Assembly (NCBI GenBank): GCA_002699125.1
Contig: PABI01000088.1
Coordinates: 1-64,000, forward strand
Direction of reading: 5' to 3'
Length of the DNA: 64,000 bases
Origin: Anaerolineaceae bacterium
Lineage (GTDB): Bacteria > Chloroflexota > Anaerolineae > Promineifilales > Promineifilaceae
The translations under genes were made by a program, and so were the position numbers. Every line of letters begins with the position of its first letter. The stretch's first letter is position 1. The notes under the pieces are model-generated. The model was not told where the DNA came from. It searched no databases and saw only the letters and a program-made list of their open reading frames with translations. Positions 1 to 64,000 of this stretch are shown here, piece after piece.

Positions 1-2
1 AG

Positions 3-56
3 CGACAATTAGCTGGTTGGGATGAAACATATTTGGAACGTATCGTTTTCAGTTAG
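3..56 (+). CDS. C-terminal tail of an upstream gene (tentative)
   Basis: Frame 3 is open from the window edge to a TAG at 54-56 and encodes a short tail ending ETYLERIVFS. It could be the last residues of a gene that starts outside the window, 54 bases before the next ORF. Seventeen codons are too few to name a product, and chance openness is possible. Confidence 0.25.
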   Translation, partial: RQLAGWDETYLERIVFS

Positions 57-110
57 AAAGCGATTGCCCTGGCCGTTTCCCCCTAAACCAATCAGCGGTA
101 TCATTTAGAC

Positions 111-1217
111 ATGATTCTGCTGCGCATCTTCATCTTCTTCCTTGGGCTTTCCTTAGCCGCCTACACGTTTACTTCGGCCACCCGCACCTTTGTTTTACCC
201 CGCAGTGCTTCGGTAAAGTTAACGCGGATTGTTTTTCTTTCTGTTCGCAGTCTGTTCAATCTGCTAATGAAAGCGCTGCCCACTTACGAACAAAGAGACA
301 GCCTGATGGCCATTTATGCACCCATCAGCCTGCTGTTGATGGTGCCTGCCTGGCTCTTTATCACCACCATCGGCTTTGCCTGCATGTTTTGGGCCTTAGG
401 CACCACTCCTTGGTCCGCAGCGTTTCTGCTAAGCGGCTCCTCCATCCTTACCCTTGGTTTTGCCACGGCCGACACGATGGCCCAGACCGTTTTGGCTTTT
501 ATTGAAGCCACAGTGGGGCTCATTCTGGTGGCGATGTTGATCTCTTATCTGCCCACGATGTATTCTGCCTTTTCGCAGCGAGAAGAGGCGGTGTCCTTGC
601 TGCAAGTACGGGCCGGATCGCCACCAACCGCCGCCGAACTTGTCTGGCGGCTGCACGGGTTGGGCAATCCGCAGCTGGCCCACAGTTTTTGGGATTATTG
701 GGAGCATTGGTTCACACAAATTGATGAACCCCACACGTCACTGGCGGCGCTGGTCTTTTTCCGTTCGCCGCGGGCGCAGCAAAACTGGGTCGTGGCCGCC
801 GGGGCCGTGCTGGACGGAGCCGCTCTCTACTTGAGCTCGGTTAAGCAAACCGACAGCACATCGGTCTATTATGGGCTGGTCATACGAGCAGGGAATTTTG
901 CGCTGCGCCACATCGCCGACACGTTTTTGGTGCCGTACAATGACGATCCCCACTACCCGGATGATCCCATCAGCGTAACGCAGGCTGAATTTAACGAGGC
1001 ATATGATCGCATGCTCAGTCAGGGAGTGCCCTTGCGGCCAGATCGAGAAGCGGCGTGGCAGCATTTTGCCGGGTGGCGGGTGAATTATGACAGCGTGTTG
1101 GTGGCTCTGGCTCGCCTGACGATGGCCCCGGAGACAGACTGGTTGTCCGATTACACCTTTGTGCCGGCGAATACGGAAATGGGGGAAACAAGCGGCCGTT
1201 TGCGAAAAGTACGGTAA
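111..1217 (+). CDS. membrane protein with a channel-like pore segment, function unknown
   Basis: A 368-residue protein. Residues 1-20 form a first hydrophobic segment. Two further helices at about 72-95 and 122-146 flank a short amphipathic stretch with GSSILTLGFA, which resembles the pore helix and TxGF/TxGY selectivity filter of two-TM ion channels. From about residue 150 the protein is soluble and rich in Trp and acidic residues. The family is not recognised; a K+-channel-like role is inferred only from the helix-P-loop-helix layout. The ATG at 111 lacks a strong ribosome site, and a weakly purine-rich stretch lies further upstream. It stands alone, with about 140 bases before the next gene. 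Confidence 0.6.
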   Translation: MILLRIFIFFLGLSLAAYTFTSATRTFVLPRSASVKLTRIVFLSVRSLFNLLMKALPTYEQRDSLMAIYAPISLLLMVPAWLFITTIGFACMFWALGTTPWSAAFLLSGSSILTLGFATADTMAQTVLAFIEATVGLILVAMLISYLPTMYSAFSQREEAVSLLQVRAGSPPTAAELVWRLHGLGNPQLAHSFWDYWEHWFTQIDEPHTSLAALVFFRSPRAQQNWVVAAGAVLDGAALYLSSVKQTDSTSVYYGLVIRAGNFALRHIADTFLVPYNDDPHYPDDPISVTQAEFNEAYDRMLSQGVPLRPDREAAWQHFAGWRVNYDSVLVALARLTMAPETDWLSDYTFVPANTEMGETSGRLRKVR

Positions 1218-1243
1218 TGTCGCAAAACGACCGCTTCGCGTAC
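1215..1243. repeat. 29-nt dispersed repeat, copy 1
   Basis: This 29-base stretch contains GACCGCTTCGCGTAC and overlaps the last codon and stop of the preceding gene. It matches 56189-56217 at 26 of 29 positions; the only difference is AAA versus GGG. Both copies lie at gene boundaries. No function is known. Confidence 0.6.
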
Positions 1244-1357
1244 GGTATTCGGTAGGTCAGTATTCAGTGAGTTAGTCATCGGTGGACAATGAAAAAGCAA
1301 CAACTCCCGTTATAATAAGCAAGCTCAATTTTATAGCGCTAAGATGAGGAAAACCCA

Positions 1358-2266
1358 TTGAAATTTGATGATCTCACTGCACAGGAATTGATCAAAAAGT
1401 TAAGCTTCGCCGGACGAGAGCCGCATCCAGACCTGATCAACGCCATTTGGGAGCGGCGGGAAGAAACGGAACCGCTGCTGCTGGCAATGTTTCATGAATC
1501 TTTTGATGATGCCTGGCCATCTGACGACGATCCGCGTTGGTTTCGCTTCCTCCATGCGGGCAAATTCTTGCTTGCCTGGCAAAATGCAGCGGCGCTGCCT
1601 ACCTTTGTCCGGCTGTACAGCTCTGATGATGACACTATCCTCAACTGGTGTGAATGGTTTGAAGAAGATTTGTTTCATTATGGTCCTGAAGCCATTCCCT
1701 ATTTAGCCGAGGTTCTGAATACCGACATCAGGAATCCCCAAGAATGGCACTATGGTAAAGCATTGGCAGGCAGCACGTTGACTAAAATTGCCACCTACTA
1801 TCCTGAGACCCGTGAGCAGGTAGCATCCATCTTTCGCTCTCAGCTGCCGGCAATTGAAGCCATTGCAACATTTACAGATAAGGATGCCAGTGAAATTTGG
1901 AGCAATTATGCTGGTGAGCTGGCAGAATTGGCAGATGAAGGCAGCCGGGAGCAAATTCTGGCCCTGATCGAAGCTGATGTGCTGTACGAGGATTTTTTTG
2001 ATCAGAAAAACTATCTTCGAGACATGAAACAGGGCTTCAAACCACAAAACCCGCCAAAACCATATGACGTTCGTAAAGATTACCAGGGCAGATACGAGTG
2101 GGAACAGGAGCGGCTAAAACGAATAGAACGAGAGAAAGCCAAAGAGCGGGCTCAACGTATTCGCACGGCTCAACCGCGTACCGGCCCCAAAATTGGACGA
2201 AACGATCCGTGCCCCTGCGGCAGTGGCAAAAAGTACAAAAAATGCCACGGCCGTCCTGGCAGCTGA
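1358..2266 (+). CDS. HEAT-like/DUF1186-type protein with C-terminal SEC-C zinc motif
   Basis: A 302-residue soluble protein starting at TTG, with GAGGA about 8 bases upstream (1346-1350). The body is helical and acidic (about residues 1-230), followed by a charged helix (about 235-270). The end carries the SEC-C signature [18 protein letters not shown], a zinc-binding tail also found on SecA and many small proteins that contact other proteins or the ribosome. The repeat-like body resembles DUF1186/HEAT proteins. The precise role is unknown. The stop lies 4 bases before the clpS start, so the two genes may be translationally coupled. Confidence 0.75.
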
Positions 2267-2270
2267 ACCT

Positions 2271-2630
2271 ATGAGACAAGAGATGATCTGGTCGGACTGT
2301 ATGAGCGCAAGCCAAACGGCCGTACCCTACGACACTGATACCGAAAAAGAGCAAAGCACCCACCAGGAAGAAGACCTGGAACCGCTCTGGAAGGTAATTG
2401 CCCACGATGATCCCATTACCACGATGGAGTTTGTGGTGCGCATCATGGTGCAAATCTTCAAAAAGCCGCTCATCTTTGCCGAGGCAATCATGTGGCAGGT
2501 CCACAACGAAGGGCTGTCAGTGGTCGATACCTTGCCCAAAGCCGAGGCCGAAAGACGCGTCAAGATGGCCACGATGGCCGCCCGCCTGGAAGGCTTCCCC
2601 TTCCGCTTCACCCTCGAACCTGCTGATTAA
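2271..2630 (+). CDS. clpS: ClpS, adaptor of the ClpAP/ClpCP protease
   Basis: ClpS delivers N-degron substrates to the Clp ATPase. The core is clear: an N-terminal disordered acidic stretch, then DDPITTMEFVVRIM, a helix, and the conserved QVHNEGLSVVDT and AEAERRV segments that form the substrate pocket and ClpA contact. The open frame extends back into the preceding gene, so the start must be internal. Candidates are ATG 2271, 2283 and 2301. I use 2271 (119 residues) because it follows the upstream stop directly; 2301 would give about 109 residues, closer to typical ClpS length. The partner clpA/clpC and clpP genes are not in the window. Confidence 0.9.
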   Translation: MRQEMIWSDCMSASQTAVPYDTDTEKEQSTHQEEDLEPLWKVIAHDDPITTMEFVVRIMVQIFKKPLIFAEAIMWQVHNEGLSVVDTLPKAEAERRVKMATMAARLEGFPFRFTLEPAD

Positions 2631-2725
2631 CCTTTTTCCAAAATCCGCATATAATTCCCACCGGGGAGCGACAAAACCCATCCGGTAAACAGACGCCCCT
2701 GTATCTTCTTTATCTGGAGAATTTC

Positions 2726-3913
2726 ATGATTGCCAAACGTCGGGCGCGTCGACCTATCCGACCGGCCACTATTGGGTCAGCCTATTACGGTTTTTTCTGG
2801 CCAATGGTGGCTATGTACGGCCCCTACTTTAATGTTTATCTGCTGGAACTGGGTTTTAGCGGCACGCAGATTGGGATATTGGCGGCCGTCTTCCCCTTAT
2901 TTGCCCTGGTTGTTGCTCCTTCGCTTTCTGCTTTGGCCGACCGACGCGGCTGGCGGCTGCGGCTGCTGCAAATCAGCTTGGTGGGTTGGGCGGCAGTGCT
3001 GCTGCTGTATCCGTACCTCACGGGGTTTACCACCTTTTTGCTGCTGGTCATGGTAGAGTCGGCGATGCGCAGCCCCAGCTTGCCTATTGCCGATGGGGTT
3101 ATTGCCCGTATGGCTGTGCGCCACCGGCTCAACTTTGGCGATATGCGGCTGTGGGGCTCGTTTGGTTTTGCGGCCGTTTCCATTTTGAGCGGTATAGTGT
3201 GGCAGCAAGTTGGGTACCGCGCCATGTTCCTGGCTGCGGCCGTGGCCATGCTGCCCGCTTTATTTGTCGCCCGCAAGCTGGAAGAAGGGGAATTGGCGGT
3301 GACAAACGGCCGTCGTTCCGTCCTCTTTTTAGCCCAGGATAAAGGTCTCGTCATTTTGTACGTCAGCGCCTTTTTGCTGGGGATGGCCATGTTTAGCACC
3401 TTCATTTTTGGCGGCGTTTTCATCAGCCAGCTGGGCGGCAGCGAGACACATATCGGGCTGCTTTTTGGCCTGTCGGCGCTGGCAGAAGTGCCTATCATGC
3501 GCCGCAGTGGCGCGATTATCCGACGGCTGCAAGGGCCACAAACACTGCTGCTGGCCATGGGTATCCTGGCCGTTGCCATGCTCGGCTTCGCGCTGGCCTG
3601 GTCACCCACTGTGTTGATCATCGCTGGGGCCATCAAAGGCCTTGGCTACGGCCTGCTGTTTGTGGTGATGGTCCAATTACTCAACGAGCGCGCACCGGAA
3701 GGCTGGAACTCCACGGCACAGTCGGTGTTCCAGGCCGCTTTTTTAGGATTGGCACCCTTGCTCACTTCGGCGCTGAGCGGATACATTTATGATGTGTGGG
3801 GCGCGGATTTGCTGTTTGGCTTGATGACGGCCGTTATCTGCCTGAGTATTATTTTGCTGCTGTTGGCTATGCGCCAAAACTGGTTTGCCCCGCACCATTG
3901 GGAAATGAATTAG
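2726..3913 (+). CDS. major facilitator superfamily transporter
   Basis: A 395-residue integral membrane protein with about 12 hydrophobic segments in two halves, the usual MFS length. The loop after TM2 has SALADRRGWRLR, matching the MFS motif A pattern (GxLaDrxGrr). TM4-5 contains GDMRLWGSFGFA, typical of the LacY/nucleoside:H+ symporter-like (MFS_1_like) group. The C-terminal half carries NERAPEGWNSTAQSVFQAAF, also seen in that subgroup. It is expected to move a small solute by proton symport or antiport across the cytoplasmic membrane; the substrate cannot be read from sequence. GGAGAATTTC precedes the ATG. No adjacent enzyme hints at a substrate. Confidence 0.85.
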   Translation: MIAKRRARRPIRPATIGSAYYGFFWPMVAMYGPYFNVYLLELGFSGTQIGILAAVFPLFALVVAPSLSALADRRGWRLRLLQISLVGWAAVLLLYPYLTGFTTFLLLVMVESAMRSPSLPIADGVIARMAVRHRLNFGDMRLWGSFGFAAVSILSGIVWQQVGYRAMFLAAAVAMLPALFVARKLEEGELAVTNGRRSVLFLAQDKGLVILYVSAFLLGMAMFSTFIFGGVFISQLGGSETHIGLLFGLSALAEVPIMRRSGAIIRRLQGPQTLLLAMGILAVAMLGFALAWSPTVLIIAGAIKGLGYGLLFVVMVQLLNERAPEGWNSTAQSVFQAAFLGLAPLLTSALSGYIYDVWGADLLFGLMTAVICLSIILLLLAMRQNWFAPHHWEMN

Positions 3914-3923
3914 ATTAGATTGG

Positions 3924-4019
3924 TACACAGATAAACGCTGATTTTCACAGATCGGATGCTTTTTTTCTCTCTTCTCTGTGAATCTCTGCGCCTGCTCTGC
4001 GAAACTCTGTGTTCCGCTT
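3924..4019. repeat. dispersed CACAG/CTCTGTG intergenic repeat
   Basis: The region between the MFS gene and the next ribosome site is made of ACACAGATAA, TTCACAGATC, CTCTGTGAATCTCTGCG and GAAACTCTGTG units. It belongs to the repeat family also seen at 18569, 55100, 56351, 58037 and 60073. Confidence 0.55.
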
Positions 4020-4039
4020 TTTTAAAGGAGAAACCTGCA

Positions 4040-5020
4040 ATGAAATTGTTATTTATCGGCGGCACCGGCATTATTAGCTCCGCCTGTTCGCAGCTGGCGC
4101 TGGCACGTGGTTATGAACTGGTTCTGCTCAATCGCGGGCAATCCAGCCGCCCTATCCCCGAGGGGGCCAGGCAAATTCAGGCCGACATTCGCGACCTGGC
4201 AGCCGCCAAACAGGCGCTGGCCGATGAGCATTTCGATGTCGTGGTGAATTGGGTCACTTTTACCCCGGAACATATCGAAACAGACCTGGAACTGTTTGCC
4301 GGACGCACCGGGCAATACGTGTTTATCAGCTCGGCTTCGACCTACCAGACGCCGCCCGCCCATTTACCCGTCACCGAATCAACCCCGCTGCACAATCCAT
4401 TTTGGGAATATTCGCGGCAAAAGATCGCCTGCGAGGAGCGGCTGATGCGAGCGTACCGTGAAGATGGCTTTCCGATGACCGTGGTACGGCCGTCGCACAC
4501 CTACGACCAAACGCTGCTGCCCATGCGCGGCCGTTACACTGTTGTCAACCGGATGCGTCAGGGCAAGAAAGTGGTGGTCCACGGCGACGGCACCTCGCTC
4601 TGGACACTGACCCATCACCGCGACTTTGCCAAAGGGTTTGTTGGCCTGCTGGGGCATCCGGCGGCAATCGGCGATGTGTTCCACATCACCTCCGATGAGC
4701 TATTGAGCTGGAACCAGATCTTCCAGCAAGTTGCCGCTGCCGCTGGTGCAGAAGCCCAATTGGTTCACATTCCCTCTGACACGCTGGCTCAGCATGATGC
4801 CGATTGGGGCAGCGGCCTATTGGGCGACAAAGCCCACAGCATGATTTTTGACAACAGCAAAATTAAGCGGCTCGTGCCCGATTTTGCGGCCACCATTCCA
4901 TTCTGGCAGGGTGCACAGGAAATCATAGCCTGGTACGATGCTGACCCGGCCCGGCAAACCATTGATCCAACTTTTGACCAACTGCTGGATGATCTCATTG
5001 CCAGATATGACCCCACCTGA
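4040..5020 (+). CDS. NAD(P)-dependent epimerase/dehydratase, extended SDR
   Basis: A 326-residue Rossmann-fold protein. The N-terminus MKLLFIGGTGIISSA is a variant of the GxxGxxG cofactor loop of extended SDRs, and residues about 95-145 hold the strand ending FISSAST and the YSRQK (YxxxK) catalytic pair. The middle has VVRPSHTYDQ, and the C-terminal half is substrate-binding. The sequence resembles the CSP41/NAD-epimerase group rather than GalE proper. The open frame begins at 3956, but AAAGGAG at 4024-4030 sets the ATG at 4040. The substrate, probably a nucleotide sugar or related metabolite, is unknown. Confidence 0.8.
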   Translation: MKLLFIGGTGIISSACSQLALARGYELVLLNRGQSSRPIPEGARQIQADIRDLAAAKQALADEHFDVVVNWVTFTPEHIETDLELFAGRTGQYVFISSASTYQTPPAHLPVTESTPLHNPFWEYSRQKIACEERLMRAYREDGFPMTVVRPSHTYDQTLLPMRGRYTVVNRMRQGKKVVVHGDGTSLWTLTHHRDFAKGFVGLLGHPAAIGDVFHITSDELLSWNQIFQQVAAAAGAEAQLVHIPSDTLAQHDADWGSGLLGDKAHSMIFDNSKIKRLVPDFAATIPFWQGAQEIIAWYDADPARQTIDPTFDQLLDDLIARYDPT

Positions 5021-5032
5021 AAATAACAACGC

Positions 5033-5122
5033 GAGGAGCAAGCATCCTCAGGCTTGTGCTGTCCGGAGCCGCATACTTCGGCTGCGCTCAGCGCCGTTCG
5101 CATCTGAGGATGCTCACTCCTC
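5033..5122. repeat. long imperfect inverted repeat downstream of the SDR gene
   Basis: GAGGAG(5033-5038)..AGCATCCTCAG(5041-5051) pairs with CTGAGGATGCT(5104-5114)..CTCCTC(5117-5122), leaving a 2x2 internal loop. The 52-base loop holds a second small hairpin (AGCCG/TCGGCT). There is no T-run, so it is more likely a dispersed palindromic element than a plain terminator. Confidence 0.6.
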
Positions 5123-5205
5123 CATAGGGCCATTGCACGTCAGGTATGGCTGCGCTACACTCGCCACTTTTACAAGCACAGTTAATGCGTTAGGGAGAGA
5201 ATCAT

Positions 5206-6081
5206 TTGCTGTTACCCTTACTCAAAACGATGCGTCCACGACAGTGGACCAAGAACGGCTTTGTTTTTGTCGCCCTCTTTTTTGATGGCAAGCTGCTGGA
5301 AGTAGAATATCTACTGCCCACGATAGGCGCGTTCATTTTGCTGTGTCTCATGTCCAGCGCCGTTTACATCATGAACGATCTGGCGGATATTGAAAGTGAT
5401 CGCCAGCATCCGATAAAGAAGAAACGGCCGTTACCCGCCGGCACCCTCAATCCCCAGGTTGCACTAATTGCCGCCGTCATCTTTGCGATAGGCAGTCTGG
5501 CCGCGGGCTTCCTGCTCAACTGGCAGTTTGGCCTGGTGCTGTTGGCCTATCTGCTCAGCCAGATCGCCTACTCTTTTTGGCTCAAGCACGTGGTGCTGCT
5601 GGACATTTCCATTGTGACGGCCGGTTTTGTTTTGCGCATTGCCGCCGGCGTTACCGTCATCGACGTGCAGCGTTTTTCTCCCTGGCTTTATCTGTTTGGC
5701 GGCTTTTTGGCCCTGTTTATGGTGCTGGGCAAGCGGCGGCACGAGCTGACGCTGTTGGGCAGCAAGGCAGACAGCCATCGCGCCATCCTTAAAGAGTACA
5801 ATCTGGATTTGATCGACCGCCTTCTGGGGATGGTCACCACCAGTGCGGTGGTCTCTTACAGTTTGTACACATTTCTGTCTGAAGGACTGCCGGAAAATCA
5901 CCTGATGATGTTGACCATTCCCTTTGTCCTCTACGGCATTTTCCGTTACCTCTATTTGATTCACGTGCAGGAGACAGGCGGCGCGCCAGAAGAAATTCTG
6001 CTGCGGGATCGTCCGTTTCAGGTGACACTGGTCTGTTTTGCCCTGGTGGTGTTTCTCACCCTTTACATTTTTGGACAATGA
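5206..6081 (+). CDS. UbiA-family prenyltransferase, decaprenyl-phosphate phosphoribosyltransferase-like
   Basis: A 291-residue membrane enzyme with about nine TM helices. The first conserved aspartate motif is seen as YIMNDLADIESDRQHP followed by KKKRPLPAG, the exact arrangement of UbiA-family DPPR synthases (NDxxDxxxDxxHPxKxxRPxxxG). The N-terminus RPRQWTKN is also typical of that subgroup. The family transfers phosphoribose to a polyprenyl phosphate, or prenyl groups to acceptors, at the cytoplasmic face of the membrane; the true substrate is not proven here. The start is a TTG with AGGGAGAGA upstream (5192-5200). The 3' end overlaps the mevalonate kinase gene by 4 bases (ATGA), so the two are co-translated, which links it to isoprenoid supply. 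Confidence 0.85.
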   Translation: MLLPLLKTMRPRQWTKNGFVFVALFFDGKLLEVEYLLPTIGAFILLCLMSSAVYIMNDLADIESDRQHPIKKKRPLPAGTLNPQVALIAAVIFAIGSLAAGFLLNWQFGLVLLAYLLSQIAYSFWLKHVVLLDISIVTAGFVLRIAAGVTVIDVQRFSPWLYLFGGFLALFMVLGKRRHELTLLGSKADSHRAILKEYNLDLIDRLLGMVTTSAVVSYSLYTFLSEGLPENHLMMLTIPFVLYGIFRYLYLIHVQETGGAPEEILLRDRPFQVTLVCFALVVFLTLYIFGQ

Positions 6082-7040
6082 ACGAATTCAGCGCTGTGTC
6101 CGAGGCCACAGCTCCGGGCAAGATTATTTTGTTTGGTGAACATGCGGTGGTATACGGCCGTCCCGCCATTGCCGCTCCCATTTCCCAGCTAAGAGCCATA
6201 GCGACCGTCACCTACTCCTCCAGTAACAACTGCTACCTCATCGCCCCCGACTTAAACCGGCATGACCGGCTGCAAGATTTGCCTGATGACAATGCCCTGG
6301 CGATGGCCGCCCGGCTGGTGCTGCAAGCGGCCCAGATCGACGCGCCCCCAGACGTGACGATTCACGTCAAAAGCCAGATTCCTATCGCCAGCGGCATGGG
6401 CAGTGGCGCTGCCATCGCAGCGGCGATCATTCGCGCCCTGGCGCAGCACCTCAATCGGCTCGATTTACAAAACAACGACATGGTTTCCGCGCTGACCTAC
6501 GAGGTGGAGAAGATTCACCACGGCACGCCCAGCGGCATCGACAATACGGTGGTAGCCTATGAGCAGCCAATCTACTTTGTGCGGCAATCGCCCAAAAACC
6601 AGATTGAGCCGTTCAACGTCGCCGTGCCGCTGCGCTTTGTGGTGGCCGACACGGGCGTGCGCAGCAGCACCAAAGTCGCCGTAGGCGATGTGCGCCGCCA
6701 GTACAATCAGCAGCCAGCTCAATTTGCCCGGATTTTTGATGAATGCGGCCGTATCGCCCAAGCCGCCCGCCAGGCCATTGAAGCGGGTGATACAATGCAG
6801 GCAGGCAAGCTGTTGACAGAAAACCACGCCTGGCTGCAAAAAATGACGGTATCTTCACCGGAGCTGGATCATTTGGTAGATGCCGCTTTGCAGGCCGGCG
6901 CGCTGGGCGCCAAGCTGAGCGGCGCTGGGCGCGGCGGCAACATGATTGCTTTGGTGGAAGAAGGTGAGATGGAAACGGCCGTATGCTATGCCCTACAAAA
7001 AGCCGGCGCCACAGCCACTATCACCACAATTTTGGCATGA
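6078..7040 (+). CDS. mvk: mevalonate kinase (GHMP kinase family)
   Basis: Phosphorylates mevalonate with ATP in the cytoplasmic mevalonate route to isopentenyl diphosphate. The 320-residue protein has the three GHMP motifs in order: APGKIILFGEHAVVYGRPA at about 12-30, the Gly-rich ATP loop IPIASGMGSGAAIAAA at about 98-113, and the C-terminal GAKLSGAGRGGNMIAL at about 274-289. HGTPSGIDNTV is the mevalonate-kinase-type substrate motif and separates it from homoserine kinase or galactokinase. It starts inside the stop of the UbiA gene. Other mevalonate-pathway genes are not in this window. Confidence 0.92.
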   Translation: MNEFSAVSEATAPGKIILFGEHAVVYGRPAIAAPISQLRAIATVTYSSSNNCYLIAPDLNRHDRLQDLPDDNALAMAARLVLQAAQIDAPPDVTIHVKSQIPIASGMGSGAAIAAAIIRALAQHLNRLDLQNNDMVSALTYEVEKIHHGTPSGIDNTVVAYEQPIYFVRQSPKNQIEPFNVAVPLRFVVADTGVRSSTKVAVGDVRRQYNQQPAQFARIFDECGRIAQAARQAIEAGDTMQAGKLLTENHAWLQKMTVSSPELDHLVDAALQAGALGAKLSGAGRGGNMIALVEEGEMETAVCYALQKAGATATITTILA

Positions 7041-7086
7041 GCAGTTTCACTTTTAGCAGCACAAAAACAGGAAAGAGGTGCAGCAC

Positions 7087-7581
7087 ATGCAAAAAATACC
7101 GGTCCACATCTGGCTGATCGTTTTGGGCTTAACCCTGATCGTTAGCACGGTGACAACAACCTTGCTGTTTACGCTGGGGCTTATTCTGATTGAGTTTCTA
7201 CTTTACCCGCTGGCATTGACAATCGCGGCATTGCTGACGGGGTTAACGGCCGTCTGGCTAACCAATCGACTCAGCCAAGACAATTTACAAACGCCGACTG
7301 CCGCTGTGGTGAGATGGTGTGAGGCAACGGCCGTTTCCCTCTCTCTCCTCTTGATCCTGGTAAACGCACTGGGCAGGCTGCCCTTCCCCGTCATTTACGT
7401 CAGCAGCATTACAGCCATCATTTTATCTCTTGTAGCTACCTATGCCGCCGCACAACTACGTACAGCAGCTCCTGTAGAACAGCCAACCACGCGCCGCATT
7501 GTTGCCTGGCTCGTCATCGCCTTCCTGGCTGTGCCCCTCATCTTTATTGTGGCCGCACGCTTCGGCTGGGCCGGAGCCTAG
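7087..7581 (+). CDS. small integral membrane protein, function unknown
   Basis: A 164-residue protein of four to five hydrophobic helices with short loops. ATG 7087 is preferred over the in-frame GTG 7078 because AAAGAGGTG (7072-7080) then sits 6 bases upstream. It follows mevalonate kinase by 46 bases on the same strand and may be the last gene of that unit. No motif is recognised. Confidence 0.6.
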   Translation: MQKIPVHIWLIVLGLTLIVSTVTTTLLFTLGLILIEFLLYPLALTIAALLTGLTAVWLTNRLSQDNLQTPTAAVVRWCEATAVSLSLLLILVNALGRLPFPVIYVSSITAIILSLVATYAAAQLRTAAPVEQPTTRRIVAWLVIAFLAVPLIFIVAARFGWAGA

Positions 7582-7632
7582 ATGCCTTCCCAACAGGTTA
7601 TGATACAATTGACGTTTCATACGCTGCTGATG

Positions 7633-7661
7633 GTGCCGTAGCTTTATTTCGGCACATTTTT
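7633..7661 (+). terminator. possible weak rho-independent terminator
   Basis: GTGCCG (7633-7638) pairs with CGGCAC (7650-7655) and is followed by ATTTTT. The stem is only 6 bp. It separates the isoprenoid unit from the Asp23-FakA unit. Confidence 0.4.
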
Positions 7662-7714
7662 CCAAGAGACAATGCAGCAATATTTTGTGGTTTACTTGGT
7701 CTTCAGGAGTTACC

Positions 7715-8074
7715 ATGAGTGAACTAGAAGGAACCCTCGGCGTGATAGATATTTCGACAACGGCCGTTACCACCATTGCCAACCAGGCCGTCAACCAATG
7801 TTACGGCGTGGTCGGTATGGCCAACAAAAATTTAGCCAATGGCATCGCCAATTTACTCTCCCGCGACAGTAAGAAAGGGATCGACGTGCGCATTGAAAAA
7901 GATGAGATCAGCGTCGATGTCTACGTGATCGTGGAATACGGCGTCCGCATCCGGGCCGTAGCCGAAAGCATCCAGCACACCGTGAAGTTCCACGTAGAAA
8001 AAGCGTTGGGCATGACCGTTAGCGAAGTGAACGTTTTTGTCCAGGGCCTGCGGATGGGAAAGGACCAGGGCTAA
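7715..8074 (+). CDS. Asp23/Gls24 (YloU-like) family protein, copy 1
   Basis: A 119-residue protein of the Asp23/Gls24 family: GVIDISTTAVTTIANQAV, then a strand-rich middle with VDVYVIVEYGVRI and the C-terminal helix-strand VSEVNVFVQGLRM. These proteins are cytoplasmic or membrane-tethered and are tied to envelope stress in Firmicutes. The open frame extends 30 bases upstream, but CAGGAG before ATG 7715 decides the start. It sits directly before fakA, the same arrangement as yloU-yloV in Bacillus, so a link to fatty-acid kinase function is likely though unproven. A second copy lies at 16896. Confidence 0.88.
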   Translation: MSELEGTLGVIDISTTAVTTIANQAVNQCYGVVGMANKNLANGIANLLSRDSKKGIDVRIEKDEISVDVYVIVEYGVRIRAVAESIQHTVKFHVEKALGMTVSEVNVFVQGLRMGKDQG

Positions 8075-8102
8075 GGCAGCGCCCTGTTTTGGAGGATTTT
8101 TT

Positions 8103-9824
8103 GTGACACAAACCCACACAAGCGAAGCCACGCAAACGGCGCCACCCCCTAAATGGCTGCAATGCAACGGCCGTCAACTACAAAAATTAGCCCAGGCCGC
8201 TCTCGTCTGGTTGGAGCACAACCACCAACACGTTAACGCGCTCAACGTTTTCCCCGTACCGGATGGGGATACCGGCACCAACATGCTGCTAACCATGCGC
8301 TCGGCTTATGACCGCATCAAAAACAGCGACGAAGAACACGTCGGCAAAGTTGCCGAGCAGTTGGCCCACGGTGCGCTCATGGGGGCGCGAGGCAACTCCG
8401 GCGTCATCCTGAGCCAGATTTGGCGCGGGTTGGCCAAAGGTCTCAAAGGCAAAGAAACATTTGATGCCAAAGACCTGGCCGAAGCCTTCCAGACCGCTTC
8501 AGACACCGCCTACGGCGGCGTGATGAAGCCGGTGGAAGGCACCATCCTCACCATCATTCGCGAAGGGGCCAGCGAAGCCGCCGACGCCGCCAAAAAGAGC
8601 CGCGACCTCCGCTTTTTGCTGGAGCGGGTGCTGGAACGGAGCAGTCAAGCCCTGGAACGCACCCCGGATCAGCTGGCCATCCTCAAACAGGCGGGCGTTG
8701 TTGATTCTGGGGGACAGGGATTGGTCTACATTTTTGAAGGAATGCTGCGCTATGTCCACGGTAAGATGAAAGAACTCAAGCTTTCTGCGGCGCCCGGCAG
8801 CAACAATGTGGGTCCCCGGCACAAAATCACGGCCCAGGAACTGGCCATGCCAGACGGAGGCGAAATAGAAAATCCATATGACGTACAGTTCATTTTAATG
8901 GGCGAAAACCTGAACGTCACCGAGGTGCGCGACCGTATCGACGCCATGGGCGATTCCACCGTGGTGGTGGGCGATGAAACTACGATCAAGGTTCACATTC
9001 ATGTAAAGGATCCTGGCGTCCCTATCTCTTACGGTATCAGCCTGGGGAAAATCACCGATGTGGTGGTGGAAAACATGCAGATGCAGATGGAAGAAATTGT
9101 GCACGTGCCGGGAGCGCAAACGGCCGTTCCCAACTCCCCGCCCATCATCAAAAACACGGTCCAGCCAGGACAAATTGGCGTCGTCGCCGTGGCCGCTGGC
9201 GACGGACTGGCCGAAATCTTCCGCAGCATGAATGCTTCTTTTGTTGTCAGCGGTGGCCAGACCAACAATCCCAGCATCGAAGAACTGTTCCAGGCCATTC
9301 AGGATGTGCCCACCGACAAAGTCGTCATTTTGCCCAACAATAAAAACATTATTCTGGCCGCCGAAGCCGCCCGCGATTTGAGTCCCAAAAACGTAACTGT
9401 TGTGCCCACCAAGACAGCACCCCAGGGACTCAGCGCCATGTTGGCTCTGGACCCGGATGGCGATTTAGAGGAAACAACCGCCGCCATGCTTGAAGCGTCA
9501 CAGGAAGTGTCTACCGGAGAGATTACCTGTGCCACCCGCACCGTGACGCTGGATGGCGTGGAAGTGAATGAGGGTGAGTATATTGGACTGGTCGACGGCC
9601 GTCTTTGCAGTTCTGGTTCAGAGTTAACGGCCGTGCTCAACGCCGTACTCACTGCTATGGAAATGGAAGACCGCGAACTGCTCTCCCTCTACTATGGCCA
9701 GGACATTTCTGAAGAAGCAGCCGCCGAACTCGCCGACCAAATTGAAGCACAGTACGAGGACATCGAAATTGAACTGCTCGCCGGTGGCCAACCATACTAC
9801 TTTTATATTTTAGGGGCAGAGTAA
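8103..9824 (+). CDS. fakA: fatty acid kinase catalytic subunit FakA-like (DAK domain protein)
   Basis: FakA phosphorylates exogenous or recycled fatty acids carried by a DegV-type FakB protein, giving acyl-phosphate for phospholipid synthesis. The 573-residue protein has an N-terminal DhaL-like ATP domain with NVFPVPDGDTGTNM (Asp residues that hold Mg-ATP) and GARGNSGVILSQ, a middle domain, and a C-terminal DegV-like domain with strongly conserved VVAVAAGDGL and GGQTNNPS. The open frame begins at 8037 inside the Asp23 gene, but GGAGG at 8091-8095 with GTG 8103 seven bases on is the clear start. A FakB candidate follows immediately. Confidence 0.9.
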   Translation: MTQTHTSEATQTAPPPKWLQCNGRQLQKLAQAALVWLEHNHQHVNALNVFPVPDGDTGTNMLLTMRSAYDRIKNSDEEHVGKVAEQLAHGALMGARGNSGVILSQIWRGLAKGLKGKETFDAKDLAEAFQTASDTAYGGVMKPVEGTILTIIREGASEAADAAKKSRDLRFLLERVLERSSQALERTPDQLAILKQAGVVDSGGQGLVYIFEGMLRYVHGKMKELKLSAAPGSNNVGPRHKITAQELAMPDGGEIENPYDVQFILMGENLNVTEVRDRIDAMGDSTVVVGDETTIKVHIHVKDPGVPISYGISLGKITDVVVENMQMQMEEIVHVPGAQTAVPNSPPIIKNTVQPGQIGVVAVAAGDGLAEIFRSMNASFVVSGGQTNNPSIEELFQAIQDVPTDKVVILPNNKNIILAAEAARDLSPKNVTVVPTKTAPQGLSAMLALDPDGDLEETTAAMLEASQEVSTGEITCATRTVTLDGVEVNEGEYIGLVDGRLCSSGSELTAVLNAVLTAMEMEDRELLSLYYGQDISEEAAAELADQIEAQYEDIEIELLAGGQPYYFYILGAE

Positions 9825-9836
9825 CCCCAGACGTAC

Positions 9837-9888
9837 CCTCCCGCAGGTTTAGTCTATAAGCTAGCCTTTAGCAGGAACCTGCGGGAGG
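9837..9888. repeat. intergenic hairpin sharing its stem with 13409-13460
   Basis: CCTCCCGCAGGTT (9837-9849) pairs with AACCTGCGGGAGG (9876-9888); loop 26 bases. No T-run follows. The core CCTCCCGCAGG recurs in the hairpin after recG, so the degV-recG pair is bracketed by the same palindrome. Confidence 0.75.
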
Positions 9889-9911
9889 TTGCAAGCAAAC
9901 AAACCTTCTCC

Positions 9912-10769
9912 ATGACAATAAAAATCGTAACTGACAGCGCCTGCGATGTGCCGCCCGAACTGGCCCGCCAATTTGATATTACCGTAGTGCCTGTTTACAT
10001 TAATGTGGGCGAAAAAAGCTATCTGGAAGGGATCGAACTAAGTCGCGAACAATTTTATAATCGCCTGCCCACCTTTTCCGACTATCCCACAACGGCCGCA
10101 CCATCCGTAGGTGCTTTCACGCAGCTTTATGAGAAGCTAACCGCTGCCGGCGCAACCCAAATTTTATCGATGCACATCGCCCACGATTTAAGCGCTGTTT
10201 ATAACACAGCACGGGTAGGCGCCGCGGCCGCCAAGTCAGCGCCGGTAACCTTGTTCGACACCCGCCAAATCACCCTGGGGGCCGGGCTGCTGGTGCTGTT
10301 GGCCGCCGAAGCTGTGGCCGCGGGTAAAACAGTGGCCGAAATCGTGACGATGCTCAATGAAAAGGTGCGCCGCACGCATGTTTTTGGCATGATCAATTCG
10401 CTGGAATCGCTGCATCGCAGCGGCCGCGTTAGCTGGCCCCAGTTTGGCATCGGTACATTGCTGCAAATCAAGCCCATCATGATGATCACCGATGGCGTTA
10501 TTTCGGCAGCAGCCAAAGTGCGCACGCGCAAACGGGCGCTCAGCCAGATGCTGAAGATGGTGGCTGAGCTGGCCCCGTTTGAGCGGCTGGCCATCATTCA
10601 CGTCAACGCGCAGGAGGCGGCCGAAGAGCTGTGCCAACTATCCAGCGACCTGTTTGCCGGCCTCTCAGACGCCGCACCGCTAATTCAGGGCGTGACGCCG
10701 GCTATTGGCACACATTTAGGCGTGGGGGCAGTGGGCTTTGCGGCCGTTTCCGCGCCAACAAACGATTAA
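9912..10769 (+). CDS. DegV family fatty-acid-binding protein (FakB-like)
   Basis: A 285-residue DegV protein. The N-terminus has KIVTDSACDVPPEL with the conserved Asp-Ser, then YLEGIELSREQFYNRL and the signature TTAAPSVGAF (TSxPS-type) that contacts the fatty-acid carboxylate. The C-terminal half holds ESLHRSGRVSW, matching the conserved Arg of FakB. FakB binds a fatty acid and presents it to FakA, which is encoded just upstream. The tight arrangement Asp23-fakA-degV supports a working fatty-acid kinase module. Chain-length preference cannot be judged. Confidence 0.9.
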   Translation: MTIKIVTDSACDVPPELARQFDITVVPVYINVGEKSYLEGIELSREQFYNRLPTFSDYPTTAAPSVGAFTQLYEKLTAAGATQILSMHIAHDLSAVYNTARVGAAAAKSAPVTLFDTRQITLGAGLLVLLAAEAVAAGKTVAEIVTMLNEKVRRTHVFGMINSLESLHRSGRVSWPQFGIGTLLQIKPIMMITDGVISAAAKVRTRKRALSQMLKMVAELAPFERLAIIHVNAQEAAEELCQLSSDLFAGLSDAAPLIQGVTPAIGTHLGVGAVGFAAVSAPTND

Positions 10770-10850
10770 AAGAAATTGGCGGTTAGAAATCCCCAATCTC
10801 AATACGACTAAATTTGATTTGGATTCATCCATTAGGATAAACTTTCTCAC

Positions 10851-13394
10851 ATGAAAAAAGCTTTAAAAAGATTGCAACGTGTATTGGATTTAGAAGCCAG
10901 CCAGGGCTACAAAAACAAAGCGGTTGTCGGTGGCATTCGTCAGTTTGCCACCTTTTGGGTGGGCCAGGCGCGGGAAGAAGCCGTGAGCGAAATGGACAAG
11001 GCGCTGGTGGAGCAGGTGGCCGAGGTGCTGTCTGACTATGCTCGCCTCCCCGGCACTGAAGCGCGCGCCAAAGCGATTGAACAGCTAAAAGACAAAGTGA
11101 AGCAGCGGCGGGCACAGGAGCCAACCGCTGCCCCGCCAGCCAAACCAGCAGAAGCACCGCGCACGGCCGTTTCCCAACCAGCCGAACCCAAAAAAGAAGT
11201 CGCTGCCCCGCCACCAGCTAAAGAACAAGCCCCACCTACACCTGCCAGCGAGAGCGAACCCGCTCCGCGCGGCAATAAAGCCAGCAAATGGAACCGGCGG
11301 CCGGCCAGCCGCAAACCCGTCGAGCCAGACCCGGAAGGATTGGCCCAGGCGGTAACGGCTATTCACGGTATTGGCCCCAAACTGGCAGAGCATCTGGCCA
11401 AGTTAGGTGCCACCACCATCGAAGAACTGCTCTACGTCTTCCCCCGCCGCTTCGACGACTACACGCTTATGAAACCAATTCACAAGCTGGCCTACGGCGA
11501 AACCGTCACCGTGATTGGCACGATTTGGGAAACGCGCGCCCGCCGTACTCGCAGTAACCAGGTGCTGGTGCAATCGGTCATCAGCGACGGCACGGGCAAG
11601 GTACAGGCCACCTGGTTCAACCAGCAGTGGCTGGCCAACAAGCTAAAGGCGGGCATGCAAATTGTCATCAGCGGCAAGGTAGAGCAATATTTAGGCCGAC
11701 CCGTCTTTAACTCGCCAGAATGGGAGCCGTTGGAGCTGGAACCACTGCGCACCCGGCGCATTGTGCCCATCTATCCGCTGACGCAGGGACTAAGCAGCAA
11801 CCGCATGCGCGACATCATGCGCAGCACGGTGAATCACTGGGCACCCCGCGTGCCAGACCCGCTGCCCGAAAGCGTACGCCAGCGGCAAAAGCTGGAACCA
11901 TTGCCCGAAGCGCTGCTGCAACATCATTTTCCAGACAGCCAACATGCGCTGCACGAAGCACGCCGCCGCCTCATCTTTGATGAATTATTTTTGCTGCAAT
12001 TAGGCATGCAGGGGTTCCGGCATGAGTGGCAGTCGCAGCCGGGGGTAGAAATTGGGGTGGACACGGCCGTACTCGACCAGTTCCACCAAAGCCTGCCCTA
12101 CACCCTCACCAACGCCCAGCAGCGCGTCATCCAAGAAATTGCTGCGGATATGACCACCAACACGCCTATGAATCGGCTGCTGCAAGGGGACGTGGGCGCC
12201 GGCAAAACCGTCGTGGCAGCAGCGGCCCTGCTGCTGGCGGCCAAGGCTGGTTACCAAACTGCCCTCATGGCTCCTACCGAAATTTTGGCTGAGCAGCATT
12301 TCAACGGCTTACAGCCGCTGCTGGCCCCACTGGGCTTGCGCATCTGCCTGCTCACCGGCAGCACCAATGCTACCGAAAAAGCCCGCATCTATGCCGATCT
12401 CGCCGCCGGGGAAATCGATCTGGCCATCGGCACGCACGCACTCATCCAGGAGGCAGTCACCTTCCAAAACCTGGCCCTGGCCATTGTCGATGAGCAGCAC
12501 CGCTTTGGCGTAGATCAGCGGCAGGCGCTGCGCGACAAAGGGCCATCCGGCGGCGAATACAGCCCCCACTTGCTCACGATGAGCGCCACGCCTATCCCGC
12601 GCTCGCTGGCCCTGTCCCTCTATGGTGATCTGGACCTCTCCATTTTGGATGAGATGCCGCCGGGGCGGCAGGAGATCAAAACGCGCTGGATTCGCACCCG
12701 CGAACGGGAACGTGCCTACGCCTTCATTCGCAAGCAGGTGGAAGAAGGCCGCCAGGCGTACCTCATTTACCCGCTGGTTGAAGAAAGTGACAAGGTGGAA
12801 GCCAAAGCGGCCGTAGAGGAACACGAGCGGCTGCAAAGCAAAGTTTTCCCAGATTTAGAGGTGGGGTTAATACACGGCCGTTTGTCCAGCAGCGAAAAAG
12901 AAAGCGTCATGCGTGACTTTTACGAGGGCAAGCTCAACATCCTCGTCTCCACTTCGGTCATTGAGGTGGGGGTTGACGTGCCTAACAGCACCGTCATGCT
13001 CATCGACGGAGCCAACCGCTTTGGCCTGGCCCAGCTGCACCAGTTCCGCGGCCGTGTAGGGCGCGGCGAGCACCAATCCTACTGCATCCTCGTCGCCGAC
13101 AGTGACACGCCGGATGCGGAAGAAAGGCTCGGTGCGCTTACCCAAACCAACGATGGTTTTGCCCTGGCGGAAAAAGATTTAGAGATTCGTGGCCCGGGTG
13201 AATTTTTCGGCCGTCGCCAAAGCGGCCTGCCCGAACTCAAGCTCGCTTCCTTGCTAGACATGGACATGCTGCAAATTGCCCAAGCCGAGGCCCAAACCAT
13301 CGCTGAAACGGACCCCGAACTTGAACTGCCAGAACATGAACTGCTGCGCCAGCGCGTGGCCCGCTTCTGGCAAGATGCTGGAGACGTTAGCTAA
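10851..13394 (+). CDS. recG: ATP-dependent DNA helicase RecG with N-terminal extension
   Basis: RecG reverses stalled forks and branch-migrates Holliday junctions. The 847-residue protein is about 150 residues longer than Escherichia coli RecG. Residues 1-85 are helical, and about 86-150 are Pro/Ala/Glu-rich and probably flexible. The conserved part follows: HhH-like IHGIGPKLAEHLAKLG, the wedge/OB domain, Walker A GDVGAGKT (about 446-453), motif II DEQH at 547, TMSATPIPR, and QxxGRxGR seen as HQFRGRVGRGEH. ATG 10851 has only a weak ribosome site. It lies between a DegV gene and coaD, flanked by two related hairpins. Confidence 0.95.
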   Translation: MKKALKRLQRVLDLEASQGYKNKAVVGGIRQFATFWVGQAREEAVSEMDKALVEQVAEVLSDYARLPGTEARAKAIEQLKDKVKQRRAQEPTAAPPAKPAEAPRTAVSQPAEPKKEVAAPPPAKEQAPPTPASESEPAPRGNKASKWNRRPASRKPVEPDPEGLAQAVTAIHGIGPKLAEHLAKLGATTIEELLYVFPRRFDDYTLMKPIHKLAYGETVTVIGTIWETRARRTRSNQVLVQSVISDGTGKVQATWFNQQWLANKLKAGMQIVISGKVEQYLGRPVFNSPEWEPLELEPLRTRRIVPIYPLTQGLSSNRMRDIMRSTVNHWAPRVPDPLPESVRQRQKLEPLPEALLQHHFPDSQHALHEARRRLIFDELFLLQLGMQGFRHEWQSQPGVEIGVDTAVLDQFHQSLPYTLTNAQQRVIQEIAADMTTNTPMNRLLQGDVGAGKTVVAAAALLLAAKAGYQTALMAPTEILAEQHFNGLQPLLAPLGLRICLLTGSTNATEKARIYADLAAGEIDLAIGTHALIQEAVTFQNLALAIVDEQHRFGVDQRQALRDKGPSGGEYSPHLLTMSATPIPRSLALSLYGDLDLSILDEMPPGRQEIKTRWIRTRERERAYAFIRKQVEEGRQAYLIYPLVEESDKVEAKAAVEEHERLQSKVFPDLEVGLIHGRLSSSEKESVMRDFYEGKLNILVSTSVIEVGVDVPNSTVMLIDGANRFGLAQLHQFRGRVGRGEHQSYCILVADSDTPDAEERLGALTQTNDGFALAEKDLEIRGPGEFFGRRQSGLPELKLASLLDMDMLQIAQAEAQTIAETDPELELPEHELLRQRVARFWQDAGDVS

Positions 13395-13408
13395 TCTTTG
13401 AAACCTAA

Positions 13409-13464
13409 CCTCCCGCAGGTTTTAGCCAGGAGTGTGGTTAAATGAAAAGCCTGCGGGAGGGTTT
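13409..13464. repeat. intergenic hairpin between recG and coaD
   Basis: CCTCCCGCAGG (13409-13419) pairs with CCTGCGGGAGG (13450-13460) over a 30-base loop and is followed by GTTTT. It could end recG transcripts. It shares its stem with 9837-9888. Confidence 0.7.
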
Positions 13465-13485
13465 TCTCATCACAGGAGCAATCAT

Positions 13486-14019
13486 TTGATTACAGCACTT
13501 TACACAGGCACCTTTGACCCAGTTCATTTTGGCCACCTCGATTTGATGATACGAGGCGCAGGGCTGTTTGAGAAACTCATCGTTGCCGTCTATGACCACA
13601 AAATTCCTACAAAATCGCTTCTTTTTTCCGTGGATGAGCGGGTCCAGATGATCGAGGACGCCCTAAATGACAATCGGCCAAAAAATATTATTGTCACCAG
13701 CTTCAGTGGACTGGCGGTCGATTTTGCGCGTAAAGTAGATGCCAAAGTGTTTGTGCGCGGCCTGCGTGTTTTCTCCGATTTTGAGTTTGAGTTTCGCCTG
13801 GCGCTGGCCAACAAACGATTGGACCCTGGCATTGAAACGGTTAGCCTCATTACCGATGAAGATCATACTTTTTTAAGCGGCACCACCGTGCGCGAAATTG
13901 CCTCACTTGGCGGCGATGTCAGCAGTATGGTGCCGCCCAACGTGGCGGAAGCCCTTTACAATCGCTTCAACGGCAAGGATTCAGACTCGTTTAATCGACC
14001 CGTGCCATTGCGTGATTAA
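13486..14019 (+). CDS. coaD: phosphopantetheine adenylyltransferase
   Basis: Makes dephospho-CoA from 4'-phosphopantetheine and ATP. The 177-residue product has the nucleotidyltransferase motif TGTFDPVHFGHLD (T/HxGH) at the N-terminus, FVRGLRVFSDFEFEF in the middle, and SGTTVREIASLGGDVSSMVP near the end, all diagnostic for CoaD. The frame is open from 13432, but TTG 13486 with ACAGGAG 8 bases upstream gives the right N-terminus. The C-terminus is about 15 residues longer than usual and polar. It feeds CoA/ACP supply for the neighbouring fab genes. Confidence 0.93.
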   Translation: MITALYTGTFDPVHFGHLDLMIRGAGLFEKLIVAVYDHKIPTKSLLFSVDERVQMIEDALNDNRPKNIIVTSFSGLAVDFARKVDAKVFVRGLRVFSDFEFEFRLALANKRLDPGIETVSLITDEDHTFLSGTTVREIASLGGDVSSMVPPNVAEALYNRFNGKDSDSFNRPVPLRD

Positions 14020-14039
14020 TCATTTAACTACTATAATAA

Positions 14040-14146
14040 GCAAATCACAAAAAGGGCGTGAAATAGAGAGCATGGCTGCTCGTGATTTGCTCAGGTAATT
14101 CACAAATTTCTATTTGTTTTCAGCCAGAATACTTCTTGTGAATTAC
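14040..14146. repeat. paired-hairpin element, copy 1
   Basis: Hairpin A: GCAAATCAC (14040-14048) with GTGATTTGC (14082-14090). Spacer TCAG. Hairpin B: GTAATTCACAA (14095-14105) with TTGTGAATTAC (14136-14146), loop exactly 30 bases. The same layout recurs at 16741-16845 with the same A stem and a different but compensated B stem. Confidence 0.85.
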
Positions 14147-14191
14147 AATTTGCGGTTTCCGTAAATTAGCTCTGCAAAATGGGATAACAGC

Positions 14192-14665
14192 ATGGACATA
14201 CAACATTTGGTCGATCGATTGGAACAAGCGCTCAACGATAGTCCCCGCATACCGCTCACCGCCAACCTGCTTGTAAACGAAGACCGCATTTTCAGCATTA
14301 TTGACCAGATGCGCGTCGCTGTTCCCGAAGAAGTAAAACGGGCCAACCGCATCGAGGCCGAAAAAGACCGCATTCTGGCCCAGGCCAAGGAAGAAGCAGA
14401 ACGCATACGCGAATTGGCCAAGCAGGAAGCCGGCGAGTTGGTTAAGCGAGATGCCATCACCATGTCATCGCAGCAGCGGGCCGACAACATTTTGGAACGC
14501 GCCCGCCGCGACGCTGAAGCCCTGCGCCACGACGCCGACGCCTACGTGATGGAAGTATTGGTTAAATTAGAAGAAGATTTACTGCGTTCGCTGTCTGTGG
14601 TGCGCAATGGCTTGAATAAAGTTGAGCGAGAGCAAGCTCCAGCAGGAACACCTGGTAGTGATTAG
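14192..14665 (+). CDS. coiled-coil protein of the conserved coaD-neighbour family (ATP synthase B-like)
   Basis: A 157-residue, highly charged helical protein. Residues 1-45 hold IPLTANLLVNEDRIFSIIDQMR, then PEEVKRANRIEAEKDRILAQA leads into a long coiled coil (about 50-130) reminiscent of the ATP synthase b subunit or DivIVA. Proteins of this type often sit right after coaD and before rpmF in Clostridia and related phyla and are annotated loosely as ATPase or F0 subunit B; no function is established. There is no membrane anchor, so it is not a true AtpF. ATG 14192 follows the paired-hairpin element. Confidence 0.75.
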   Translation: MDIQHLVDRLEQALNDSPRIPLTANLLVNEDRIFSIIDQMRVAVPEEVKRANRIEAEKDRILAQAKEEAERIRELAKQEAGELVKRDAITMSSQQRADNILERARRDAEALRHDADAYVMEVLVKLEEDLLRSLSVVRNGLNKVEREQAPAGTPGSD

Positions 14666-14687
14666 CACAGGACGCCTTCAATTTTTC

Positions 14688-14715
14688 TTGACAGAGAAAC
14701 GGCGAAGGCTATAAT
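14688..14715 (+). promoter_or_regulatory. sigma70-type promoter for rpmF
   Basis: TTGACA (14688-14693), 16-base spacer, TATAAT (14710-14715): both hexamers are consensus. The predicted transcript start is near 14722, giving a leader of about 87 bases before rpmF. The same TATAATTGCCA string occurs at the tRNA-Leu promoter. Confidence 0.85.
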
Positions 14716-14808
14716 TGCCAGTCGCGGCTTAATTGCCGCTTGTTTTTTGTTGAGTAAAAAATTATTAGCAGGCTGCTAGCCTGAATTTAGTTTAGAGAGG
14801 ATGTTGTC

Positions 14809-14994
14809 ATGGGTGCTGTACCAAAGAGACGAATTTCCAAAGCACGACGCGGACGGCGGCGGGCGCACGACGCATTAAAGACATTTCACCTGGTGGAATG
14901 CCCAGACTGCGGCAAAATGAAGCGTTCGCATCATGTTTGCCTGGAGTGCGGTAAGTATAACGGCCGTCAGGTCTTACAAATCGCCGAAGTGTAG
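14809..14994 (+). CDS. rpmF: 50S ribosomal protein L32
   Basis: A 61-residue basic protein beginning MGAVPKRRISKARRGRRRAH, the standard L32 N-terminus with one extra Gly. Four cysteines (C31, C34, C44, C47; CPDC and CLEC) form the zinc ribbon, so this is the zinc-containing form. AGAGAGGA lies upstream of the ATG. It has its own consensus promoter and a following terminator, but the fabD gene is only 68 bases on, the familiar rpmF-fab neighbourhood. Confidence 0.97.
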   Translation: MGAVPKRRISKARRGRRRAHDALKTFHLVECPDCGKMKRSHHVCLECGKYNGRQVLQIAEV

Positions 14995-15006
14995 TTTTTG
15001 GACGAG

Positions 15007-15037
15007 AGGCCGTATTTTGCGGCCTTTATCTTTTTTC
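15007..15037 (+). terminator. terminator/attenuator between rpmF and fabD
   Basis: AGGCCG (15007-15012) pairs with CGGCCT (15020-15025), loop of 7, then a T-rich tract to 15037. It may let most rpmF transcripts stop before the fab genes. Confidence 0.65.
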
Positions 15038-15062
15038 CCTTATTTATTTTGGACATTATCAA

Positions 15063-15974
15063 GTGAGTAGTGCATATCTTTTCCCTGGACAAGGGTCACA
15101 GCGCGTGGGCATGGGGTTGGAACTTTACCAAAACACCCCGGAAGCACGTGCTGTTTTTGATCAGGCAGATGAACAGCTAGGCTTCGCCCTCTCCACGCTT
15201 TGCTTTGAAGGGCCAGAGGATACGCTGACCGACACAGTGAACCAGCAGCCCGCCTTGTTTGTCACCAGTATGGCAATGTGGCAGCGGATGCAGACGCAGG
15301 GCTGGGAGTTGCCCGACTACATGGCCGGGCACAGCCTGGGTGAGCTTTCGACGTTAACGGCCGCAGGCGCACTCTCTTTTAGCGACGGGCTGCGACTGGT
15401 GCGGCAGCGCGGTGAGTTGATGAAAGCGGCTGGAGAACGGGAACCCGGCGCGATGGCCGCTATTCTGGCGCTGGACATCCCCACTGTAAAAGCAATTTGT
15501 GAACAGGCCAGTGACAATAATGGTTCCGTCCAGGTAGCCAACGATAACTGCCCCGGACAGGTGGTAATCTCCGGTGATGACACCGCTCTCACCCGCGCCA
15601 TGGCGCTGGCCGAAGAGGCCAAAGCACGCAAAGTCGTCAAGCTGCCCATCACCATTGCCGCCCACTCCAAACTCATGGCTTCGGCGGCGGTAGCATTTGC
15701 CCAGGCGGTGGATGCCACGCCCATTCAAGCACCCAACGTGCCGGTGATTGCCAACGTCACCGCCCAGCCGCTCACTACCCCAGACCAAATTCGCGACGAA
15801 CTGAAAGCGCAGCTCACCGCTGGCGTTGCCTGGACCGATTCAATGAATTATTTATTGGCAAACGGTGTAGACACATTTGTGGAAGTTGGCCCCGGCGATA
15901 CGCTGCTTAGCTTCATGAAGCGCATCGAGCGCAAGTCCAACCGGGTCAAACTAACTTTTGGCGAGAATCTATAA
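15063..15974 (+). CDS. fabD: malonyl-CoA:ACP transacylase
   Basis: Loads malonyl groups onto acyl carrier protein for fatty acid elongation. The 303-residue product starts at GTG 15063 and has AYLFPGQGSQRVGMG at the N-terminus, the nucleophile elbow GHSLGE with Ser91, a downstream His in ITIAAHSKLM, and VEVGPGDTL at the C-terminus. The order and length are standard for FabD. fabG follows 16 bases later. No acpP or fabF/fabB is in the window, although a distant fabH is at 39552. Confidence 0.95.
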   Translation: MSSAYLFPGQGSQRVGMGLELYQNTPEARAVFDQADEQLGFALSTLCFEGPEDTLTDTVNQQPALFVTSMAMWQRMQTQGWELPDYMAGHSLGELSTLTAAGALSFSDGLRLVRQRGELMKAAGEREPGAMAAILALDIPTVKAICEQASDNNGSVQVANDNCPGQVVISGDDTALTRAMALAEEAKARKVVKLPITIAAHSKLMASAAVAFAQAVDATPIQAPNVPVIANVTAQPLTTPDQIRDELKAQLTAGVAWTDSMNYLLANGVDTFVEVGPGDTLLSFMKRIERKSNRVKLTFGENL

Positions 15975-15990
15975 AAACGGAGGAAGTGTT

Positions 15991-16740
15991 GTGTCTTTGT
16001 TAGCAGGAAAAGTAGCAGTGGTGACGGGGGCGTCTCGGGGCATTGGCCGGGCGATTGCTGAGGATTTAGCCGGGCACGGAGCCAAAGTAGTCATCAACTA
16101 CAATGCCAGCAGCAATGCCGCCGAGGAAGTGGTGGCGGTTATTCAGGCAAACGGGGGAAAGGCTACGGCCGTTCAAGCTGATGTCTCTAACTTTGAAGCC
16201 GCCCAGACGCTCGTTAAAACCGCCATTGATACCTATGGACAAATTGACATCCTGGTGAATAATGCCGGCACCACGCGCGACACGCTGCTGCTCACGATGA
16301 AGGAAGATCAGTGGGACACGGTTATCGATACTAATTTAAAAAGCGTATTTAACTGCTGCAAAGCGGCCGTTCGCCCCATGATGCGCCGTAAGCAAGGCGG
16401 CCGTATCATCAACATCTCCTCCGTGGTGGCCCTAATGGGCCAGGCGGGACAAACCAACTACGCTGCCTCCAAAGCGGGGATCATCGGTTTTTCCAAATCA
16501 TTGGCCAGGGAGATTGGCTCTCGTGACATCACCGTCAATGTGATCACGCCCGGCTTTTTCCCCACCGCCCTCACCGAAGTGCTGGATGAGGCTGTGGTGG
16601 AAGATTCCAAAAAGCTGATCCCGTTAGGTCGCTGGGGAGAATTGCCCGAGGTGGCTTATCTGGTATCATTTTTAGCATCAGACAAAGCGGCCTACATCAC
16701 CGGTCAAGTTATCAGTGTAGATGGCGGCATTGGCATGTAG
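15991..16740 (+). CDS. fabG: 3-oxoacyl-ACP reductase
   Basis: Reduces 3-oxoacyl-ACP with NADPH. A 249-residue classical SDR: VTGASRGIGRAIAE cofactor loop, NNAGTTRD, Ser in INISSVV, and catalytic Tyr157-xxx-Lys161 (NYAASKAG), ending in the usual GQVISVDGGIGM. The open frame starts at 15958 inside fabD, but GGAGGA (15979-15984) and GTG 15991 set the start. Its place after fabD makes the FabG assignment firm among the many SDR paralogs. Confidence 0.94.
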   Translation: MSLLAGKVAVVTGASRGIGRAIAEDLAGHGAKVVINYNASSNAAEEVVAVIQANGGKATAVQADVSNFEAAQTLVKTAIDTYGQIDILVNNAGTTRDTLLLTMKEDQWDTVIDTNLKSVFNCCKAAVRPMMRRKQGGRIINISSVVALMGQAGQTNYAASKAGIIGFSKSLAREIGSRDITVNVITPGFFPTALTEVLDEAVVEDSKKLIPLGRWGELPEVAYLVSFLASDKAAYITGQVISVDGGIGM

Positions 16741-16845
16741 GCAAATCACAGAAAACTTTGAACTAGAAAACAAGGTTTCTTGTGATTTGCTCAGTAAAAG
16801 CCAAATTTGAGTTCGTTTTATTTTAAATAGCTTCTTGGCTTTTAC
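16741..16845. repeat. paired-hairpin element, copy 2
   Basis: It begins right after the fabG stop. Hairpin A: GCAAATCACA (16741-16750) with TGTGATTTGC (16781-16790). Spacer TCA. Hairpin B: GTAAAAGCCAA (16794-16804) with TTGGCTTTTAC (16835-16845), loop 30 bases ending in CTTC as in copy 1. Confidence 0.85.
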
Positions 16846-16895
16846 TAACAAACCAGACCAGGTACCTATTGCATACAAGTAGGGAGCAAACAATA

Positions 16896-17261
16896 ATGGA
16901 TAATGTACAGGAAAGCATTGGCCGTATCGAAGTTGCCCCGGACGTACTGGTGACAATTGCCCATTACGCGACGTTACGGGTTGAGGGGGTTGCCAAAATG
17001 GCTCCCATTCCGGCCGACGTAGCCCGCCTTTTCCGTCGGGAATCGCGGCAAGCAGGGATTTTGCTTAATTTAAGCGACGAGAATAAGGTTAAATTTGATA
17101 TTTACGTTATAATGAGTCCGCACGTGAACATTATGGAGACCAGCAAACGCCTGCAAACGGCCGTTGCCGAAGCAGTAGATACGATGGTTGGCATTTCTGT
17201 AGATGCTGTCAACGTGCACGTTGAAGATGTTGTCTATACCCAGGAAGAATCAATCAACTAA
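16896..17261 (+). CDS. Asp23/Gls24 family protein, copy 2
   Basis: A 121-residue Asp23-family protein: GRIEVAPDVLVTIAHYATLRVEGV, a central VKFDIYVIMSPHVNIME, and the closing DAVNVHVEDVVY. AGGGAG (16881-16886) precedes ATG 16896; the frame extends to 16869 without a good start. It is followed 49 bases later by nusB, the same asp23-nusB (yqhY-nusB) neighbourhood seen in Firmicutes, where YqhY is tied to acetyl-CoA carboxylase control. The window therefore carries both the yloU-type and yqhY-type paralogs, at either end of the lipid block. Confidence 0.87.
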   Translation: MDNVQESIGRIEVAPDVLVTIAHYATLRVEGVAKMAPIPADVARLFRRESRQAGILLNLSDENKVKFDIYVIMSPHVNIMETSKRLQTAVAEAVDTMVGISVDAVNVHVEDVVYTQEESIN

Positions 17262-17310
17262 CCACTGCACCTAAACCCTTCCTGGCAAACGGTCAATCCG
17301 TCTGTTAACT

Positions 17311-17754
17311 ATGAAAACAAGACGTCGCGCCAGGCGCGTAACACTGGAAACACTTTACGAATACGACATCGCCAACCATCCACCGGGCGAAGTCTTGGAG
17401 CGGCGTCTTCAGGAAAACCCGATGGAGAAGACAGGTGTTGAGTTTGCCTCTCGATTGATTCAGGGTGTTATCCAGCACCAGGATGAGATGGACACCCTCA
17501 TTGCCAAATACGCCCCCGAATGGCCATTGGACCAGATGGCCGTGATAGACCGCAACATCCTCCGTATTGCCATTTTTGAATTCTTAATTGAAGGGGAAAC
17601 CCCCGTAAAAGTGGCCATCAATGAAGCCGTTGAACTGGCCAAAACGTACGGCTCAGACAGCGCCCCCCGCTTTATCAACGGCGTACTCGGCACGCTAGCC
17701 GATCACATACCCCAGTTAAAAGAACAGTTTCTACCCCTCCCCGTTCCCGAATAA
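17311..17754 (+). CDS. nusB: transcription antitermination factor NusB
   Basis: A 147-residue all-helical RNA-binding protein that with NusE (S10) binds boxA in rRNA leaders. Diagnostic features: basic N-terminus [19 protein letters not shown], the helix [19 protein letters not shown], and the C-terminal [19 protein letters not shown] followed by FINGVLG. Length is standard. The ATG lacks a strong ribosome site. Confidence 0.95.
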
Positions 17755-17767
17755 CTTCACTTAAGCT

Positions 17768-18235
17768 ATGGCCACCATTGTTTGCTACGACATCCACGGC
17801 AATGCAGTCCCCGTCGCTGCCGAAGCCATTACCTTTCGTCCGGCCGTTTATGGCATCTTCATTGAAAACAACCAGGTTTTGCTGCAAAAGCAAGCACAAA
17901 CTGATTTGTGGCATCCGCCCGGCACCATGCTCACCACCAGCGATCCACCAACCCAGGTCATTCGCCACTATTTCCGGCAAATTACAGGGCTAACTCCGGT
18001 CATTGGCTCACTTTTGTTTGTCGAGGATCAATATTTCCTGGATGAGGAACGCCGCGCCTGGAAATTGTCGGCGATGTATTATGGCTTGGAACGGCCGTTA
18101 ACCACCGCCACCTCCCTCACCGAATCCGAAGAAGCCAGCCAAACCCAGTGGGTGCCCCTCACGGAGCTCCAGCGCGAGCAGTTTCAATTTGGCTACGAAG
18201 CCGTCCAGGCCGGCAAATTGCAGCAGAAATTGTAA
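17768..18235 (+). CDS. Nudix-fold protein with a degenerate Nudix box
   Basis: A 155-residue protein with the Nudix fold pattern: AVYGIFIENNQVLLQKQA, then LWHPPGTML where the box should start, and a C-terminal WVPLTELQ. The canonical box GX5EX7REUXEEXGU is not kept: counting from Gly52, the first Glu is Ser58, Arg66 is present, but the three metal-binding acids at 67, 70 and 71 are His, Arg and Gln. It is therefore probably not an active hydrolase and may be a binding protein. It sits 13 bases after nusB and ends just before the pheST promoter. Confidence 0.7.
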   Translation: MATIVCYDIHGNAVPVAAEAITFRPAVYGIFIENNQVLLQKQAQTDLWHPPGTMLTTSDPPTQVIRHYFRQITGLTPVIGSLLFVEDQYFLDEERRAWKLSAMYYGLERPLTTATSLTESEEASQTQWVPLTELQREQFQFGYEAVQAGKLQQKL

Positions 18236-18237
18236 AC

Positions 18238-18266
18238 TTGACACTCCCCGCTCCCGGTGCTATCAT
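18238..18266 (+). promoter_or_regulatory. promoter of the pheL-pheST operon
   Basis: TTGACA (18238-18243), 17-base spacer, TATCAT (18261-18266). The expected transcript start is near 18273, only about 3 bases before the leader-peptide ATG. Confidence 0.8.
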
Positions 18267-18275
18267 GCGCCCATC

Positions 18276-18356
18276 ATGAACCAACAGCGATTTTTTAGCT
18301 TCTTCTTTTTTATGGACACCCGCGCCGCGCTTGCGCCGGAGATTCGTTCTGCCTGA
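18276..18356 (+). CDS. pheL: Phe-rich leader peptide of the pheST attenuator
   Basis: A 26-codon reading frame beginning MNQQRFFSFFFFMD and ending at TGA 18354-18356. Six of eight consecutive codons (6-7 and 9-12) are Phe. Ribosome stalling here when Phe-tRNA is scarce would favour an antiterminator and raise expression of the Phe-tRNA synthetase genes downstream; E. coli pheM works this way. A strong terminator follows 33 bases later. GCCGCG in the leader (18324-18329) can pair with CGCGGC (18394-18399) in the terminator stem, a plausible antiterminator. No Shine-Dalgarno precedes the ATG, which lies almost at the predicted transcript start, so initiation may be leaderless. It is too short to be found by usual ORF calling. 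Confidence 0.85.
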   Translation: MNQQRFFSFFFFMDTRAALAPEIRSA

Positions 18357-18388
18357 GTAGAAGCAGCGCTAAAAACGGACTCTTTGTG

Positions 18389-18418
18389 AAAGACGCGGCC
18401 AACCCCGCGTCTTTTTTT
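18389..18418 (+). terminator. attenuator terminator upstream of pheS
   Basis: AAAGACGCGG (18389-18398) pairs with CCGCGTCTTT (18405-18414), loop of 6, with a T-run 18412-18418. This is a textbook intrinsic terminator placed between the Phe leader peptide and pheS. Confidence 0.92.
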
Positions 18419-18424
18419 GTGTCT

Positions 18425-18523
18425 GGCTTTTTCGGAGTTTAAATGATCCGATTCGCCCCGAAAAAGCCTTAGCCAATTCCAGAAATCTGCTCAATTTTGG
18501 CGTTTATTATTTCTGGAATTGGC
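18425..18523. repeat. paired-hairpin element, third locus
   Basis: Hairpin 1: GGCTTTTTCGG (18425-18435) with CCGAAAAAGCC (18458-18468), loop 22. Spacer TTA. Hairpin 2: GCCAATTCCAGAAAT (18472-18486) with ATTTCTGGAATTGGC (18509-18523), loop 22. The layout matches the elements at 14040 and 16741, but the stems are unrelated. Confidence 0.75.
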
Positions 18524-18568
18524 CACTTTGGGCAACTGCCGCTAAACTTTTTGCTTGGGAATTGTAAG

Positions 18569-18642
18569 CCACAGAGAACACAGAGTTTTAGGAGTAAAAT
18601 CCGCAAGCGCCATCTGCGTAATCTGTGTCAATCTGCGGATAA
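18569..18642. repeat. dispersed CACAGAG/ATCTGCG repeat before pheS
   Basis: CCACAGAGAACACAGAG is followed by ATCTGCGTAATCTGTGTC and AATCTGCGGATAA, ending about 10 bases before the pheS ribosome site. The same words occur at 55100, 56351, 58037 and 60073. Confidence 0.65.
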
Positions 18643-18664
18643 AAACAACATTAGGAAGTTAATT

Positions 18665-19690
18665 ATGCTAGACGAACTGGAATCATTGTACAAAGCATCT
18701 CTAGACAAGCTGGAGGATGTGGACAGCACGGCCGTTCTTGACGAATGGTACCGTGAAACTTTAGGTCGTAAAGGTAGCATCTACCTGCTGACGCGCCAGG
18801 TGGGCCAGCTTAGCGCTGAGGAACGGCCGATTTTCGGCAAACGGATCAATGTCGTCAAAAGTGAGCTGGAAGCCGCCTACGAAGCGCGCCAGGCGGAGCT
18901 GAAAGCGGCCGAATTGGCCGATAAGATCGCCAGCTCTGCTATTGATGTGACTTTGCCAGGACGGCCGTTAACCACCGGCGGACTGCACATCATTACCCAA
19001 ACGCTGCGCGACATCTACCGCATCTTCGGCGACATGGGTTTCCAAATTTACCGTTCGCCCGATGTGGAAACTGACGCCTATAATTTTGAGCTGCTCAACT
19101 TCCCGCCGCACCATCCAGCGCGAGAAATGCAGGACAGCTTCTACACCGAAAACCCGGAGGTGATTCTGCGCACCCACACCAGCGCCGGACAAATTCGGGC
19201 CATGCGCGAATATCATCCCGAACCGGTGCGCGTGATTTTGCCCGGCATGTGTTACCGCAACGAGCAGATCACTACCCGCAGCAGCATCCAGTTCACCCAG
19301 GTAGAAGGGCTGGCTGTGGGCACCAACATCACCTTCGCCGACCTCAAAGGCACGCTCACCGAGTTTGCTCGCCGCCTCTATGGGGCCGACCGGCAAACTC
19401 GCTTCCGCGCCAGCTACTTCCCCTTCACCGAACCCAGCGCCGAGATGGATATCACCTGCTTCCTGTGCAATTCAGAAGGCTGCCAGCTGTGCAAATACAC
19501 GGGCTGGCTGGAGATTTTAGGCAGCGGCATGGTCCATCCTACCGTTTTACGCAATGGCGGCTACGATCCGGAAGTGTACACAGGCTTTGCCTTTGGGCTA
19601 GGGCCGGAGCGCATCGCCATTCTCAGACACGGCATCGACGATATTCGCCTGTTCTGGAACAACGATTTGCGCTTTTTACAGCAGTTCTAA
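18665..19690 (+). CDS. pheS: phenylalanyl-tRNA synthetase alpha subunit
   Basis: Class II aminoacyl-tRNA synthetase subunit that carries the active site. The 341-residue protein has an N-terminal coiled coil (about 1-90), motif 1 region ITQTLRDIYRIFGDMGF, the PheS hallmark FPPHHPAREMQDSFY, motif 2 with PVRVILPGMCYRNE, and motif 3 FGLGPERIAILRHGI. The frame is open from 18497, but TTAGGAAG and ATG 18665 give the family N-terminus. It is transcribed after the Phe attenuator and followed by pheT. Confidence 0.97.
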   Translation: MLDELESLYKASLDKLEDVDSTAVLDEWYRETLGRKGSIYLLTRQVGQLSAEERPIFGKRINVVKSELEAAYEARQAELKAAELADKIASSAIDVTLPGRPLTTGGLHIITQTLRDIYRIFGDMGFQIYRSPDVETDAYNFELLNFPPHHPAREMQDSFYTENPEVILRTHTSAGQIRAMREYHPEPVRVILPGMCYRNEQITTRSSIQFTQVEGLAVGTNITFADLKGTLTEFARRLYGADRQTRFRASYFPFTEPSAEMDITCFLCNSEGCQLCKYTGWLEILGSGMVHPTVLRNGGYDPEVYTGFAFGLGPERIAILRHGIDDIRLFWNNDLRFLQQF

Positions 19691-19698
19691 TTACCCAG

Positions 19699-19744
19699 TT
19701 ACCTGATTACTCAATTACGAAATCGCAATCGAGTAATCAGGTAA
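19699..19744. repeat. 14-bp-stem hairpin between pheS and pheT
   Basis: TTACCTGATTACTC (19699-19712) pairs with GAGTAATCAGGTAA (19731-19744), loop of 18. No T-run follows. The words GAGTAAT/AATTAC also occur in the hairpin after der at 49996. It could protect or process the pheST mRNA. Confidence 0.7.
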
Positions 19745-19769
19745 TTAAGCAATTTTTTGGAGTTTTTCC

Positions 19770-22304
19770 ATGCTAGTACCACTCTCATGGCTTAAAGATT
19801 TTGTCACAATTGATAAATCCGTGGCGCAGGTAGACCGCCTGCTGACCAACGCCGGTTTGGAAGTAAAAACCATTGAATACATCGGCATCCCTGGCGCGGA
19901 ACTGGAATGGGACCGCGAACTCATTGTGCTGGCCCATTTGCTCAAGGTAGAGCAGCATCCCAATGCGGACCGGCTGGTGCTGGCCACGGTAGATTATGGT
20001 AACGGCCGCAGCAAAACCGTCGTCACCGGTGCGCCTAACCTGTTCCAATATTTGGAGCAGGGAGACGTCAGCGGCTTGCAGCTGTACTCCCCTTTAGCGT
20101 TGGAAGGGTCAACGTTGTACGACGGCCACAAAGACGGCCGTGTCCAAACCAAGCTCAAAGGACGCGAGCTGCGCGGCATCTACAATGACGCCATGCTCTG
20201 CTCCGAAAAGGAATTGGGCATCAGCGAGGAACACGAGGGCATCATCCTCATCAAAAAGGATGGCCACTCGCCGGACTACAAACCAGGCACGCCCCTACAA
20301 GACGTGCTGGGTGACGCCGTTTTGGAAATAGACATCATCCCCAACATCGCCCGCTGCGCCTCCATGGTGGGCGTGGCCCGCGAATATGCCGCCCTCACCA
20401 ACCAGCCCATCCGCTACCCGGATTATTCGGTGAAGATGGAAGGACCAAAGGTGGACGGCCGTATTCAACTCAGCACCGAAGAGCCCGAACTCAACCCCCG
20501 CTTCGTCGGCTATATCATTGAAGGCGTACAGCAAGTTGCCAGCCCCTACTGGATGCAGTATCGCCTGCGCCTGGCGGGGCAGCGTCCCATCAACGTGGTG
20601 GTAGACATCAGCAACTATGTCATGCTGGAGATGGGCCAGCCCAACCACACCTTCGACTACGACTTCCTGCGCCGCCGCGCCGACGAATACAATCCCGACG
20701 GCCCCATCCAGATCATCACCCGCCTGCCTGAAGACGGCGAGACGCTTACCACGCTGGACGGCATCACCCACAAGCTGGAGCCGTACAGCATTTTGGTAAC
20801 AGACCCGCTGGGTAACCTGAGCTTGGGCGGTGTGATGGGTGGTGAAGATAGCGAAATCAAACCGGAAACAGAAAACGTCTTTCTAGAAGCGGCCGCCTGG
20901 AATTTCATCAACATCCGCCGCACCAGCACCAAGCTGGGCATCCATACCGACGCCGCTTTCCGCTTTAGCCGGGGCGTGCATCCCAGCCAGGCGCTGCTGG
21001 GTGCGCAACGCGCCGCCGACCTGCTGCGCCGTTTGGCCGGCGGCACCGTCGCCGATGGCGTCATCGACTACTATCCCAATCCACCGGAGCCTGTGGTGGT
21101 GACGTTAAAACTGGAGTACGCTCGACGGCTCAGCGGCCTGGACTTAAGCGGAGCCGAGATGGCTGAGCTGTTGGAACGCCTCGAATTTGCCGCCGAAGTA
21201 CACGACAATCATCTTATCGTCACCGCACCCGATCACCGCATGGACATTGAAGGGCCGCATGACCTGGTGGAAGAGATTTGCCGCATGTACGGCTACGACA
21301 ACATCCCCTCCACCGTGCTGGCCGATGTGCTGCCACCCCAGCGGGGCAACCCCATGCTGGAGCAGGAAGAGCGCATCAAAGATGTGCTGGTGCAGGCTGG
21401 CCTGCAAGAATTGATCACTTTCCGCCTTACCTCAAAAGCACAGGAAGCCAAATTGATTCCCAAGGGTTACCCATCTGGGCCGGATGATCGGCCATATGTC
21501 ACCCTGACCAACCCCCTTTCCGCCGAACGGGCCGCCATGCGCCACAGCTTGCTGGCTTCTGTGCTGGATGTGGCTACGACCAACAGTCGCTACCAGGATC
21601 GGCTGGCGCTGTTTGAAGTTGGCCCCATTTTCATCGTTGATGAGGATGAGATTTTGCCTACGGAGCAAACGCGCCTCTCTATTTTGCTGAGCGGGCAGCG
21701 CAGCATCACTGGCTGGCAAAATGGCGAATCGGGCACGTACAACTTCTTCGATTTGAAGGGCGTTCTGGAGACGTTGTTCAAAGAGCTGCACCTCAGTATC
21801 AGCTACGAACCGCTGGAGCACCCCACCTACCGTCCTGGCCGCACGGCACGGCTGCTGCTGGGTGAAAACCAGGTGGGCGTGATGGGCGAGCTGCATCCGC
21901 TGGTAGTGGAGCAGTTTGACCTCCAATTCGAGGAAGAGCAGCCAGTCATCGCCGCGGACATCGATCTGGATGCCCTAATCGAGCATATTCCCTCACACTA
22001 TCCGTACGATCCCATCTCGCCATACCCGGCCGTGCATGAGGATATCGCCGTGGTAGTGGACAAAGGGATTGCGGCAAAGGAAGTTGAAGAGGTCATCCGC
22101 AACTCTGGTGGCTTCCTGCTCAAAGACGTAGAACTGTTCGATCTGTACGAAGGTGAGCAAATTGGTGCAGGCAAGAGAAGCCTAGCTTATCATCTCACCT
22201 TCCAGGCTCCCGACAAAACCCTCACCGACAAAGTGGTGCAAAAAAGCCGCAGCAAAATTATCAGCCAGCTGAAACACCGGCTAAACGCCCAGCTCCGCGA
22301 ATAA
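19770..22304 (+). CDS. pheT: phenylalanyl-tRNA synthetase beta subunit
   Basis: An 844-residue partner of PheS. Domains in order: MLVPLSWLKDFV N-terminus; EMAP-II-like tRNA-binding domain (about 40-150) with HPNADRLVLATV; B3/4 editing domain (about 215-400) with INVVVDISNYVMLEMGQPNHTFD; B5 (about 410-485); catalytic-like core with VEEICRMYGYDNIP; and a C-terminal FDX-ACB anticodon-binding domain (about 750-844) with SPYPAVHEDIAVVV. The bacterial long form is complete. TTGGAG precedes the ATG. Confidence 0.97.
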   Translation: MLVPLSWLKDFVTIDKSVAQVDRLLTNAGLEVKTIEYIGIPGAELEWDRELIVLAHLLKVEQHPNADRLVLATVDYGNGRSKTVVTGAPNLFQYLEQGDVSGLQLYSPLALEGSTLYDGHKDGRVQTKLKGRELRGIYNDAMLCSEKELGISEEHEGIILIKKDGHSPDYKPGTPLQDVLGDAVLEIDIIPNIARCASMVGVAREYAALTNQPIRYPDYSVKMEGPKVDGRIQLSTEEPELNPRFVGYIIEGVQQVASPYWMQYRLRLAGQRPINVVVDISNYVMLEMGQPNHTFDYDFLRRRADEYNPDGPIQIITRLPEDGETLTTLDGITHKLEPYSILVTDPLGNLSLGGVMGGEDSEIKPETENVFLEAAAWNFINIRRTSTKLGIHTDAAFRFSRGVHPSQALLGAQRAADLLRRLAGGTVADGVIDYYPNPPEPVVVTLKLEYARRLSGLDLSGAEMAELLERLEFAAEVHDNHLIVTAPDHRMDIEGPHDLVEEICRMYGYDNIPSTVLADVLPPQRGNPMLEQEERIKDVLVQAGLQELITFRLTSKAQEAKLIPKGYPSGPDDRPYVTLTNPLSAERAAMRHSLLASVLDVATTNSRYQDRLALFEVGPIFIVDEDEILPTEQTRLSILLSGQRSITGWQNGESGTYNFFDLKGVLETLFKELHLSISYEPLEHPTYRPGRTARLLLGENQVGVMGELHPLVVEQFDLQFEEEQPVIAADIDLDALIEHIPSHYPYDPISPYPAVHEDIAVVVDKGIAAKEVEEVIRNSGGFLLKDVELFDLYEGEQIGAGKRSLAYHLTFQAPDKTLTDKVVQKSRSKIISQLKHRLNAQLRE

Positions 22305-22311
22305 AGAATGG

Positions 22312-22356
22312 TGCGTGAAACGTGACGTGCGCCAGTGCAACGTCACGTTTCACGCA
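22312..22356 (+). terminator. strong hairpin after pheT
   Basis: TGCGTGAAACGTGACGT (22312-22328) pairs perfectly with 22340-22356 over an 11-base loop. There is no long T-run, only TTACATTT. It probably ends or stabilises the pheST transcript. Confidence 0.7.
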
Positions 22357-22449
22357 TTACATTTCGCTCCTCGAAAGCATCACCACAAAGGTTACTCTCC
22401 CAGCGCAAATCAAGAGTCGAAATAACTAAAATTTGATGGCAAAAACTGG

Positions 22450-22505
22450 TTGACATGCCTAAATTTCAGTGATATAGTTGACGCATCAACAGTTGAGGTA
22501 TCAAC
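22450..22505 (+). promoter_or_regulatory. marR promoter with two tandem palindromic operators
   Basis: TTGACA (22450-22455), 17-base spacer, TATAGT (22473-22478). Two palindromes follow at once: GTTGACGCATCAAC (22477-22490) and GTTGAGGTATCAAC (22492-22505), both GTTGA-N4-TCAAC and 15 bases centre to centre. They cover the -10 box and the likely start site, so bound repressor would block transcription. Autoregulation by the MarR protein is inferred. Confidence 0.82.
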
Positions 22506-22546
22506 TATATTTTGGAATCCCATAACCACAAGGTCACTGATACAGC

Positions 22547-23020
22547 ATGAGCGACAGAGAAGCGCTTTATAACTTGCTAAAGCAAACCTTCATCCTCCTT
22601 GATGATGGTGACCGTCGCTTATTTGGCCAATATGATCTCAGCCCCACCAGATATTATGCATTGCTCCATATTTCGGAAAAGCCAGGACTCTCATCCAGCG
22701 AGTTAAGTGACCGCCTGTTGTGTGATAAAAGCAACGTGACGCGCATTGTGAAAGGCCTGGAAAATACAGGGCATATTATTCGCAAACCACATGAAACAGA
22801 CGGCCGTACCCTCCGCCTCTACCTCACCGAACAAGGGAAATCTGTCTGCGCTGAAATATCCGCCGCGCATCAAACTTACAACGACCTCCGACTCAGCTGC
22901 ATCAGCGAAATATCACAAGGCAACCTCCTGGATAACCTTTCCCTGCTAAACAATTCCTTACAGGAAGAATTATCTAAGCCATTTCTGCCACTCAATGGAC
23001 ATCGTGCTGAAGAAAATTAA
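22547..23020 (+). CDS. MarR-family transcriptional regulator
   Basis: A 157-residue winged-helix regulator. Residues about 30-100 form the DNA-binding domain: LSPTRYYALLHISEKPGLSS, the recognition helix LLCDKSNVTRIVKGLENTG, and the wing with HETDGRTLRLYLTEQG. Flanking helices make the dimer interface. Two palindromic operators overlap its own promoter. It lies directly before a maltodextrin uptake cluster on the same strand, with a small terminator between, so it may control that cluster; MarR proteins more often respond to aromatic ligands, so this link is tentative. Confidence 0.9.
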   Translation: MSDREALYNLLKQTFILLDDGDRRLFGQYDLSPTRYYALLHISEKPGLSSSELSDRLLCDKSNVTRIVKGLENTGHIIRKPHETDGRTLRLYLTEQGKSVCAEISAAHQTYNDLRLSCISEISQGNLLDNLSLLNNSLQEELSKPFLPLNGHRAEEN

Positions 23021-23029
23021 CTTCAGATA

Positions 23030-23049
23030 AACCTTGCCTGGACAAGGTT
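23030..23049 (+). terminator. short hairpin after marR
   Basis: AACCTTG (23030-23036) pairs with CAAGGTT (23043-23049), loop of 6, with only a weak T-tract after it. Confidence 0.45.
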
Positions 23050-23182
23050 CCTTAATACGCATCTTTAATTCACAACATAGCCTTAAAAAATGAAGGAGGT
23101 GGTGCCTTCAGCAAAATCGTCAAAATTCGTCAATAAGTACGCCAACATTTCAAAATAAAAATATAAAAATTTGAGGAGAGAG

Positions 23183-24868
23183 ATGAACAATAAAAAATGG
23201 TACATCTTAACAGTTTTGTTTTTACTGGGCGCCCTGTTTTTGAGCGCTTGTGGTGGCACTGAACCTGCCGCTGAAGAAACGGCCGAAGAGCCAGCCACAA
23301 CAACAGAAGAAGAAACCATGGAAGAAGAAGAGCCCATGGAAGAAGAGGCACCAGCTGAAGAAGAAGCCATGGAAGAGGAAGCCGTAGAAGAAGCACCGGC
23401 TGAAGAAGAAGCCATGGAAGAGGAAGCTCCAGCTGAAGAAGAAGCGGCCCAAGAAGAGTTTGACGTTTCTATTACCGTTTGGGCAGATGATACGCGTGCC
23501 CCAATTCTGATTGACCTGGCTGAATCGTTCCAGGCCGAATATGGTGTGGGCTTAATCGTCGAGCAGGTTGCCGACATCAATGACCAGTTCCCCATTGCCG
23601 CCCCAGCGGGCGAAGGCCCCGACATCCTGATTCTGGCCCATGATCGCATCGGCGGTTTTTATGCCAGTGGTTTGTTAGCCCCCATCGATTTAGGCGACAA
23701 GGCCGATAACTTCCATCCGGTAGCCATTGATGCCTTCACCTATGAAGGTGAACTTGTTGGCATGCCCTACGCCGTTGAAAATCTTGGCTTTTTCTACAAC
23801 ACAGACATGATCGAGACACCGCCGACCACCTGGGAAGAGCTAATCGAAATGGGTGGTGCCCTGGTTGACAGCGGCGAAGCCACCTATGCGCTGGCCCTCT
23901 CTGGCACAACGTATGATATCTTCCCCCTGCAAACAGCTTTCGGTGGCTACGTCTTTGGCGTTGATGACGCTGGCTACAATCCAAATGACGTCGGTATCGA
24001 CAGCGAGGGAATGATTGCCGCTGGTGACTTTATTCAAGAAAACGTTGAAGCCGGCTACATCAGCAGCAGCACCGATTGGGATACAGCGCACCTACAGTTT
24101 GAAACAGGTGAGGTTCCCTTCCTCATGGCCGGTCCGTGGGCTTTGGATCGCTTGCGTGAATCTGGTGTGCCGTACGCCATCACCACCTTCCCGGCTGCGG
24201 AGCAGGTGGGCCAATCGTTCCTGGGTGTGCAGGGCTTTGCTGTAAATGCTCTGAGCGAAAATGTATTGCTGGCACAGACATTCCTGACCGAGTTTGTGGC
24301 CACCGAAGAAGTGATGCAGCAGTTGGCCAGCGCCGGTAACCGTCCTTCCGCTTTCGTTTCTGTAACCAGTGATGATCCAGACATTGCTGCATTGGGCGAA
24401 TCTGGTGTAGATGCCGTCCCCATGCCCGCTATCCCGGAAATGGGTTCGGTTTGGGGCAGCTGGGGTGATGCGTTCACCTTGATCATCAATGGTGAGCAAA
24501 CGGCCGAAGAAGCATTGACCAATGGTGCCGCGCAAATTCGTGACCTCATTGGTGGCTCGGCTGCCGGTATGGTAAACGTGCCTGGTTCCTGGCAGGTTGC
24601 TTCTGGTCTGTGCGAAGGCGACTGGGACCCGGCTTGCGAAGGTACAGCGCTAACCGACAACGGTGACGGCACCTTCTCGGCAACGTTCGATGTTCCGTCC
24701 GGTGAATATGAGGCCAAAGTGGCCCTCGACGGTGCCTGGACAGAGAACTACGGCGTTGATGGTGTGGCCGATGGCGACAACATCCTCTTCACCGTGGCTG
24801 AAGACGGCCCGGTGACCTTCACCTGGGATTCTGAATCCAAGATCTTAACCGTCGAAACAGGCGGATAA
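23183..24868 (+). CDS. maltodextrin-type ABC substrate-binding lipoprotein with C-terminal X25-like module
   Basis: A 561-residue secreted lipoprotein. The signal ends in lipobox LSAC with Cys23. Residues about 25-92 are an extreme Glu/Ala/Pro linker of EEEAPAEEEAMEEE-like repeats. Then comes a family 1 solute-binding fold (ITVWADDTRAPILIDLAESF, PNDVGIDSEGMIAAGDFI) like MalE/CycB. From about residue 467, GSWQVASGLCEGDWDPACEG and DNGDGTFSATFDVPSGEYEA match the X25 module of pullulanases, which binds alpha-glucans. A starch-binding module fused to a transport receptor is unusual. GAGGAGAG lies before ATG 23183. Permeases follow; no ATPase is present. Confidence 0.88.
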   Translation: MNNKKWYILTVLFLLGALFLSACGGTEPAAEETAEEPATTTEEETMEEEEPMEEEAPAEEEAMEEEAVEEAPAEEEAMEEEAPAEEEAAQEEFDVSITVWADDTRAPILIDLAESFQAEYGVGLIVEQVADINDQFPIAAPAGEGPDILILAHDRIGGFYASGLLAPIDLGDKADNFHPVAIDAFTYEGELVGMPYAVENLGFFYNTDMIETPPTTWEELIEMGGALVDSGEATYALALSGTTYDIFPLQTAFGGYVFGVDDAGYNPNDVGIDSEGMIAAGDFIQENVEAGYISSSTDWDTAHLQFETGEVPFLMAGPWALDRLRESGVPYAITTFPAAEQVGQSFLGVQGFAVNALSENVLLAQTFLTEFVATEEVMQQLASAGNRPSAFVSVTSDDPDIAALGESGVDAVPMPAIPEMGSVWGSWGDAFTLIINGEQTAEEALTNGAAQIRDLIGGSAAGMVNVPGSWQVASGLCEGDWDPACEGTALTDNGDGTFSATFDVPSGEYEAKVALDGAWTENYGVDGVADGDNILFTVAEDGPVTFTWDSESKILTVETGG

Positions 24869-24877
24869 TTTTCTGTG

Positions 24878-24920
24878 AGAATGAAGGGCAGAAACGGCCG
24901 TTTCTGCCCTTCATTCTTTT
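24878..24920 (+). terminator. 40-bp perfect palindrome, probable partial terminator
   Basis: 20 bases at 24878-24897 are exactly complementary to 24898-24917, giving a hairpin whose tip is ACGGCCGT, followed by TTT. It lies just after the binding-protein gene and before malF. Such a structure could raise binding-protein mRNA relative to the permeases. Confidence 0.85.
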
Positions 24921-25034
24921 GCTTTACGTTCACCCCCTGGATATTAATCATCCTGCTTCTGCATTTGCCATACACAGAGAGTTTTGTTTTGGAAGAGAAA
25001 ATTCTCTAAGTCTGAGGGATAGGAGGTTTGCCTT

Positions 25035-26627
25035 ATGGCAGTTCAAGCACTCAACACGCCCCAAAAAGGGAAGACCGGGCAAAGTGCAACGCTGTTTAAT
25101 GTTATCTTACGGTTAGTGCTGCTCTTAGCAATTGATGGTTTTGCCATTTGGTTCACCTTACGGGCTTTTGCCGAAGGGTTTGCCCCTCTTGGCATTGTTG
25201 TCATCCTCATTACGGCCGGCATCAACTACATTATCCTCGTGCGCGATATGTACCCGCTGCGCTGGATGTTACTTGGCCTCGTGATGATGGCCATGTTTGC
25301 CATTTGGCCCATTATCCTGACCGTATTTGTTGCCTTCACCAATTATGGGGACGGCCATCTACTCACCAAGCCGCAATCTATTGAACAAATAACCAAAGAA
25401 CGCTACTTGCCGGAAGGGGGAACCACTTATTCGTGGACAGGGTATATCAACGAAGCAGGCGAGTACGCGCTTTGGCTGCAAAACAGTGCTGGCGAAAGCT
25501 TTCTGGCTTTTCCCGGCACGCCCTTAATTCCGGCCAGCGAGGCGGAGGGAATAGGCGAGCTTGATGAAAATGGCATACCAACCGAGATTGCCGGCTATGA
25601 ACGTCTCAATGCGATCCAGGTCGCTTCGGACCGAACGATTTCCACCATTCGGTTTGGTTCTGAGGAAAGCGGGGTGCAGATTCGCTCGGCAAGAGAAGCC
25701 GCACAGCTACAGCCAAAGTATGTGTACGATGAAACCGAAGACGTCTTGATAGATCAGGAAACAGGGCTTGAGTACGCGCCTGTGGAGGGCCGTTGGACAG
25801 CAAGGAATGGCGCTGAACTCACCTCAGGTTATCGTGCCAATGTGGGTTTAGCTAACTTTACTCGTTTCCTCGAAAGCTCAGCCTTTCGCGGACCGTTAAC
25901 GCGTATTGTCATTTGGAACTTTGCCTTTGCCTTCCTCAGCGTTTTTTCCACGTTTGCCCTTGGGTTGGGGATCGCCTACATCTTTAATGATCGTACCTTG
26001 CCCGGCCGAAAAATTATTCAATCATTTCTGCTCATCCCCTACACCATCCCCAGCCTGATCACAATTCTTATCTGGCGCGGCATGTTCAACAACGAAGTCG
26101 GGGTGATCAATCGCACCTTAAGCCAGCTTTTTAACATTGCTCCAGAATGGACCGTTGATCCCACGCTGGCAAAACTGGCCATTTTGCTCGTGAATTTGTG
26201 GCTGGGATATCCTTATTTCTTTTTGATTTGCAGTGGTGCGCTACAGGCCATTCCATCAGATTTGTACGAAGCGGCCAAAGTTGATGGAGCCAATGCCTTC
26301 CAGAGCTTCTTTAAAATCACCCTGCCGTTGCTGCTGGTTGCTGTTGGCCCCTTACTTGTTGCTTCATTTACCTTTAACTTCAACAATTTCAATATTATCT
26401 TTCTCTTCATTGAGGGGGGGCCGCCTATTGCCGGCTCGCCGACAAGGGCCGGGCACACAGATATATTAATCAGCTATGTGTACAACCTTGCCTTTGCCGC
26501 CGGGCGTGGTAAGGAATATGGGCTAGGGGCGGCCATTACAATTATTATTTTCGTCATTGTGGCCATTATTACGCTGTTCCAATTCCGCTATACAAAGATG
26601 TGGGAGGAGGTTGGTGAAGGTGTCTAA
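25035..26627 (+). CDS. malF: maltose-type ABC permease MalF
   Basis: A 530-residue membrane protein. Like enterobacterial MalF it has a large extracytoplasmic insert (about residues 110-275) after the early helices, which contacts the binding protein. The later half carries the permease core RGPLTRIVIWNFAFAFLSVF and the EAA loop EAAKVDGANAFQSFFKITLP that docks on the ATPase. AGGAGG (25021-25026) is an ideal ribosome site for ATG 25035. It is co-transcribed with malG. The cognate ATPase is not in the window; many such systems share one MsmX/MalK encoded elsewhere. Confidence 0.9.
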   Translation: MAVQALNTPQKGKTGQSATLFNVILRLVLLLAIDGFAIWFTLRAFAEGFAPLGIVVILITAGINYIILVRDMYPLRWMLLGLVMMAMFAIWPIILTVFVAFTNYGDGHLLTKPQSIEQITKERYLPEGGTTYSWTGYINEAGEYALWLQNSAGESFLAFPGTPLIPASEAEGIGELDENGIPTEIAGYERLNAIQVASDRTISTIRFGSEESGVQIRSAREAAQLQPKYVYDETEDVLIDQETGLEYAPVEGRWTARNGAELTSGYRANVGLANFTRFLESSAFRGPLTRIVIWNFAFAFLSVFSTFALGLGIAYIFNDRTLPGRKIIQSFLLIPYTIPSLITILIWRGMFNNEVGVINRTLSQLFNIAPEWTVDPTLAKLAILLVNLWLGYPYFFLICSGALQAIPSDLYEAAKVDGANAFQSFFKITLPLLLVAVGPLLVASFTFNFNNFNIIFLFIEGGPPIAGSPTRAGHTDILISYVYNLAFAAGRGKEYGLGAAITIIIFVIVAIITLFQFRYTKMWEEVGEGV

Positions 26628-27489
26628 TTTAACATTTAAACAACGCAAGTATCTGTCTCATACGCTGCGCTGGGTGATCGCCCTTTTCTTAATTGCTTTT
26701 GCCATGTTTCCTGTATTGTGGATATTGTCTGCCTCCTTGAATCCATCAAACACGTTGGCATCGTCTAGCCTCATTCCCCAAAATATTGGCCTGGACAATT
26801 ATCGCTTACTGTTTAACACGCCGGAAACACCGTTTGGCATCTGGATTTGGAATTCAATCAAGATTTCATCGATCACGACGGTGCTATCCGTGTCTATTAC
26901 AACGCTGGCGGCTTATGCATTCTCGCGTTTCCGGTTTAGCGGACGGGTTACCATGCTCAAGGCGATTTTGTTGATTCAGGTATTTCCGGGATTATTGGCT
27001 ATGATCGCCATTTTTACGCTGATCACCCAATTTCAAGCGATCATTCCGGCAATTGGCTTGAATACGCACGCCGGCTTGATCCTCGTTTATTTAGGCGGCG
27101 CGATGGGTGTAAATATCTGGCTGATGAAGGGTTTCTTCGACACGATCCCGCGAGCCATTGATGAAAGTGCCAAGGTAGATGGGGCCACGCATTGGCAAAC
27201 GTTTACCCAGCTTTTGCTGCCGTTAATGCGGCCGATTTTGGTGGTGATCGCTATCTTGACGTTTATCGGCACCTACGGGGACTTCATCCTGGCCCGAATC
27301 CTGCTCAAAAGCACCGAACAGTATCCCTTGATGGTTGGTCTGTTCATCTTTACCAGCGGTCAATTTTCCCAGAAATGGGGTCCGTTTGCCGCCGGCGCTT
27401 TGTTGGGTGCCCTGCCAATCATGATCGTGTATCTCTTGTTGCAGGATCAAATTGTGGGTGGCCTGACGCAAGGAGCGGTGAAAGGGTAG
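26620..27489 (+). CDS. malG: maltose-type ABC permease MalG
   Basis: A 289-residue permease with six hydrophobic helices. The EAA loop reads DESAKVDGATHWQTFTQLLLPLM, and the C-terminus ends QGAVKG, typical of MalG. The frame opens at 26557 inside malF; GGAGGAGG at 26603-26610 points to GTG 26620 (or GTG 26614), giving an 8-14 base overlap with malF. It imports maltodextrins released by the downstream extracellular GH13 enzyme, as inferred from context. Confidence 0.9.
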   Translation: MSNLTFKQRKYLSHTLRWVIALFLIAFAMFPVLWILSASLNPSNTLASSSLIPQNIGLDNYRLLFNTPETPFGIWIWNSIKISSITTVLSVSITTLAAYAFSRFRFSGRVTMLKAILLIQVFPGLLAMIAIFTLITQFQAIIPAIGLNTHAGLILVYLGGAMGVNIWLMKGFFDTIPRAIDESAKVDGATHWQTFTQLLLPLMRPILVVIAILTFIGTYGDFILARILLKSTEQYPLMVGLFIFTSGQFSQKWGPFAAGALLGALPIMIVYLLLQDQIVGGLTQGAVKG

Positions 27490-27534
27490 CGAATAATTAA
27501 TTGTGAATTGTGATTAGTTAATTGTGAATGGGTG

Positions 27535-27575
27535 ACGGCCGTTTCCAAACAGATCTACCAACAGGAAACGGCCGT
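27535..27575. repeat. inverted pair of ACGGCCGTTTCC motifs
   Basis: ACGGCCGTTTCC (27535-27546) and GGAAACGGCCGT (27564-27575) form a 12-bp stem with a 17-base loop just upstream of the secreted GH13 gene. It is an example of the window-wide ACGGCCGT motif built into a hairpin. Confidence 0.75.
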
Positions 27576-27593
27576 TTCCATACTAAAGCCTCC

Positions 27594-29312
27594 ATGAAAA
27601 AACGCCTGCTTCTCTTTTTCTCCATCATCCTGCTGCTGGCTGCCTGCCAGGAAACTGAACGGCCGCGGCCAACGGCCGTACCCGATGCACCTGACAACAC
27701 GCCCGTAGAAACTGTTGGGGCAACGGCCGTACCCGACCCCACCAGCACCAACACCCCCAGCCACACCGCCACGCCCGATCCCTTTGAGACAGGCACCAAC
27801 GGCTTCCCCTGGTGGAACGACCTCGTCTTCTACGAAATCTTCGTGCGCAGCTTTTACGACAGCGATGGTGACGGCATCGGCGACCTCAACGGCGTGATTG
27901 AAAAGCTAGACTATTTGAACGACGGCGATCCCACCACCAGCGACGACCTCGGCGTTACCGGCATCTGGCTCATGCCCATCACCGTTTCCCCCAGCTACCA
28001 CGGCTACGACGTTGTTGATTACTTCCAGGTGGACCCCGAATACGGCACCAACGAAGACTTCCTGCGGCTGATGGAAGAAGCCCACGCCCGCGGCATTCGC
28101 GTCATTGTAGACCTGGTGATGAACCACACCTCAGTTGAGCACCCCTGGTTCATCGAATCGCAGGACCTGGACTCCGACATGCGCGATTGGTACATTTGGG
28201 CCGAGGAAAATCCCGGCTATCGCGGACCAGACGGGCAGGTGGTGTGGCACAGCAGCGCCAGCGGCACCTATTACGGCGTTTTCTGGAGCGGCATGCCCGA
28301 CCTCAACTATGAAAATCCCAACGTCACCTTTGCCATGTTCGAGGCCGCCAAATTTTGGCTGGAAGAGATGAACGTCGATGGTTTTCGCCTGGACGCCATC
28401 AAACACATGATTGAAGAAGGCGAAGCGCAGCAAAACACGCGCAGCACCCACGACTGGCTGCAAGAGTTCTACACCTTTTACAAAGCGGTAGAACCTGAGG
28501 CGCTCACCGTGGGCGAAGCATGGACCAGCACCCAGCAGGTGGTCGACTACACCAGCGACGAAGTAGACATCGCCTTCCAGTTCGACCTGGCGCTGGACGT
28601 TCTCAACAGTGCCGGTGCAGGGCTGGCACAAATCTTTGCCGACACGCAGCAAGAAGTGGTTGACGCTTTCCCACCCAACCAGTACGCCACCTTCATCACC
28701 AACCACGACCAAAACCGGGTAATGTCCCAACTGCGCGGCGATGAAGGTCAGGCCCGCGTGGCCGCCGCCCTGCTGCTCACAGGCCCCGGCGTCCCCTTCA
28801 TTTACTACGGCGAAGAAATTGGCATGACGGGCATCAAACCGGATGAAGATATTCGCCTGCCGATGCAGTGGGCCAGCAACAGCCTCACTGTCGGCTTCAC
28901 TGAAGGCACGCCCTGGCGACCGGCCGCCGCCGATTTTCCCGAGCGCAGCGTGGCCCGCCAGACCGATGACCCGGATTCGCTGCTGAGCCTGTACCGCGAC
29001 CTTATCCATTTGCGCAACGAGCACGAGGCGCTGCGCGTGGGTGACTGGGCGCTGGTGGAAGCCAATTCACCACGTCTGTACACCTTCCTGCGCCAGACCG
29101 AAAATGAGACGGTGTTGGTCATTATTAACGTGAACCGCAACCCGGTAACGGCCGAAAATTACAGCCTGGATTTGGAACTGGACGGAGCAGTTACGGCCGT
29201 TCCCCTCTACGGCCTTCAACCCACCACCAATCCAACCAACGGCAGCTACATTCCCTTCGACGAAATCCCGCCGCAGTCGGTGCATGTCATCCAGCTAATT
29301 CCTGAAGAATAG
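27594..29312 (+). CDS. secreted GH13 alpha-amylase-family lipoprotein
   Basis: A 572-residue lipoprotein (lipobox LAAC, Cys18) tethered outside the cytoplasmic membrane after a Thr/Pro-rich linker (about 20-62). The GH13 barrel shows region I DLVMNHTS, region II GFRLDAIKHM with nucleophile Asp267, region III VGEAW with acid/base Glu308, and region IV TNHDQNR with Asp372. SDGDGIGDLNG is a calcium-site/oligo-1,6-glucosidase-type signature. It probably cleaves starch or maltodextrin for the adjacent transporter. The frame is open upstream to 27528, but ATG 27594 gives the signal peptide. Exact bond specificity is not determinable. Confidence 0.93.
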   Translation: MKKRLLLFFSIILLLAACQETERPRPTAVPDAPDNTPVETVGATAVPDPTSTNTPSHTATPDPFETGTNGFPWWNDLVFYEIFVRSFYDSDGDGIGDLNGVIEKLDYLNDGDPTTSDDLGVTGIWLMPITVSPSYHGYDVVDYFQVDPEYGTNEDFLRLMEEAHARGIRVIVDLVMNHTSVEHPWFIESQDLDSDMRDWYIWAEENPGYRGPDGQVVWHSSASGTYYGVFWSGMPDLNYENPNVTFAMFEAAKFWLEEMNVDGFRLDAIKHMIEEGEAQQNTRSTHDWLQEFYTFYKAVEPEALTVGEAWTSTQQVVDYTSDEVDIAFQFDLALDVLNSAGAGLAQIFADTQQEVVDAFPPNQYATFITNHDQNRVMSQLRGDEGQARVAAALLLTGPGVPFIYYGEEIGMTGIKPDEDIRLPMQWASNSLTVGFTEGTPWRPAAADFPERSVARQTDDPDSLLSLYRDLIHLRNEHEALRVGDWALVEANSPRLYTFLRQTENETVLVIINVNRNPVTAENYSLDLELDGAVTAVPLYGLQPTTNPTNGSYIPFDEIPPQSVHVIQLIPEE

Positions 29313-29316
29313 CAAC

Positions 29317-32300
29317 ATGAGCACAAAAAAGCTTTTCATCCTCTTGATAATCGTTTTTTTGTCCGCCTGCCAACGCGCCGAACCAGCTCCAGAAAATAGG
29401 GCGGGGGGTGGAACGGCCGTTACCACCCCACCCACCACCCTCTTCAAAGACGTCAGCCGTACCGCCGGCATCATGCACACGCGCCAGGGCAACGATCGGG
29501 CCATCGGCCAGGCGTGGGGCGACTACGACCGGGACGGCTGGGTCGATTTTTACGTCACCGACACCAAAGGCCCCAACAGCCTGTTCCGCAACAACGGCGA
29601 CGGCACCTTTAGCCGCCCCGCCTTTGCCGAAACCGTGGCCCTCCCCGAGGGCTACAGCGGCGGCGCTTCTTTTGCCGACTATGACAACGACGGCTGGCTC
29701 GACCTCTACGTGGTGAACTGGGGCCAAAACGTCCTCTTCCACAACGATGCGGGCCAGGGCTTCACCGATGTCACCGCCCAGGCAGGCGTTGGCGGCGGCG
29801 AGGCCAACAGCCAGACCGCCTCCTGGGGCGACTACAATAACGACGGCTGGCTGGACCTGTACGTGGCCAACTGGGCCTGCTACCCGCGCTGCGGCCGTCC
29901 CAGCCAGGGAGACTCTGACCGCCTGTACCACAACAACGGTGACGGCACCTTCAGCGATGTGACCCGCCTACTGCAAGGCCACACCTATGGTGCCGGCTTT
30001 GTCGCCAGCTTCACCGACTACGACAACGACGGTGACCAGGATATTTATCTGGTCAACGATGAGTTCCTCTTCCCCATCGGCAACAAGCTGTGGCGCAACG
30101 ACGGACCCGGTTGTGAAGATCGCCTGGAAGGCGAGCTGGCCCACTGCTTCACCGAAGTGGGCGGCGTAGCCAAAGCCGATACCCAGGTGATGGGCATGGG
30201 GCTGGCCACGGCCGATTACGACAACGACGGCGATTTTGACTTTTACTTCTCCAATGCTGGGCCGATGACCCTGCTGCAAAACCGAGGCGATGGCACCTTT
30301 GGCGATGTGGCCGAACTGGCCGGTGTGGACGTGCCCGACGGCATCGCCTGGGCGGCCACCGCGCTGGATTACAACAACGACGGCTGGCAAGATTTGTACC
30401 TGGCCGTCATGACCACCGCCAATCACGAAGGCATCGCCGCCAATCCACTGTTCCACAACAATGGCGACGGCACCTTCAGCCGCGTCAGCTCCGGCAGCGG
30501 CGCCAGCGACGTAGGCCCCACAATGGGCATCGCCACGGCCGATTTTGACAACGACGGCTGGGTCGATTTGCTCCTGGGCAACAAAGACCACGGCTACAGC
30601 CTGCTGCGCAACCAGACCGGCGCACAAACCAGCAACCATTGGTTTTCGCTAGATTTGGCCGGCGCGGGTCCAGTCAACCGGGACGCGGTGGGCACGCGCG
30701 TCACCATCCGCACGGCCGATGGCCAGACCCAGATGCGCGAGGTGCAAAACGGCGGCAGCCTGGGCGCGGGCAATGAACTAACGCTGCACTTTGGCCTGGG
30801 CCCTTCGGCAAGCTCAGGACCCGTTTCCATCGACGAACTCACGATTCAGTGGCCGGACGGCCGTAGCCAACAATTCACCAACATCCCCGCCGACCGCAAA
30901 GTGAGCCTGTCCTACCCGCTGGACGCCGCCGCCGAAGCCGCCCAACAGGCAGCCCTCTTTCCCAACACTGTCGGCCAATCAGCGACTACTCTCAATTTGC
31001 CCATCACAACGCTGCTGATCATCGCCAACGGCGTGGCCTGGCTGGGATTGCTGCTGCTCGTCTTTTATTATCGTCACAGCCTGGGAGTTCGCTGGCAAAG
31101 CGTGCGCTGGCTGGGCGTGCTGGTGCTGGTTGTTTTTGGGGCAGCCTACCTGTTCAGTAACTTGCAGGCCGCCGAAAAAACGCCAGTAGCCAACCAATCA
31201 CCCCCCACGCTGGACCAACTGCTGGCCCAGGCCGGGGCCATTGTGCCATTGCAGCGGGCGGCCCCTTCTGAGGAAGAGGTGGCGTTGGGCCGGGCGCTGT
31301 TCTGGGACCCTCTCCTCAGCGGTAACAAAGACATTGCCTGTGTCACCTGCCATCATCCCGATGCCGCCACGGGCGACGATCTGTCGCTGCCGATTGGCAC
31401 CGGCGGCGAGGGATTGGCCCGCGCGCGCATTTTTGTGAACGGCCGTCAAATATTGGTCCCGCGCAATGCCACCCCCATCTTTAATTTGGGGCTGGATGGC
31501 ATGGACGTGCTCTTTTGGGATGGGCGCGTGTCGGGCACGGCCGTTTCCCTATTCGACAGCCCGGCCAACGACGACCTGCCGCTGGGCCTGACCAACGCCC
31601 TGGCGGCCCAGGCGATGTTCCCCGTCACCTCGCGCGACGAAATGCGCGGGCACGCGGGCGACGAAGACATTTTTGGCCAGCGCAACAGCCTGGCCACCAT
31701 CAAAGATTATCAATTTACCCGTATGTGGGAAGAATTGATGGCCGAAATTTTGGCGGTGCCCGGCTACCAGGAGATGTTCCGGGCCGCTTACCCCGACGTT
31801 CCTTTAGCAGAACTGGGTTTTGAACACGCCGCCAACGCCATGGCTGCTTACCAGGCCGACATTTTCACCTTTTTAGACAGCCCCTGGGACCGTTATTTGC
31901 AGGGAAATGAAACGGCCGTCTCCGCAGAAGTGTTAGCCGGTGCAGAACTGTTCTACGGCAAAGCCGGCTGCGCCCGCTGCCACAGCGGCGCACTCATGAG
32001 CGATTTGCAGTTCCACAATATTGGCGTGCCCCAGGTGGGGCCGGGCAAGGGCAATGAAGAACCATTTGATTACGGCCGTGCCCGCGAAACCGGCGACGAC
32101 AGCGATCTGTTTGCTTTCCGCACGCCGCCGCTGCGCAACGTGGCCATCACCGGCCCCTGGATGCACAACGGCGCGTACGCCACGCTGGAAGCGGCCGTTT
32201 GGCACCATCTCGATCCGGTCCAGGCTGTACAAAATTATGATTTCAGCCAGTTGACACCATTGATGTTAGAGGAAGATTCGGGGGATACGGCCGTGCACAC

Positions 32301-32475
32301 CGCTCCCCTCAACGCCCCGTCCTTCACCCGGCCCAGCCCTGACCTGACCACCGACGAGGTAGCTACCCTACTCACCTTTCTGGAATCGCTCACCTCGCCC
32401 TCAGCACTGGACCTGAGCCATACGATTCCCAAGTCAGTGCCCAGCGGTTTGCCGGTTGGCGGCTCCATTAACTAA
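29317..32475 (+). CDS. FG-GAP/UnbV (CRTAC) lipoprotein fused to di-haem cytochrome c peroxidase
   Basis: A single uninterrupted 1052-residue frame. Lipobox LSAC is near residue 18. Residues about 45-440 hold FG-GAP/VCBS calcium-binding repeats (GDYDRDGWVDFYV, ADYDNDGWLDLYV and others) forming a propeller, then an ASPIC/UnbV domain (about 445-535, AVGTRVTIRTADGQTQ, IQWPDG). Two TM helices span about 565-620. The rest is a MauG/CcpA-type peroxidase with haem sites C675-V-T-C678-H and C885-A-R-C888-H, plus GRALFWDPLLSGN. Peroxidases of this family reduce H2O2 or oxidise protein-bound substrates in the envelope. It lies 4 bases after the amylase gene, so it is co-transcribed with starch uptake; why is unclear. 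Confidence 0.88.
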   Translation: MSTKKLFILLIIVFLSACQRAEPAPENRAGGGTAVTTPPTTLFKDVSRTAGIMHTRQGNDRAIGQAWGDYDRDGWVDFYVTDTKGPNSLFRNNGDGTFSRPAFAETVALPEGYSGGASFADYDNDGWLDLYVVNWGQNVLFHNDAGQGFTDVTAQAGVGGGEANSQTASWGDYNNDGWLDLYVANWACYPRCGRPSQGDSDRLYHNNGDGTFSDVTRLLQGHTYGAGFVASFTDYDNDGDQDIYLVNDEFLFPIGNKLWRNDGPGCEDRLEGELAHCFTEVGGVAKADTQVMGMGLATADYDNDGDFDFYFSNAGPMTLLQNRGDGTFGDVAELAGVDVPDGIAWAATALDYNNDGWQDLYLAVMTTANHEGIAANPLFHNNGDGTFSRVSSGSGASDVGPTMGIATADFDNDGWVDLLLGNKDHGYSLLRNQTGAQTSNHWFSLDLAGAGPVNRDAVGTRVTIRTADGQTQMREVQNGGSLGAGNELTLHFGLGPSASSGPVSIDELTIQWPDGRSQQFTNIPADRKVSLSYPLDAAAEAAQQAALFPNTVGQSATTLNLPITTLLIIANGVAWLGLLLLVFYYRHSLGVRWQSVRWLGVLVLVVFGAAYLFSNLQAAEKTPVANQSPPTLDQLLAQAGAIVPLQRAAPSEEEVALGRALFWDPLLSGNKDIACVTCHHPDAATGDDLSLPIGTGGEGLARARIFVNGRQILVPRNATPIFNLGLDGMDVLFWDGRVSGTAVSLFDSPANDDLPLGLTNALAAQAMFPVTSRDEMRGHAGDEDIFGQRNSLATIKDYQFTRMWEELMAEILAVPGYQEMFRAAYPDVPLAELGFEHAANAMAAYQADIFTFLDSPWDRYLQGNETAVSAEVLAGAELFYGKAGCARCHSGALMSDLQFHNIGVPQVGPGKGNEEPFDYGRARETGDDSDLFAFRTPPLRNVAITGPWMHNGAYATLEAAVWHHLDPVQAVQNYDFSQLTPLMLEEDSGDTAVHTAPLNAPSFTRPSPDLTTDEVATLLTFLESLTSPSALDLSHTIPKSVPSGLPVGGSIN

Positions 32476-32511
32476 TGGCAATCTGGGTAAATTAATTAGA
32501 TTACTTGTGTC

Positions 32512-32531
32512 ATTCCCGCGAAGGCGGGAAT
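32512..32531. repeat. dRS3-like 20-bp palindromic repeat
   Basis: ATTCCCGCGAAGGCGGGAAT fits the ATTCCC-N8-GGGAAT pattern known as dRS3 in Neisseria and seen as dispersed repeats elsewhere. Only one copy was noticed here. Confidence 0.6.
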
Positions 32532-32581
32532 CCACACGCCCAACAAATCAAAGTTACACAAACAAAGAGGCGGAAGATTAA

Positions 32582-34306
32582 ATGGATGATTTTGTATTTG
32601 GTTCCCTATCAACCACAGAAAAACGACTGAAATATTATCAGGAATGGCGGCAGGGCGTGAAGCACCACAGCCTGATTGAGCCACGCGCGCCGCAGGCAGA
32701 CGATGCCCCCATTCTCACGGTGATTGTGGGCCTGCCGCAGCTAATCGAAAAGATTGAATGTGAAGTGACGCTGCCGGAAACGCCAGCTTTCCCAGAAGGG
32801 AAAGCCTACCCCCTACACCGCAGCGAAACAAAATGGGATCTGCTTAACTGGCAATATTTGCAGCATTGGCAGGTCACACTGCCGCCCCAGCCGGAAGGCA
32901 CCATCGTGCGCTACACCATCAAGGCGTACCCGGCCGACGGCTCGGAACCCATTATGGCCAACGACGGCGAGGTTTTTTCTTACTATGTGGGACCCAGCGA
33001 GCCGCCCGCTTGGAGCCAGGCAGCCATTGTGTACCAGATTTTCCCTGACCGATTTTATCCGGGAGACGGACGTACTTGGAACCCCGTTCAATCCTTAAAC
33101 GACATCTACGGCGGCACTCTGCGCGGCATTATCCAAAAGCTGGATTACATTGCCGGAATGGGCTTCAACGCTATCTGGCTCAATCCCTTCTTCCCCGACG
33201 ACAGCCACCACGGCTACCACGCCACCGACTACTTCAGCGTCAATCCCCGGCTGGGCAGCCTGGACGACGTCCGCGATCTGGTGGAGACCGCCCACAGCAA
33301 AGGCATCCGCGTGCTGCTGGATTTTGTGGCCAACCATTGGGGGGCCGAACACCACACCTTTCAGGAAGCCATTCAAAATCCAGACAGCCCGTTTGTCAGT
33401 TGGTATCACTGGATCGATTATCCGCACGATTACGAAACCTTTTTTGGCGTGATGGATCTGCCCCAGGTTAATGTGAACCATCCCGAAGTGCGCAAATATT
33501 TGCTAGACAGCGTGCGCTTTTGGCTGGGCGATGTGGGCTTCGATGGGCTGCGGCTCGATTACGCCCTGGGGCCGACCCACGATTTCTGGACGGAGCTGCG
33601 GGCTACGGTGAAGCAAACCAGGCCCGACGCCTGGATTTTTGGCGAAGTGGTAGAGACGCCCTCAACCGTGCTGAGCTATGAAGGTCGTCTGGACGGCTGC
33701 CTGGACTTCTCATTGGCACAGGCGCTGCGCGATACGTTTGCCTTGCAGCGTATGACGCTCTCTGAATTTGCCAGCTTTCTCATCAAACACGAACGTTTTT
33801 TTCCAGCGACCTACAGCCGGCCCAGCTTTTTAGACAACCACGACATGAACCGGTTCTACTGGCTAACCCGGCACGACAAACGCAAGCTGAAGCTGGCAGC
33901 ACTGTGCCAGTTCACGCTCATCGGCCCGCCCATTGTGTACAATGGCAGCGAGGTGGGCGTAGAACAAGAGCGCGGCATGCAGGAGCCAGGCAGTCAAGGT
34001 ATGGAGGAAAACCGCCAGCCAATGCTGTGGGGCAAAGACCAGGATGCGGATATTCGGGAATATTTCCGCTGGCTGACTCAGTTTCGGCACGATCATCCGG
34101 TGTTGGGCCACGGCCGTTTCACCATCATCCAATCAGATAAGCATACGTTGGTTTACGCGCGCAGCAGCGACACGGAAACCATCTGGGTGGCGCTGAATGC
34201 CAGTGATGAGGTGCGGGAGGTAACGGCCGTTTCTGGCCAATATCAACACACCTTCACCCTGCAACCCTGGTCTGGCGATGTCCACTGTTTCCCCCAAAAT
34301 GCTTGA
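32582..34306 (+). CDS. cytoplasmic GH13 neopullulanase/cyclomaltodextrinase-like enzyme
   Basis: A 574-residue protein with no signal peptide. An N-terminal beta domain (about 1-140) precedes the barrel, as in GH13_20 and related enzymes. VYQIFPDRFYPGD and YGGTLRGIIQKLDYIAGMG are typical of this group. Catalytic residues: Asp326 in GLRLDYALG, Glu355 in FGEVVETP, Asp421 in LDNHDMNR. It is expected to break down imported maltodextrins or cyclodextrins to maltose and glucose. GAGGCGGAAG lies before the ATG. It closes the starch cluster; its stop codon lies inside the -35 box of the asd T-box promoter. Confidence 0.92.
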   Translation: MDDFVFGSLSTTEKRLKYYQEWRQGVKHHSLIEPRAPQADDAPILTVIVGLPQLIEKIECEVTLPETPAFPEGKAYPLHRSETKWDLLNWQYLQHWQVTLPPQPEGTIVRYTIKAYPADGSEPIMANDGEVFSYYVGPSEPPAWSQAAIVYQIFPDRFYPGDGRTWNPVQSLNDIYGGTLRGIIQKLDYIAGMGFNAIWLNPFFPDDSHHGYHATDYFSVNPRLGSLDDVRDLVETAHSKGIRVLLDFVANHWGAEHHTFQEAIQNPDSPFVSWYHWIDYPHDYETFFGVMDLPQVNVNHPEVRKYLLDSVRFWLGDVGFDGLRLDYALGPTHDFWTELRATVKQTRPDAWIFGEVVETPSTVLSYEGRLDGCLDFSLAQALRDTFALQRMTLSEFASFLIKHERFFPATYSRPSFLDNHDMNRFYWLTRHDKRKLKLAALCQFTLIGPPIVYNGSEVGVEQERGMQEPGSQGMEENRQPMLWGKDQDADIREYFRWLTQFRHDHPVLGHGRFTIIQSDKHTLVYARSSDTETIWVALNASDEVREVTAVSGQYQHTFTLQPWSGDVHCFPQNA

Positions 34307-34330
34307 CAGGTCAACCAGATTCTTTATAAT
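34303..34330 (+). promoter_or_regulatory. promoter of the T-box/asd transcript
   Basis: TTGACA (34303-34308), 16-base spacer, TATAAT (34325-34330); both boxes are consensus. The start site is expected near 34337. It overlaps the end of the preceding gene. Confidence 0.87.
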
Positions 34331-34336
34331 CCGGCA

Positions 34337-34666
34337 AAATTCACAAGCGCTGCATACGTGCGGCGCCATAAAAGCAACGATCAGGACGAGTAGCGGCTGA
34401 GCCTGTACCAGAGATTGGAGCGCCACCGGCTGAGAGCCTCCGAAACAAAGACAGCCCCGAAAACCTCCTGAGAGCGACTTCCTGAACAGTAATTTTGAGT
34501 AAGGAAGCACGGCTGGCCCCGTTAACGGCCGTTACAAGGGTAATCCGTCATCGGCTATCCGTAATCGGTAAATAAACGACAATACCGATTACCGTTTACC
34601 GACCACTGATTACCGAATTGGGTGGAACCGCGACGCCGTCGCCCCATAGTGGGCACGGCGTTTTTT
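34337..34666 (+). ncRNA. T-box riboswitch, tRNA-Thr type, controlling asd
   Basis: Stem I base TCAGGA (34381-34386) pairs with TCCTGA (34466-34471). The specifier loop has AGTA (34389-34392) on one side and GAAA-ACC on the other, so the specifier is ACC (34463-34465), a Thr codon. The antiterminator is complete: TGGG (34619-34622), bulge TGGAACC (34623-34629), GCG, loop, CGC, CCCA (34643-34646). The bulge base A34626 would pair with a tRNA ending UCCA, as expected for tRNAs with U73, which include many bacterial tRNA-Thr. The competing terminator is ACGCCGT-C-GCCC/GGGC-ACGGCGT (34633-34661) with a T-run to 34666. Uncharged tRNA-Thr would turn asd on. Between stem I and the antiterminator lies an extra hairpin made of GTAATCGGTA/TACCGATTAC units. 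Confidence 0.9.
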
Positions 34667-34674
34667 ATTTTTTC

Positions 34675-34708
34675 AGGTGCGACGCACTTTCGAAAGTGCG
34701 TCGCACCT
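34675..34708. repeat. 34-bp perfect palindrome between T-box and asd
   Basis: AGGTGCGACGCACTTTC (34675-34691) is followed immediately by its exact reverse complement (34692-34708). It lies between the T-box terminator and the asd ribosome site and is not needed for the T-box itself. Confidence 0.85.
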
Positions 34709-34731
34709 CGAAGCAAAACGAGGTGAATTGT

Positions 34732-35787
34732 ATGAACAAGAAAATTCCCGTCGGTATTCTGGCTGCCACTGGTGCAGTGGGGCAGCGTTTTATTCAACAT
34801 CTGGTAGACCATCCCTGGTTTGAGATTGCCGCGCTCACCGGCTCAGAACGCACAGCGGGACGGCCGTATGGCGAAGGCGTCAACTGGCTGCTGCCCGGCG
34901 ATCCGCCTGCCGCCGTGGCCGACATGATCGTGCAACCTACCGAACCCAATCTGGTACCATGCGTTCTTTTTTCGGCACTGCCTACCGCCGAAGCGCGGGA
35001 ACTGGAACCAACGTTTGCCCAGGCGGGCTACATTGTCCTCACCAACGCCTCGCCGTTTCGCATGGACCCGTGCGTGCCGCTGCTCATCCCGGAGGTGAAC
35101 CTGGACCACACGGCGCTCATTCCGCGCCAAAAAGAGGCATACGGCTGGGACGGCTGGATTGTGGCCAATGCCAACTGCTCGACGACAAGCATCGTTTTGC
35201 CGCTGCAAATTTTGCACAAGAATTATGGGGTGGAAACGGCCGTTGTCACCACGCTCCAGGCCATCTCTGGTGCCGGCTACCCCGGCGTGCCCTCGCTGGA
35301 CATTATGGATAACGTGATTCCCTACATTGGCGGCGAAGACGGCAAGCTGGAAAGCGAACCGCGCAAGCTGTGTGGCACCTACGCCAACGGCGCGATTGAG
35401 ATGGCTCCCTTTAAGGTCAGCGCTCAGGCCAACCGCGTGCCCGTCATTGATGGGCATTTGGGCAGCGTTTCCGTCAAACTCAGCCAATCCGCCTCTGCCG
35501 AAGAGGTGATTGAGCTGTTCCAAACGTGGCAGCCGCCGGAAATCGTGCGCGACCTGCCCACCATGCCCGAGTCGGTATTCATTTACCGGCCGGAAGCCAA
35601 CCGCCCCCAGCCCCGCCTGGACCGCGACGCGGGCAACGGCCTGGCCTGGACCGTCGGCGGCGTACGCCAATGCCCGGTCAACGACATCCGCTTCCTTTCC
35701 ATCACTCACAACACCCTGCGTGGTGCCGCCAGCGGCTCCGTCCTCAATGCGGAGTTGTTAGTAAAACAAGGGTTCATCAAACCGTAA
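34732..35787 (+). CDS. asd: aspartate-semialdehyde dehydrogenase, archaeal/fungal type
   Basis: Reduces aspartyl phosphate to aspartate semialdehyde with NADPH, the branch point to Thr, Met and Lys. The 351-residue enzyme has ILAATGAVGQRFIQHL at the N-terminus, the catalytic Cys149 in NANCSTTS, and GAGYPGVPSLDIMDNVIPYI, which marks the archaeal/fungal class rather than the E. coli class. The frame extends to 34618 through the terminator, but GAGGTGA and ATG 34732 fix the start. Control by a Thr-type T-box fits its place in threonine synthesis. Confidence 0.95.
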   Translation: MNKKIPVGILAATGAVGQRFIQHLVDHPWFEIAALTGSERTAGRPYGEGVNWLLPGDPPAAVADMIVQPTEPNLVPCVLFSALPTAEARELEPTFAQAGYIVLTNASPFRMDPCVPLLIPEVNLDHTALIPRQKEAYGWDGWIVANANCSTTSIVLPLQILHKNYGVETAVVTTLQAISGAGYPGVPSLDIMDNVIPYIGGEDGKLESEPRKLCGTYANGAIEMAPFKVSAQANRVPVIDGHLGSVSVKLSQSASAEEVIELFQTWQPPEIVRDLPTMPESVFIYRPEANRPQPRLDRDAGNGLAWTVGGVRQCPVNDIRFLSITHNTLRGAASGSVLNAELLVKQGFIKP

Positions 35788-35796
35788 GAAATGTAG

Positions 35797-35975
35797 GGGC
35801 GAGGCAGATCGGCAATGGTCTTGCCCCATGTACGACCTACCCATCGATCTGCCTCGCCCTTTGCCACACCACCCAACGTCCTAACCGCAGGTTTGCGGTT
35901 GGCCAGGTTTTGGGGCGAGGCGGCGCGAGCGACGCTTTTTTGTTTGTCCATGGTTTGATCGCGCCGCCTCGCCCC
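35797..35975. repeat. two GC-rich hairpins between asd and the DUF3048 gene
   Basis: GGGCGAGGCAGATCG (35797-35811) pairs with 35845-35859, loop 33. GGGGCGAGGCGGCGCGA (35912-35928) pairs with 35959-35975, 17-bp stem, loop 30. Both stems start with the same GGGCGAGGC word. Between them is a small AACCGCA/TGCGGTT hairpin. The genes on either side converge, so they may act as a two-way terminator region. Confidence 0.75.
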
Positions 35976-36020
35976 TACCGAACACCGTTTGCGGTTCACC
36001 GATTACCGATCACCCAAATC

Positions 36021-37220
36021 CTATGGTGAAATGGTCACCGGATCATCGTACCAGGTGGGCACCAACTGCACCCAGGTGTTGCCAATTTGCAAGGGAAATG
36101 GGTTGCCGTCGGCGTCGGTGAAGGTGAGGAGGTCGTTGCGGTTTTCGCGGTGCCAGGTTACCGGGTACTGCTGGCCGTCACGCAAAATGAAGCCCGTGCC
36201 GCTGCCCCACAGCTGAATCTGCACCGAGAGATGCGTACAGACGCCGTTGGTGATCTGTTCACAAATGGTGGCGTCCTCTACATGGAACGGGGCAATCACA
36301 ACCACATTGGCGGCACTCACCTGTTCGCCCGTGCTGCCGTCCAGAAACGGTTCTCCAGCAGCCCAGCGGTAGTAACGGCCGTTCCCCTCATCATAGCGCC
36401 ACTCCACCACCTCCCACTCATAATCAATCGTCACGTTGCTGGCCGGTTCACCACCGGCCGGTGTCTCGCTGGTGAAGGTGAGCAAGCCGTTGAAATTGGG
36501 CGGCGTGTTCAGGCCCAAAGCATCTAATCCCTGGCGGAACGTGGCGGGACGGCCGTACAGCGTATGCTCAAACGGCTTATCCTCTCCGGTGCGATAGTAG
36601 CCTGGATCGCTGGAGCGGATAAGGCGGCTGGCAAAGTCAGAGGCGTTAAGCCGCTGGTTGACGCCGACGCTGGCCCCGGAAAAGGCCAAAGCCGCATCGT
36701 ACATGGCAGGCAGCTCCACATCAATCAGCCGGGCGCTGCGGATTGGGCCAACTTGCTCCACGTCCTTGCCGTACAAAATGAGCGTGAAGCGGGTGATGTG
36801 GCCTTCGGCCGTGTGTTCAAACACCCAGTCGGCGCTGTTAAGGCCGGACTGGGGGCGGACAAAGCTGGGGGGCGCGTTGGAGATTTTGATGGCGAGCGGC
36901 CGTCTTTGCAGTTGGGCCGGATCGTCCACCAGTTCACCGGTTAGCGGATTGCGGTCGGTGCCAAAGTCGGCAGCGGTGAGCAGGTTGGTGCCGGCAGCAG
37001 GTGGCTCGGTGGTGGGCGTGCTGGTGGCCGCAGCAATGGTAGGCGGTGGTGGCAAGGTTGTGGCTGTGGCAGTGATGACAGTAGTGGGGGTAACGGCCGT
37101 CTCCGACACATCTGTTGTAGCTGGAGGCGCAATGGGCGTTGGCGTGGCCTCATCCCCACCGCAGGCAGCAACCAGGCTGATAAAAATCAGCAAAAGTAGA
37201 AATTGCACACGTTTCTTCAT
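36021..37220 (-). CDS. DUF3048 (YerB-like) lipoprotein
   Basis: A 399-residue lipoprotein with lipobox VAAC near residue 20 and a Thr/Pro/Ala-rich linker to about residue 85. The DUF3048 domain follows: NPLTGELVDD, PLAIKISNAPPSFVRPQSGLN, DWVFEHTAEGHITRFTLI, and GPIRSARLIDVELPAMYDA, ending with a C-terminal half that reads as a sugar-fold-like beta domain. Bacillus YerB belongs here; its role is uncertain. AAGGAG lies upstream of the ATG on this strand. It follows the hybrid kinase gene on the minus strand after a terminator. Confidence 0.88.
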   Translation of the reverse strand: MKKRVQFLLLLIFISLVAACGGDEATPTPIAPPATTDVSETAVTPTTVITATATTLPPPPTIAAATSTPTTEPPAAGTNLLTAADFGTDRNPLTGELVDDPAQLQRRPLAIKISNAPPSFVRPQSGLNSADWVFEHTAEGHITRFTLILYGKDVEQVGPIRSARLIDVELPAMYDAALAFSGASVGVNQRLNASDFASRLIRSSDPGYYRTGEDKPFEHTLYGRPATFRQGLDALGLNTPPNFNGLLTFTSETPAGGEPASNVTIDYEWEVVEWRYDEGNGRYYRWAAGEPFLDGSTGEQVSAANVVVIAPFHVEDATICEQITNGVCTHLSVQIQLWGSGTGFILRDGQQYPVTWHRENRNDLLTFTDADGNPFPLQIGNTWVQLVPTWYDDPVTISP

Positions 37221-37253
37221 CGCTTAAACGATTCTCCTTGTGGCAAAAAGTTA

Positions 37254-37283
37254 AAACCTCCGGGAAAGTTGCGCCGGAGGTTT
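37254..37283 (-). terminator. intrinsic terminator of the hybrid kinase gene
   Basis: On the minus strand AAACCTCCGG pairs with CCGGAGGTTT over a 10-base loop, followed by TTAACTTTTT. It separates two minus-strand genes. Confidence 0.8.
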
Positions 37284-37327
37284 GTCTTGCCAATCGAAGC
37301 GTATTTTTGCTGCTGGGCTGGGGTTTG

Positions 37328-39247
37328 TCAAGCGTCAGGAGGGGGATCGTTGGGTAAATATTGCCAAATTTTACTGACCAGAGAATCAACATTATACGGT
37401 TTGGCCAGGAAGCCGGTACGGCCGTTAACCATCACCTCAGGCGCGATTTGCTGCTGTGAATAGCCAGAGGAAAGAATTACCGGAATCTCTGGATTAATCT
37501 GGCGCAGTTTGTGCAGCGTTTCGATTCCGTTCATACCAGGCATAGACATGTCTAACAGTACCAGCTGAATTTCATTTTTGCGCTCGTTGAATACAGCAAT
37601 GCCATCCTGGCCGTCAACGGCCGTTACCACCGCAACCCCATGCAGGTCCATAATGTCCACAACCGCTTCGCGCACCGGTTTTTCATCATCAATGACCAGA
37701 ATTAGCTTTCCGGATGCATTAGCGGGCTGATTGACCTCTTGGGGGGAAACGGCCGTTTCCGTATGCTCACTCATGGGGAATAACAGACGAAACATCGTCC
37801 CCCACCCCGGTTCGCTCTCCACATGAATGCCCCCATGATGATCCCGCACAATGCCCAGTACGGATGCCAATCCTAAACCCTGGCCATCTTCCTTTGTCGT
37901 AAAAAACGGATCGAAAATACGGCTGCGAATTTCCGGCGTCATGCCCACCCCGCTGTCGCGCACCATTAAACACACATACTCACCTTCGGGCAGCTCACTC
38001 CCGGTCCAATGCCAATTATGAGTATCATAGCTCATCACCATTTCCCGCCCGGTAATCACCCAAACGTGCCCGGCAGCCGCTTCAATGGCTTCGGCTCCGT
38101 TCAGGATCAGGTTCATAATTACTTGTTGCAGCTGACTGCGATCGGCCTCAATCAAAGGTAAATCTTCGGCCAGATCGGTGTGTAAAGTGACATTTTTAGC
38201 AACCGCAGCCCGAAAAAGATGAACGTTGTTCTCAATTACCTGGTTCAAATTGACCGGGGCAATTTCTAACTGACCACCGCCGGCATAAGCCAACATTTGC
38301 CGCGTTAGCTCGGCGGCCTGTTCCGTGGCCAGCACCGCTTTTTGAATATGTTCTCGCGCAGGCGCCTCAGCAGGTAGTTGATTAATCGCTAAATTGGTTT
38401 GAACCAGCATGGCTACCAGCAAATTATTAAAATCATGGGCAATGCCGCTGGCCATGAGGCCCATGCTTTCCCGTTTTTGCGCCTGCTGCATCGCTTCTTC
38501 GGTGCGTTTGCGTTCGGCGACTTCATGCTGTAGCTGGGTATTGGCAATTTGTAATTCGGCCGTGCGCTCGGCAACGCGTGCCTCCAGTTCCTGATGCAGT
38601 TGTTTCAATGAAGCTTGACTCTGCTTTAGCTCCTCGTTGGCCACCTGCAATGCAGCCACAGCACACTGGGCATCTGCCACGCTTTCGCTTAGACCTTCGA
38701 TGAGCTGCCGCAGCAGCAGCGTATGTAACACCAAAGCCACACCCAGAATAACCAGATCATCTATGGTCGGTAAGCTGTTGTAGCGGGTAATGATGATCCC
38801 ATTATGCTCAGCAGCATAAACCAAAGTGAGGGCAATGACATTGAGTGCCATAAAAAAGAGGGGGGCTTTGCCGCGAATAAATAAACTGACGGCCGCCACG
38901 ATGACAAAATAACCCACCACAGCCGAGCTGCGAATGCCATCAAAAACAATCATCAACAGCGTAACAACAACAAAGGCTGTGCCAGAGAGCAGCCAGGCAG
39001 TTAAACGCAAATAACCCCGATAAACAAGGCCGACACAAACCAGGGCAGTGCCTAGCAGCAACCCAAGTCCAAACAAAGCAACCAGACGTTCCAGGCCAAA
39101 AAATCGGGTGAACGGCCGTAAAATCACCAGCAACAGGAGCATGCTAGAAATAAAAGCCAGCAAATATCGATTTAGCCAATATGCCTGCCTGGTTTTTTCC
39201 GGATCATCAAATTTGGGCGGGGCAAGATAGCGCGCGAATACATTCAT
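37328..39247 (-). CDS. hybrid sensor histidine kinase with receiver domain
   Basis: A 639-residue membrane sensor. Residues about 25-190 contain six or so hydrophobic helices (MASE-like sensor region); about 200-255 is a coiled coil with ELEARVAERTAELQ. The phospho-acceptor is His271 in GIAHDFNNLLVAM, an H-box typical of NtrB-like kinases. HATPase motifs follow: NLILNGAEAIEAA, VRDSGVGMTPE, DGQGLGLASVLGIVRDH. A receiver domain (about 515-635) has Asp566 in VLLDMSMPGMNG and Lys in FLAKPYN. There is no DNA-binding output, and no partner regulator lies nearby. The signal is unknown. Confidence 0.92.
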   Translation of the reverse strand: MNVFARYLAPPKFDDPEKTRQAYWLNRYLLAFISSMLLLLVILRPFTRFFGLERLVALFGLGLLLGTALVCVGLVYRGYLRLTAWLLSGTAFVVVTLLMIVFDGIRSSAVVGYFVIVAAVSLFIRGKAPLFFMALNVIALTLVYAAEHNGIIITRYNSLPTIDDLVILGVALVLHTLLLRQLIEGLSESVADAQCAVAALQVANEELKQSQASLKQLHQELEARVAERTAELQIANTQLQHEVAERKRTEEAMQQAQKRESMGLMASGIAHDFNNLLVAMLVQTNLAINQLPAEAPAREHIQKAVLATEQAAELTRQMLAYAGGGQLEIAPVNLNQVIENNVHLFRAAVAKNVTLHTDLAEDLPLIEADRSQLQQVIMNLILNGAEAIEAAAGHVWVITGREMVMSYDTHNWHWTGSELPEGEYVCLMVRDSGVGMTPEIRSRIFDPFFTTKEDGQGLGLASVLGIVRDHHGGIHVESEPGWGTMFRLLFPMSEHTETAVSPQEVNQPANASGKLILVIDDEKPVREAVVDIMDLHGVAVVTAVDGQDGIAVFNERKNEIQLVLLDMSMPGMNGIETLHKLRQINPEIPVILSSGYSQQQIAPEVMVNGRTGFLAKPYNVDSLVSKIWQYLPNDPPPDA

Positions 39248-39551
39248 AACTTATGGGCCTAAACGGCCGTTTCCATTTCTAAAAACCTTTCTCAGCGATT
39301 TGTTGTTTTCTCTAGGGTAACTGCTTACCATCATTTTTGCATCTTCATTTATCGGAGAATTATCTGACGGTTCCCATATCGTTAAGAAGGTGCCTGGTAG
39401 GAAATTACAGCTAGACGAAGCACAGCCTTAATTTCTTAAATATGAGGCAAGCCGCTCAGTCTCGTGACGATTTGGCCTAATTCGGGTTTAATACCATGCA
39501 TTGCAGCAACAGCTCGATGACGAACAATTAGCAATTGAGGAGCACAGCAGA
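39248..39551. other. divergent intergenic region, no gene seen
   Basis: This holds the 5' sides of the hybrid kinase gene (minus) and fabH (plus). One AAACGGCCGTTTCC motif sits at 39260-39273, close to the kinase start. No clear promoter pair or RNA gene was found. GAGGAG near 39537 is the fabH ribosome site. Confidence 0.5.
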
Positions 39552-40610
39552 ATGGAAAAACGATACGGCCGTATCACCGGCTGGGGTGCGTATGTGCCCG
39601 AAAAAGTAGTCACCAATTACGATCTGGAAAACATAGTAGATACCAGCCACGAATGGATCGTACAGCGCACTGGCATTTACCAACGCCATGTGGCTGCACC
39701 CAATGAAACCACCGCCACCATGTCAGTGGAAGCCGCGCGGCTGGCTTTGCAAAAAGCCAATTTGGCCGCTTCTGAGCTTGACCTCATCATTGTGGCTACC
39801 ACGACAGGCGACCATTTGACGCCGCCCGTTTCCAGCCAGGTGCAGCACATGCTGGGAGCCACCAATGTGCCCGCCTTTGTGTTAGTCACCGGCTGCACCG
39901 GTTTTCTTTATGGCTTAACCACAGCGCAGCAGTTCATCAGCAGCGGGGCTTATGACAATATTTTGGTGATTGGGGCCGAACTGCTTAGCCGCTTTATCGA
40001 TTGGAACGACCGCAGCACCTGCGTGCTGTTTGGCGATGCGGCCGGCGCGTTTGTACTGCAAGCCAGCACAGAACCATGCGGCGTGCTCGGCTTTGATATG
40101 GGGTCAGATGGCAGCGGCAGCGAGCACATTATCTTGCCCGCTACCGGCTCGGCTGAACCAGTAAATGCCGCCACCTTTGCCGAGGGACGGCATTATTTGC
40201 GCATGAACGGCCGTGAAGTATTCAAATTTGCCACGCGCATTTTGGGACAAACCAGCCAGCGCAGCCTGGCCGAGGCGGGCATGACCCTGACCGATATCGA
40301 CACGATTGTCCCCCACCAGGCCAACCTGCGCATTATTCAGGCCGCCGCCCGCAGCATGGGGCTGCCCATTGAGCGATTTTTGGTGAAAATACACAAATAC
40401 GCCAATACGTCGGCCGCCGCCATCCCTTTAGCCATTTGTGATGGTCTCGATGCCGGAGAAATCGGTTTAGAGGATCGTTTGCTGCTGGTCAGTTTTGGCG
40501 CGGGGCTTACCTGGGCTTCGGCCGTTTTGCAGATGGCGCCGACGACAGAAACGGCATTTGCCGCCGCCAGAACAGCCTCACTAGAAATTGCCGAATTGGT
40601 ATCAGCGTAA
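39552..40610 (+). CDS. fabH: 3-oxoacyl-ACP synthase III (FabH-like)
   Basis: Starts fatty acid synthesis by condensing an acyl-CoA with malonyl-ACP. The 352-residue thiolase-fold enzyme has the N-terminal WGAYVPEKVVTN and WIVQRTGIYQRHV, catalytic Cys115 in TGCTGF, His255 in VPHQAN and Asn285 in YANTSAA: the full FabH triad. The frame opens at 39501, but the ATG at 39552 matches the family. The C-terminal 15-20 residues are extra. It is not beside fabD/fabG, and a role in a specialised 3-ketoacyl synthase pathway is possible. Confidence 0.9.
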   Translation: MEKRYGRITGWGAYVPEKVVTNYDLENIVDTSHEWIVQRTGIYQRHVAAPNETTATMSVEAARLALQKANLAASELDLIIVATTTGDHLTPPVSSQVQHMLGATNVPAFVLVTGCTGFLYGLTTAQQFISSGAYDNILVIGAELLSRFIDWNDRSTCVLFGDAAGAFVLQASTEPCGVLGFDMGSDGSGSEHIILPATGSAEPVNAATFAEGRHYLRMNGREVFKFATRILGQTSQRSLAEAGMTLTDIDTIVPHQANLRIIQAAARSMGLPIERFLVKIHKYANTSAAAIPLAICDGLDAGEIGLEDRLLLVSFGAGLTWASAVLQMAPTTETAFAAARTASLEIAELVSA

Positions 40611-40622
40611 CGCTGCCCTACA

Positions 40623-40650
40623 TTGACAGCCGTCTGGCAATGGCTATAAT
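40623..40650 (+). promoter_or_regulatory. promoter of tRNA-Leu
   Basis: TTGACA (40623-40628), 16-base spacer, TATAAT (40645-40650). The transcript should begin near 40657, six bases before the tRNA. The string GGCTATAATTGCCA is shared with the rpmF promoter. Confidence 0.87.
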
Positions 40651-40662
40651 TGCCAACTGTTA

Positions 40663-40745
40663 GCCCAAGTGGCGGAATTGGCATACGCGGCAGGTTGAGG
40701 GCCTGTGCCCTTATGGGCGTGGAGGTTCGAGTCCTCTCTTGGGCA
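40663..40745 (+). tRNA. tRNA-Leu (anticodon GAG)
   Basis: Acceptor GCCCAAG (40663-40669) pairs with CTTGGGC (40738-40744), discriminator A40745, no encoded CCA. The anticodon loop TTGAGGG gives GAG (40697-40699), reading CTC/CTT. A long variable arm GCCC-TTAT-GGGC identifies a class II tRNA, and the T arm is GGAGGTTCGAGTCCTCT. It has its own promoter and terminator. Confidence 0.97.
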
Positions 40746-40750
40746 TGGAA

Positions 40751-40780
40751 ACGCTAGCACAATAAGTGCTGGCGTTTTTT
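40751..40780 (+). terminator. terminator of tRNA-Leu
   Basis: ACGCTAGCAC (40751-40760) pairs with GTGCTGGCGT (40766-40775) with one G-U, loop of 5, then six T. Confidence 0.9.
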
Positions 40781-40821
40781 GTTGTCTAGCAGGAAGGTGA
40801 CAGTCACCCTACCTTAAATTT

Positions 40822-41745
40822 TTATTGGAACCGGCTGTCTTCCCGCAAAATCTGCTGTAACCCCTCACGTAAACCAACCAGCGGCCTGAATCCTAACAGC
40901 TGCTGCGCCCGGCTGATGTCGGCCACCAGGCGCGGCACCCCGCCCGTTTTTTGCTGATTGGTTAGCTGATTCACATGCTTGCCCGTGACCTGTTCAACAT
41001 GAGCTACCAACTGCTCCAGACTCGTCTCCACGCCGCTGCCGATATTGATTACCTGCCGGTTCACCGCTTTAGCAGTGGCCGCTGCCAGCAGCGCCGCCAC
41101 AACATCTGCCACGTAAATGTAATCACGCGTTTGCCGCCCATTGCCGTACAGCACCACTGAACCACCAGTTACCGCCTGGTGCAAAAAACGGGGGATGACC
41201 GGCGCGTGCGAGACGGGCAGGCTTTGCTGCGGTCCATACGCATTAAAAATGCGCAGGGCCACCGTTTCAATGTCCCACAGCCGGCCGATGGTGTGAATAT
41301 ATTGCTCAGCAGCCCATTTGCTCACGGCGTAGGGAGAATCCGGGTTGGGGGTGTCGTTTTCGTGGACGGGTTGGGTTGGTAAACGGCCGTAAACCGCCCC
41401 CGAAGACGTAAACACGACCCGCCGCACGCCCGTATCCCGCATCGCCTCCATCAGGCTCACTGTACCGCCCACGTTTACCGCGTTGTACGCCTGCGGATGC
41501 AGCACTGATTCGGCGACAGAGACCCGCGCCGCCAGATGATAAACACAATCGACATCCCCCAACAACGACCATAATAAGGGAATATTATTAATATCCCCTT
41601 GTGTGAACACAATCTCTGGCCGGAGCTGGCTGGCATCGCCATTACTCAAATCATCCAAAACCAGTACGATATGGCCGTCAACAGCCAGCTTATTTGCCAG
41701 CGCCGCCCCCAAAAAACCAGCGCCCCCCGTTACCAAAAAACGCAT
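40822..41745 (-). CDS. NAD-dependent epimerase, GalE-like extended SDR
   Basis: A 307-residue protein: FLVTGGAGFLGAALANKL cofactor loop, LVLDDLSNGD, YHLAARVSV, TSSGAVYG, catalytic YAVSK, and RIFNAYGPQQS, ending with the standard FRPLVGLREGLQ. This is the UDP-glucose 4-epimerase/UDP-glucuronate epimerase group, acting on nucleotide sugars for envelope polysaccharides. The exact sugar is not determinable. It is the only gene on its strand until the terminator at 41767. Confidence 0.9.
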   Translation of the reverse strand: MRFLVTGGAGFLGAALANKLAVDGHIVLVLDDLSNGDASQLRPEIVFTQGDINNIPLLWSLLGDVDCVYHLAARVSVAESVLHPQAYNAVNVGGTVSLMEAMRDTGVRRVVFTSSGAVYGRLPTQPVHENDTPNPDSPYAVSKWAAEQYIHTIGRLWDIETVALRIFNAYGPQQSLPVSHAPVIPRFLHQAVTGGSVVLYGNGRQTRDYIYVADVVAALLAAATAKAVNRQVINIGSGVETSLEQLVAHVEQVTGKHVNQLTNQQKTGGVPRLVADISRAQQLLGFRPLVGLREGLQQILREDSRFQ

Positions 41746-41766
41746 ACCGTTTCCTTAACCAATAAG

Positions 41767-41798
41767 AAAGCCCCGGCTGAAAAATCAACCGGGGCTTT
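41767..41798 (-). terminator. intrinsic terminator after the two-TM protein gene
   Basis: AAAGCCCCGG (41767-41776) pairs with CCGGGGCTTT (41789-41798), loop of 12, with T-tracts readable on both strands. It ends the gene at 41822-42886, upstream of the epimerase gene. Confidence 0.85.
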
Positions 41799-41821
41799 TG
41801 ACTTTCTCTTATATAGAATGA

Positions 41822-42886
41822 TTAATACTCAAGCAGTTCATCGACCCGCCCTTCGATGTCTGGCTCATCAAAGTCCCCTTCTTTGGCCCAGGCAGAAAGC
41901 TCAATGGAGAAGTTATCGAAGAAGCTTTGCGGCGGCAGTGAACCTGCGCCGTACTGCATCTCTTTAATTTCTGCATTGATGATGAGGGTGGCCGTCTCCA
42001 GCACAATCACCTCATTTTCGCGGGCCAAAACGGGTTCCCCTTTGGGTGCCAGCTTCGCTTTGAGGGCTTCATCAAAGAAAGCGTGGTCACTCATCACCAC
42101 TTTAGTGATGGTGCGAATGTCGTTTTTGTCAAACAGCCACACTTCAAAGGCGGTGACGTTTTTAGGTGTGTCACTGCCAATCGATTCGGCAATGCCTACG
42201 CCACATTCGCCCAGGAACTCACCGCCGGCATTTTCAATGCTGAAGGAGTCGTCGTAGTTGTCACGGCCGTATACGTAATCGCTTTGGAATCGGGCAATGG
42301 GAACAGCACTAACACCTTCTTCGCTGGCCATCGTGGGGGCGCTTTCTGGCATGTTGTCATAGTAGAGATCGACATTGTCATCTTCGGCCATCATGCTGTT
42401 GCGCCGGTTCAAGACAACAACAATGCCTGCGCCGACCAGGGCCAACACAAGCAGTAACGCCAAGATGGTACCAAGATTAGAGCCTTCTTCTTCTGGCTGT
42501 GCGGCCGGCTGTGACCCATCCTGTACGCCCGCAGCGGGTAATGCATCACAAGCCTGTCCACCACTTTGCACAACGGCAATCGCGTTCAGGCGTTCCTGCG
42601 CCCCAGGATCGGCCGTGCGGCCACGTAAATCACAAATGGCGGTGGCGGCATTGGGCCAGGAATCCAGGGCACGGGTAACGAGGCTTGTATTGCCGGGCTG
42701 CAAGGAATAGGCGTCGGCGATGGTTTGCAGATAGACATCCTGTTCAGCCTGCTCCAGATCCCCGGGACCAGCACCAGTCCACTCCACAGGGAAGAGATAC
42801 CAGCCAAACACGGTTAGGCCAATGATCAGGCCAACTATAAATGCAATAAGGACGGACAACTCCGGTCGATTCTTTATAAAATCCAT
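41822..42886 (-). CDS. two-TM envelope protein of unknown function
   Basis: A 354-residue protein. TM1 is at about 9-31 (LSVLIAFIVGLIIGLTVFGW); an external helical segment of about 100 residues follows, then a Pro/Gln/Glu-rich stretch and TM2 at about 138-160 (LGTILALLLVLALVGAGIVVV). The cytoplasmic part from about 170 is acidic with a predicted beta-rich domain (FSIENAGGEFLGECGVGIAE). No family is recognised. Its promoter region is shared with the divergent argF gene. Confidence 0.7.
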   Translation of the reverse strand: MDFIKNRPELSVLIAFIVGLIIGLTVFGWYLFPVEWTGAGPGDLEQAEQDVYLQTIADAYSLQPGNTSLVTRALDSWPNAATAICDLRGRTADPGAQERLNAIAVVQSGGQACDALPAAGVQDGSQPAAQPEEEGSNLGTILALLLVLALVGAGIVVVLNRRNSMMAEDDNVDLYYDNMPESAPTMASEEGVSAVPIARFQSDYVYGRDNYDDSFSIENAGGEFLGECGVGIAESIGSDTPKNVTAFEVWLFDKNDIRTITKVVMSDHAFFDEALKAKLAPKGEPVLARENEVIVLETATLIINAEIKEMQYGAGSLPPQSFFDNFSIELSAWAKEGDFDEPDIEGRVDELLEY

Positions 42887-43209
42887 GTGGCACCTACCTT
42901 AAAATTGCCCCCATTTTGGGACATTATGAAAATGACATAACATCCCCTCTGCAATTCGTATCTTACCATAACTAATAAGTGCGTCAAGTTATGGGAGCAT
43001 GGAAAGAAAACGTGGGAATTAGTCCAGAATATCTTTTTGTTGTTTCCTTGGCTCCCATAAATTATTGCCATACTCACAATGCTTTTCCTTCGTTTTTGCC
43101 TGTGGTATACTTTTTTAAGGTAACCAGTGGCAATAAAAGGGTTTTTGTGAACGGCCGTACAGCCAAAACCCCTCAAAATTCTACGCCAACTGTCCGGAGA
43201 ATTAACACT
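42887..43209. other. divergent promoter region between the two-TM gene and argF
   Basis: It contains an inverted repeat TTATGGGAGC (near 42990) with GCTCCCATAA (near 43052), a possible -10 box TATACT (43106-43111) with only a weak -35 (TTTTCC), and one ACGGCCGT at 43151. The open frame from 42979 across this region is not coding. GGAG at 43196-43199 serves argF. No ARG box was identified with confidence. Confidence 0.5.
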
Positions 43210-44130
43210 GTGAAACATTTTCTTAGCATCGCTGATTTATCCCCTGACGAACTGCACAATTTGCTTGATTTAGCCCTTTCCTTAAAACAGGAATGGCAGA
43301 ATGGTGGTAACAAACCCCTTCTTAAAGGCAAAAGCCTGGCTCTGGTCTTCCAAAAGCCGTCGCTGCGTACCCGCGTTTCTTTTGAAATGGGCATGGTGCA
43401 CCTGGGCGGATATGCACTTTACCTGTCGCCTAGTGAGATAAAAATGGGTGGCCGTGAAAGCGTGGCGGACGTGGCCCGCGTGCTGTCTGGCTATGTAGAT
43501 GGCATCATGGCTCGCGTCTTTGAACATGAGCATATTTTGCAGCTGGCCGAATATGGCTCGGTTCCCGTTATTAATGGCTTGTCAGATTACAACCATCCGG
43601 CTCAAGCCTTGGCCGATATTTTTACCGTTTTGGAGGCAAAAAAGCGGCTGGAAGGGTTAAAAATGGTCTATGTTGGGGATGGTAATAACGTGGCCCGTTC
43701 ATTATTATTTACCTGCATGAAGGTGGGAATGCACTTTGCCATCGCCACGCCGCCCCACTATACGCTGACGGAAGATGATTATTCGCTGGGTGAACAATTC
43801 AGTACAGCAGGTGCTTCTATAGAAGTGTATGAAGATCCAAACAAAGCGGTGGCGGATGCAGATATTATCTATACAGATGTATGGACAAGTATGGGGCAAG
43901 AAGAGGAAACGGCCGTACGTCTAAAGGTCTTCCCCCCATATCAGGTAAACCAACAGCTTGTCAATCTGGCGAAACCCGATTGCCTGGTGATGCATTGTTT
44001 GCCCGCTCATCGTGGCGAAGAAATCACTGATGAGGTGGCCGATGGTCCGAATTCTGTCCTGTTCCCTCAGGCAGAAAACCGGATGCATGCGCAAAAGGCG
44101 ATCCTCGTCGAGCTGTTGGGCAAGTCCTAA
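43210..44130 (+). CDS. argF: ornithine carbamoyltransferase
   Basis: Makes citrulline from ornithine and carbamoyl phosphate in arginine synthesis. The 306-residue product has [13 protein letters not shown] for the carbamoyl-phosphate loop (Leu replaces the usual Thr of STRTR), [11 protein letters not shown] (HPxQ), the ornithine-binding DVWTSMGQE, and [11 protein letters not shown] with the catalytic Cys. GTG 43210 is chosen because GGAG (43196-43199) precedes it and the protein then begins at the family N-terminus. The TPR gene follows 22 bases on. Confidence 0.94.
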
Positions 44131-44152
44131 ATAACCATTTGGAGGCTTTGGC

Positions 44153-46423
44153 GTGGCAGGAAACCGTGCCCGATTCGAAGAAGCATTAAATCGAGGTCAT
44201 TCACATAGCTGGGATCAAAATTGGCAAGAAGCGATCCAGGAGTTTCAGGACGCCATCACCGAGATCTCCAATGAACCGGCCCCCTATGCTGGTTTGGGTA
44301 TGGCTTATTTGGAGAGCAACCAGCTGAAGGAAGCGCTGGAAAATTACAAGCTGGCCGCACGCTTCTCACGCGGCGACGTGATCTACCTGCGCCAGGTTGC
44401 CGATGTGCAGGAACGGTTAAACATGTACGGCGAAGCGGGTAAAACGTACATGGCCATCGGCGAAATTGAGCTGAACCGGCGGCGGCTGACCGAAGCAATG
44501 GACAATTGGAACCGGGCGGTGCGCCTGGAACCGGATCTGCTGCGCGCTCACCAACGGCTGGCCTCTATTTATGAACGGCAAGGTTCGGTACACAACGCCA
44601 TCCGCGAATATCTGGCGATTGCCCGCATCCTCAATTCACAGGGTGAAACCAGAAATGCGCTGCAAGCGTGCCAGCTGGCCCTCAAGCTGGACCCGCGCAA
44701 TGCCGAGGTGCTGACCGCCATTGAGCAGCTGCGCAGCGGCGAAAAGTTGGAGGGTGAATCAGACTCCCCCACTTACCAATCCTCAGACAGCATCAGCGAA
44801 GTGGCGCAGCACATGGCGGCCGCTTTGCAACAAAAATCGGGCAACGGCGCAACGAAGGCGGCCGATGCCGCCAGCCCGGTGCAAGATGCCCGTCGTTTAG
44901 CTTCGGAAAAACTGGCAGGGGATATTTTTGACGATGAAGATGCTGAGCTGAATGCGCAAACCCTCCAGCTAAGCACGCTCATCAGCAAGGCGCTGGATTT
45001 TCAAACGCGCAACATGACCAACGAGGCCATCAGCGCCTATGAAGAGGCGATGGGAATGGGGTTGGACAATACGGCCGCACACTTCAACCTTGGCCTGCTT
45101 TATCAGGACAAACTCCGCTTTGAAGATGCCATTCGCGAATTCGAACTGTCGGTAAGGGACCACGATTTCCGGCTGGCCAGCTATTTTTCTTTGGGCGAAT
45201 GCCACCGGGCGCGGGGCCGTATAGAAAAAGCAATCGAGCATTTTATTAATGTTCTCAAGATTGTTGATTTAGCCACGGTGCAGCACAGTCAGGCAGACCG
45301 GCTCATTGAACTGTATGAAAATCTGGCCGACAGCATGATGGCCCAGGGGGAACGGGATCAAGCGTCTGCCTTTGCCAATGCGCTGGTTGAGTTTTTAAGC
45401 CACAAGGGTTGGGAAGACAAGGCCAAAGAAGCACGCGGGCGTCTGGATGCCATCTCTGATTCTGGCATGATGATTTTGGGCGATATGTTAACGGCCGGAT
45501 CAGAACAGGTGCTGGAGTCGCTTTATTTGAGCCAGGAATATGCCAAGCGGGGTATGTATGATACGGCCGTTGAAGAAACCTACCGCGCCATTCAACTCTC
45601 CAATGATTACCTGCCGGCGCACATGCAGCTGGGGGAACTGCTGGGAAAACAAGGTCGCCGCGAAACGGCCGCCCAAAAATTTGTGGCAGTGGCCGACACC
45701 TACCGCAACCGGGGTGACGTGAATGGCTCAATTATTTCTTATGAAAAAGCGGTAGAAATGACCCCGCTCGATCTGGCGGCTCGCGGCCGCTTAATTGATA
45801 TGCTCAAGCAGCATGGCCAGATTGACCGGGCTCTGGAGCATTATATGGCGGTGGGCGATTCTTATTACCAGCTGGCACAGGTAGACAAAGCACGCGAAAC
45901 CTACCAGGAAGCCTTAAAGCTGGCCCCGCGCGGTTCGGCCGACCATGCCTGGAAAGCACGCTTTTTGCGACTCGCGGCCGAGATTGACATCCAGCGGTTT
46001 GATTGGCGACGGGCGCTGACGGCCTACAAAGAGCTGCGGGCGCTCGATCCAAATGATGAGCGCACAGCCATTACGCTGGTTGATTTATATTACAAAGTCG
46101 GGCAGCCGGTGAACGCTGTGGGCGAGCTGGACAATTATTTAAAGCAGCTGGTGCGCGGCGGGCGTGGTGCCAAGGTTGTTGGTATTTTGGAAGACATGGT
46201 CCGGCAACGGCCGTCTGACAAAAATCTGGTTGACCGCCTGTCACGCCTGTACTTGCAACAGAAACGCCAGGCAGATGCCATTGAAATACTGGACAAGCTG
46301 GGCGAAGCTCAGCTAGAAGCAAATGAGACACAAGCCGCCTACGCAACAATTGAAAAAATTCTGGCGTTAAATCCCCCCAATGCTGCCAGTTACCGGCAAT
46401 TGTTAGCCCAATTACGGCCTTAA
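44153..46423 (+). CDS. large tetratricopeptide repeat protein
   Basis: A 756-residue, all-helical protein built of TPR units (about 34 residues each), clear at about 5-190 (AWYAGLGMAYLE-like and AHQRLASIYERQGSVHNAI patterns), about 285-420, and about 445-750 (AHMQLGELLGKQGRRETAA, YEKAVEMTPLDLAARGRLID). A low-complexity stretch lies near 195-260. There is no signal or TM segment, so it is likely a cytoplasmic scaffold. It starts at GTG with GGAGG upstream and ends 15 bases before cdaA, suggesting it is read with the c-di-AMP genes. Confidence 0.85.
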   Translation: MAGNRARFEEALNRGHSHSWDQNWQEAIQEFQDAITEISNEPAPYAGLGMAYLESNQLKEALENYKLAARFSRGDVIYLRQVADVQERLNMYGEAGKTYMAIGEIELNRRRLTEAMDNWNRAVRLEPDLLRAHQRLASIYERQGSVHNAIREYLAIARILNSQGETRNALQACQLALKLDPRNAEVLTAIEQLRSGEKLEGESDSPTYQSSDSISEVAQHMAAALQQKSGNGATKAADAASPVQDARRLASEKLAGDIFDDEDAELNAQTLQLSTLISKALDFQTRNMTNEAISAYEEAMGMGLDNTAAHFNLGLLYQDKLRFEDAIREFELSVRDHDFRLASYFSLGECHRARGRIEKAIEHFINVLKIVDLATVQHSQADRLIELYENLADSMMAQGERDQASAFANALVEFLSHKGWEDKAKEARGRLDAISDSGMMILGDMLTAGSEQVLESLYLSQEYAKRGMYDTAVEETYRAIQLSNDYLPAHMQLGELLGKQGRRETAAQKFVAVADTYRNRGDVNGSIISYEKAVEMTPLDLAARGRLIDMLKQHGQIDRALEHYMAVGDSYYQLAQVDKARETYQEALKLAPRGSADHAWKARFLRLAAEIDIQRFDWRRALTAYKELRALDPNDERTAITLVDLYYKVGQPVNAVGELDNYLKQLVRGGRGAKVVGILEDMVRQRPSDKNLVDRLSRLYLQQKRQADAIEILDKLGEAQLEANETQAAYATIEKILALNPPNAASYRQLLAQLRP

Positions 46424-46438
46424 TTGTAACACCCATCT

Positions 46439-47254
46439 ATGAACGTTTTTTCCTGGGAGAGTTTTGCAAATGCACTGAACCGCTCCACTAATTTATGGAT
46501 CAGTGCAATTGATATTTTGTTGGTAACGGTCGTTATCTACAGCGCCTTTTTGCTCATTCGTGGCACACGCGCTGTACAAGTTTTGCGCGGCTTTGTTGGC
46601 CTGGCACTCATTGTTCTGCTGCTCTCCGCCATTCCAGGGCTGACTGCCTTTCGCCAGCTGGTAAGCTGGATTTTGCCCACACTGCTGCTCTCCATTCCCA
46701 TCATTTTTCAGCCTGAGCTTAGACGCGCGTTGGAACAACTCGGCCGTACCGGCAGCTATTTCCGTTTCTTCCGCAAAAACGAGATAAGTCCAGTGGTCGT
46801 GGCGGTGAAGGATGCCAGCATTCGCCTCTCACAGCGGCGGCACGGCGCGCTCATTGTTTTTGAACGAGACACTGGCCTGCAAGAATATATCGACACCGGC
46901 ATTTTGCTGAACTCTGAGGTGTCGCCGGATTTGCTGCTGACCATCTTCAACAAAAACACGGAACTGCACGACGGTGCCGTGATTATGCGAAACGACAAGC
47001 TGGCGGCGGCAGCCTGTGTCATGCCGCTCTCCACCAGCAGCCTCACAGACCGGCAGATGGGCCTGCGCCATCGTGCGGCTCTGGGCATTAGCGAAGTAAG
47101 TGATGCCGTAGCGGTGGTTGTTTCGGAAGAAACGGGACAGGTCTCGATTGCCCATAACGGCCGTGTCATTCGCCGCCAGGACCCCTCCCGGCTGGACGAT
47201 ATTTTGCACGCCTTTTTGTACAACCGGCAAAACAGCCAGAGGTCAGAGTCATGA
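46439..47254 (+). CDS. cdaA: diadenylate cyclase CdaA (c-di-AMP synthase)
   Basis: Makes the second messenger c-di-AMP from two ATP, which controls potassium and osmotic balance and cell-wall homeostasis. Three N-terminal TM helices (about 20-95) precede the DAC domain. Active-site motifs are present: D178-G-A in LHDGAVI and R210-H-R in GLRHRAALG, with FQPELRRALEQLG ahead of the domain. The gene overlaps cdaR by 4 bases (ATGA), the conserved cdaA-cdaR unit. No glmM follows, unlike in Firmicutes; der follows instead. Confidence 0.95.
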   Translation: MNVFSWESFANALNRSTNLWISAIDILLVTVVIYSAFLLIRGTRAVQVLRGFVGLALIVLLLSAIPGLTAFRQLVSWILPTLLLSIPIIFQPELRRALEQLGRTGSYFRFFRKNEISPVVVAVKDASIRLSQRRHGALIVFERDTGLQEYIDTGILLNSEVSPDLLLTIFNKNTELHDGAVIMRNDKLAAAACVMPLSTSSLTDRQMGLRHRAALGISEVSDAVAVVVSEETGQVSIAHNGRVIRRQDPSRLDDILHAFLYNRQNSQRSES

Positions 47255-48699
47255 TGCGCCTGACCCGTTCCCTCATTGCCAATCTGGCAACGTTATTACT
47301 CTCTTTCGTTTTGGCTGTCGTCATTTGGGTCCAGGCCATGCAGGTTGAAGATCCTACCATTAAGCGAGCTTTGCAAATCCCAGCTACCTTTATCGGTTTG
47401 CCCGAAGATGTGACCCGTATTAGTCCCGAGGATGATAATCCGCCTGTGCTTGTCTCTTACGAAGGGCCAACCTCTATTGTGTCTGAATTAACTCAGGATG
47501 ATTTTACAGCCATCATTGACCTGAGTGATGTGCCCTTAGGCAGTGATGTAACAGTTCCTGTGACTATTCAGGCAGAAGACACACGGGTCACGCTTGAGGA
47601 CCCTATTCCCGAAACGATGGAAGTGCACTTAGAAAGATTGATCACACGGGAAATTGAAGTGGAGGCTGAGATTCGTGGGGAGGTAGCACGGGGGCACACA
47701 AGGGGCAACGAGCTTATTGATCCCCCCGTCATTACTGTAACTGGTACCGAAAGCGAGGTTGACCGTCTGGATTTTGCCCAGGTCACCGTTTTTCTAAATG
47801 ATGACACCCAAACCCGTATCGAAACGCCGCAGCCGCTTTTTTATGACCGCCAGGGTCGAGTGGCCAGCGTCAGCGGCTTGCAGCTAAGTACAGACCAGGT
47901 AGAAGTAACAATTCCCATCAATGAATCGGCCGATTTTGCCAACAAGGTGATTACCGCCGATATTATTGGCCAGGTTGCACCAGGCTACCGGGTTTTAGGC
48001 GTTACCGTGGAGCCCTCCAGCGTGTTGGTGACAGGGCGTCCCACGCAGTTGGCCCTGCCTTTCCGGGTACAAACCGAACCAATTGACATAACGGGGCTGA
48101 CAGAAACGTACCAGGACCAGGTCTCGTTGGTACTCCCTGAGGGCATTTCCCTAGACAGCGTCACGGAGATTACGGTGACAGTGCAAATCGAACCTTTTTC
48201 CAGCACAAAGATATATAATCTACCGATTGAGCTTTTGGGCATTAGTGAAGACTTGGAAGCCACGATTGAACCAGACACGCTGCGGGTAGTGCTTTTTGGT
48301 CCCTCCCCGGTGCTGGACACGTTAACAGAGCAAGAAGTACGGGTCTCTTTGGATTTGTTTGGCCTGGAAGAGGGTGAGTACTCGCTGGAACCAGATGTAG
48401 ATGTACCGGATCGTGGTCTGGAATTACGATCTATTCAGCCATCGGTCATTGATGTGATTATTTCTGAGCCCATTACCCCAACAGATGAATTTTCAGATAT
48501 TGACTCCATGTATCTCGATGTGTTATATCCGGTGGTAACAACGCACGATGGGGTACGGCCGTTCCCAATCCAATCCTATCCACCAGCTTTGCCTGGCTGC
48601 CCAGACCCATTCTTTTTTAATAGACAGATACCTTATGACAGCAAAACCTTTAGTCGCGTTGGTCGGCAGACCAAACGTGGGCAAATCAACTTTATTTAA
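47251..48699 (+). CDS. cdaR: YbbR-domain regulator CdaR
   Basis: A membrane-anchored partner that tunes CdaA. One TM helix (about 8-27) is followed by about four YbbR repeats outside the membrane (for example GLPEDVTRISPEDDNPPVLV and VAPGYRVLGVTVEPSSVLVTG). The 482-residue frame runs 65 bases into der. The last ~60 residues (after EPITPTDEFSD) do not look like YbbR sequence and include an ACGGCCGT motif, so the natural end could be shorter, perhaps through a mutation that removed an earlier stop. Confidence 0.87.
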   Translation: MMRLTRSLIANLATLLLSFVLAVVIWVQAMQVEDPTIKRALQIPATFIGLPEDVTRISPEDDNPPVLVSYEGPTSIVSELTQDDFTAIIDLSDVPLGSDVTVPVTIQAEDTRVTLEDPIPETMEVHLERLITREIEVEAEIRGEVARGHTRGNELIDPPVITVTGTESEVDRLDFAQVTVFLNDDTQTRIETPQPLFYDRQGRVASVSGLQLSTDQVEVTIPINESADFANKVITADIIGQVAPGYRVLGVTVEPSSVLVTGRPTQLALPFRVQTEPIDITGLTETYQDQVSLVLPEGISLDSVTEITVTVQIEPFSSTKIYNLPIELLGISEDLEATIEPDTLRVVLFGPSPVLDTLTEQEVRVSLDLFGLEEGEYSLEPDVDVPDRGLELRSIQPSVIDVIISEPITPTDEFSDIDSMYLDVLYPVVTTHDGVRPFPIQSYPPALPGCPDPFFFNRQIPYDSKTFSRVGRQTKRGQINFI

Positions 48700-50002
48700 T
48701 CGCATCGTAGGCCGCCGCGTGGCGGTCGTCTCAGAGACAGCCGGTACCACGCGTGACCGGCTTTACGCCGACAGTGAATGGGCCGGCGTCGCCTTTTCGC
48801 TGGTCGATACCGGCGGCATTGAAGTCACCGCAGGCTGGCGCACGGAGCCGCTTTCTGAAGATTCAGAACAGTTTCTACCCTACATTCGCCAACAAGCCGC
48901 TATCGCCATTCGCGATGCCGAGGTGGTAGTGCTGGTCGTAGATGGCCAGGTAGGCGTCACCGCCGCCGACCAGGAAGTGGCGGATATTTTGCGCCAATCG
49001 AACAAGCCGGTGCTGGTAGCCGCCAACAAGCTGGAATCAGCCAAGATGACCGACAATGTGTATGAATTTTACGAGCTTGCCCTAGGCGAGGTGTTTCCCA
49101 TTTCGGCGCTGCACGGGTATGGCACAGGGGATTTGTTGGATGCGATTGTGACGGCCGTTCCTCCCTCACCTCCCGATGACGATGAAGAAGACACCTCGAT
49201 CAAAATCGCCATGCTGGGCCGCCCTAACGTGGGCAAATCCACCCTGGTAAACAAGCTCATTGGCGAAGAGCGGGTCATTGTCAGCGACATTCCCGGCACC
49301 ACGCGTGACGCCATCGACACCAAAATAAAGTGGCATGGCCAGGAGTTCACCCTCATCGACACCGCCGGCATCCGGCGGCGCGGTAAAATCGACCCCGGTA
49401 TTGAAAAATACAGCGTGCTGCGCGCCATGAAGGCCCTCAAGCGAGCCGATGTGGTGCTGATGCTGCTGGATGCCGAAACGGGCATCATCGCCCAGGATGC
49501 CCACGTGGCGGGCATGATCACCGACGAGACCGCCGGAGCCATTGTGCTGGTCAACAAATGGGACGCCATCGAAAAAGACAGCTACACCATGAAGGAATAC
49601 GAAGACAAAGTGCGGCAGGACCTCAACTTTTTGCCTTACATGCCGGTGCTGTTTATCTCCGCCATGACGGGACAGCGCGTCAGCCGCATTTTGCCTCATG
49701 TGGTCGATGTGAACGAGGCACGCTACCAGCGCATCCCCACCAGTGCCCTCAATAAATTTATGCGCGACGCCATTACCCTGCATCCACCGCCGGGCAAAGG
49801 CGGCAAGCGAGCTAAATTTTTCTATGTCACCCAGGCTGGCGTAGCGCCGCCCACCTTTGTCTTTTTTGTAAACAATCCGGAGTGGCTCAATTTTGGCTAT
49901 AAACGCTTTTTAGAAAATCGGCTGCGGGAACAGTGGCCGTTTACGGGGGTCCCCATCCGGCTCTTCTTCCGCGCCCGCAGCGAAGACCGCTTTGGCAAGT
50001 AA
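48635..50002 (+). CDS. der: ribosome-assembly GTPase Der (EngA)
   Basis: A 455-residue protein with two tandem GTPase domains for 50S subunit maturation. G1 motifs GRPNVGKST occur at about 10-18 and again near 195-203. G3 motifs are DTGGIE and DTAGIRRRG; G4 motifs are NKLE and NKWD. A C-terminal KH-like domain ends VPIRLFFRAR. The frame is open upstream to 48548, but ATG 48635 gives the family N-terminus MTAKPLVALVGRPN. It overlaps the tail of cdaR by 65 bases; no good Shine-Dalgarno is visible. Confidence 0.96.
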   Translation: MTAKPLVALVGRPNVGKSTLFNRIVGRRVAVVSETAGTTRDRLYADSEWAGVAFSLVDTGGIEVTAGWRTEPLSEDSEQFLPYIRQQAAIAIRDAEVVVLVVDGQVGVTAADQEVADILRQSNKPVLVAANKLESAKMTDNVYEFYELALGEVFPISALHGYGTGDLLDAIVTAVPPSPPDDDEEDTSIKIAMLGRPNVGKSTLVNKLIGEERVIVSDIPGTTRDAIDTKIKWHGQEFTLIDTAGIRRRGKIDPGIEKYSVLRAMKALKRADVVLMLLDAETGIIAQDAHVAGMITDETAGAIVLVNKWDAIEKDSYTMKEYEDKVRQDLNFLPYMPVLFISAMTGQRVSRILPHVVDVNEARYQRIPTSALNKFMRDAITLHPPPGKGGKRAKFFYVTQAGVAPPTFVFFVNNPEWLNFGYKRFLENRLREQWPFTGVPIRLFFRARSEDRFGK

Positions 50003-50029
50003 TTGAGTAATTAATCGAGCAATTACTTG
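49996..50029 (+). terminator. hairpin overlapping the der stop codon
   Basis: CAAGTAATTG (49996-50005) pairs with CAATTACTTG (50020-50029), loop of 14, and a loose T-rich stretch follows. Similar AATTACT words form the pheS-pheT hairpin. Confidence 0.5.
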
Positions 50030-50079
50030 GTCTATTATTTGTCATTACTTCGGCAAGCACAGCACAAGACTGAGCGAAG

Positions 50080-50174
50080 CGAAGAATCCCTCTTAACATT
50101 TTCAAGCGAAAGCTTCGCTGGACAACTGTCACATGGCCAAAGATTCTGCCTAACATCGTTTAGAGGGATTCTTC
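50080..50174. repeat. inverted repeat with GAAGAATCCCTC arms
   Basis: GAAGAATCCCTC (50080-50091) and GAGGGATTCTTC (50163-50174) are exact complements. They are flanked by CTGAGCGAAGC (50070-50080) and a degenerate GCGCTTCATTCAG. It lies between two converging genes; a dispersed palindromic element or terminator is likely. Confidence 0.65.
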
Positions 50175-50261
50175 ATTCCGCTGCGCTTCATTCAGAATGA
50201 CAGTTGTTGCTTGTCTTGGAAAAAGCTGGCGCAACAGGCCAGCATCCCTACGATTTGCACC

Positions 50262-51842
50262 TTAACGTAAGAACTGCAAATTCGGCTCACCGACCCAGCT
50301 CACGTCCAGCAGCACCATATCGCGGTACAAATCTTCCGGGCTTTCGCTGCCGTCTACGGGCACCCGGCGGACCTCGGTGTCGTCCAGGCCGTCTTCCATA
50401 GCGGTATAGTAGATGGAACGGCCGTCCGCCGCAAAAAACACCCCCCGGAAGCCAAACTCCGCATCATCATCCAGCTCTGTTTCCGAACTATCTTCAGCCC
50501 AGGCAATGCTGTATAAGGCCCGGTCATCATCCTCATCTTCACGTCCGGCAAAAATAAGATATTCGTCCGTGGCCGCCAAAATGGTGATGGCCGACCATTC
50601 TTCCAGCAAGAAATAGCCATCTTCCGCTGCCAGGCTGGTAACGTAAAGCGTATCTGTCCCCTCATCATCCGTAAGCTGCACCAGAAGCTGTTCGGCCGCG
50701 TTATTCATGTAGGCAAAGAGAATGTCGTAATCATCTGTCTCCAGCAGTTCAATCTCCTCATTGCCATCATTGCTTACGCTCAACAAAACATCCTCATCAT
50801 CATTTTCGGTTTGCAGGAGAAAGCGATCCTCGGTAAGGAAACCTACTAAGCTAACAGACGGCTCCTCGGCTATTTCGGTCACAGTGCCTTCAGCCAAACT
50901 ATAAACAAACGCCGCCATTTCATCGTCGGACTCCGTCAGGAAAACGGCATAGTCGCCATCTTCTGATTGGCCAGCCAGGGTGATGTCGTCGGCTTCAATC
51001 AGGGCATCCCCAACTGCGTTGATAAACAAGCCAACCTCGTCATCGTCCTCATCCAACATGCCAATGACGTAAATGGTTTCCCCGTCGGCGGAAAAACCAA
51101 AATTGTCGATGAAGGCAAACTCTTCACCAAACTGTTCTGCCTCTTCAGCACCGGGTTCAACCAGGTACATTTGTGCCTCGTCGCCGTCGAATTCAACGTA
51201 GGCAAACCGGGTCAGTTCTTCGTTGTAGCGCACGTTAAAAACATCTTCCACCTCATCCAAAATCACGGTCTCTTCTTCACCGTCCAAGGAAATCAAGGTG
51301 ACGGTAACGCCGTCGTCAGGATCAAATTCCGTTTGAACCGCGCCGCTTGCATTCACAAAACAGGATTCACCGCGTGCCAATCGTTCCGCCTCGGCCCCAT
51401 CTTGGGAAACATAGCAGCGGAAGTTGTCAAACCCTTCAGTTTCTGTGAAGTAAATAGTGGCGGATCCCGGCTCCATTTCGGTAAAGAGCCGGGCCTCGGC
51501 GTCTGCTTCAAATACCTCGGCGGGTGCCTCATCCCTTATTTCCATTTGCTCTACCCGAAGATCATTGCCATCGATATACCATAACAGAATGCGGTTTGTC
51601 TCTGGCACAAAAGCGGCCAGCTCCCCTTCAAACAAAAAGGTTCTTTGCACGTCTTCAGCCAGGGTTTGCCATTCGCTTTCTGCCTCATCCAATCCGGCCA
51701 AGAAGATCTCGGCTTCTCCGTCACTATTAAACTCGGCCAGCAGCATTTGGTCGCCGCCGGAACAGGCAGCCAACAGGGTTACGGCCGTTAACAAAAGCAG
51801 CAAAACAAGCCAGGTTCGCGTGGTCTGTTTCTTAGGCATCAT
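50262..51842 (-). CDS. acidic beta-propeller lipoprotein (TolB/WD40-like)
   Basis: A 526-residue lipoprotein with lipobox LAAC (Cys near 26). The rest is a series of strand-rich repeats of about 45 residues with patterns such as NFGFSADGETIYVIGML and GVFFAADGRSIYYTAM, typical of TolB/PD40 propellers. It is extremely rich in Asp and Glu. No enzyme motif is seen; a binding or structural role outside the membrane is inferred. AAGGAGGA lies before the ATG on this strand. Confidence 0.8.
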   Translation of the reverse strand: MMPKKQTTRTWLVLLLLLTAVTLLAACSGGDQMLLAEFNSDGEAEIFLAGLDEAESEWQTLAEDVQRTFLFEGELAAFVPETNRILLWYIDGNDLRVEQMEIRDEAPAEVFEADAEARLFTEMEPGSATIYFTETEGFDNFRCYVSQDGAEAERLARGESCFVNASGAVQTEFDPDDGVTVTLISLDGEEETVILDEVEDVFNVRYNEELTRFAYVEFDGDEAQMYLVEPGAEEAEQFGEEFAFIDNFGFSADGETIYVIGMLDEDDDEVGLFINAVGDALIEADDITLAGQSEDGDYAVFLTESDDEMAAFVYSLAEGTVTEIAEEPSVSLVGFLTEDRFLLQTENDDEDVLLSVSNDGNEEIELLETDDYDILFAYMNNAAEQLLVQLTDDEGTDTLYVTSLAAEDGYFLLEEWSAITILAATDEYLIFAGREDEDDDRALYSIAWAEDSSETELDDDAEFGFRGVFFAADGRSIYYTAMEDGLDDTEVRRVPVDGSESPEDLYRDMVLLDVSWVGEPNLQFLR

Positions 51843-52016
51843 GACATGGTCCTCCTTCGTGGATCAACTTTTGTGGAAACAATTTTTAATGGGCTCTCAT
51901 TTCTGGAAGTGGAAACAAGCTACAGTGTAATTATTGCGCAGGGTTAATGCAACCAAATTTCAAATGATTCAGAAGAGATATGGTATCATCTACCGACTTT
52001 TGCCAAGGATATAACT

Positions 52017-53108
52017 ATGGATGATGAAGCAACAACATATTACGTGCAAACGATGCCGGGCGTAGAAGAGATTGCCTGGCTAGAAATTCGGGACAAGCTG
52101 CCGGGAGCCAAGTTTGGCGAAACAGTTTTTGCCAAGGAGCAAAATGGGCTGCTGCTTTTTAGCTACGCTGGCGCAGCTGAGGATTTATTTCAATTACGCA
52201 CAGTTGAGGACGTATTTGTTTTAGCCGTTTCAATTGAGAAGGTGCCGCGCACGCGGCAGGTGCTGCCGCAAATTACGGAGATGGTGAGCGAAACGGCCGT
52301 CTTCCAACACGCTATCGACACAGCCATGCCCATCCGCAAACAGCCGGGACGGCCGTCTTATCGCGTGATCAGTCGTTTGTACGGCAGCCACGAGATTTAC
52401 CGCAAGGAGCTGGGGGAAGCGGTGGAACGGGGCATGAACAACCGCTATCCACGCTGGCGGCTGGTGGACGACCACGCCATGCTGGAAATCTGGATCAATT
52501 TACTGGGTTCCCGCCTGGTCGGCGGCATTCGCCTGACGGACCGCACGATGCGCCATCGCTTCAACAAGCCGGTGGAGCTGAAAGCGGCGTTACGGCCGTC
52601 TGTCGCCGCCGCCATGATTCATTTGACCCAGCCGGAAGATGACGACATCTTCCTGGACCCGATGTGTGGCAGTGGGACATTGCCGATGGAGCGGCGCTTT
52701 GGCGGTGCCTACGGTCAGATGATCGCCGGAGACATCGTGCGCGACCATGTTTGGGCCACACGGCAAAATGTGGAAGCGCTGCGCAAAGAGCCACCCACCG
52801 ATTTCAGCACCCTGCACACCAACGCCACCCAGCTGCCGCTGGCCACGGGCAGCATCAGCAAGGTGGCCACCAATCTGCCCTTTGGCAAGCAAATCGGCTC
52901 GCCCAAGGCGCTAAAGAAGCTGTATCCGGCATTTTTTCGGGAATTGGAACGGGTGTTGGCGGGGAACGGCCGTGCTGTCGTCCTCAGCAGTGAATACGAT
53001 TTGGTGAAAGATGCCGTCCGCGGATGCCCCAACCTGGAAATTTTAACCGGTTATTCCATCGCCGTGCTGGGCCAGTGGGGCCGCATCTACATCATACGTC
53101 GGGTCTGA
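52017..53108 (+). CDS. THUMP-domain RNA N2-guanine methyltransferase (Trm14/RlmL-like)
   Basis: A 363-residue SAM-dependent enzyme. The N-terminal part (about 1-155) is a ferredoxin-like plus THUMP RNA-binding region with YVQTMPGVEEIAW. The Rossmann methyltransferase follows: DPMCGSGTLPME for SAM binding and NLPFG as motif IV, where Trm14-type and RlmL-type enzymes carry (N/D)PP(Y/F)-like residues. It likely methylates guanine N2 in tRNA or 23S rRNA. The start is the ATG at 52017, with AAGGAT nearby. Confidence 0.85.
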   Translation: MDDEATTYYVQTMPGVEEIAWLEIRDKLPGAKFGETVFAKEQNGLLLFSYAGAAEDLFQLRTVEDVFVLAVSIEKVPRTRQVLPQITEMVSETAVFQHAIDTAMPIRKQPGRPSYRVISRLYGSHEIYRKELGEAVERGMNNRYPRWRLVDDHAMLEIWINLLGSRLVGGIRLTDRTMRHRFNKPVELKAALRPSVAAAMIHLTQPEDDDIFLDPMCGSGTLPMERRFGGAYGQMIAGDIVRDHVWATRQNVEALRKEPPTDFSTLHTNATQLPLATGSISKVATNLPFGKQIGSPKALKKLYPAFFRELERVLAGNGRAVVLSSEYDLVKDAVRGCPNLEILTGYSIAVLGQWGRIYIIRRV

Positions 53109-53113
53109 TTCGG

Positions 53114-53326
53114 TTAAAACAGAATACCTGCCTGCGCGGCCATAACGAGCAACATCAATACGACTGCTATAAGAAGAAAAGTTGATACCGCAGACAGGTT
53201 ACGCAGGCTTTCGCTTTGTCGTTTTTGCTGTGCGGCAATGATTTCCTGCTGCTCAGCAATGATCTTCAGGTTTTTAGCGATACCAATTAATGCGCCTGCT
53301 ATTTCAGAGTCCTGAGCGTTCGCCAC
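53114..53326 (-). CDS. small coiled-coil/TM protein
   Basis: A 70-residue protein starting at GTG with AGGAGG seven bases upstream on the minus strand. Residues about 8-40 form a Gln-rich amphipathic helix (AEQQEIIAAQQKRQSES), and about 46-69 are a TM helix (VSTFLLIAVVLMLLVMAAQ). Function is unknown. It follows the lipoprotein gene at 53355 by 28 bases on the same strand and may be co-transcribed. Confidence 0.65.
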   Translation of the reverse strand: MANAQDSEIAGALIGIAKNLKIIAEQQEIIAAQQKRQSESLRNLSAVSTFLLIAVVLMLLVMAAQAGILF

Positions 53327-53354
53327 AATAAATCCTCCTGAAACTTGAAGTCAC

Positions 53355-54155
53355 CTACTCAATCTCCGGCGGCTGGATGTCAATCAGCTCATCGTAGTTG
53401 GAAATATCAACCTGCCAGATGCTCTCCTGTTCCTCGTGATCTGGCTCTGGCTCGCGCACCACAATGCGCACCAATTCAAACGTTTCCGGCCGAATCCAGA
53501 GCTGAATATCCACCTGCTCCGGGCCGATGAGGAAGCCGCTCATCTGGTAGATGTTTTCGCCGCTGGCAACGGCCGTTACGCTGTACAGCAGTTCATCTGG
53601 CCCCTCACTCTCCGCCAGGTTCTCCGGCTCGGCCAGGGCTACCTGCGACAAATCGGCCAGCAGCACCGCCTGGATGCCAATGTCATCGTCAAATAGGACC
53701 GCTGGATTGAAGCCCCAGTTGGGCGGCAGCTCTTCCCAGTCACCGGTGACCACATTGGTTTGCCACTGGATTTCGGCCACGCTAATCACGTCCACATCGG
53801 TGATAATGCCCGGGCCGATGACGCGCACCGTGGCCAGAGCGCGATCGGGGGCTACAAATGCCCCGGCTGCCCGCCGAAAAGAGAGCGTTTCGCCCGGATC
53901 AAGGAAAGCAGGCGCGCCGTCCCGCTCGATGGTGAATTGGAAGCCGCCGCTGTTACGCATGCGTTCGGCCGTCCGCTGCACCAGTTCCTCGGCGCTAATT
54001 TCAGGCAGGGATGGTTGGCAGGCGGTTGCGAGCAGCAGCAATCCCAAAAGGATCACCGTTTGTCCGCATCTTAGGATGCTTACTTCGTAATCTGCCAGTT
54101 TTCTTGGAATTTTAGGGGAGTTCCACCTAAGGACAGCGTCTAGAGTTGTTCCCAT
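53355..54155 (-). CDS. LppX/LprG-like lipoprotein
   Basis: A 266-residue protein; the mature part resembles the LppX_LprAFG fold that binds lipids or glycolipids (AEELVQRTAERMRNSGGFQF, FLDPGETLSFRRAAGAFVAP, IQLWIRPETFELVRI). The lipobox LATAC comes at about residue 45, after an oddly long N-terminal stretch. ATG 54155 is the only ATG, overlaps hicA by 16 bases and lacks a ribosome site; a GTG inside the signal would give too short an n-region. The start is therefore uncertain. Confidence 0.75.
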   Translation of the reverse strand: MGTTLDAVLRWNSPKIPRKLADYEVSILRCGQTVILLGLLLLATACQPSLPEISAEELVQRTAERMRNSGGFQFTIERDGAPAFLDPGETLSFRRAAGAFVAPDRALATVRVIGPGIITDVDVISVAEIQWQTNVVTGDWEELPPNWGFNPAVLFDDDIGIQAVLLADLSQVALAEPENLAESEGPDELLYSVTAVASGENIYQMSGFLIGPEQVDIQLWIRPETFELVRIVVREPEPDHEEQESIWQVDISNYDELIDIQPPEIE

Positions 54156-54358
54156 TGTGAGCGGCTGATCTCTGCTTGACGCAATATTCGTGCCAATAAT
54201 GCTGAACTGATTTCTTTTCCATGCGGATTAGGAATAACCAATCGTACCTTTCCCTTAACCATGTATTGATGTTTGCCTCCAGAATATGGTCCTTCAAACC
54301 CCGCTTTTCGCAACGCTTTTATGAGATCACGACGTTTCACTGGGCCGAAAGCAGGCAT
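54140..54358 (-). CDS. hicA: HicA family mRNA interferase toxin
   Basis: A 72-residue double-stranded-RNA-binding-like toxin: VKRRDLIKALRKAGFEGPYS, then GGKHQYMV with the catalytic His, and VIPNPHGKEISSALLARIL. It cleaves mRNA when free of HicB. The start ATG 54358 overlaps the last base of the hicB stop (TGATG), so the pair is translationally coupled with the antitoxin first, the reverse of the common hicA-hicB order. Confidence 0.88.
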   Translation of the reverse strand: MPAFGPVKRRDLIKALRKAGFEGPYSGGKHQYMVKGKVRLVIPNPHGKEISSALLARILRQAEISRSQWEQL

Positions 54359-54600
54359 CAAACAACCTCTGGCTCTAAGTTCAGATGACGGCCGTCAACA
54401 CCCGGAAGCGTATGACCTAATTTCAAACCAAGTACGATCCAGCCCTCAAGGACTTCTTGCAATTCCTCACGACAATCTTCCAGATTTTCTGCATTCGCAT
54501 AAACCCCCTGAAAACCTGGAATCTCCCCATAATATGTTCCATCTTCAATTATTTCGTACGTAGCGTGGCGCATAGCAGCACGAATATAATCAGTTAGCAT
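54358..54600 (-). CDS. hicB: HicB family antitoxin
   Basis: An 80-residue partner of HicA: YEIIEDGTYYGEIPGFQGVY, ENLEDCREELQEVLEGWIVL and LGHTLPGVDG give the HicB partial RNase H-like fold. The frame extends back to 54636, but AGAGGAG six bases before ATG 54600 sets the start. There is no C-terminal DNA-binding domain, so autoregulation would need the HicAB complex itself or another factor. Confidence 0.88.
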   Translation of the reverse strand: MLTDYIRAAMRHATYEIIEDGTYYGEIPGFQGVYANAENLEDCREELQEVLEGWIVLGLKLGHTLPGVDGRHLNLEPEVV

Positions 54601-54670
54601 AATTACTCCTCTTTGCTTTTCATTTGCAGGCATCATACCGAGAATTACATGCCAAAGTCAACAATTTTAA

Positions 54671-55081
54671 TCAAGGGATTTGGCTGAGGCGGGATTGAAG
54701 GTTGTGAACGGCCGTTTCCCACGCATCAAACTCATCACTCTCCAGCCACAATTCACGCAGTTCCGATTTGGCCAGGACTCGGGCTACGGCTTTGCGAGCC
54801 ATCTCGACGTATTCCGGCTTCACCTGCATCGGGCTGTTTTCCGCCAGCCATTCAGCCAATTCCTGCGGCGGATCGGCGGGCGGGAAGCCAGCGGCCGCAG
54901 CCACGCACTCAGCCGCCGCCAATACCTCGCTGGCTTCATCGGCGTCCAGCTCATCGACTGCCATCATGGCCGCAACACCCGCCAGCGTGCGGTCGATGAG
55001 ACGAAAATCGTTCTCGCCAAAATCGTACAGCCAATCCTGAGCAGCATCATTTTCAAAATTACCGGGACCCCATGCTCCCAT
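54671..55081 (-). CDS. DUF4259 family protein
   Basis: A 136-residue acidic cytoplasmic protein starting MGAWGPGNFENDAAQDWLYDF, the clear DUF4259 opening, with many Glu-rich helices after it. Function is unknown; the family is often near immunity or toxin loci, here next to HicB-HicA. GGAGCT precedes the ATG on this strand. Confidence 0.82.
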   Translation of the reverse strand: MGAWGPGNFENDAAQDWLYDFGENDFRLIDRTLAGVAAMMAVDELDADEASEVLAAAECVAAAAGFPPADPPQELAEWLAENSPMQVKPEYVEMARKAVARVLAKSELRELWLESDEFDAWETAVHNLQSRLSQIP

Positions 55082-55099
55082 AAATAGCTCCTTTTCTTA

Positions 55100-55171
55100 A
55101 CGCAGAGGCGCGGAGGCGCAGAGAATAGATAAGAAAAATCTGCGTTCATCTGCGTAATCTGCGGATAAAAA
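55100..55171. repeat. dispersed CGCAGAG/AATCTGCGGAT repeat
   Basis: Words CGCAGAGGCGCGGAGGCGCAGAG and ATCTGCGTAATCTGCGGATAA lie between the TerB gene stop and the DUF4259 start. It belongs to the family also seen at 18569, 56351, 58037 and 60073. Confidence 0.6.
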
Positions 55172-55174
55172 AAT

Positions 55175-56119
55175 CTAAGCCTCTCGCTGGTCGCGAGGCA
55201 GTTTGAGCTTAGCCTCAATGAACGCCTCGCGCGGCAGGTTGAGGGTGCGGGCAATGGCTCGGATTTCCTCAATTTCATCGTAGGCGGCCAGGCCATCGGC
55301 GGCAGCAACGGCGAAAAGCACGTCCAGAAAATGCTGTCGTTCGTCTGGGGTGGTGTGTGTGGTAAACTGGCGCACCGTGCGGTGATGATCCAGCTTTTTG
55401 GCTGCTTCAGACACGGCGACCTCGGTGATGAATACGGCCGTCGCCTCATCCACCTCCCAATGCGTTTGCAGCGCCTGCACCATCGTGCCAAACTCCGCCT
55501 CAGACACATCCTGATCGACGTGGGCCACTTTAGCCATCAACCCGCCGGCCAGGCTCAGCTTGCGCAGAGCCGCCTCGGGGATGTCCAGCTCAGACTGCTC
55601 CACGTTCAAACGATGGCTGACGGCGTAGAACACCTTGTTCTTGACAAAATCTTCAAAAAATTGTTCGCGATTAGGGGCATCGGCAACGGCCGTTCGTCGA
55701 GCCATCGCCCCACCCACCATGCGGCCTAACTGCATAAACAGGTTCAAGTTCACATCGTCAATTGCCTGTTTCACCTGCTCTACGACTGCCTCTTCTTCGG
55801 GAGAAATTTGACCATCAATGTGCACCATCTCGTCCAGCGCCTGGCGCACCAGCTGCCGGTCACGTGGCGAGCGCAGCGCGTTTTGCAGATCGGCAATCAG
55901 CCGGGCGCGCTCCGCCTCGTCGATAGGCTGGTCGATATACATTTCCAGCCTGGCCCACTCCTGGCCGCTCATTTGCAGGCCGCCCTCTTTGCCAACACGC
56001 GGCAATTGATAAAGCAGATCCTTGAGGCTGTTCACCTCTTCGTGGCTCACCTGGCCATCGGCCCAGGCAGCAGCAATAATCACTTTGGCTAACGTAAAAA
56101 TGAGGTTGCGATCAGACAT
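55175..56119 (-). CDS. protein with two TerB-like domains
   Basis: A 314-residue helical protein. The first TerB-like domain (about 5-140) has VIIAAAWADGQVSHEEVNSL and the matching acidic HIDGQISPEEEAVVEQV; the second (about 165-305) has VAHVDQDVSEAEF and FAVAAADGLAAYDEIEEIRAI. TerB folds bind metals at the membrane interface in tellurite resistance and phage-defence-linked Ter systems. No other ter gene is near, so the role is open. Confidence 0.85.
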   Translation of the reverse strand: MSDRNLIFTLAKVIIAAAWADGQVSHEEVNSLKDLLYQLPRVGKEGGLQMSGQEWARLEMYIDQPIDEAERARLIADLQNALRSPRDRQLVRQALDEMVHIDGQISPEEEAVVEQVKQAIDDVNLNLFMQLGRMVGGAMARRTAVADAPNREQFFEDFVKNKVFYAVSHRLNVEQSELDIPEAALRKLSLAGGLMAKVAHVDQDVSEAEFGTMVQALQTHWEVDEATAVFITEVAVSEAAKKLDHHRTVRQFTTHTTPDERQHFLDVLFAVAAADGLAAYDEIEEIRAIARTLNLPREAFIEAKLKLPRDQREA

Positions 56120-56429
56120 GGTAGTTTCCTAAAACAAAATGGGACACATATTTACACAGATAGGAGAAAAATCAGTGTGTATCTGTGTTAATGTCGCAGG
56201 GCGACCGCTTCGCGTACAGTCTCCTATTATTCGATAGTGTTTGTAATTATGCGAGGGAGGGCGGGCGTTTGTCCAGCGAGGGCATGTTGGCGCGGGGATC
56301 TCTCATGCGTTGATCATAGATCAAAAAATCAGCCGTTTTTCTTGAAAGCGGAACACAGAGTTTCACAGAGGAGCCGCAGAGGGGCACAGAGAAAAATCAA
56401 ATCTGCGCCAATCTGCGGATAAGTTCTTT
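56120..56429. other. 310-base gap with dispersed repeats, no gene
   Basis: It holds CACAGATA/ATCTGTG words at 56155-56190, the second copy of the 29-nt repeat (56189-56217), and a CACAGAG/AATCTGCGGAT repeat at 56351-56423. It lies between the 5' end of the TerB gene and the 3' end of the DEAD-box gene. No promoter or terminator was seen clearly. Confidence 0.6.
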
Positions 56430-57944
56430 TTAACTGCGGCGGGAACGGCCGCGGGAACGCCGCTGCTTCTTTTTTAATGTGCCAGAGGTTTGCGAATCGT
56501 CCGAACTGTCTTCTTCCACCAGGGCAGGCGGCGTGTGCAGCGACTGCTGGTACAGATCATCCAGCAGCATGGCGATGAGCTGCACGCCTTCTTCATCGTT
56601 GGCCAGCTCTTTGACCATGGGCACAAAGCGCTGCAAGCGCTCCACTTTGAGCTTATCGCGGTCGCGCATCTGGGCTTCCAGGCGCACCGTCATTCGTTCG
56701 GCGACCACTGTGGCCAGCCGCTCTTCGTCGGGAGACGGCCGTTCCTCAAACTCAATGTTGTACTGCTTGGCAATACGTTTTAACTGCACCTGCTCCGTAA
56801 AATCACCTACCAGGCTGATGGCCGTGCCCGCTGCCCCGGCACGCCCCGTGCGCCCGGCACGATGAATGTAAATTTCCGGGTCCTCCGGCAGCTCATACTG
56901 GAACACGTGGGACAAGTCAGAGATGTCAATACCCCGTGCGGCGACATCGGTGGCCACGCAGAAGCGCAGCTTGCCCTGGCGCAGCTTGCCCATCACCTGT
57001 TCGCGGTCCTTTTGCGGCAAATCACCGCTGAGCTCGTCGGCGTTGTAGCCAAAGCGCTGCAAGACCACAGCGATGTAGTGAACGCGCTGCCTGGTGTTAC
57101 AAAAGATGAGGGCCGAATCGGGGTTTTCCAGCTCGATGAGCCGGATCAGCGTGCGGTCTTTTTCCATGGGCGGCACGGTAACGATCTGGTGTGAGGTGTC
57201 GGCTACATGCACATGGTCGCGGCTGAGGCTGAGGAAGTCTGGCTTGTCCATAAACTGGCGCGCCAGGCTGCGCACCGTGGGCGGAAAGGTGGCGGAGAAC
57301 ATGCAGGTGTACACATTTTTGTTTGGCAAATATTCCTGCACCCGGCGCATGTCAGGGTAAAAGCCCATGCTTAACATCCGGTCAGCTTCGTCAAAGACCA
57401 ACACCTTGAGCTTCTTTAACGACATGGAGCCGCGCAGCAAATGGTCCAGCACGCGTCCTGGCGTACCCACGACTAAATGAGTACCTTCGCGCAAAGCCTT
57501 CAGCTGGGGACCATAGCCGACGCCGCCGTAAACGGCCGTTACCCGCAGCCCCGTATCGCCAAATAACAATTTGGCTTCCTCCACCACCTGCTTGGCCAGC
57601 TCGCGGGTGGGCACCAGCACCAGCGCCTGGGTATCATCCTGGTAGCGGTTCACCAGCTCCATGATGGGCATGATAAACGCCCCGGTTTTACCGCTGCCGG
57701 TGCGGGCCTGCACCATGAGCGGCCGTCCGGCCATAAGGTAAGGCATCGCTTTGGACTGCACCGGCGTCAGGCTGGTCCAGCCGGCGCGGGTTACGGCCTC
57801 GCTCATGCGCGGCGGCAAATGCTCCATGCGCACCGAAGGGAGGCTGTCTTCCGGTTCTTCAATTTCGTCTTCTTGTTCCAAATGGGCCGCGTTTGGCTCG
57901 TTAATTTCTTCTTCTGCTTGTTCGATTGTTTCAGTTTCACTCAT
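56430..57944 (-). CDS. DEAD-box RNA helicase
   Basis: A 504-residue ATP-dependent RNA helicase. An acidic N-terminal tail (1-38) precedes the core: Q-motif TSLTPVQSKAMP, Walker A ARTGSGKT, PTRELA, DEAD, the SAT motif in FSATFPP, then ARGIDIS and HRAGRTGRAG in the second RecA domain. The C-terminus is basic (KKKQRRSRGRSRRS), likely an RNA-binding tail. It resembles CshA/DeaD-type helicases used in RNA decay and cold response. Confidence 0.92.
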   Translation of the reverse strand: MSETETIEQAEEEINEPNAAHLEQEDEIEEPEDSLPSVRMEHLPPRMSEAVTRAGWTSLTPVQSKAMPYLMAGRPLMVQARTGSGKTGAFIMPIMELVNRYQDDTQALVLVPTRELAKQVVEEAKLLFGDTGLRVTAVYGGVGYGPQLKALREGTHLVVGTPGRVLDHLLRGSMSLKKLKVLVFDEADRMLSMGFYPDMRRVQEYLPNKNVYTCMFSATFPPTVRSLARQFMDKPDFLSLSRDHVHVADTSHQIVTVPPMEKDRTLIRLIELENPDSALIFCNTRQRVHYIAVVLQRFGYNADELSGDLPQKDREQVMGKLRQGKLRFCVATDVAARGIDISDLSHVFQYELPEDPEIYIHRAGRTGRAGAAGTAISLVGDFTEQVQLKRIAKQYNIEFEERPSPDEERLATVVAERMTVRLEAQMRDRDKLKVERLQRFVPMVKELANDEEGVQLIAMLLDDLYQQSLHTPPALVEEDSSDDSQTSGTLKKKQRRSRGRSRRS

Positions 57945-58036
57945 TGATTTTTTCTGCGAATTGCGTCGTTCCTATTTGGCAACTTTGGTGGTTGTCAGAC
58001 AAAAAAGGCAATTAGCCCTCGTAATATTTTTGTTTG

Positions 58037-58105
58037 GCCACAGAGAACACAGAGGTTTTTGCGATAAAAATCTGTGCTGTGGAGTTTTTCTTGTTTCGAT
58101 CTGTG
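58037..58105. repeat. dispersed CACAGAG repeat upstream of the helicase gene
   Basis: GGCCACAGAGAACACAGAGG and ATCTGTGCTGTGG words about 90 bases from the start of the minus-strand helicase gene. Confidence 0.6.
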
Positions 58106-58139
58106 AGTCTAGCGCAAAACGGCCGTTTCCGCACCTTCT

Positions 58140-59003
58140 TTAATCTCTGTGCAGGGGCAGGCTGCAACAGCGAAACGATCCGCCGGTTTTGGGCGGATCG
58201 TCAAAGGGTAGTTCAATCACTTCCAGGCCACGCTGCCGCAGTGCAGCATTGACCCGGCTGGCGCAGGTGCGGGCAATCACCTGCGTCGGCGAGATGGAAA
58301 GCACGTTGGTCGCCAATATTTGCTGCTCTGCCTTGGTCACCTCAATCAAGTCATACGCTTCGGTGATGGCAGCGGGCATATGTGCCAGCCCGCTGGGATA
58401 AACGAGAGCGCTGTGCGGGCCAACGGGGACAAAGCTGCAATCAAGGTGCAGCACGTTTTCGCCATCGGCCAGCTGCTTAAGCGGCACGGGGATCACCTCA
58501 AAGTGGGGAAAATAGCTGGCCAGATAGGCAGCGCCTTCCGGCCCGGTCCGCTGGCTGAGACCGACGAAAATACGGCCGTTATCCACAATCACATCGCCCC
58601 CTTCCAACACAATATCATCCGGCACTTTGATGACGCGCTGGGTTTGCATCCGGTCCAAAATCGGCAGCAGGCCCAGCCACTCGTGGCGGCGGCTGTCGCG
58701 GGCCATTTGCGTCACCACAAACGTGTCGCCAATGACTACACCGATGTCGCGGGTCATGAGCTGGTCCGGCACGCCGTCCAGCGGCTCCGGTTGCAGCACT
58801 TCGACGCCGCGGCTGGTCAGCGTCTCCTTGAAGCAGCGCAGTTCAGCCATTACTTTTTCACGCGTGGGCCGGTTGGGGCCAAAATAATATTGCTTTTGGG
58901 TTTCGTTAATAATTGCCGGGGGAACTTGATGAAAATTATCGGGATAACCAATGATGACGGAACGCAGACGGCCGGTTTCTGACGTGACGCAAAGGGTGTG
59001 CAT
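58140..59003 (-). CDS. amidinotransferase-fold hydrolase (arginine deiminase/DDAH-like)
   Basis: A 287-residue protein of the guanidine-modifying enzyme superfamily. The N-terminus has SVIIGYPDNF, then MTRDIGVVIGDTFVV, the metal-free active-site pieces VLEGGDVI, VLHLDCSF with the catalytic His, and C-terminal GGSFRCCSLPLHRD, where the cysteine nucleophile lies. Such enzymes hydrolyse arginine, dimethylarginine or similar guanidines to citrulline or ureido products. The exact substrate is unclear. It is a single-gene unit. Confidence 0.87.
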   Translation of the reverse strand: MHTLCVTSETGRLRSVIIGYPDNFHQVPPAIINETQKQYYFGPNRPTREKVMAELRCFKETLTSRGVEVLQPEPLDGVPDQLMTRDIGVVIGDTFVVTQMARDSRRHEWLGLLPILDRMQTQRVIKVPDDIVLEGGDVIVDNGRIFVGLSQRTGPEGAAYLASYFPHFEVIPVPLKQLADGENVLHLDCSFVPVGPHSALVYPSGLAHMPAAITEAYDLIEVTKAEQQILATNVLSISPTQVIARTCASRVNAALRQRGLEVIELPFDDPPKTGGSFRCCSLPLHRD

Positions 59004-59102
59004 GACGGGTTGCCTCCATGTAGTTCAGCGAGTTGTGGCCGGTGGGTTAGGCCACGCTTAATATGATATGGAGACGGGAACGGCCGTCAAGTAGCACTTT
59101 CT

Positions 59103-59163
59103 AGGACTGGCAGTCCTGCTCCCCATAAAGCCAGCCGAGTTTAAGTTCAGGACTGCCAGTCCT
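59103..59163. repeat. 16-bp-stem hairpin between two minus-strand genes
   Basis: AGGACTGGCAGTCCTG (59103-59118) pairs with 59148-59163, loop of 29. Each arm is itself nearly palindromic. It lies between the amidinotransferase gene and the membrane protein gene. Confidence 0.7.
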
Positions 59164-59166
59164 TGG

Positions 59167-59883
59167 TTACACTATTTGCCAGGCACAAAAGAGGAGCAGA
59201 CCCAAATAAGAAGCAGTTGCCAGTAACGACGGCCGTTTGGCCAGAAACCACACGCGCGGCGGGGCAAACAGCAGCACCAGCAGCACAAACGCGCCAATCG
59301 CACCCGGCCAGCCGGTGAACAGATTGGTGGATTGGAGAACGGCCGTGCCCAACAGCAGCATCCCGTTCACCCCCAACAGGCCCAACAATGCCAGCCCGGC
59401 ATAGTTGCGCGACACTTCCTCAATGGTCATCCGCACCGAGGCGCTGAGCACCAGCACGTAAAACAGCGCGGCGGCAATCCACGCCCCTGGCCCATACACA
59501 AAAAAGGCGGAAGATTCCCCGGCACCCAAAATGCGGTCATCGGCCACAAAGATGGATTCCCAATAGCCCAGCTGCTGCAAAATGAGCACCGCCAGCACAA
59601 GGGCAAAAAAGATGGCCAGCAGCCGCATGGTGAGCGTTTGCGTCAGCCAGGTTGGCAGCCGGGAAACGCGTTCGGCATCGGCGGTCGGTTCCAGTTTGCG
59701 AATGAGGTAAACGGCCGCACAATACACCACAAACGCCCCGCCAATGATCAGCACGTTGATCGTCGATGGCTCGGCAAACAGACCCGAAAGCGTCGGCAGC
59801 AATAAAATTAATCCGGCCGCTCCGGCTACATCAGCCAGCAGCGGTAAAATCGTAAAAAATCTTTGTTTTTGTTTCACAATCAT
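59167..59883 (-). CDS. integral membrane protein, function unknown
   Basis: A 238-residue protein with about seven hydrophobic helices (for example LLADVAGAAGLILLLPTLSG and LLAIFFALVLAVLILQQLGY). The frame is open to 59991, but the upstream part is a dispersed repeat; ATG 59883, or GTG 59877 with GAGAGG six bases upstream, is more likely. No family is recognised. Confidence 0.65.
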   Translation of the reverse strand: MIVKQKQRFFTILPLLADVAGAAGLILLLPTLSGLFAEPSTINVLIIGGAFVVYCAAVYLIRKLEPTADAERVSRLPTWLTQTLTMRLLAIFFALVLAVLILQQLGYWESIFVADDRILGAGESSAFFVYGPGAWIAAALFYVLVLSASVRMTIEEVSRNYAGLALLGLLGVNGMLLLGTAVLQSTNLFTGWPGAIGAFVLLVLLFAPPRVWFLAKRPSLLATASYLGLLLFCAWQIV

Positions 59884-59928
59884 CCTCTCAATTTGGTCTG
59901 ATCTTAGCAGAAACCTGGAAAAAGCAAT

Positions 59929-59997
59929 CACGAATTTGACGAATGAACGAATAACACGAATCGATACCAGATTATTCGTCCCATTCGTCAATTCGTG
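59929..59997. repeat. large imperfect inverted repeat of ACGAAT units
   Basis: About 26 bases at 59929-59954 (CACGAATTTGACGAATGAAC and on) are complementary, with a few mismatches, to 59972-59997; loop of 17. Within each arm the word ACGAAT repeats. It lies upstream of the membrane protein gene. Confidence 0.7.
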
Positions 59998-60072
59998 CCA
60001 TTCGTAATAAATCTTTTTTCTACACAGCCAAACGTCTTGCCAACCGTAGAACGATGTACTAATCTTGAGTCA

Positions 60073-60109
60073 AATCTGCGCGCAGTTTGCGCAAATCTGC
60101 GGATTTTTT
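60073..60109. repeat. dispersed AATCTGCG repeat before the zinc-ribbon gene
   Basis: AAATCTGCGCGCAGTTTGCGC and AAATCTGCGGATT units end 17 bases before ATG 60126. It belongs to the family of repeats listed at 18569. Confidence 0.6.
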
Positions 60110-60125
60110 AAGACAAGGACAACGT

Positions 60126-61436
60126 ATGAGTGAGTCGTTTCCTCCCACTGGATTTGTTAAAACGCAATCGGCCGTTCCGGGGATCGAAGTGTACATGCCG
60201 CGCCCGCCGGAGGAAGACGGCCGTGAAGTCGTCGATTTTCGCTGCCCGCACTGCGACGGGGCCACCGCCTACAGCACCGACGACGGCGGCCTCACCTGCT
60301 CCTTTTGCGGCTACCACGAAGCGCCGCAGGTCGAAGTAGTGGGTAAAGGTGCCCAGGAGTTTGAGTTCACTGTCGAGACGGTGGAACGGGCAAACAACGG
60401 CTGGGGAGCAGAGCGCAAAGAATTGGTGTGCAACAGCTGCGCCGCCCATACCACGCTGTCTACCGAGATGCTCAGCCACACCTGTCCCTTTTGCGGCTCC
60501 AACGCCGTGGTGCAAACCCGCGCCCCGCAGGACGTGCTGCGTCCCCGCTTTTTGGTGCCGTTTGTCACCGCCACCGAAGATTGCCGCCAGAAAACGGCCG
60601 CATGGCTGCAAAACAGCTGGATGCTGCCCAAAGATTTGCAAAAGCTGGCCCGCAGCACCGAGTACACGCCGATCTACATCCCGTTCTGGACGTTCGATGC
60701 CCGCACCCAGGCAAGCTGGCGCGCCGAAGTGCACAATACCGATGCCAACCGCCGCCGCCATTCTACGCCAAACTGGAAATGGGAACGGCCGTTTCTCCTA
60801 AAAATCGGCAACCGCGACGGCAAACAGTGGGATTGGGAATCCGGCCAGGTGAACCTCTTCACCGATGACCTGATTATTTCCGGCAGCAGCCAGCTCAGCC
60901 TGACCCTGCTCAAGCAGATGCGCGGCTACCGGTTGACAGATCTGGTGCCCTACGAGCCTACCTTTCTGGCCGGCCTGTCGGCCCAGGCGTATGATGTTGA
61001 TCTGGAAACCGCCTGGGAACGCGCCCGCAAGCTGATGCGTGCCCGCACCAAAGAAGCCTGCCAGGAGCAGGCCAGTGCCCGCTCTATGCGCAACTTCAGC
61101 ATGAATTTGGACTTCAGCAAGGAAAGCTGGCGCTACATTTTGCTGCCGCTCTACCTGGCCACTTACCGCTACGGTGACAAGGTGTTCCAGGTGATGATCA
61201 ATGGTCAGACCGGCGTCATTGCCGGGCAGAGGCCCGTGGACTGGAAACGGGTGGGCTGGACGCTGGCTGCGGCCTTCCTGCCCGCACTGCTGTTTGCCCT
61301 GGTCGCCGCCCTGCTGCTGGCCAACGATTACGGCATTGGTGGCCTATTTGGTTTGCTGGCTGGCGTAAGCCTGATTGTTTGGCTGGTTTTTGTGATTGAT
61401 ACGCTGCGCAAGGCGGGGAAGATGGCGAGCGCCTGA
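60126..61436 (+). CDS. zinc-ribbon membrane protein, paralog 1
   Basis: A 436-residue protein. Two zinc ribbons lie at the N-terminus: C40/C43/C58/C61 and C102/C105/C120/C123. A central domain (about 135-370) contains FLVPFVTATEDCRQKTAAW and IYIPFWTFDARTQASWRAEV, and the end has two TM helices (about 375-430). ATG 60126 with AAGGACAA upstream is chosen over the open frame from 60087. Some databases label similar proteins as primosomal protein N' or TFIIB-type by the zinc ribbons alone; there is no helicase here. The function is unknown. A diverged paralog follows. Confidence 0.8.
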   Translation: MSESFPPTGFVKTQSAVPGIEVYMPRPPEEDGREVVDFRCPHCDGATAYSTDDGGLTCSFCGYHEAPQVEVVGKGAQEFEFTVETVERANNGWGAERKELVCNSCAAHTTLSTEMLSHTCPFCGSNAVVQTRAPQDVLRPRFLVPFVTATEDCRQKTAAWLQNSWMLPKDLQKLARSTEYTPIYIPFWTFDARTQASWRAEVHNTDANRRRHSTPNWKWERPFLLKIGNRDGKQWDWESGQVNLFTDDLIISGSSQLSLTLLKQMRGYRLTDLVPYEPTFLAGLSAQAYDVDLETAWERARKLMRARTKEACQEQASARSMRNFSMNLDFSKESWRYILLPLYLATYRYGDKVFQVMINGQTGVIAGQRPVDWKRVGWTLAAAFLPALLFALVAALLLANDYGIGGLFGLLAGVSLIVWLVFVIDTLRKAGKMASA

Positions 61437-61456
61437 ATAATTGTGAATGGTGAATT

Positions 61457-62572
61457 GTGAATAGTGAATTGCGAACGGATGGGGCGAAGTGGCTGAGCGT
61501 TTGGGGAGCGGATTGGGTGTTGGAGGGGTGTGCCAACTGTAATGGCGTGTTTGTGCTGCCGCCGGAGAAGGTGAGCCGGCGCTGTCCGTTTTGTGGGCAA
61601 GCGGCACTGGCGCAAATGGACCCTGGTGAGGATCAGCCCGTTTACATCCAGCCGCCGGAACTGGTGGTGCCGTTCCGTGCGGCCGAGAACCAGCTACGCG
61701 CCAGCCTGGGCAAGTTTGCCAAAAGTATCTGGCTGGCCCCGGCCGATCTTAACGAAAGTGCGCTGCTAAGCCGGATGCAGCCGGTTTACCTGCCGATGTG
61801 GCTGGTGGATGCTCAGGTGCAGGGCGAATGGCAGGCAGAAATGGGCTTCGACTATGAAATTGTAAGCCATCGCGAAGAATACCAGCACAACAAATGGCAA
61901 ACGGAACGCGTGAAGGAGCAACGCGTGCGCTGGGAGCAGCGCCTGGGGCGGCTCAATCGTCGCTACGATAACCAGGCAGCGCCCGCGCTGGAAGAACAAG
62001 AGCAGGTGGAAGCAAAAATCGGCCGTTTTAACCTGAAAGAATCCAAACCATTTCAATCGGATGATCTGGCAGGGGTAATTGTACACCTGCCCAACCGGCC
62101 GCCGGAAGATGCCTGGAATGAGGCGGTGGTGGCTTTGAAAACGGCCGTCGCCCAGGATTGTCGTCTGGCCAGCGAAGCAGACCACACGCGCGGCTTCAAA
62201 TGGTCGCCCCATTTTGCCAACCAGCAGTGGACGCAGTTGCTACTGCCCATCTACACCAGCTATTACCTGGACGACGACACCCGGGCGCAAATGGTGCTGC
62301 TGCACGGGCAAACCGGCAGGCTGCACGGAGCCAAACGGGCCTCTATGAAGCGCGCCCGCCGCGTAGCCGGAATCATTTTGGCGGTTGCGGCCGTTTTGCT
62401 GCTGATCACTCTCGTACTGCTGGGGTTGGGCTTTACGGTAGCAGAGGATGCTCTTGCCTGGGCCGGATTGGTTGGGGTGTTGGCGGTCGGTGTGGGGGGA
62501 ACGGCCGTTATTCCCCCACTGTATGCCTGGTACGTCAACAACGTGCAGGCCAAAACCGGATCGCCAGTTTAA
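61457..62572 (+). CDS. zinc-ribbon membrane protein, paralog 2
   Basis: A 371-residue relative of the preceding gene: one zinc ribbon (C25/C28/C43/C46), the same central patterns LVVPFRAAENQLRASLGKF and VYLPMWLVDAQVQGEWQAEM, a charged coiled-coil insert (about 135-190), then two C-terminal TM helices. The first codons (from GTG 61457) lie in a GTGAAT-rich repeat, so the true start may be TTG 61469. The tandem arrangement suggests duplication and a heteromeric pair. It overlaps the convergent SDR gene by 4 bases. Confidence 0.78.
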   Translation: MNSELRTDGAKWLSVWGADWVLEGCANCNGVFVLPPEKVSRRCPFCGQAALAQMDPGEDQPVYIQPPELVVPFRAAENQLRASLGKFAKSIWLAPADLNESALLSRMQPVYLPMWLVDAQVQGEWQAEMGFDYEIVSHREEYQHNKWQTERVKEQRVRWEQRLGRLNRRYDNQAAPALEEQEQVEAKIGRFNLKESKPFQSDDLAGVIVHLPNRPPEDAWNEAVVALKTAVAQDCRLASEADHTRGFKWSPHFANQQWTQLLLPIYTSYYLDDDTRAQMVLLHGQTGRLHGAKRASMKRARRVAGIILAVAAVLLLITLVLLGLGFTVAEDALAWAGLVGVLAVGVGGTAVIPPLYAWYVNNVQAKTGSPV

Positions 62573-63450
62573 GCAGTCACGGGTTGTTTGATAAAGCGGC
62601 GGGTTAACTTCATCACCTTTTCAATATTTTCCCAATCGTGTGTGTAGGCTGAAGAATCCACAATGTGTGTTGGATCGTCAAAATAGTTGCCGCTGGTCTG
62701 GGCTACCTCGGGTGACAGAGCCAGGTAAGTGTAGGTTTGGGCCATTTCCTCAGGCGTGATGGAAAACCGGCTCTTGAGCGCGTACATTTTGCGCATCAGG
62801 GTGGGCATATTGGGATAGCGCTCATCCACATCAATGCGCACGTTGGTGACGCGAATGGCGTTGACGGTAACGGCCGTATCCCCCAAACTCTCAGCTAACC
62901 AATACGTGTACATCACCTGCGCCTGCTTAGACTGGTAGTATGCTTTTTGCACGCTGAACTTGCGCTGGCGAAACTCCGGATCGTCTAAATCCACCTTGAG
63001 GAAAGGATAGGTCACCAACCCCTTGGAAGAGATGGTGATAATCCGCCCCTGCTCACTCCGTTTCAGCGCATCCAGCAGCAGGTCCGTCAGCAAGACGGGA
63101 CCAACGTGGTTGGTGGCCCAAATCTTTTCCACGCCTTCTTCTGTGAAGGCTATCTGCTTCTGGCGAATATCGAAAACGGCCGCATTGTGAATCAGCACGT
63201 CGAGCACATCGTGGCGGGCCAAAAATGCCTGGGCAAAATCGCGGATCGATGATTGCAGCGACATATCAACGAGCATCAGCTCCACGTCGTCGCTGTTGGC
63301 CTGCTGGCGGATGTCGGCCAGGGCCGCTGCGCCGCGCTGCTGGCTGCGGCAGGCGATGATGACTTTGTGCCCCTGCTGGGCAATCTGAATGGCAGCGGCT
63401 TTACCGATGCCCGAGTTACCGCCGGTAATGATGCACAGTTTTTGTTTCAT
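62569..63450 (-). CDS. short-chain dehydrogenase/reductase, retinol dehydrogenase-like
   Basis: A 293-residue classical SDR: IITGGNSGIGKAAAIQIA cofactor loop, NNAG-type motif seen as IHNAAVF, Ser in ITISSKG, and catalytic Tyr-xxx-Lys in YYQSKQAQ. The layout matches the retinol dehydrogenase/WWOX-like group, with NADP preferred by a basic CRSQQRG after beta2. The substrate is unknown. It lies 3 bases after a TetR gene on the same strand, so that regulator probably controls it. Confidence 0.87.
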   Translation of the reverse strand: MKQKLCIITGGNSGIGKAAAIQIAQQGHKVIIACRSQQRGAAALADIRQQANSDDVELMLVDMSLQSSIRDFAQAFLARHDVLDVLIHNAAVFDIRQKQIAFTEEGVEKIWATNHVGPVLLTDLLLDALKRSEQGRIITISSKGLVTYPFLKVDLDDPEFRQRKFSVQKAYYQSKQAQVMYTYWLAESLGDTAVTVNAIRVTNVRIDVDERYPNMPTLMRKMYALKSRFSITPEEMAQTYTYLALSPEVAQTSGNYFDDPTHIVDSSAYTHDWENIEKVMKLTRRFIKQPVTA

Positions 63451-63453
63451 TTT

Positions 63454-64000
63454 TTATTCCCTTGCTCCCATGCCAAACTCTAAAATGTGTAGAATCTGAT
63501 CAAATAATTGTTTTGCTTCGGCTGTTTCAAAGAGAGAACGGCCGTCTTCCAACCCAGCCTCATCCTGTAAACGGTTCAGCAAATACCCACCTAATTCCGA
63601 AAAAATTACGTTGAATACAAAAGCGGCCAGGTCAGGATCAATCTCTGAATTGATGTCACCTTTTGCCTGGCCTTGTTCTACCAATTGCCGGAAGAACACG
63701 GCCGCACCAACCCTGGCCCGCGCCTGCAAATCCGCCGGCAGCGTCCCGCTGCGCGCGGCCCGGTAACCAATCTGGCTTAATTTAGGCCGGGACAGCTCAA
63801 ACTTGATGCCTGCTTCGCTGAGCCAGCGAATGTAGGCAAAGGTGCCCATCTGCGGATCGGGTGCATTGCTGCCCAGAAACTGTGCCTTGGCTTCAGTGCC
63901 CAGCGCCAGCAGATAGTTGTACAAATCTTCCTTGTTCTCGAAGTATTGGTAAAAGCTGCCTTTGGCAATGCCCGCCTGGGCCACGATGCGCGAAATGGAA
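63454..64000 (-). CDS. TetR-family transcriptional regulator (5' end outside window)
   Basis: Frame open from the window edge; the visible ~182 residues end in a TetR-like ligand-binding domain. The recognition helix is seen at the edge as SISRIVAQAGIAKGSFYQYF followed by ENKEDLYNYLL, the standard TetR HTH. The start codon lies beyond 64000. The downstream SDR is probably its target. The GTG at 63984 is internal. Confidence 0.88.
   Translation of the reverse strand, partial: SISRIVAQAGIAKGSFYQYFENKEDLYNYLLALGTEAKAQFLGSNAPDPQMGTFAYIRWLSEAGIKFELSRPKLSQIGYRAARSGTLPADLQARARVGAAVFFRQLVEQGQAKGDINSEIDPDLAAFVFNVIFSELGGYLLNRLQDEAGLEDGRSLFETAEAKQLFDQILHILEFGMGARE

Follow-up and report, generated by a model that had tools for sequence, protein, structure and literature searches.

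A candidate phenylalanine leader-peptide attenuator with a predicted near-leaderless start upstream of pheST in a Chloroflexota genome, and cognate leaders at other amino-acid loci

Ribosome-mediated attenuation has been described mainly from Proteobacteria and Actinobacteria. The pheST operon of Escherichia coli is preceded by the pheM leader attenuator (Rfam family RF01859, Phe_leader), which has in common with the locus described here a Phe-rich leader peptide, a choice between antiterminator and terminator, and a similar target operon. According to a survey from 2013, the attenuator motifs that Rfam contained at that time may have originated in Gammaproteobacteria (PMC3766115). Leader-peptide attenuators that are leaderless have been reported for trpL of Sinorhizobium meliloti (PMC7298713) and for ilvBNC of Corynebacterium glutamicum (PMC11857589), and the poly-Cys sORFs of mycobacteria are likewise leaderless according to the passage of PMC13236596 that cites Canestrari et al. 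2020. As in the present case, where the 5' end is a predicted one, these systems have an ORF at or near the 5' end of the transcript and use amino-acid codons to sense supply. They serve single pathways in Proteobacteria or Actinobacteria, whereas the Chloroflexota genome studied here carries such ORFs at seven amino-acid loci, four of them tRNA ligase loci, each with an intrinsic terminator. Excerpts of two further papers describe tRNA ligase genes under the control of leader peptides, in some cases in place of a T-box: attenuators at trpS and leuS in Actinobacteria (PMC1262725), and a His leader at hisS paralogs in Firmicutes, reported as a new case in 2010 (PMC2965389). Those leaders concern other phyla and other amino acids, and the excerpts describe no systematic near-leaderless placement. 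The T-box (RF00230) precedes pheS in related Anaerolineae and responds to the same shortage; it does so by binding tRNA to the leader, whereas the sensor that we propose for pheST would be the ribosome. The attenuation mechanism is already known; what appears to be new is the phylum, together with the breadth of genes involved and the systematic use of a near-leaderless start. Our literature search, to be taken as weak evidence of absence as most subscription journals lay outside it, found no leader-peptide attenuation of amino-acid genes in Chloroflexi/Chloroflexota and nothing joining leader peptides with alaS.

The window, a stretch of 64,000 nucleotides that begins contig PABI01000088.1 of an Anaerolineaceae bacterium, is part of an 8.05 Mb assembly. 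An earlier note on this DNA had described a 26-codon Phe-rich ORF between a promoter and a terminator in front of pheS, an observation that was confirmed (Table 1). The promoter, TTGACA-17-TATCAT with a TG preceding the -10 box, agrees with the consensus at 11 of 12 positions. Since transcription is expected to start 7 nt past the -10 box, the predicted 5' untranslated region measures about 3 nt; the ATG itself (18276) lies 9 nt past the hexamer, and the ORF closes with a TGA at 18354-18356. Phe codons fill positions 18291-18296 and 18300-18311, a density that exceeds chance: among 5000 dinucleotide-shuffled versions of 18236-18664, 5 contained any ORF of 10-60 codons with six Phe in eight. 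The terminator stem (18388-18415), followed by a T-run, sits between the leader ORF and pheS. The range 18238-18664 proposed in the earlier note does contain the element, which stops at about 18418; the remainder, 18419-18664, is the 5' region of pheS. Between terminator and pheS there are also two short dispersed repeats, one of the CCACAGAGAACACAGAG type (18568-18601) and one of the ATCTGCGTAATCTG type (18612-18645), and more than 20 additional copies of these types occur genome-wide. RF01859 can be aligned over its full length, at 18272-18420, with 21.8 bits (E 0.43) and below the gathering threshold of 55, so that the locus is not a member by score. It differs from pheM and its family in the near-leaderless start, the sequence, the phylum and the pairing segments.

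Table 1. Features of the pheST leader and operon, in coordinates of the window.
Feature	Position	Strand	Remarks
Sigma-70-type promoter: -35 TTGACA (18238-18243), TG, -10 TATCAT (18261-18266)	18238..18266	+	Also in relatives, at the same position
Predicted transcript start and 3-nt 5' UTR (AUC)	18273..18275	+	Placed from the -10 position
Leader ORF MNQQRFFSFFFFMDTRAALAPEIRSA, without space for a Shine-Dalgarno sequence	18276..18356	+	Start distance conserved
Putative regulatory codons Phe-Phe-Ser-Phe-Phe-Phe-Phe	18291..18311	+	Kept in relatives; chance test
Candidate protector strand GCUUCU, inside the Phe codons; partner strand at 18359-18364	18298..18303	+	Weak
Antiterminator 5' strand GCCGCG(C/U) in leader Ala codons	18324..18330	+	88.6% of cells paired vs 22-52% when slid
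Candidate protector 3' strand AGAAGC, right after the leader stop codon	18359..18364	+	
Intrinsic terminator AAGACGCGG...CCGCGUCUUUUUUU	18388..18418	+	5' arm (18392-18398) common to antiterminator
pheS, phenylalanine--tRNA ligase alpha subunit	18665..19690	+	NCBIfam TIGR00468
pheT, phenylalanine--tRNA ligase beta subunit	19770..22304	+	NCBIfam TIGR00472

The named relatives of the window's PheS belong to the Anaerolineae (Chloroflexota); the closest (L059 and L062) are 90-91% identical, and one (L074) is named Promineifilum sp. We located pheS in 52 of 59 searched genomes and read the DNA upstream. The window's own family, f1, contributed 29 usable pheS loci, 28 of them readable upstream (L032 begins at pheS). 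A Phe-run ORF followed by a terminator was present in 27 of these 28, the sole readable locus without the element being L016 in genome G020, and 26 of the 27 bear the TTGAC consensus promoter. The leader ORF starts 6-10 nt past the -10 box in 25 of 26 measured loci, counting L017 and L018, for which spacings of 9 and 10 nt were taken by hand; the exception is L030, with its Phe-proximal ATG about 32 nt downstream. Most of the leader peptides retain an RFFSFFF-like core and diverge elsewhere, and TTT and TTC alternate at the same Phe residue, as would be expected if the encoded residue matters. The earlier note had named this comparison among relatives as a check, and the Phe codons proved to be conserved.

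The same comparison bears on where the transcript begins. With 2 nt separating the end of the upstream ORF (18235) from the -35 box, transcription could read through into the leader, and the start at 18273 is a prediction. One could therefore envision that attenuation and translation of the leader ORF are real and that they take place on an ordinary, longer transcript from an upstream promoter, that of nusB and the next ORF, in which case the near-leaderless start would be illusory. We regard this as unlikely, since the promoter and the 6-10 nt spacing are conserved in 25 of 26 relatives, a spacing of 8-9 nt is common to seven leaders of the window's genome (taking the first ATG at alaS), and a long transcript, with no Shine-Dalgarno sequence before the ATG, would be expected to translate the leader poorly. 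The proposal of an ATG about 3 nt past the predicted start and lacking a Shine-Dalgarno sequence is in keeping with the spacing in relatives, and it is this promoter spacing that points to leaderless initiation.

Among pheS loci outside f1, a T-box is common at the position of the leader, 8 of 16 scanned loci reaching the gathering score. T-boxes precede pheS in many other Anaerolineae, and the window's own genome has 10, one of them within the window at 34368. A T-box sensing uncharged tRNA-Phe directly, with the Phe-rich ORF as an incidental feature, might thus be considered for pheST as well. Yet no match to the T-box family turned up at 18238-18664, either at the gathering score or with E up to 5, the transcribed leader runs for merely about 145 nt up to the end of the terminator, and the Phe codons are conserved within the ORF; on these grounds a T-box is very improbable here. 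The T-box of the window (34368-34649, + strand, 97.3 bits) lies upstream of the aspartate-semialdehyde dehydrogenase gene (asd).

The segment GCCGCG or GCCGUG, just 3' of the Phe codons, pairs with the 5' arm of the terminator, so that the two structures are mutually exclusive. Pairing statistics were drawn from an alignment of 27 f1 leaders. The terminator helix is paired in 99.5% of alignment cells and includes 4 pairs in which both sides have changed. Covariation in the antiterminator is slight because the alignment columns hardly vary; in L030, where the terminator arm is altered to GAGCACGG, the leader strand reads GCCGUGC, which matches it. The candidate protector helix is paired in 76% of cells, against 42-58% for slid versions, with covariation no higher than in controls. 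An inner hairpin across the stop codon, GAGGUUCGUU...AACGAACUC, was seen in the closest relatives and was dropped, being absent in L014 and others.

Folding of the full-length leader always favoured the terminator, and the leader RNA showed no excess stability relative to shuffles (z -0.62); a switch of this kind would therefore have to be kinetic. We folded transcripts of the 27 leaders truncated before the 3' arm of the terminator, with a ribosome footprint at different positions. The mean capture of the terminator 5' arm by upstream sequence was 0.80 with the ribosome on the Phe codons and 0.40 with the ribosome at the stop codon. Capture was greater in the stalled state in 24 of the 27 leaders, a count that overstates their independence since the sequences are related. 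With no ribosome, mean capture was 0.71; this being close to the stalled state, the energies do not support termination in the absence of translation.

We propose, with a probability of roughly 0.9 judged from sequence, that pheST is under ribosome-mediated transcription attenuation. The transcript would begin about 3 nt upstream of the leader ATG, so that the ribosome would have to initiate at a nearly leaderless 5' end. When charged tRNA-Phe is scarce, it would stall at the Phe codons (18291-18311) and leave GCCGCG (18324-18330) free to pair with the terminator 5' arm (18392-18398) while the 3' arm has yet to be synthesized; with the antiterminator formed, RNA polymerase would proceed into pheST. 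When Phe is plentiful, the ribosome would reach the stop codon (18354) and mask the antiterminator strand, allowing the terminator to form. Regulation would thus run in the direction of higher expression under shortage. As to transcripts that carry no ribosome, pairing between the Phe-codon segment and AGAAGC might sequester the antiterminator strand and lead to termination, a step for which the support is weak.

The pheST leader belongs to a set found across the genome, and that set weighs more than the single site. We scanned the window's genome for the pattern TTGACN-N16-18-TANNNT-N7-10-ATG and obtained 63 matches (60 distinct on recount) versus 21 for the reversed pattern. In seven of them the ATG opens an ORF of 8-59 codons with a terminator behind it, and each of these ORFs carries a codon run cognate to its downstream gene: FFSFFFF at pheST, SAAAAAQ at alaS, YFYFYFF at aroH-aroF, RRRR at argC, YYGSY at tyrS, PVPTRP at proS and KKAKK at lysWX. 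Downstream genes were named from Pfam and NCBIfam, except for lysW and the AroH-type chorismate mutase, which we recognized by eye in translations. When leaders were permuted over genes, a single one of the 5040 assignments, the true one, attained the observed codon score. A control scan with the ATG 15-28 nt past the -10 box (45 distinct matches), judged for codon runs alone, gave four short ORFs with terminators and no codon run. The alaS and argC leaders display the four textbook segments, with CCAGAC and GUCUGG in the leader and again CCAGAC and GUCUGG in the terminator. A further near-leaderless ORF of 27 codons (MMKYNVSLFHNLSICCNRKSLLSGLIA in the window's genome; L216/L250) is conserved in genome G003; it ends at the start of the next gene and has no terminator.

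The set also bears on a third explanation, namely that promoter and terminator serve just to make a small RNA or to hold pheST at a constant basal level, and that the Phe run arose incidentally as U-rich RNA was selected. The pheST leader is indeed U-rich, and its RNA is able to pair with downstream segments; but leaders in front of other genes carry other, cognate runs (Ala, Arg, Pro, Lys, Tyr), for which U-richness offers no explanation, and we give this alternative hardly any credence. The attenuation of pheST through a Phe leader peptide, as first suggested in the earlier note, is now backed by conservation in the family, by mutually exclusive pairing and by six further cognate loci.

Similar leaders were found in relatives. 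Pattern scans of five genomes revealed cognate leaders at tyrS, aroF, argC, lysW and proS in f1 genomes and, in G036, which belongs to another family, a cognate leader at argC. The codon runs of the G036 leuS and metG leaders (L247 and L271) were weak, and these were not counted. We applied a simple promoter rule to the f1 loci and counted by hand: 15 of 20 tyrS loci are preceded by a near-leaderless ORF containing a Tyr run, and 8 of 21 alaS loci by one containing an Ala run. Two alaS matches, L340 (G004) and L341 (G008), have one in-frame TGA each, which may reflect sequencing error, recoding or decay. A search with model R1, built exclusively from pheST leaders, also detected the aroF (E 2.9e-10) and tyrS (E 1.9e-7) leaders of the window's genome, and most f1 genomes have 2-4 copies. 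It also led to clear near-leaderless aroF leaders in G221 and G359, two genomes outside f1; partial matches covering the terminator half alone, and several weak ones from beyond f1, were inspected and for the most part discarded. Because motifs are shared across the pheST, aroF and tyrS leaders, their sequences suggest that the aromatic leaders form one RNA family.

Two pheS loci assigned to other phyla deserve mention. In Desulfobacterales bin36 (CP070746.1; L072:1687-1838), PheS is 73% identical to that of the window and the leader matches R1 (2.3e-11), which would reflect either interphylum transfer or a misnamed bin. In the Acidobacteriota bin Thermoanaerobaculia Co_bin.310 (L102:1773-1896), pheS is preceded by a near-leaderless MDRRLPTYRFFAFFSRSTNATR and a terminator, with a weak match to R1 (E 0.025).

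It is tempting to see in these leaders a near-leaderless attenuator regulon for several amino acids that originated within this lineage of Chloroflexota, separately from the attenuators of Proteobacteria, replaced the T-boxes of pheST, radiated by copying, made leaderless initiation a part of the sensor, and reached pheS loci of Desulfobacterales and Acidobacteriota by transfer. We offer this larger account tentatively, its chances falling somewhat short of even. Seven such loci in Chloroflexota, alongside T-boxes in the same genomes, offer a direct way to study how T-boxes and leader peptides are exchanged for one another. The position of the ATG, a few nucleotides from the expected 5' end, provides a testable rationale for leaderless initiation, which would couple translation of the leader to RNA initiated at the promoter of the attenuator itself.

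A different arrangement was observed at L410, L411 and L412 (genomes G337, G305 and G235), where the aromatic-rich end of an upstream ORF (NFWFGYYFGVNQ) is followed by a terminator in front of pheA/aroH-type genes. These loci are possibly attenuators that use the 3'-terminal codons of another gene for sensing.
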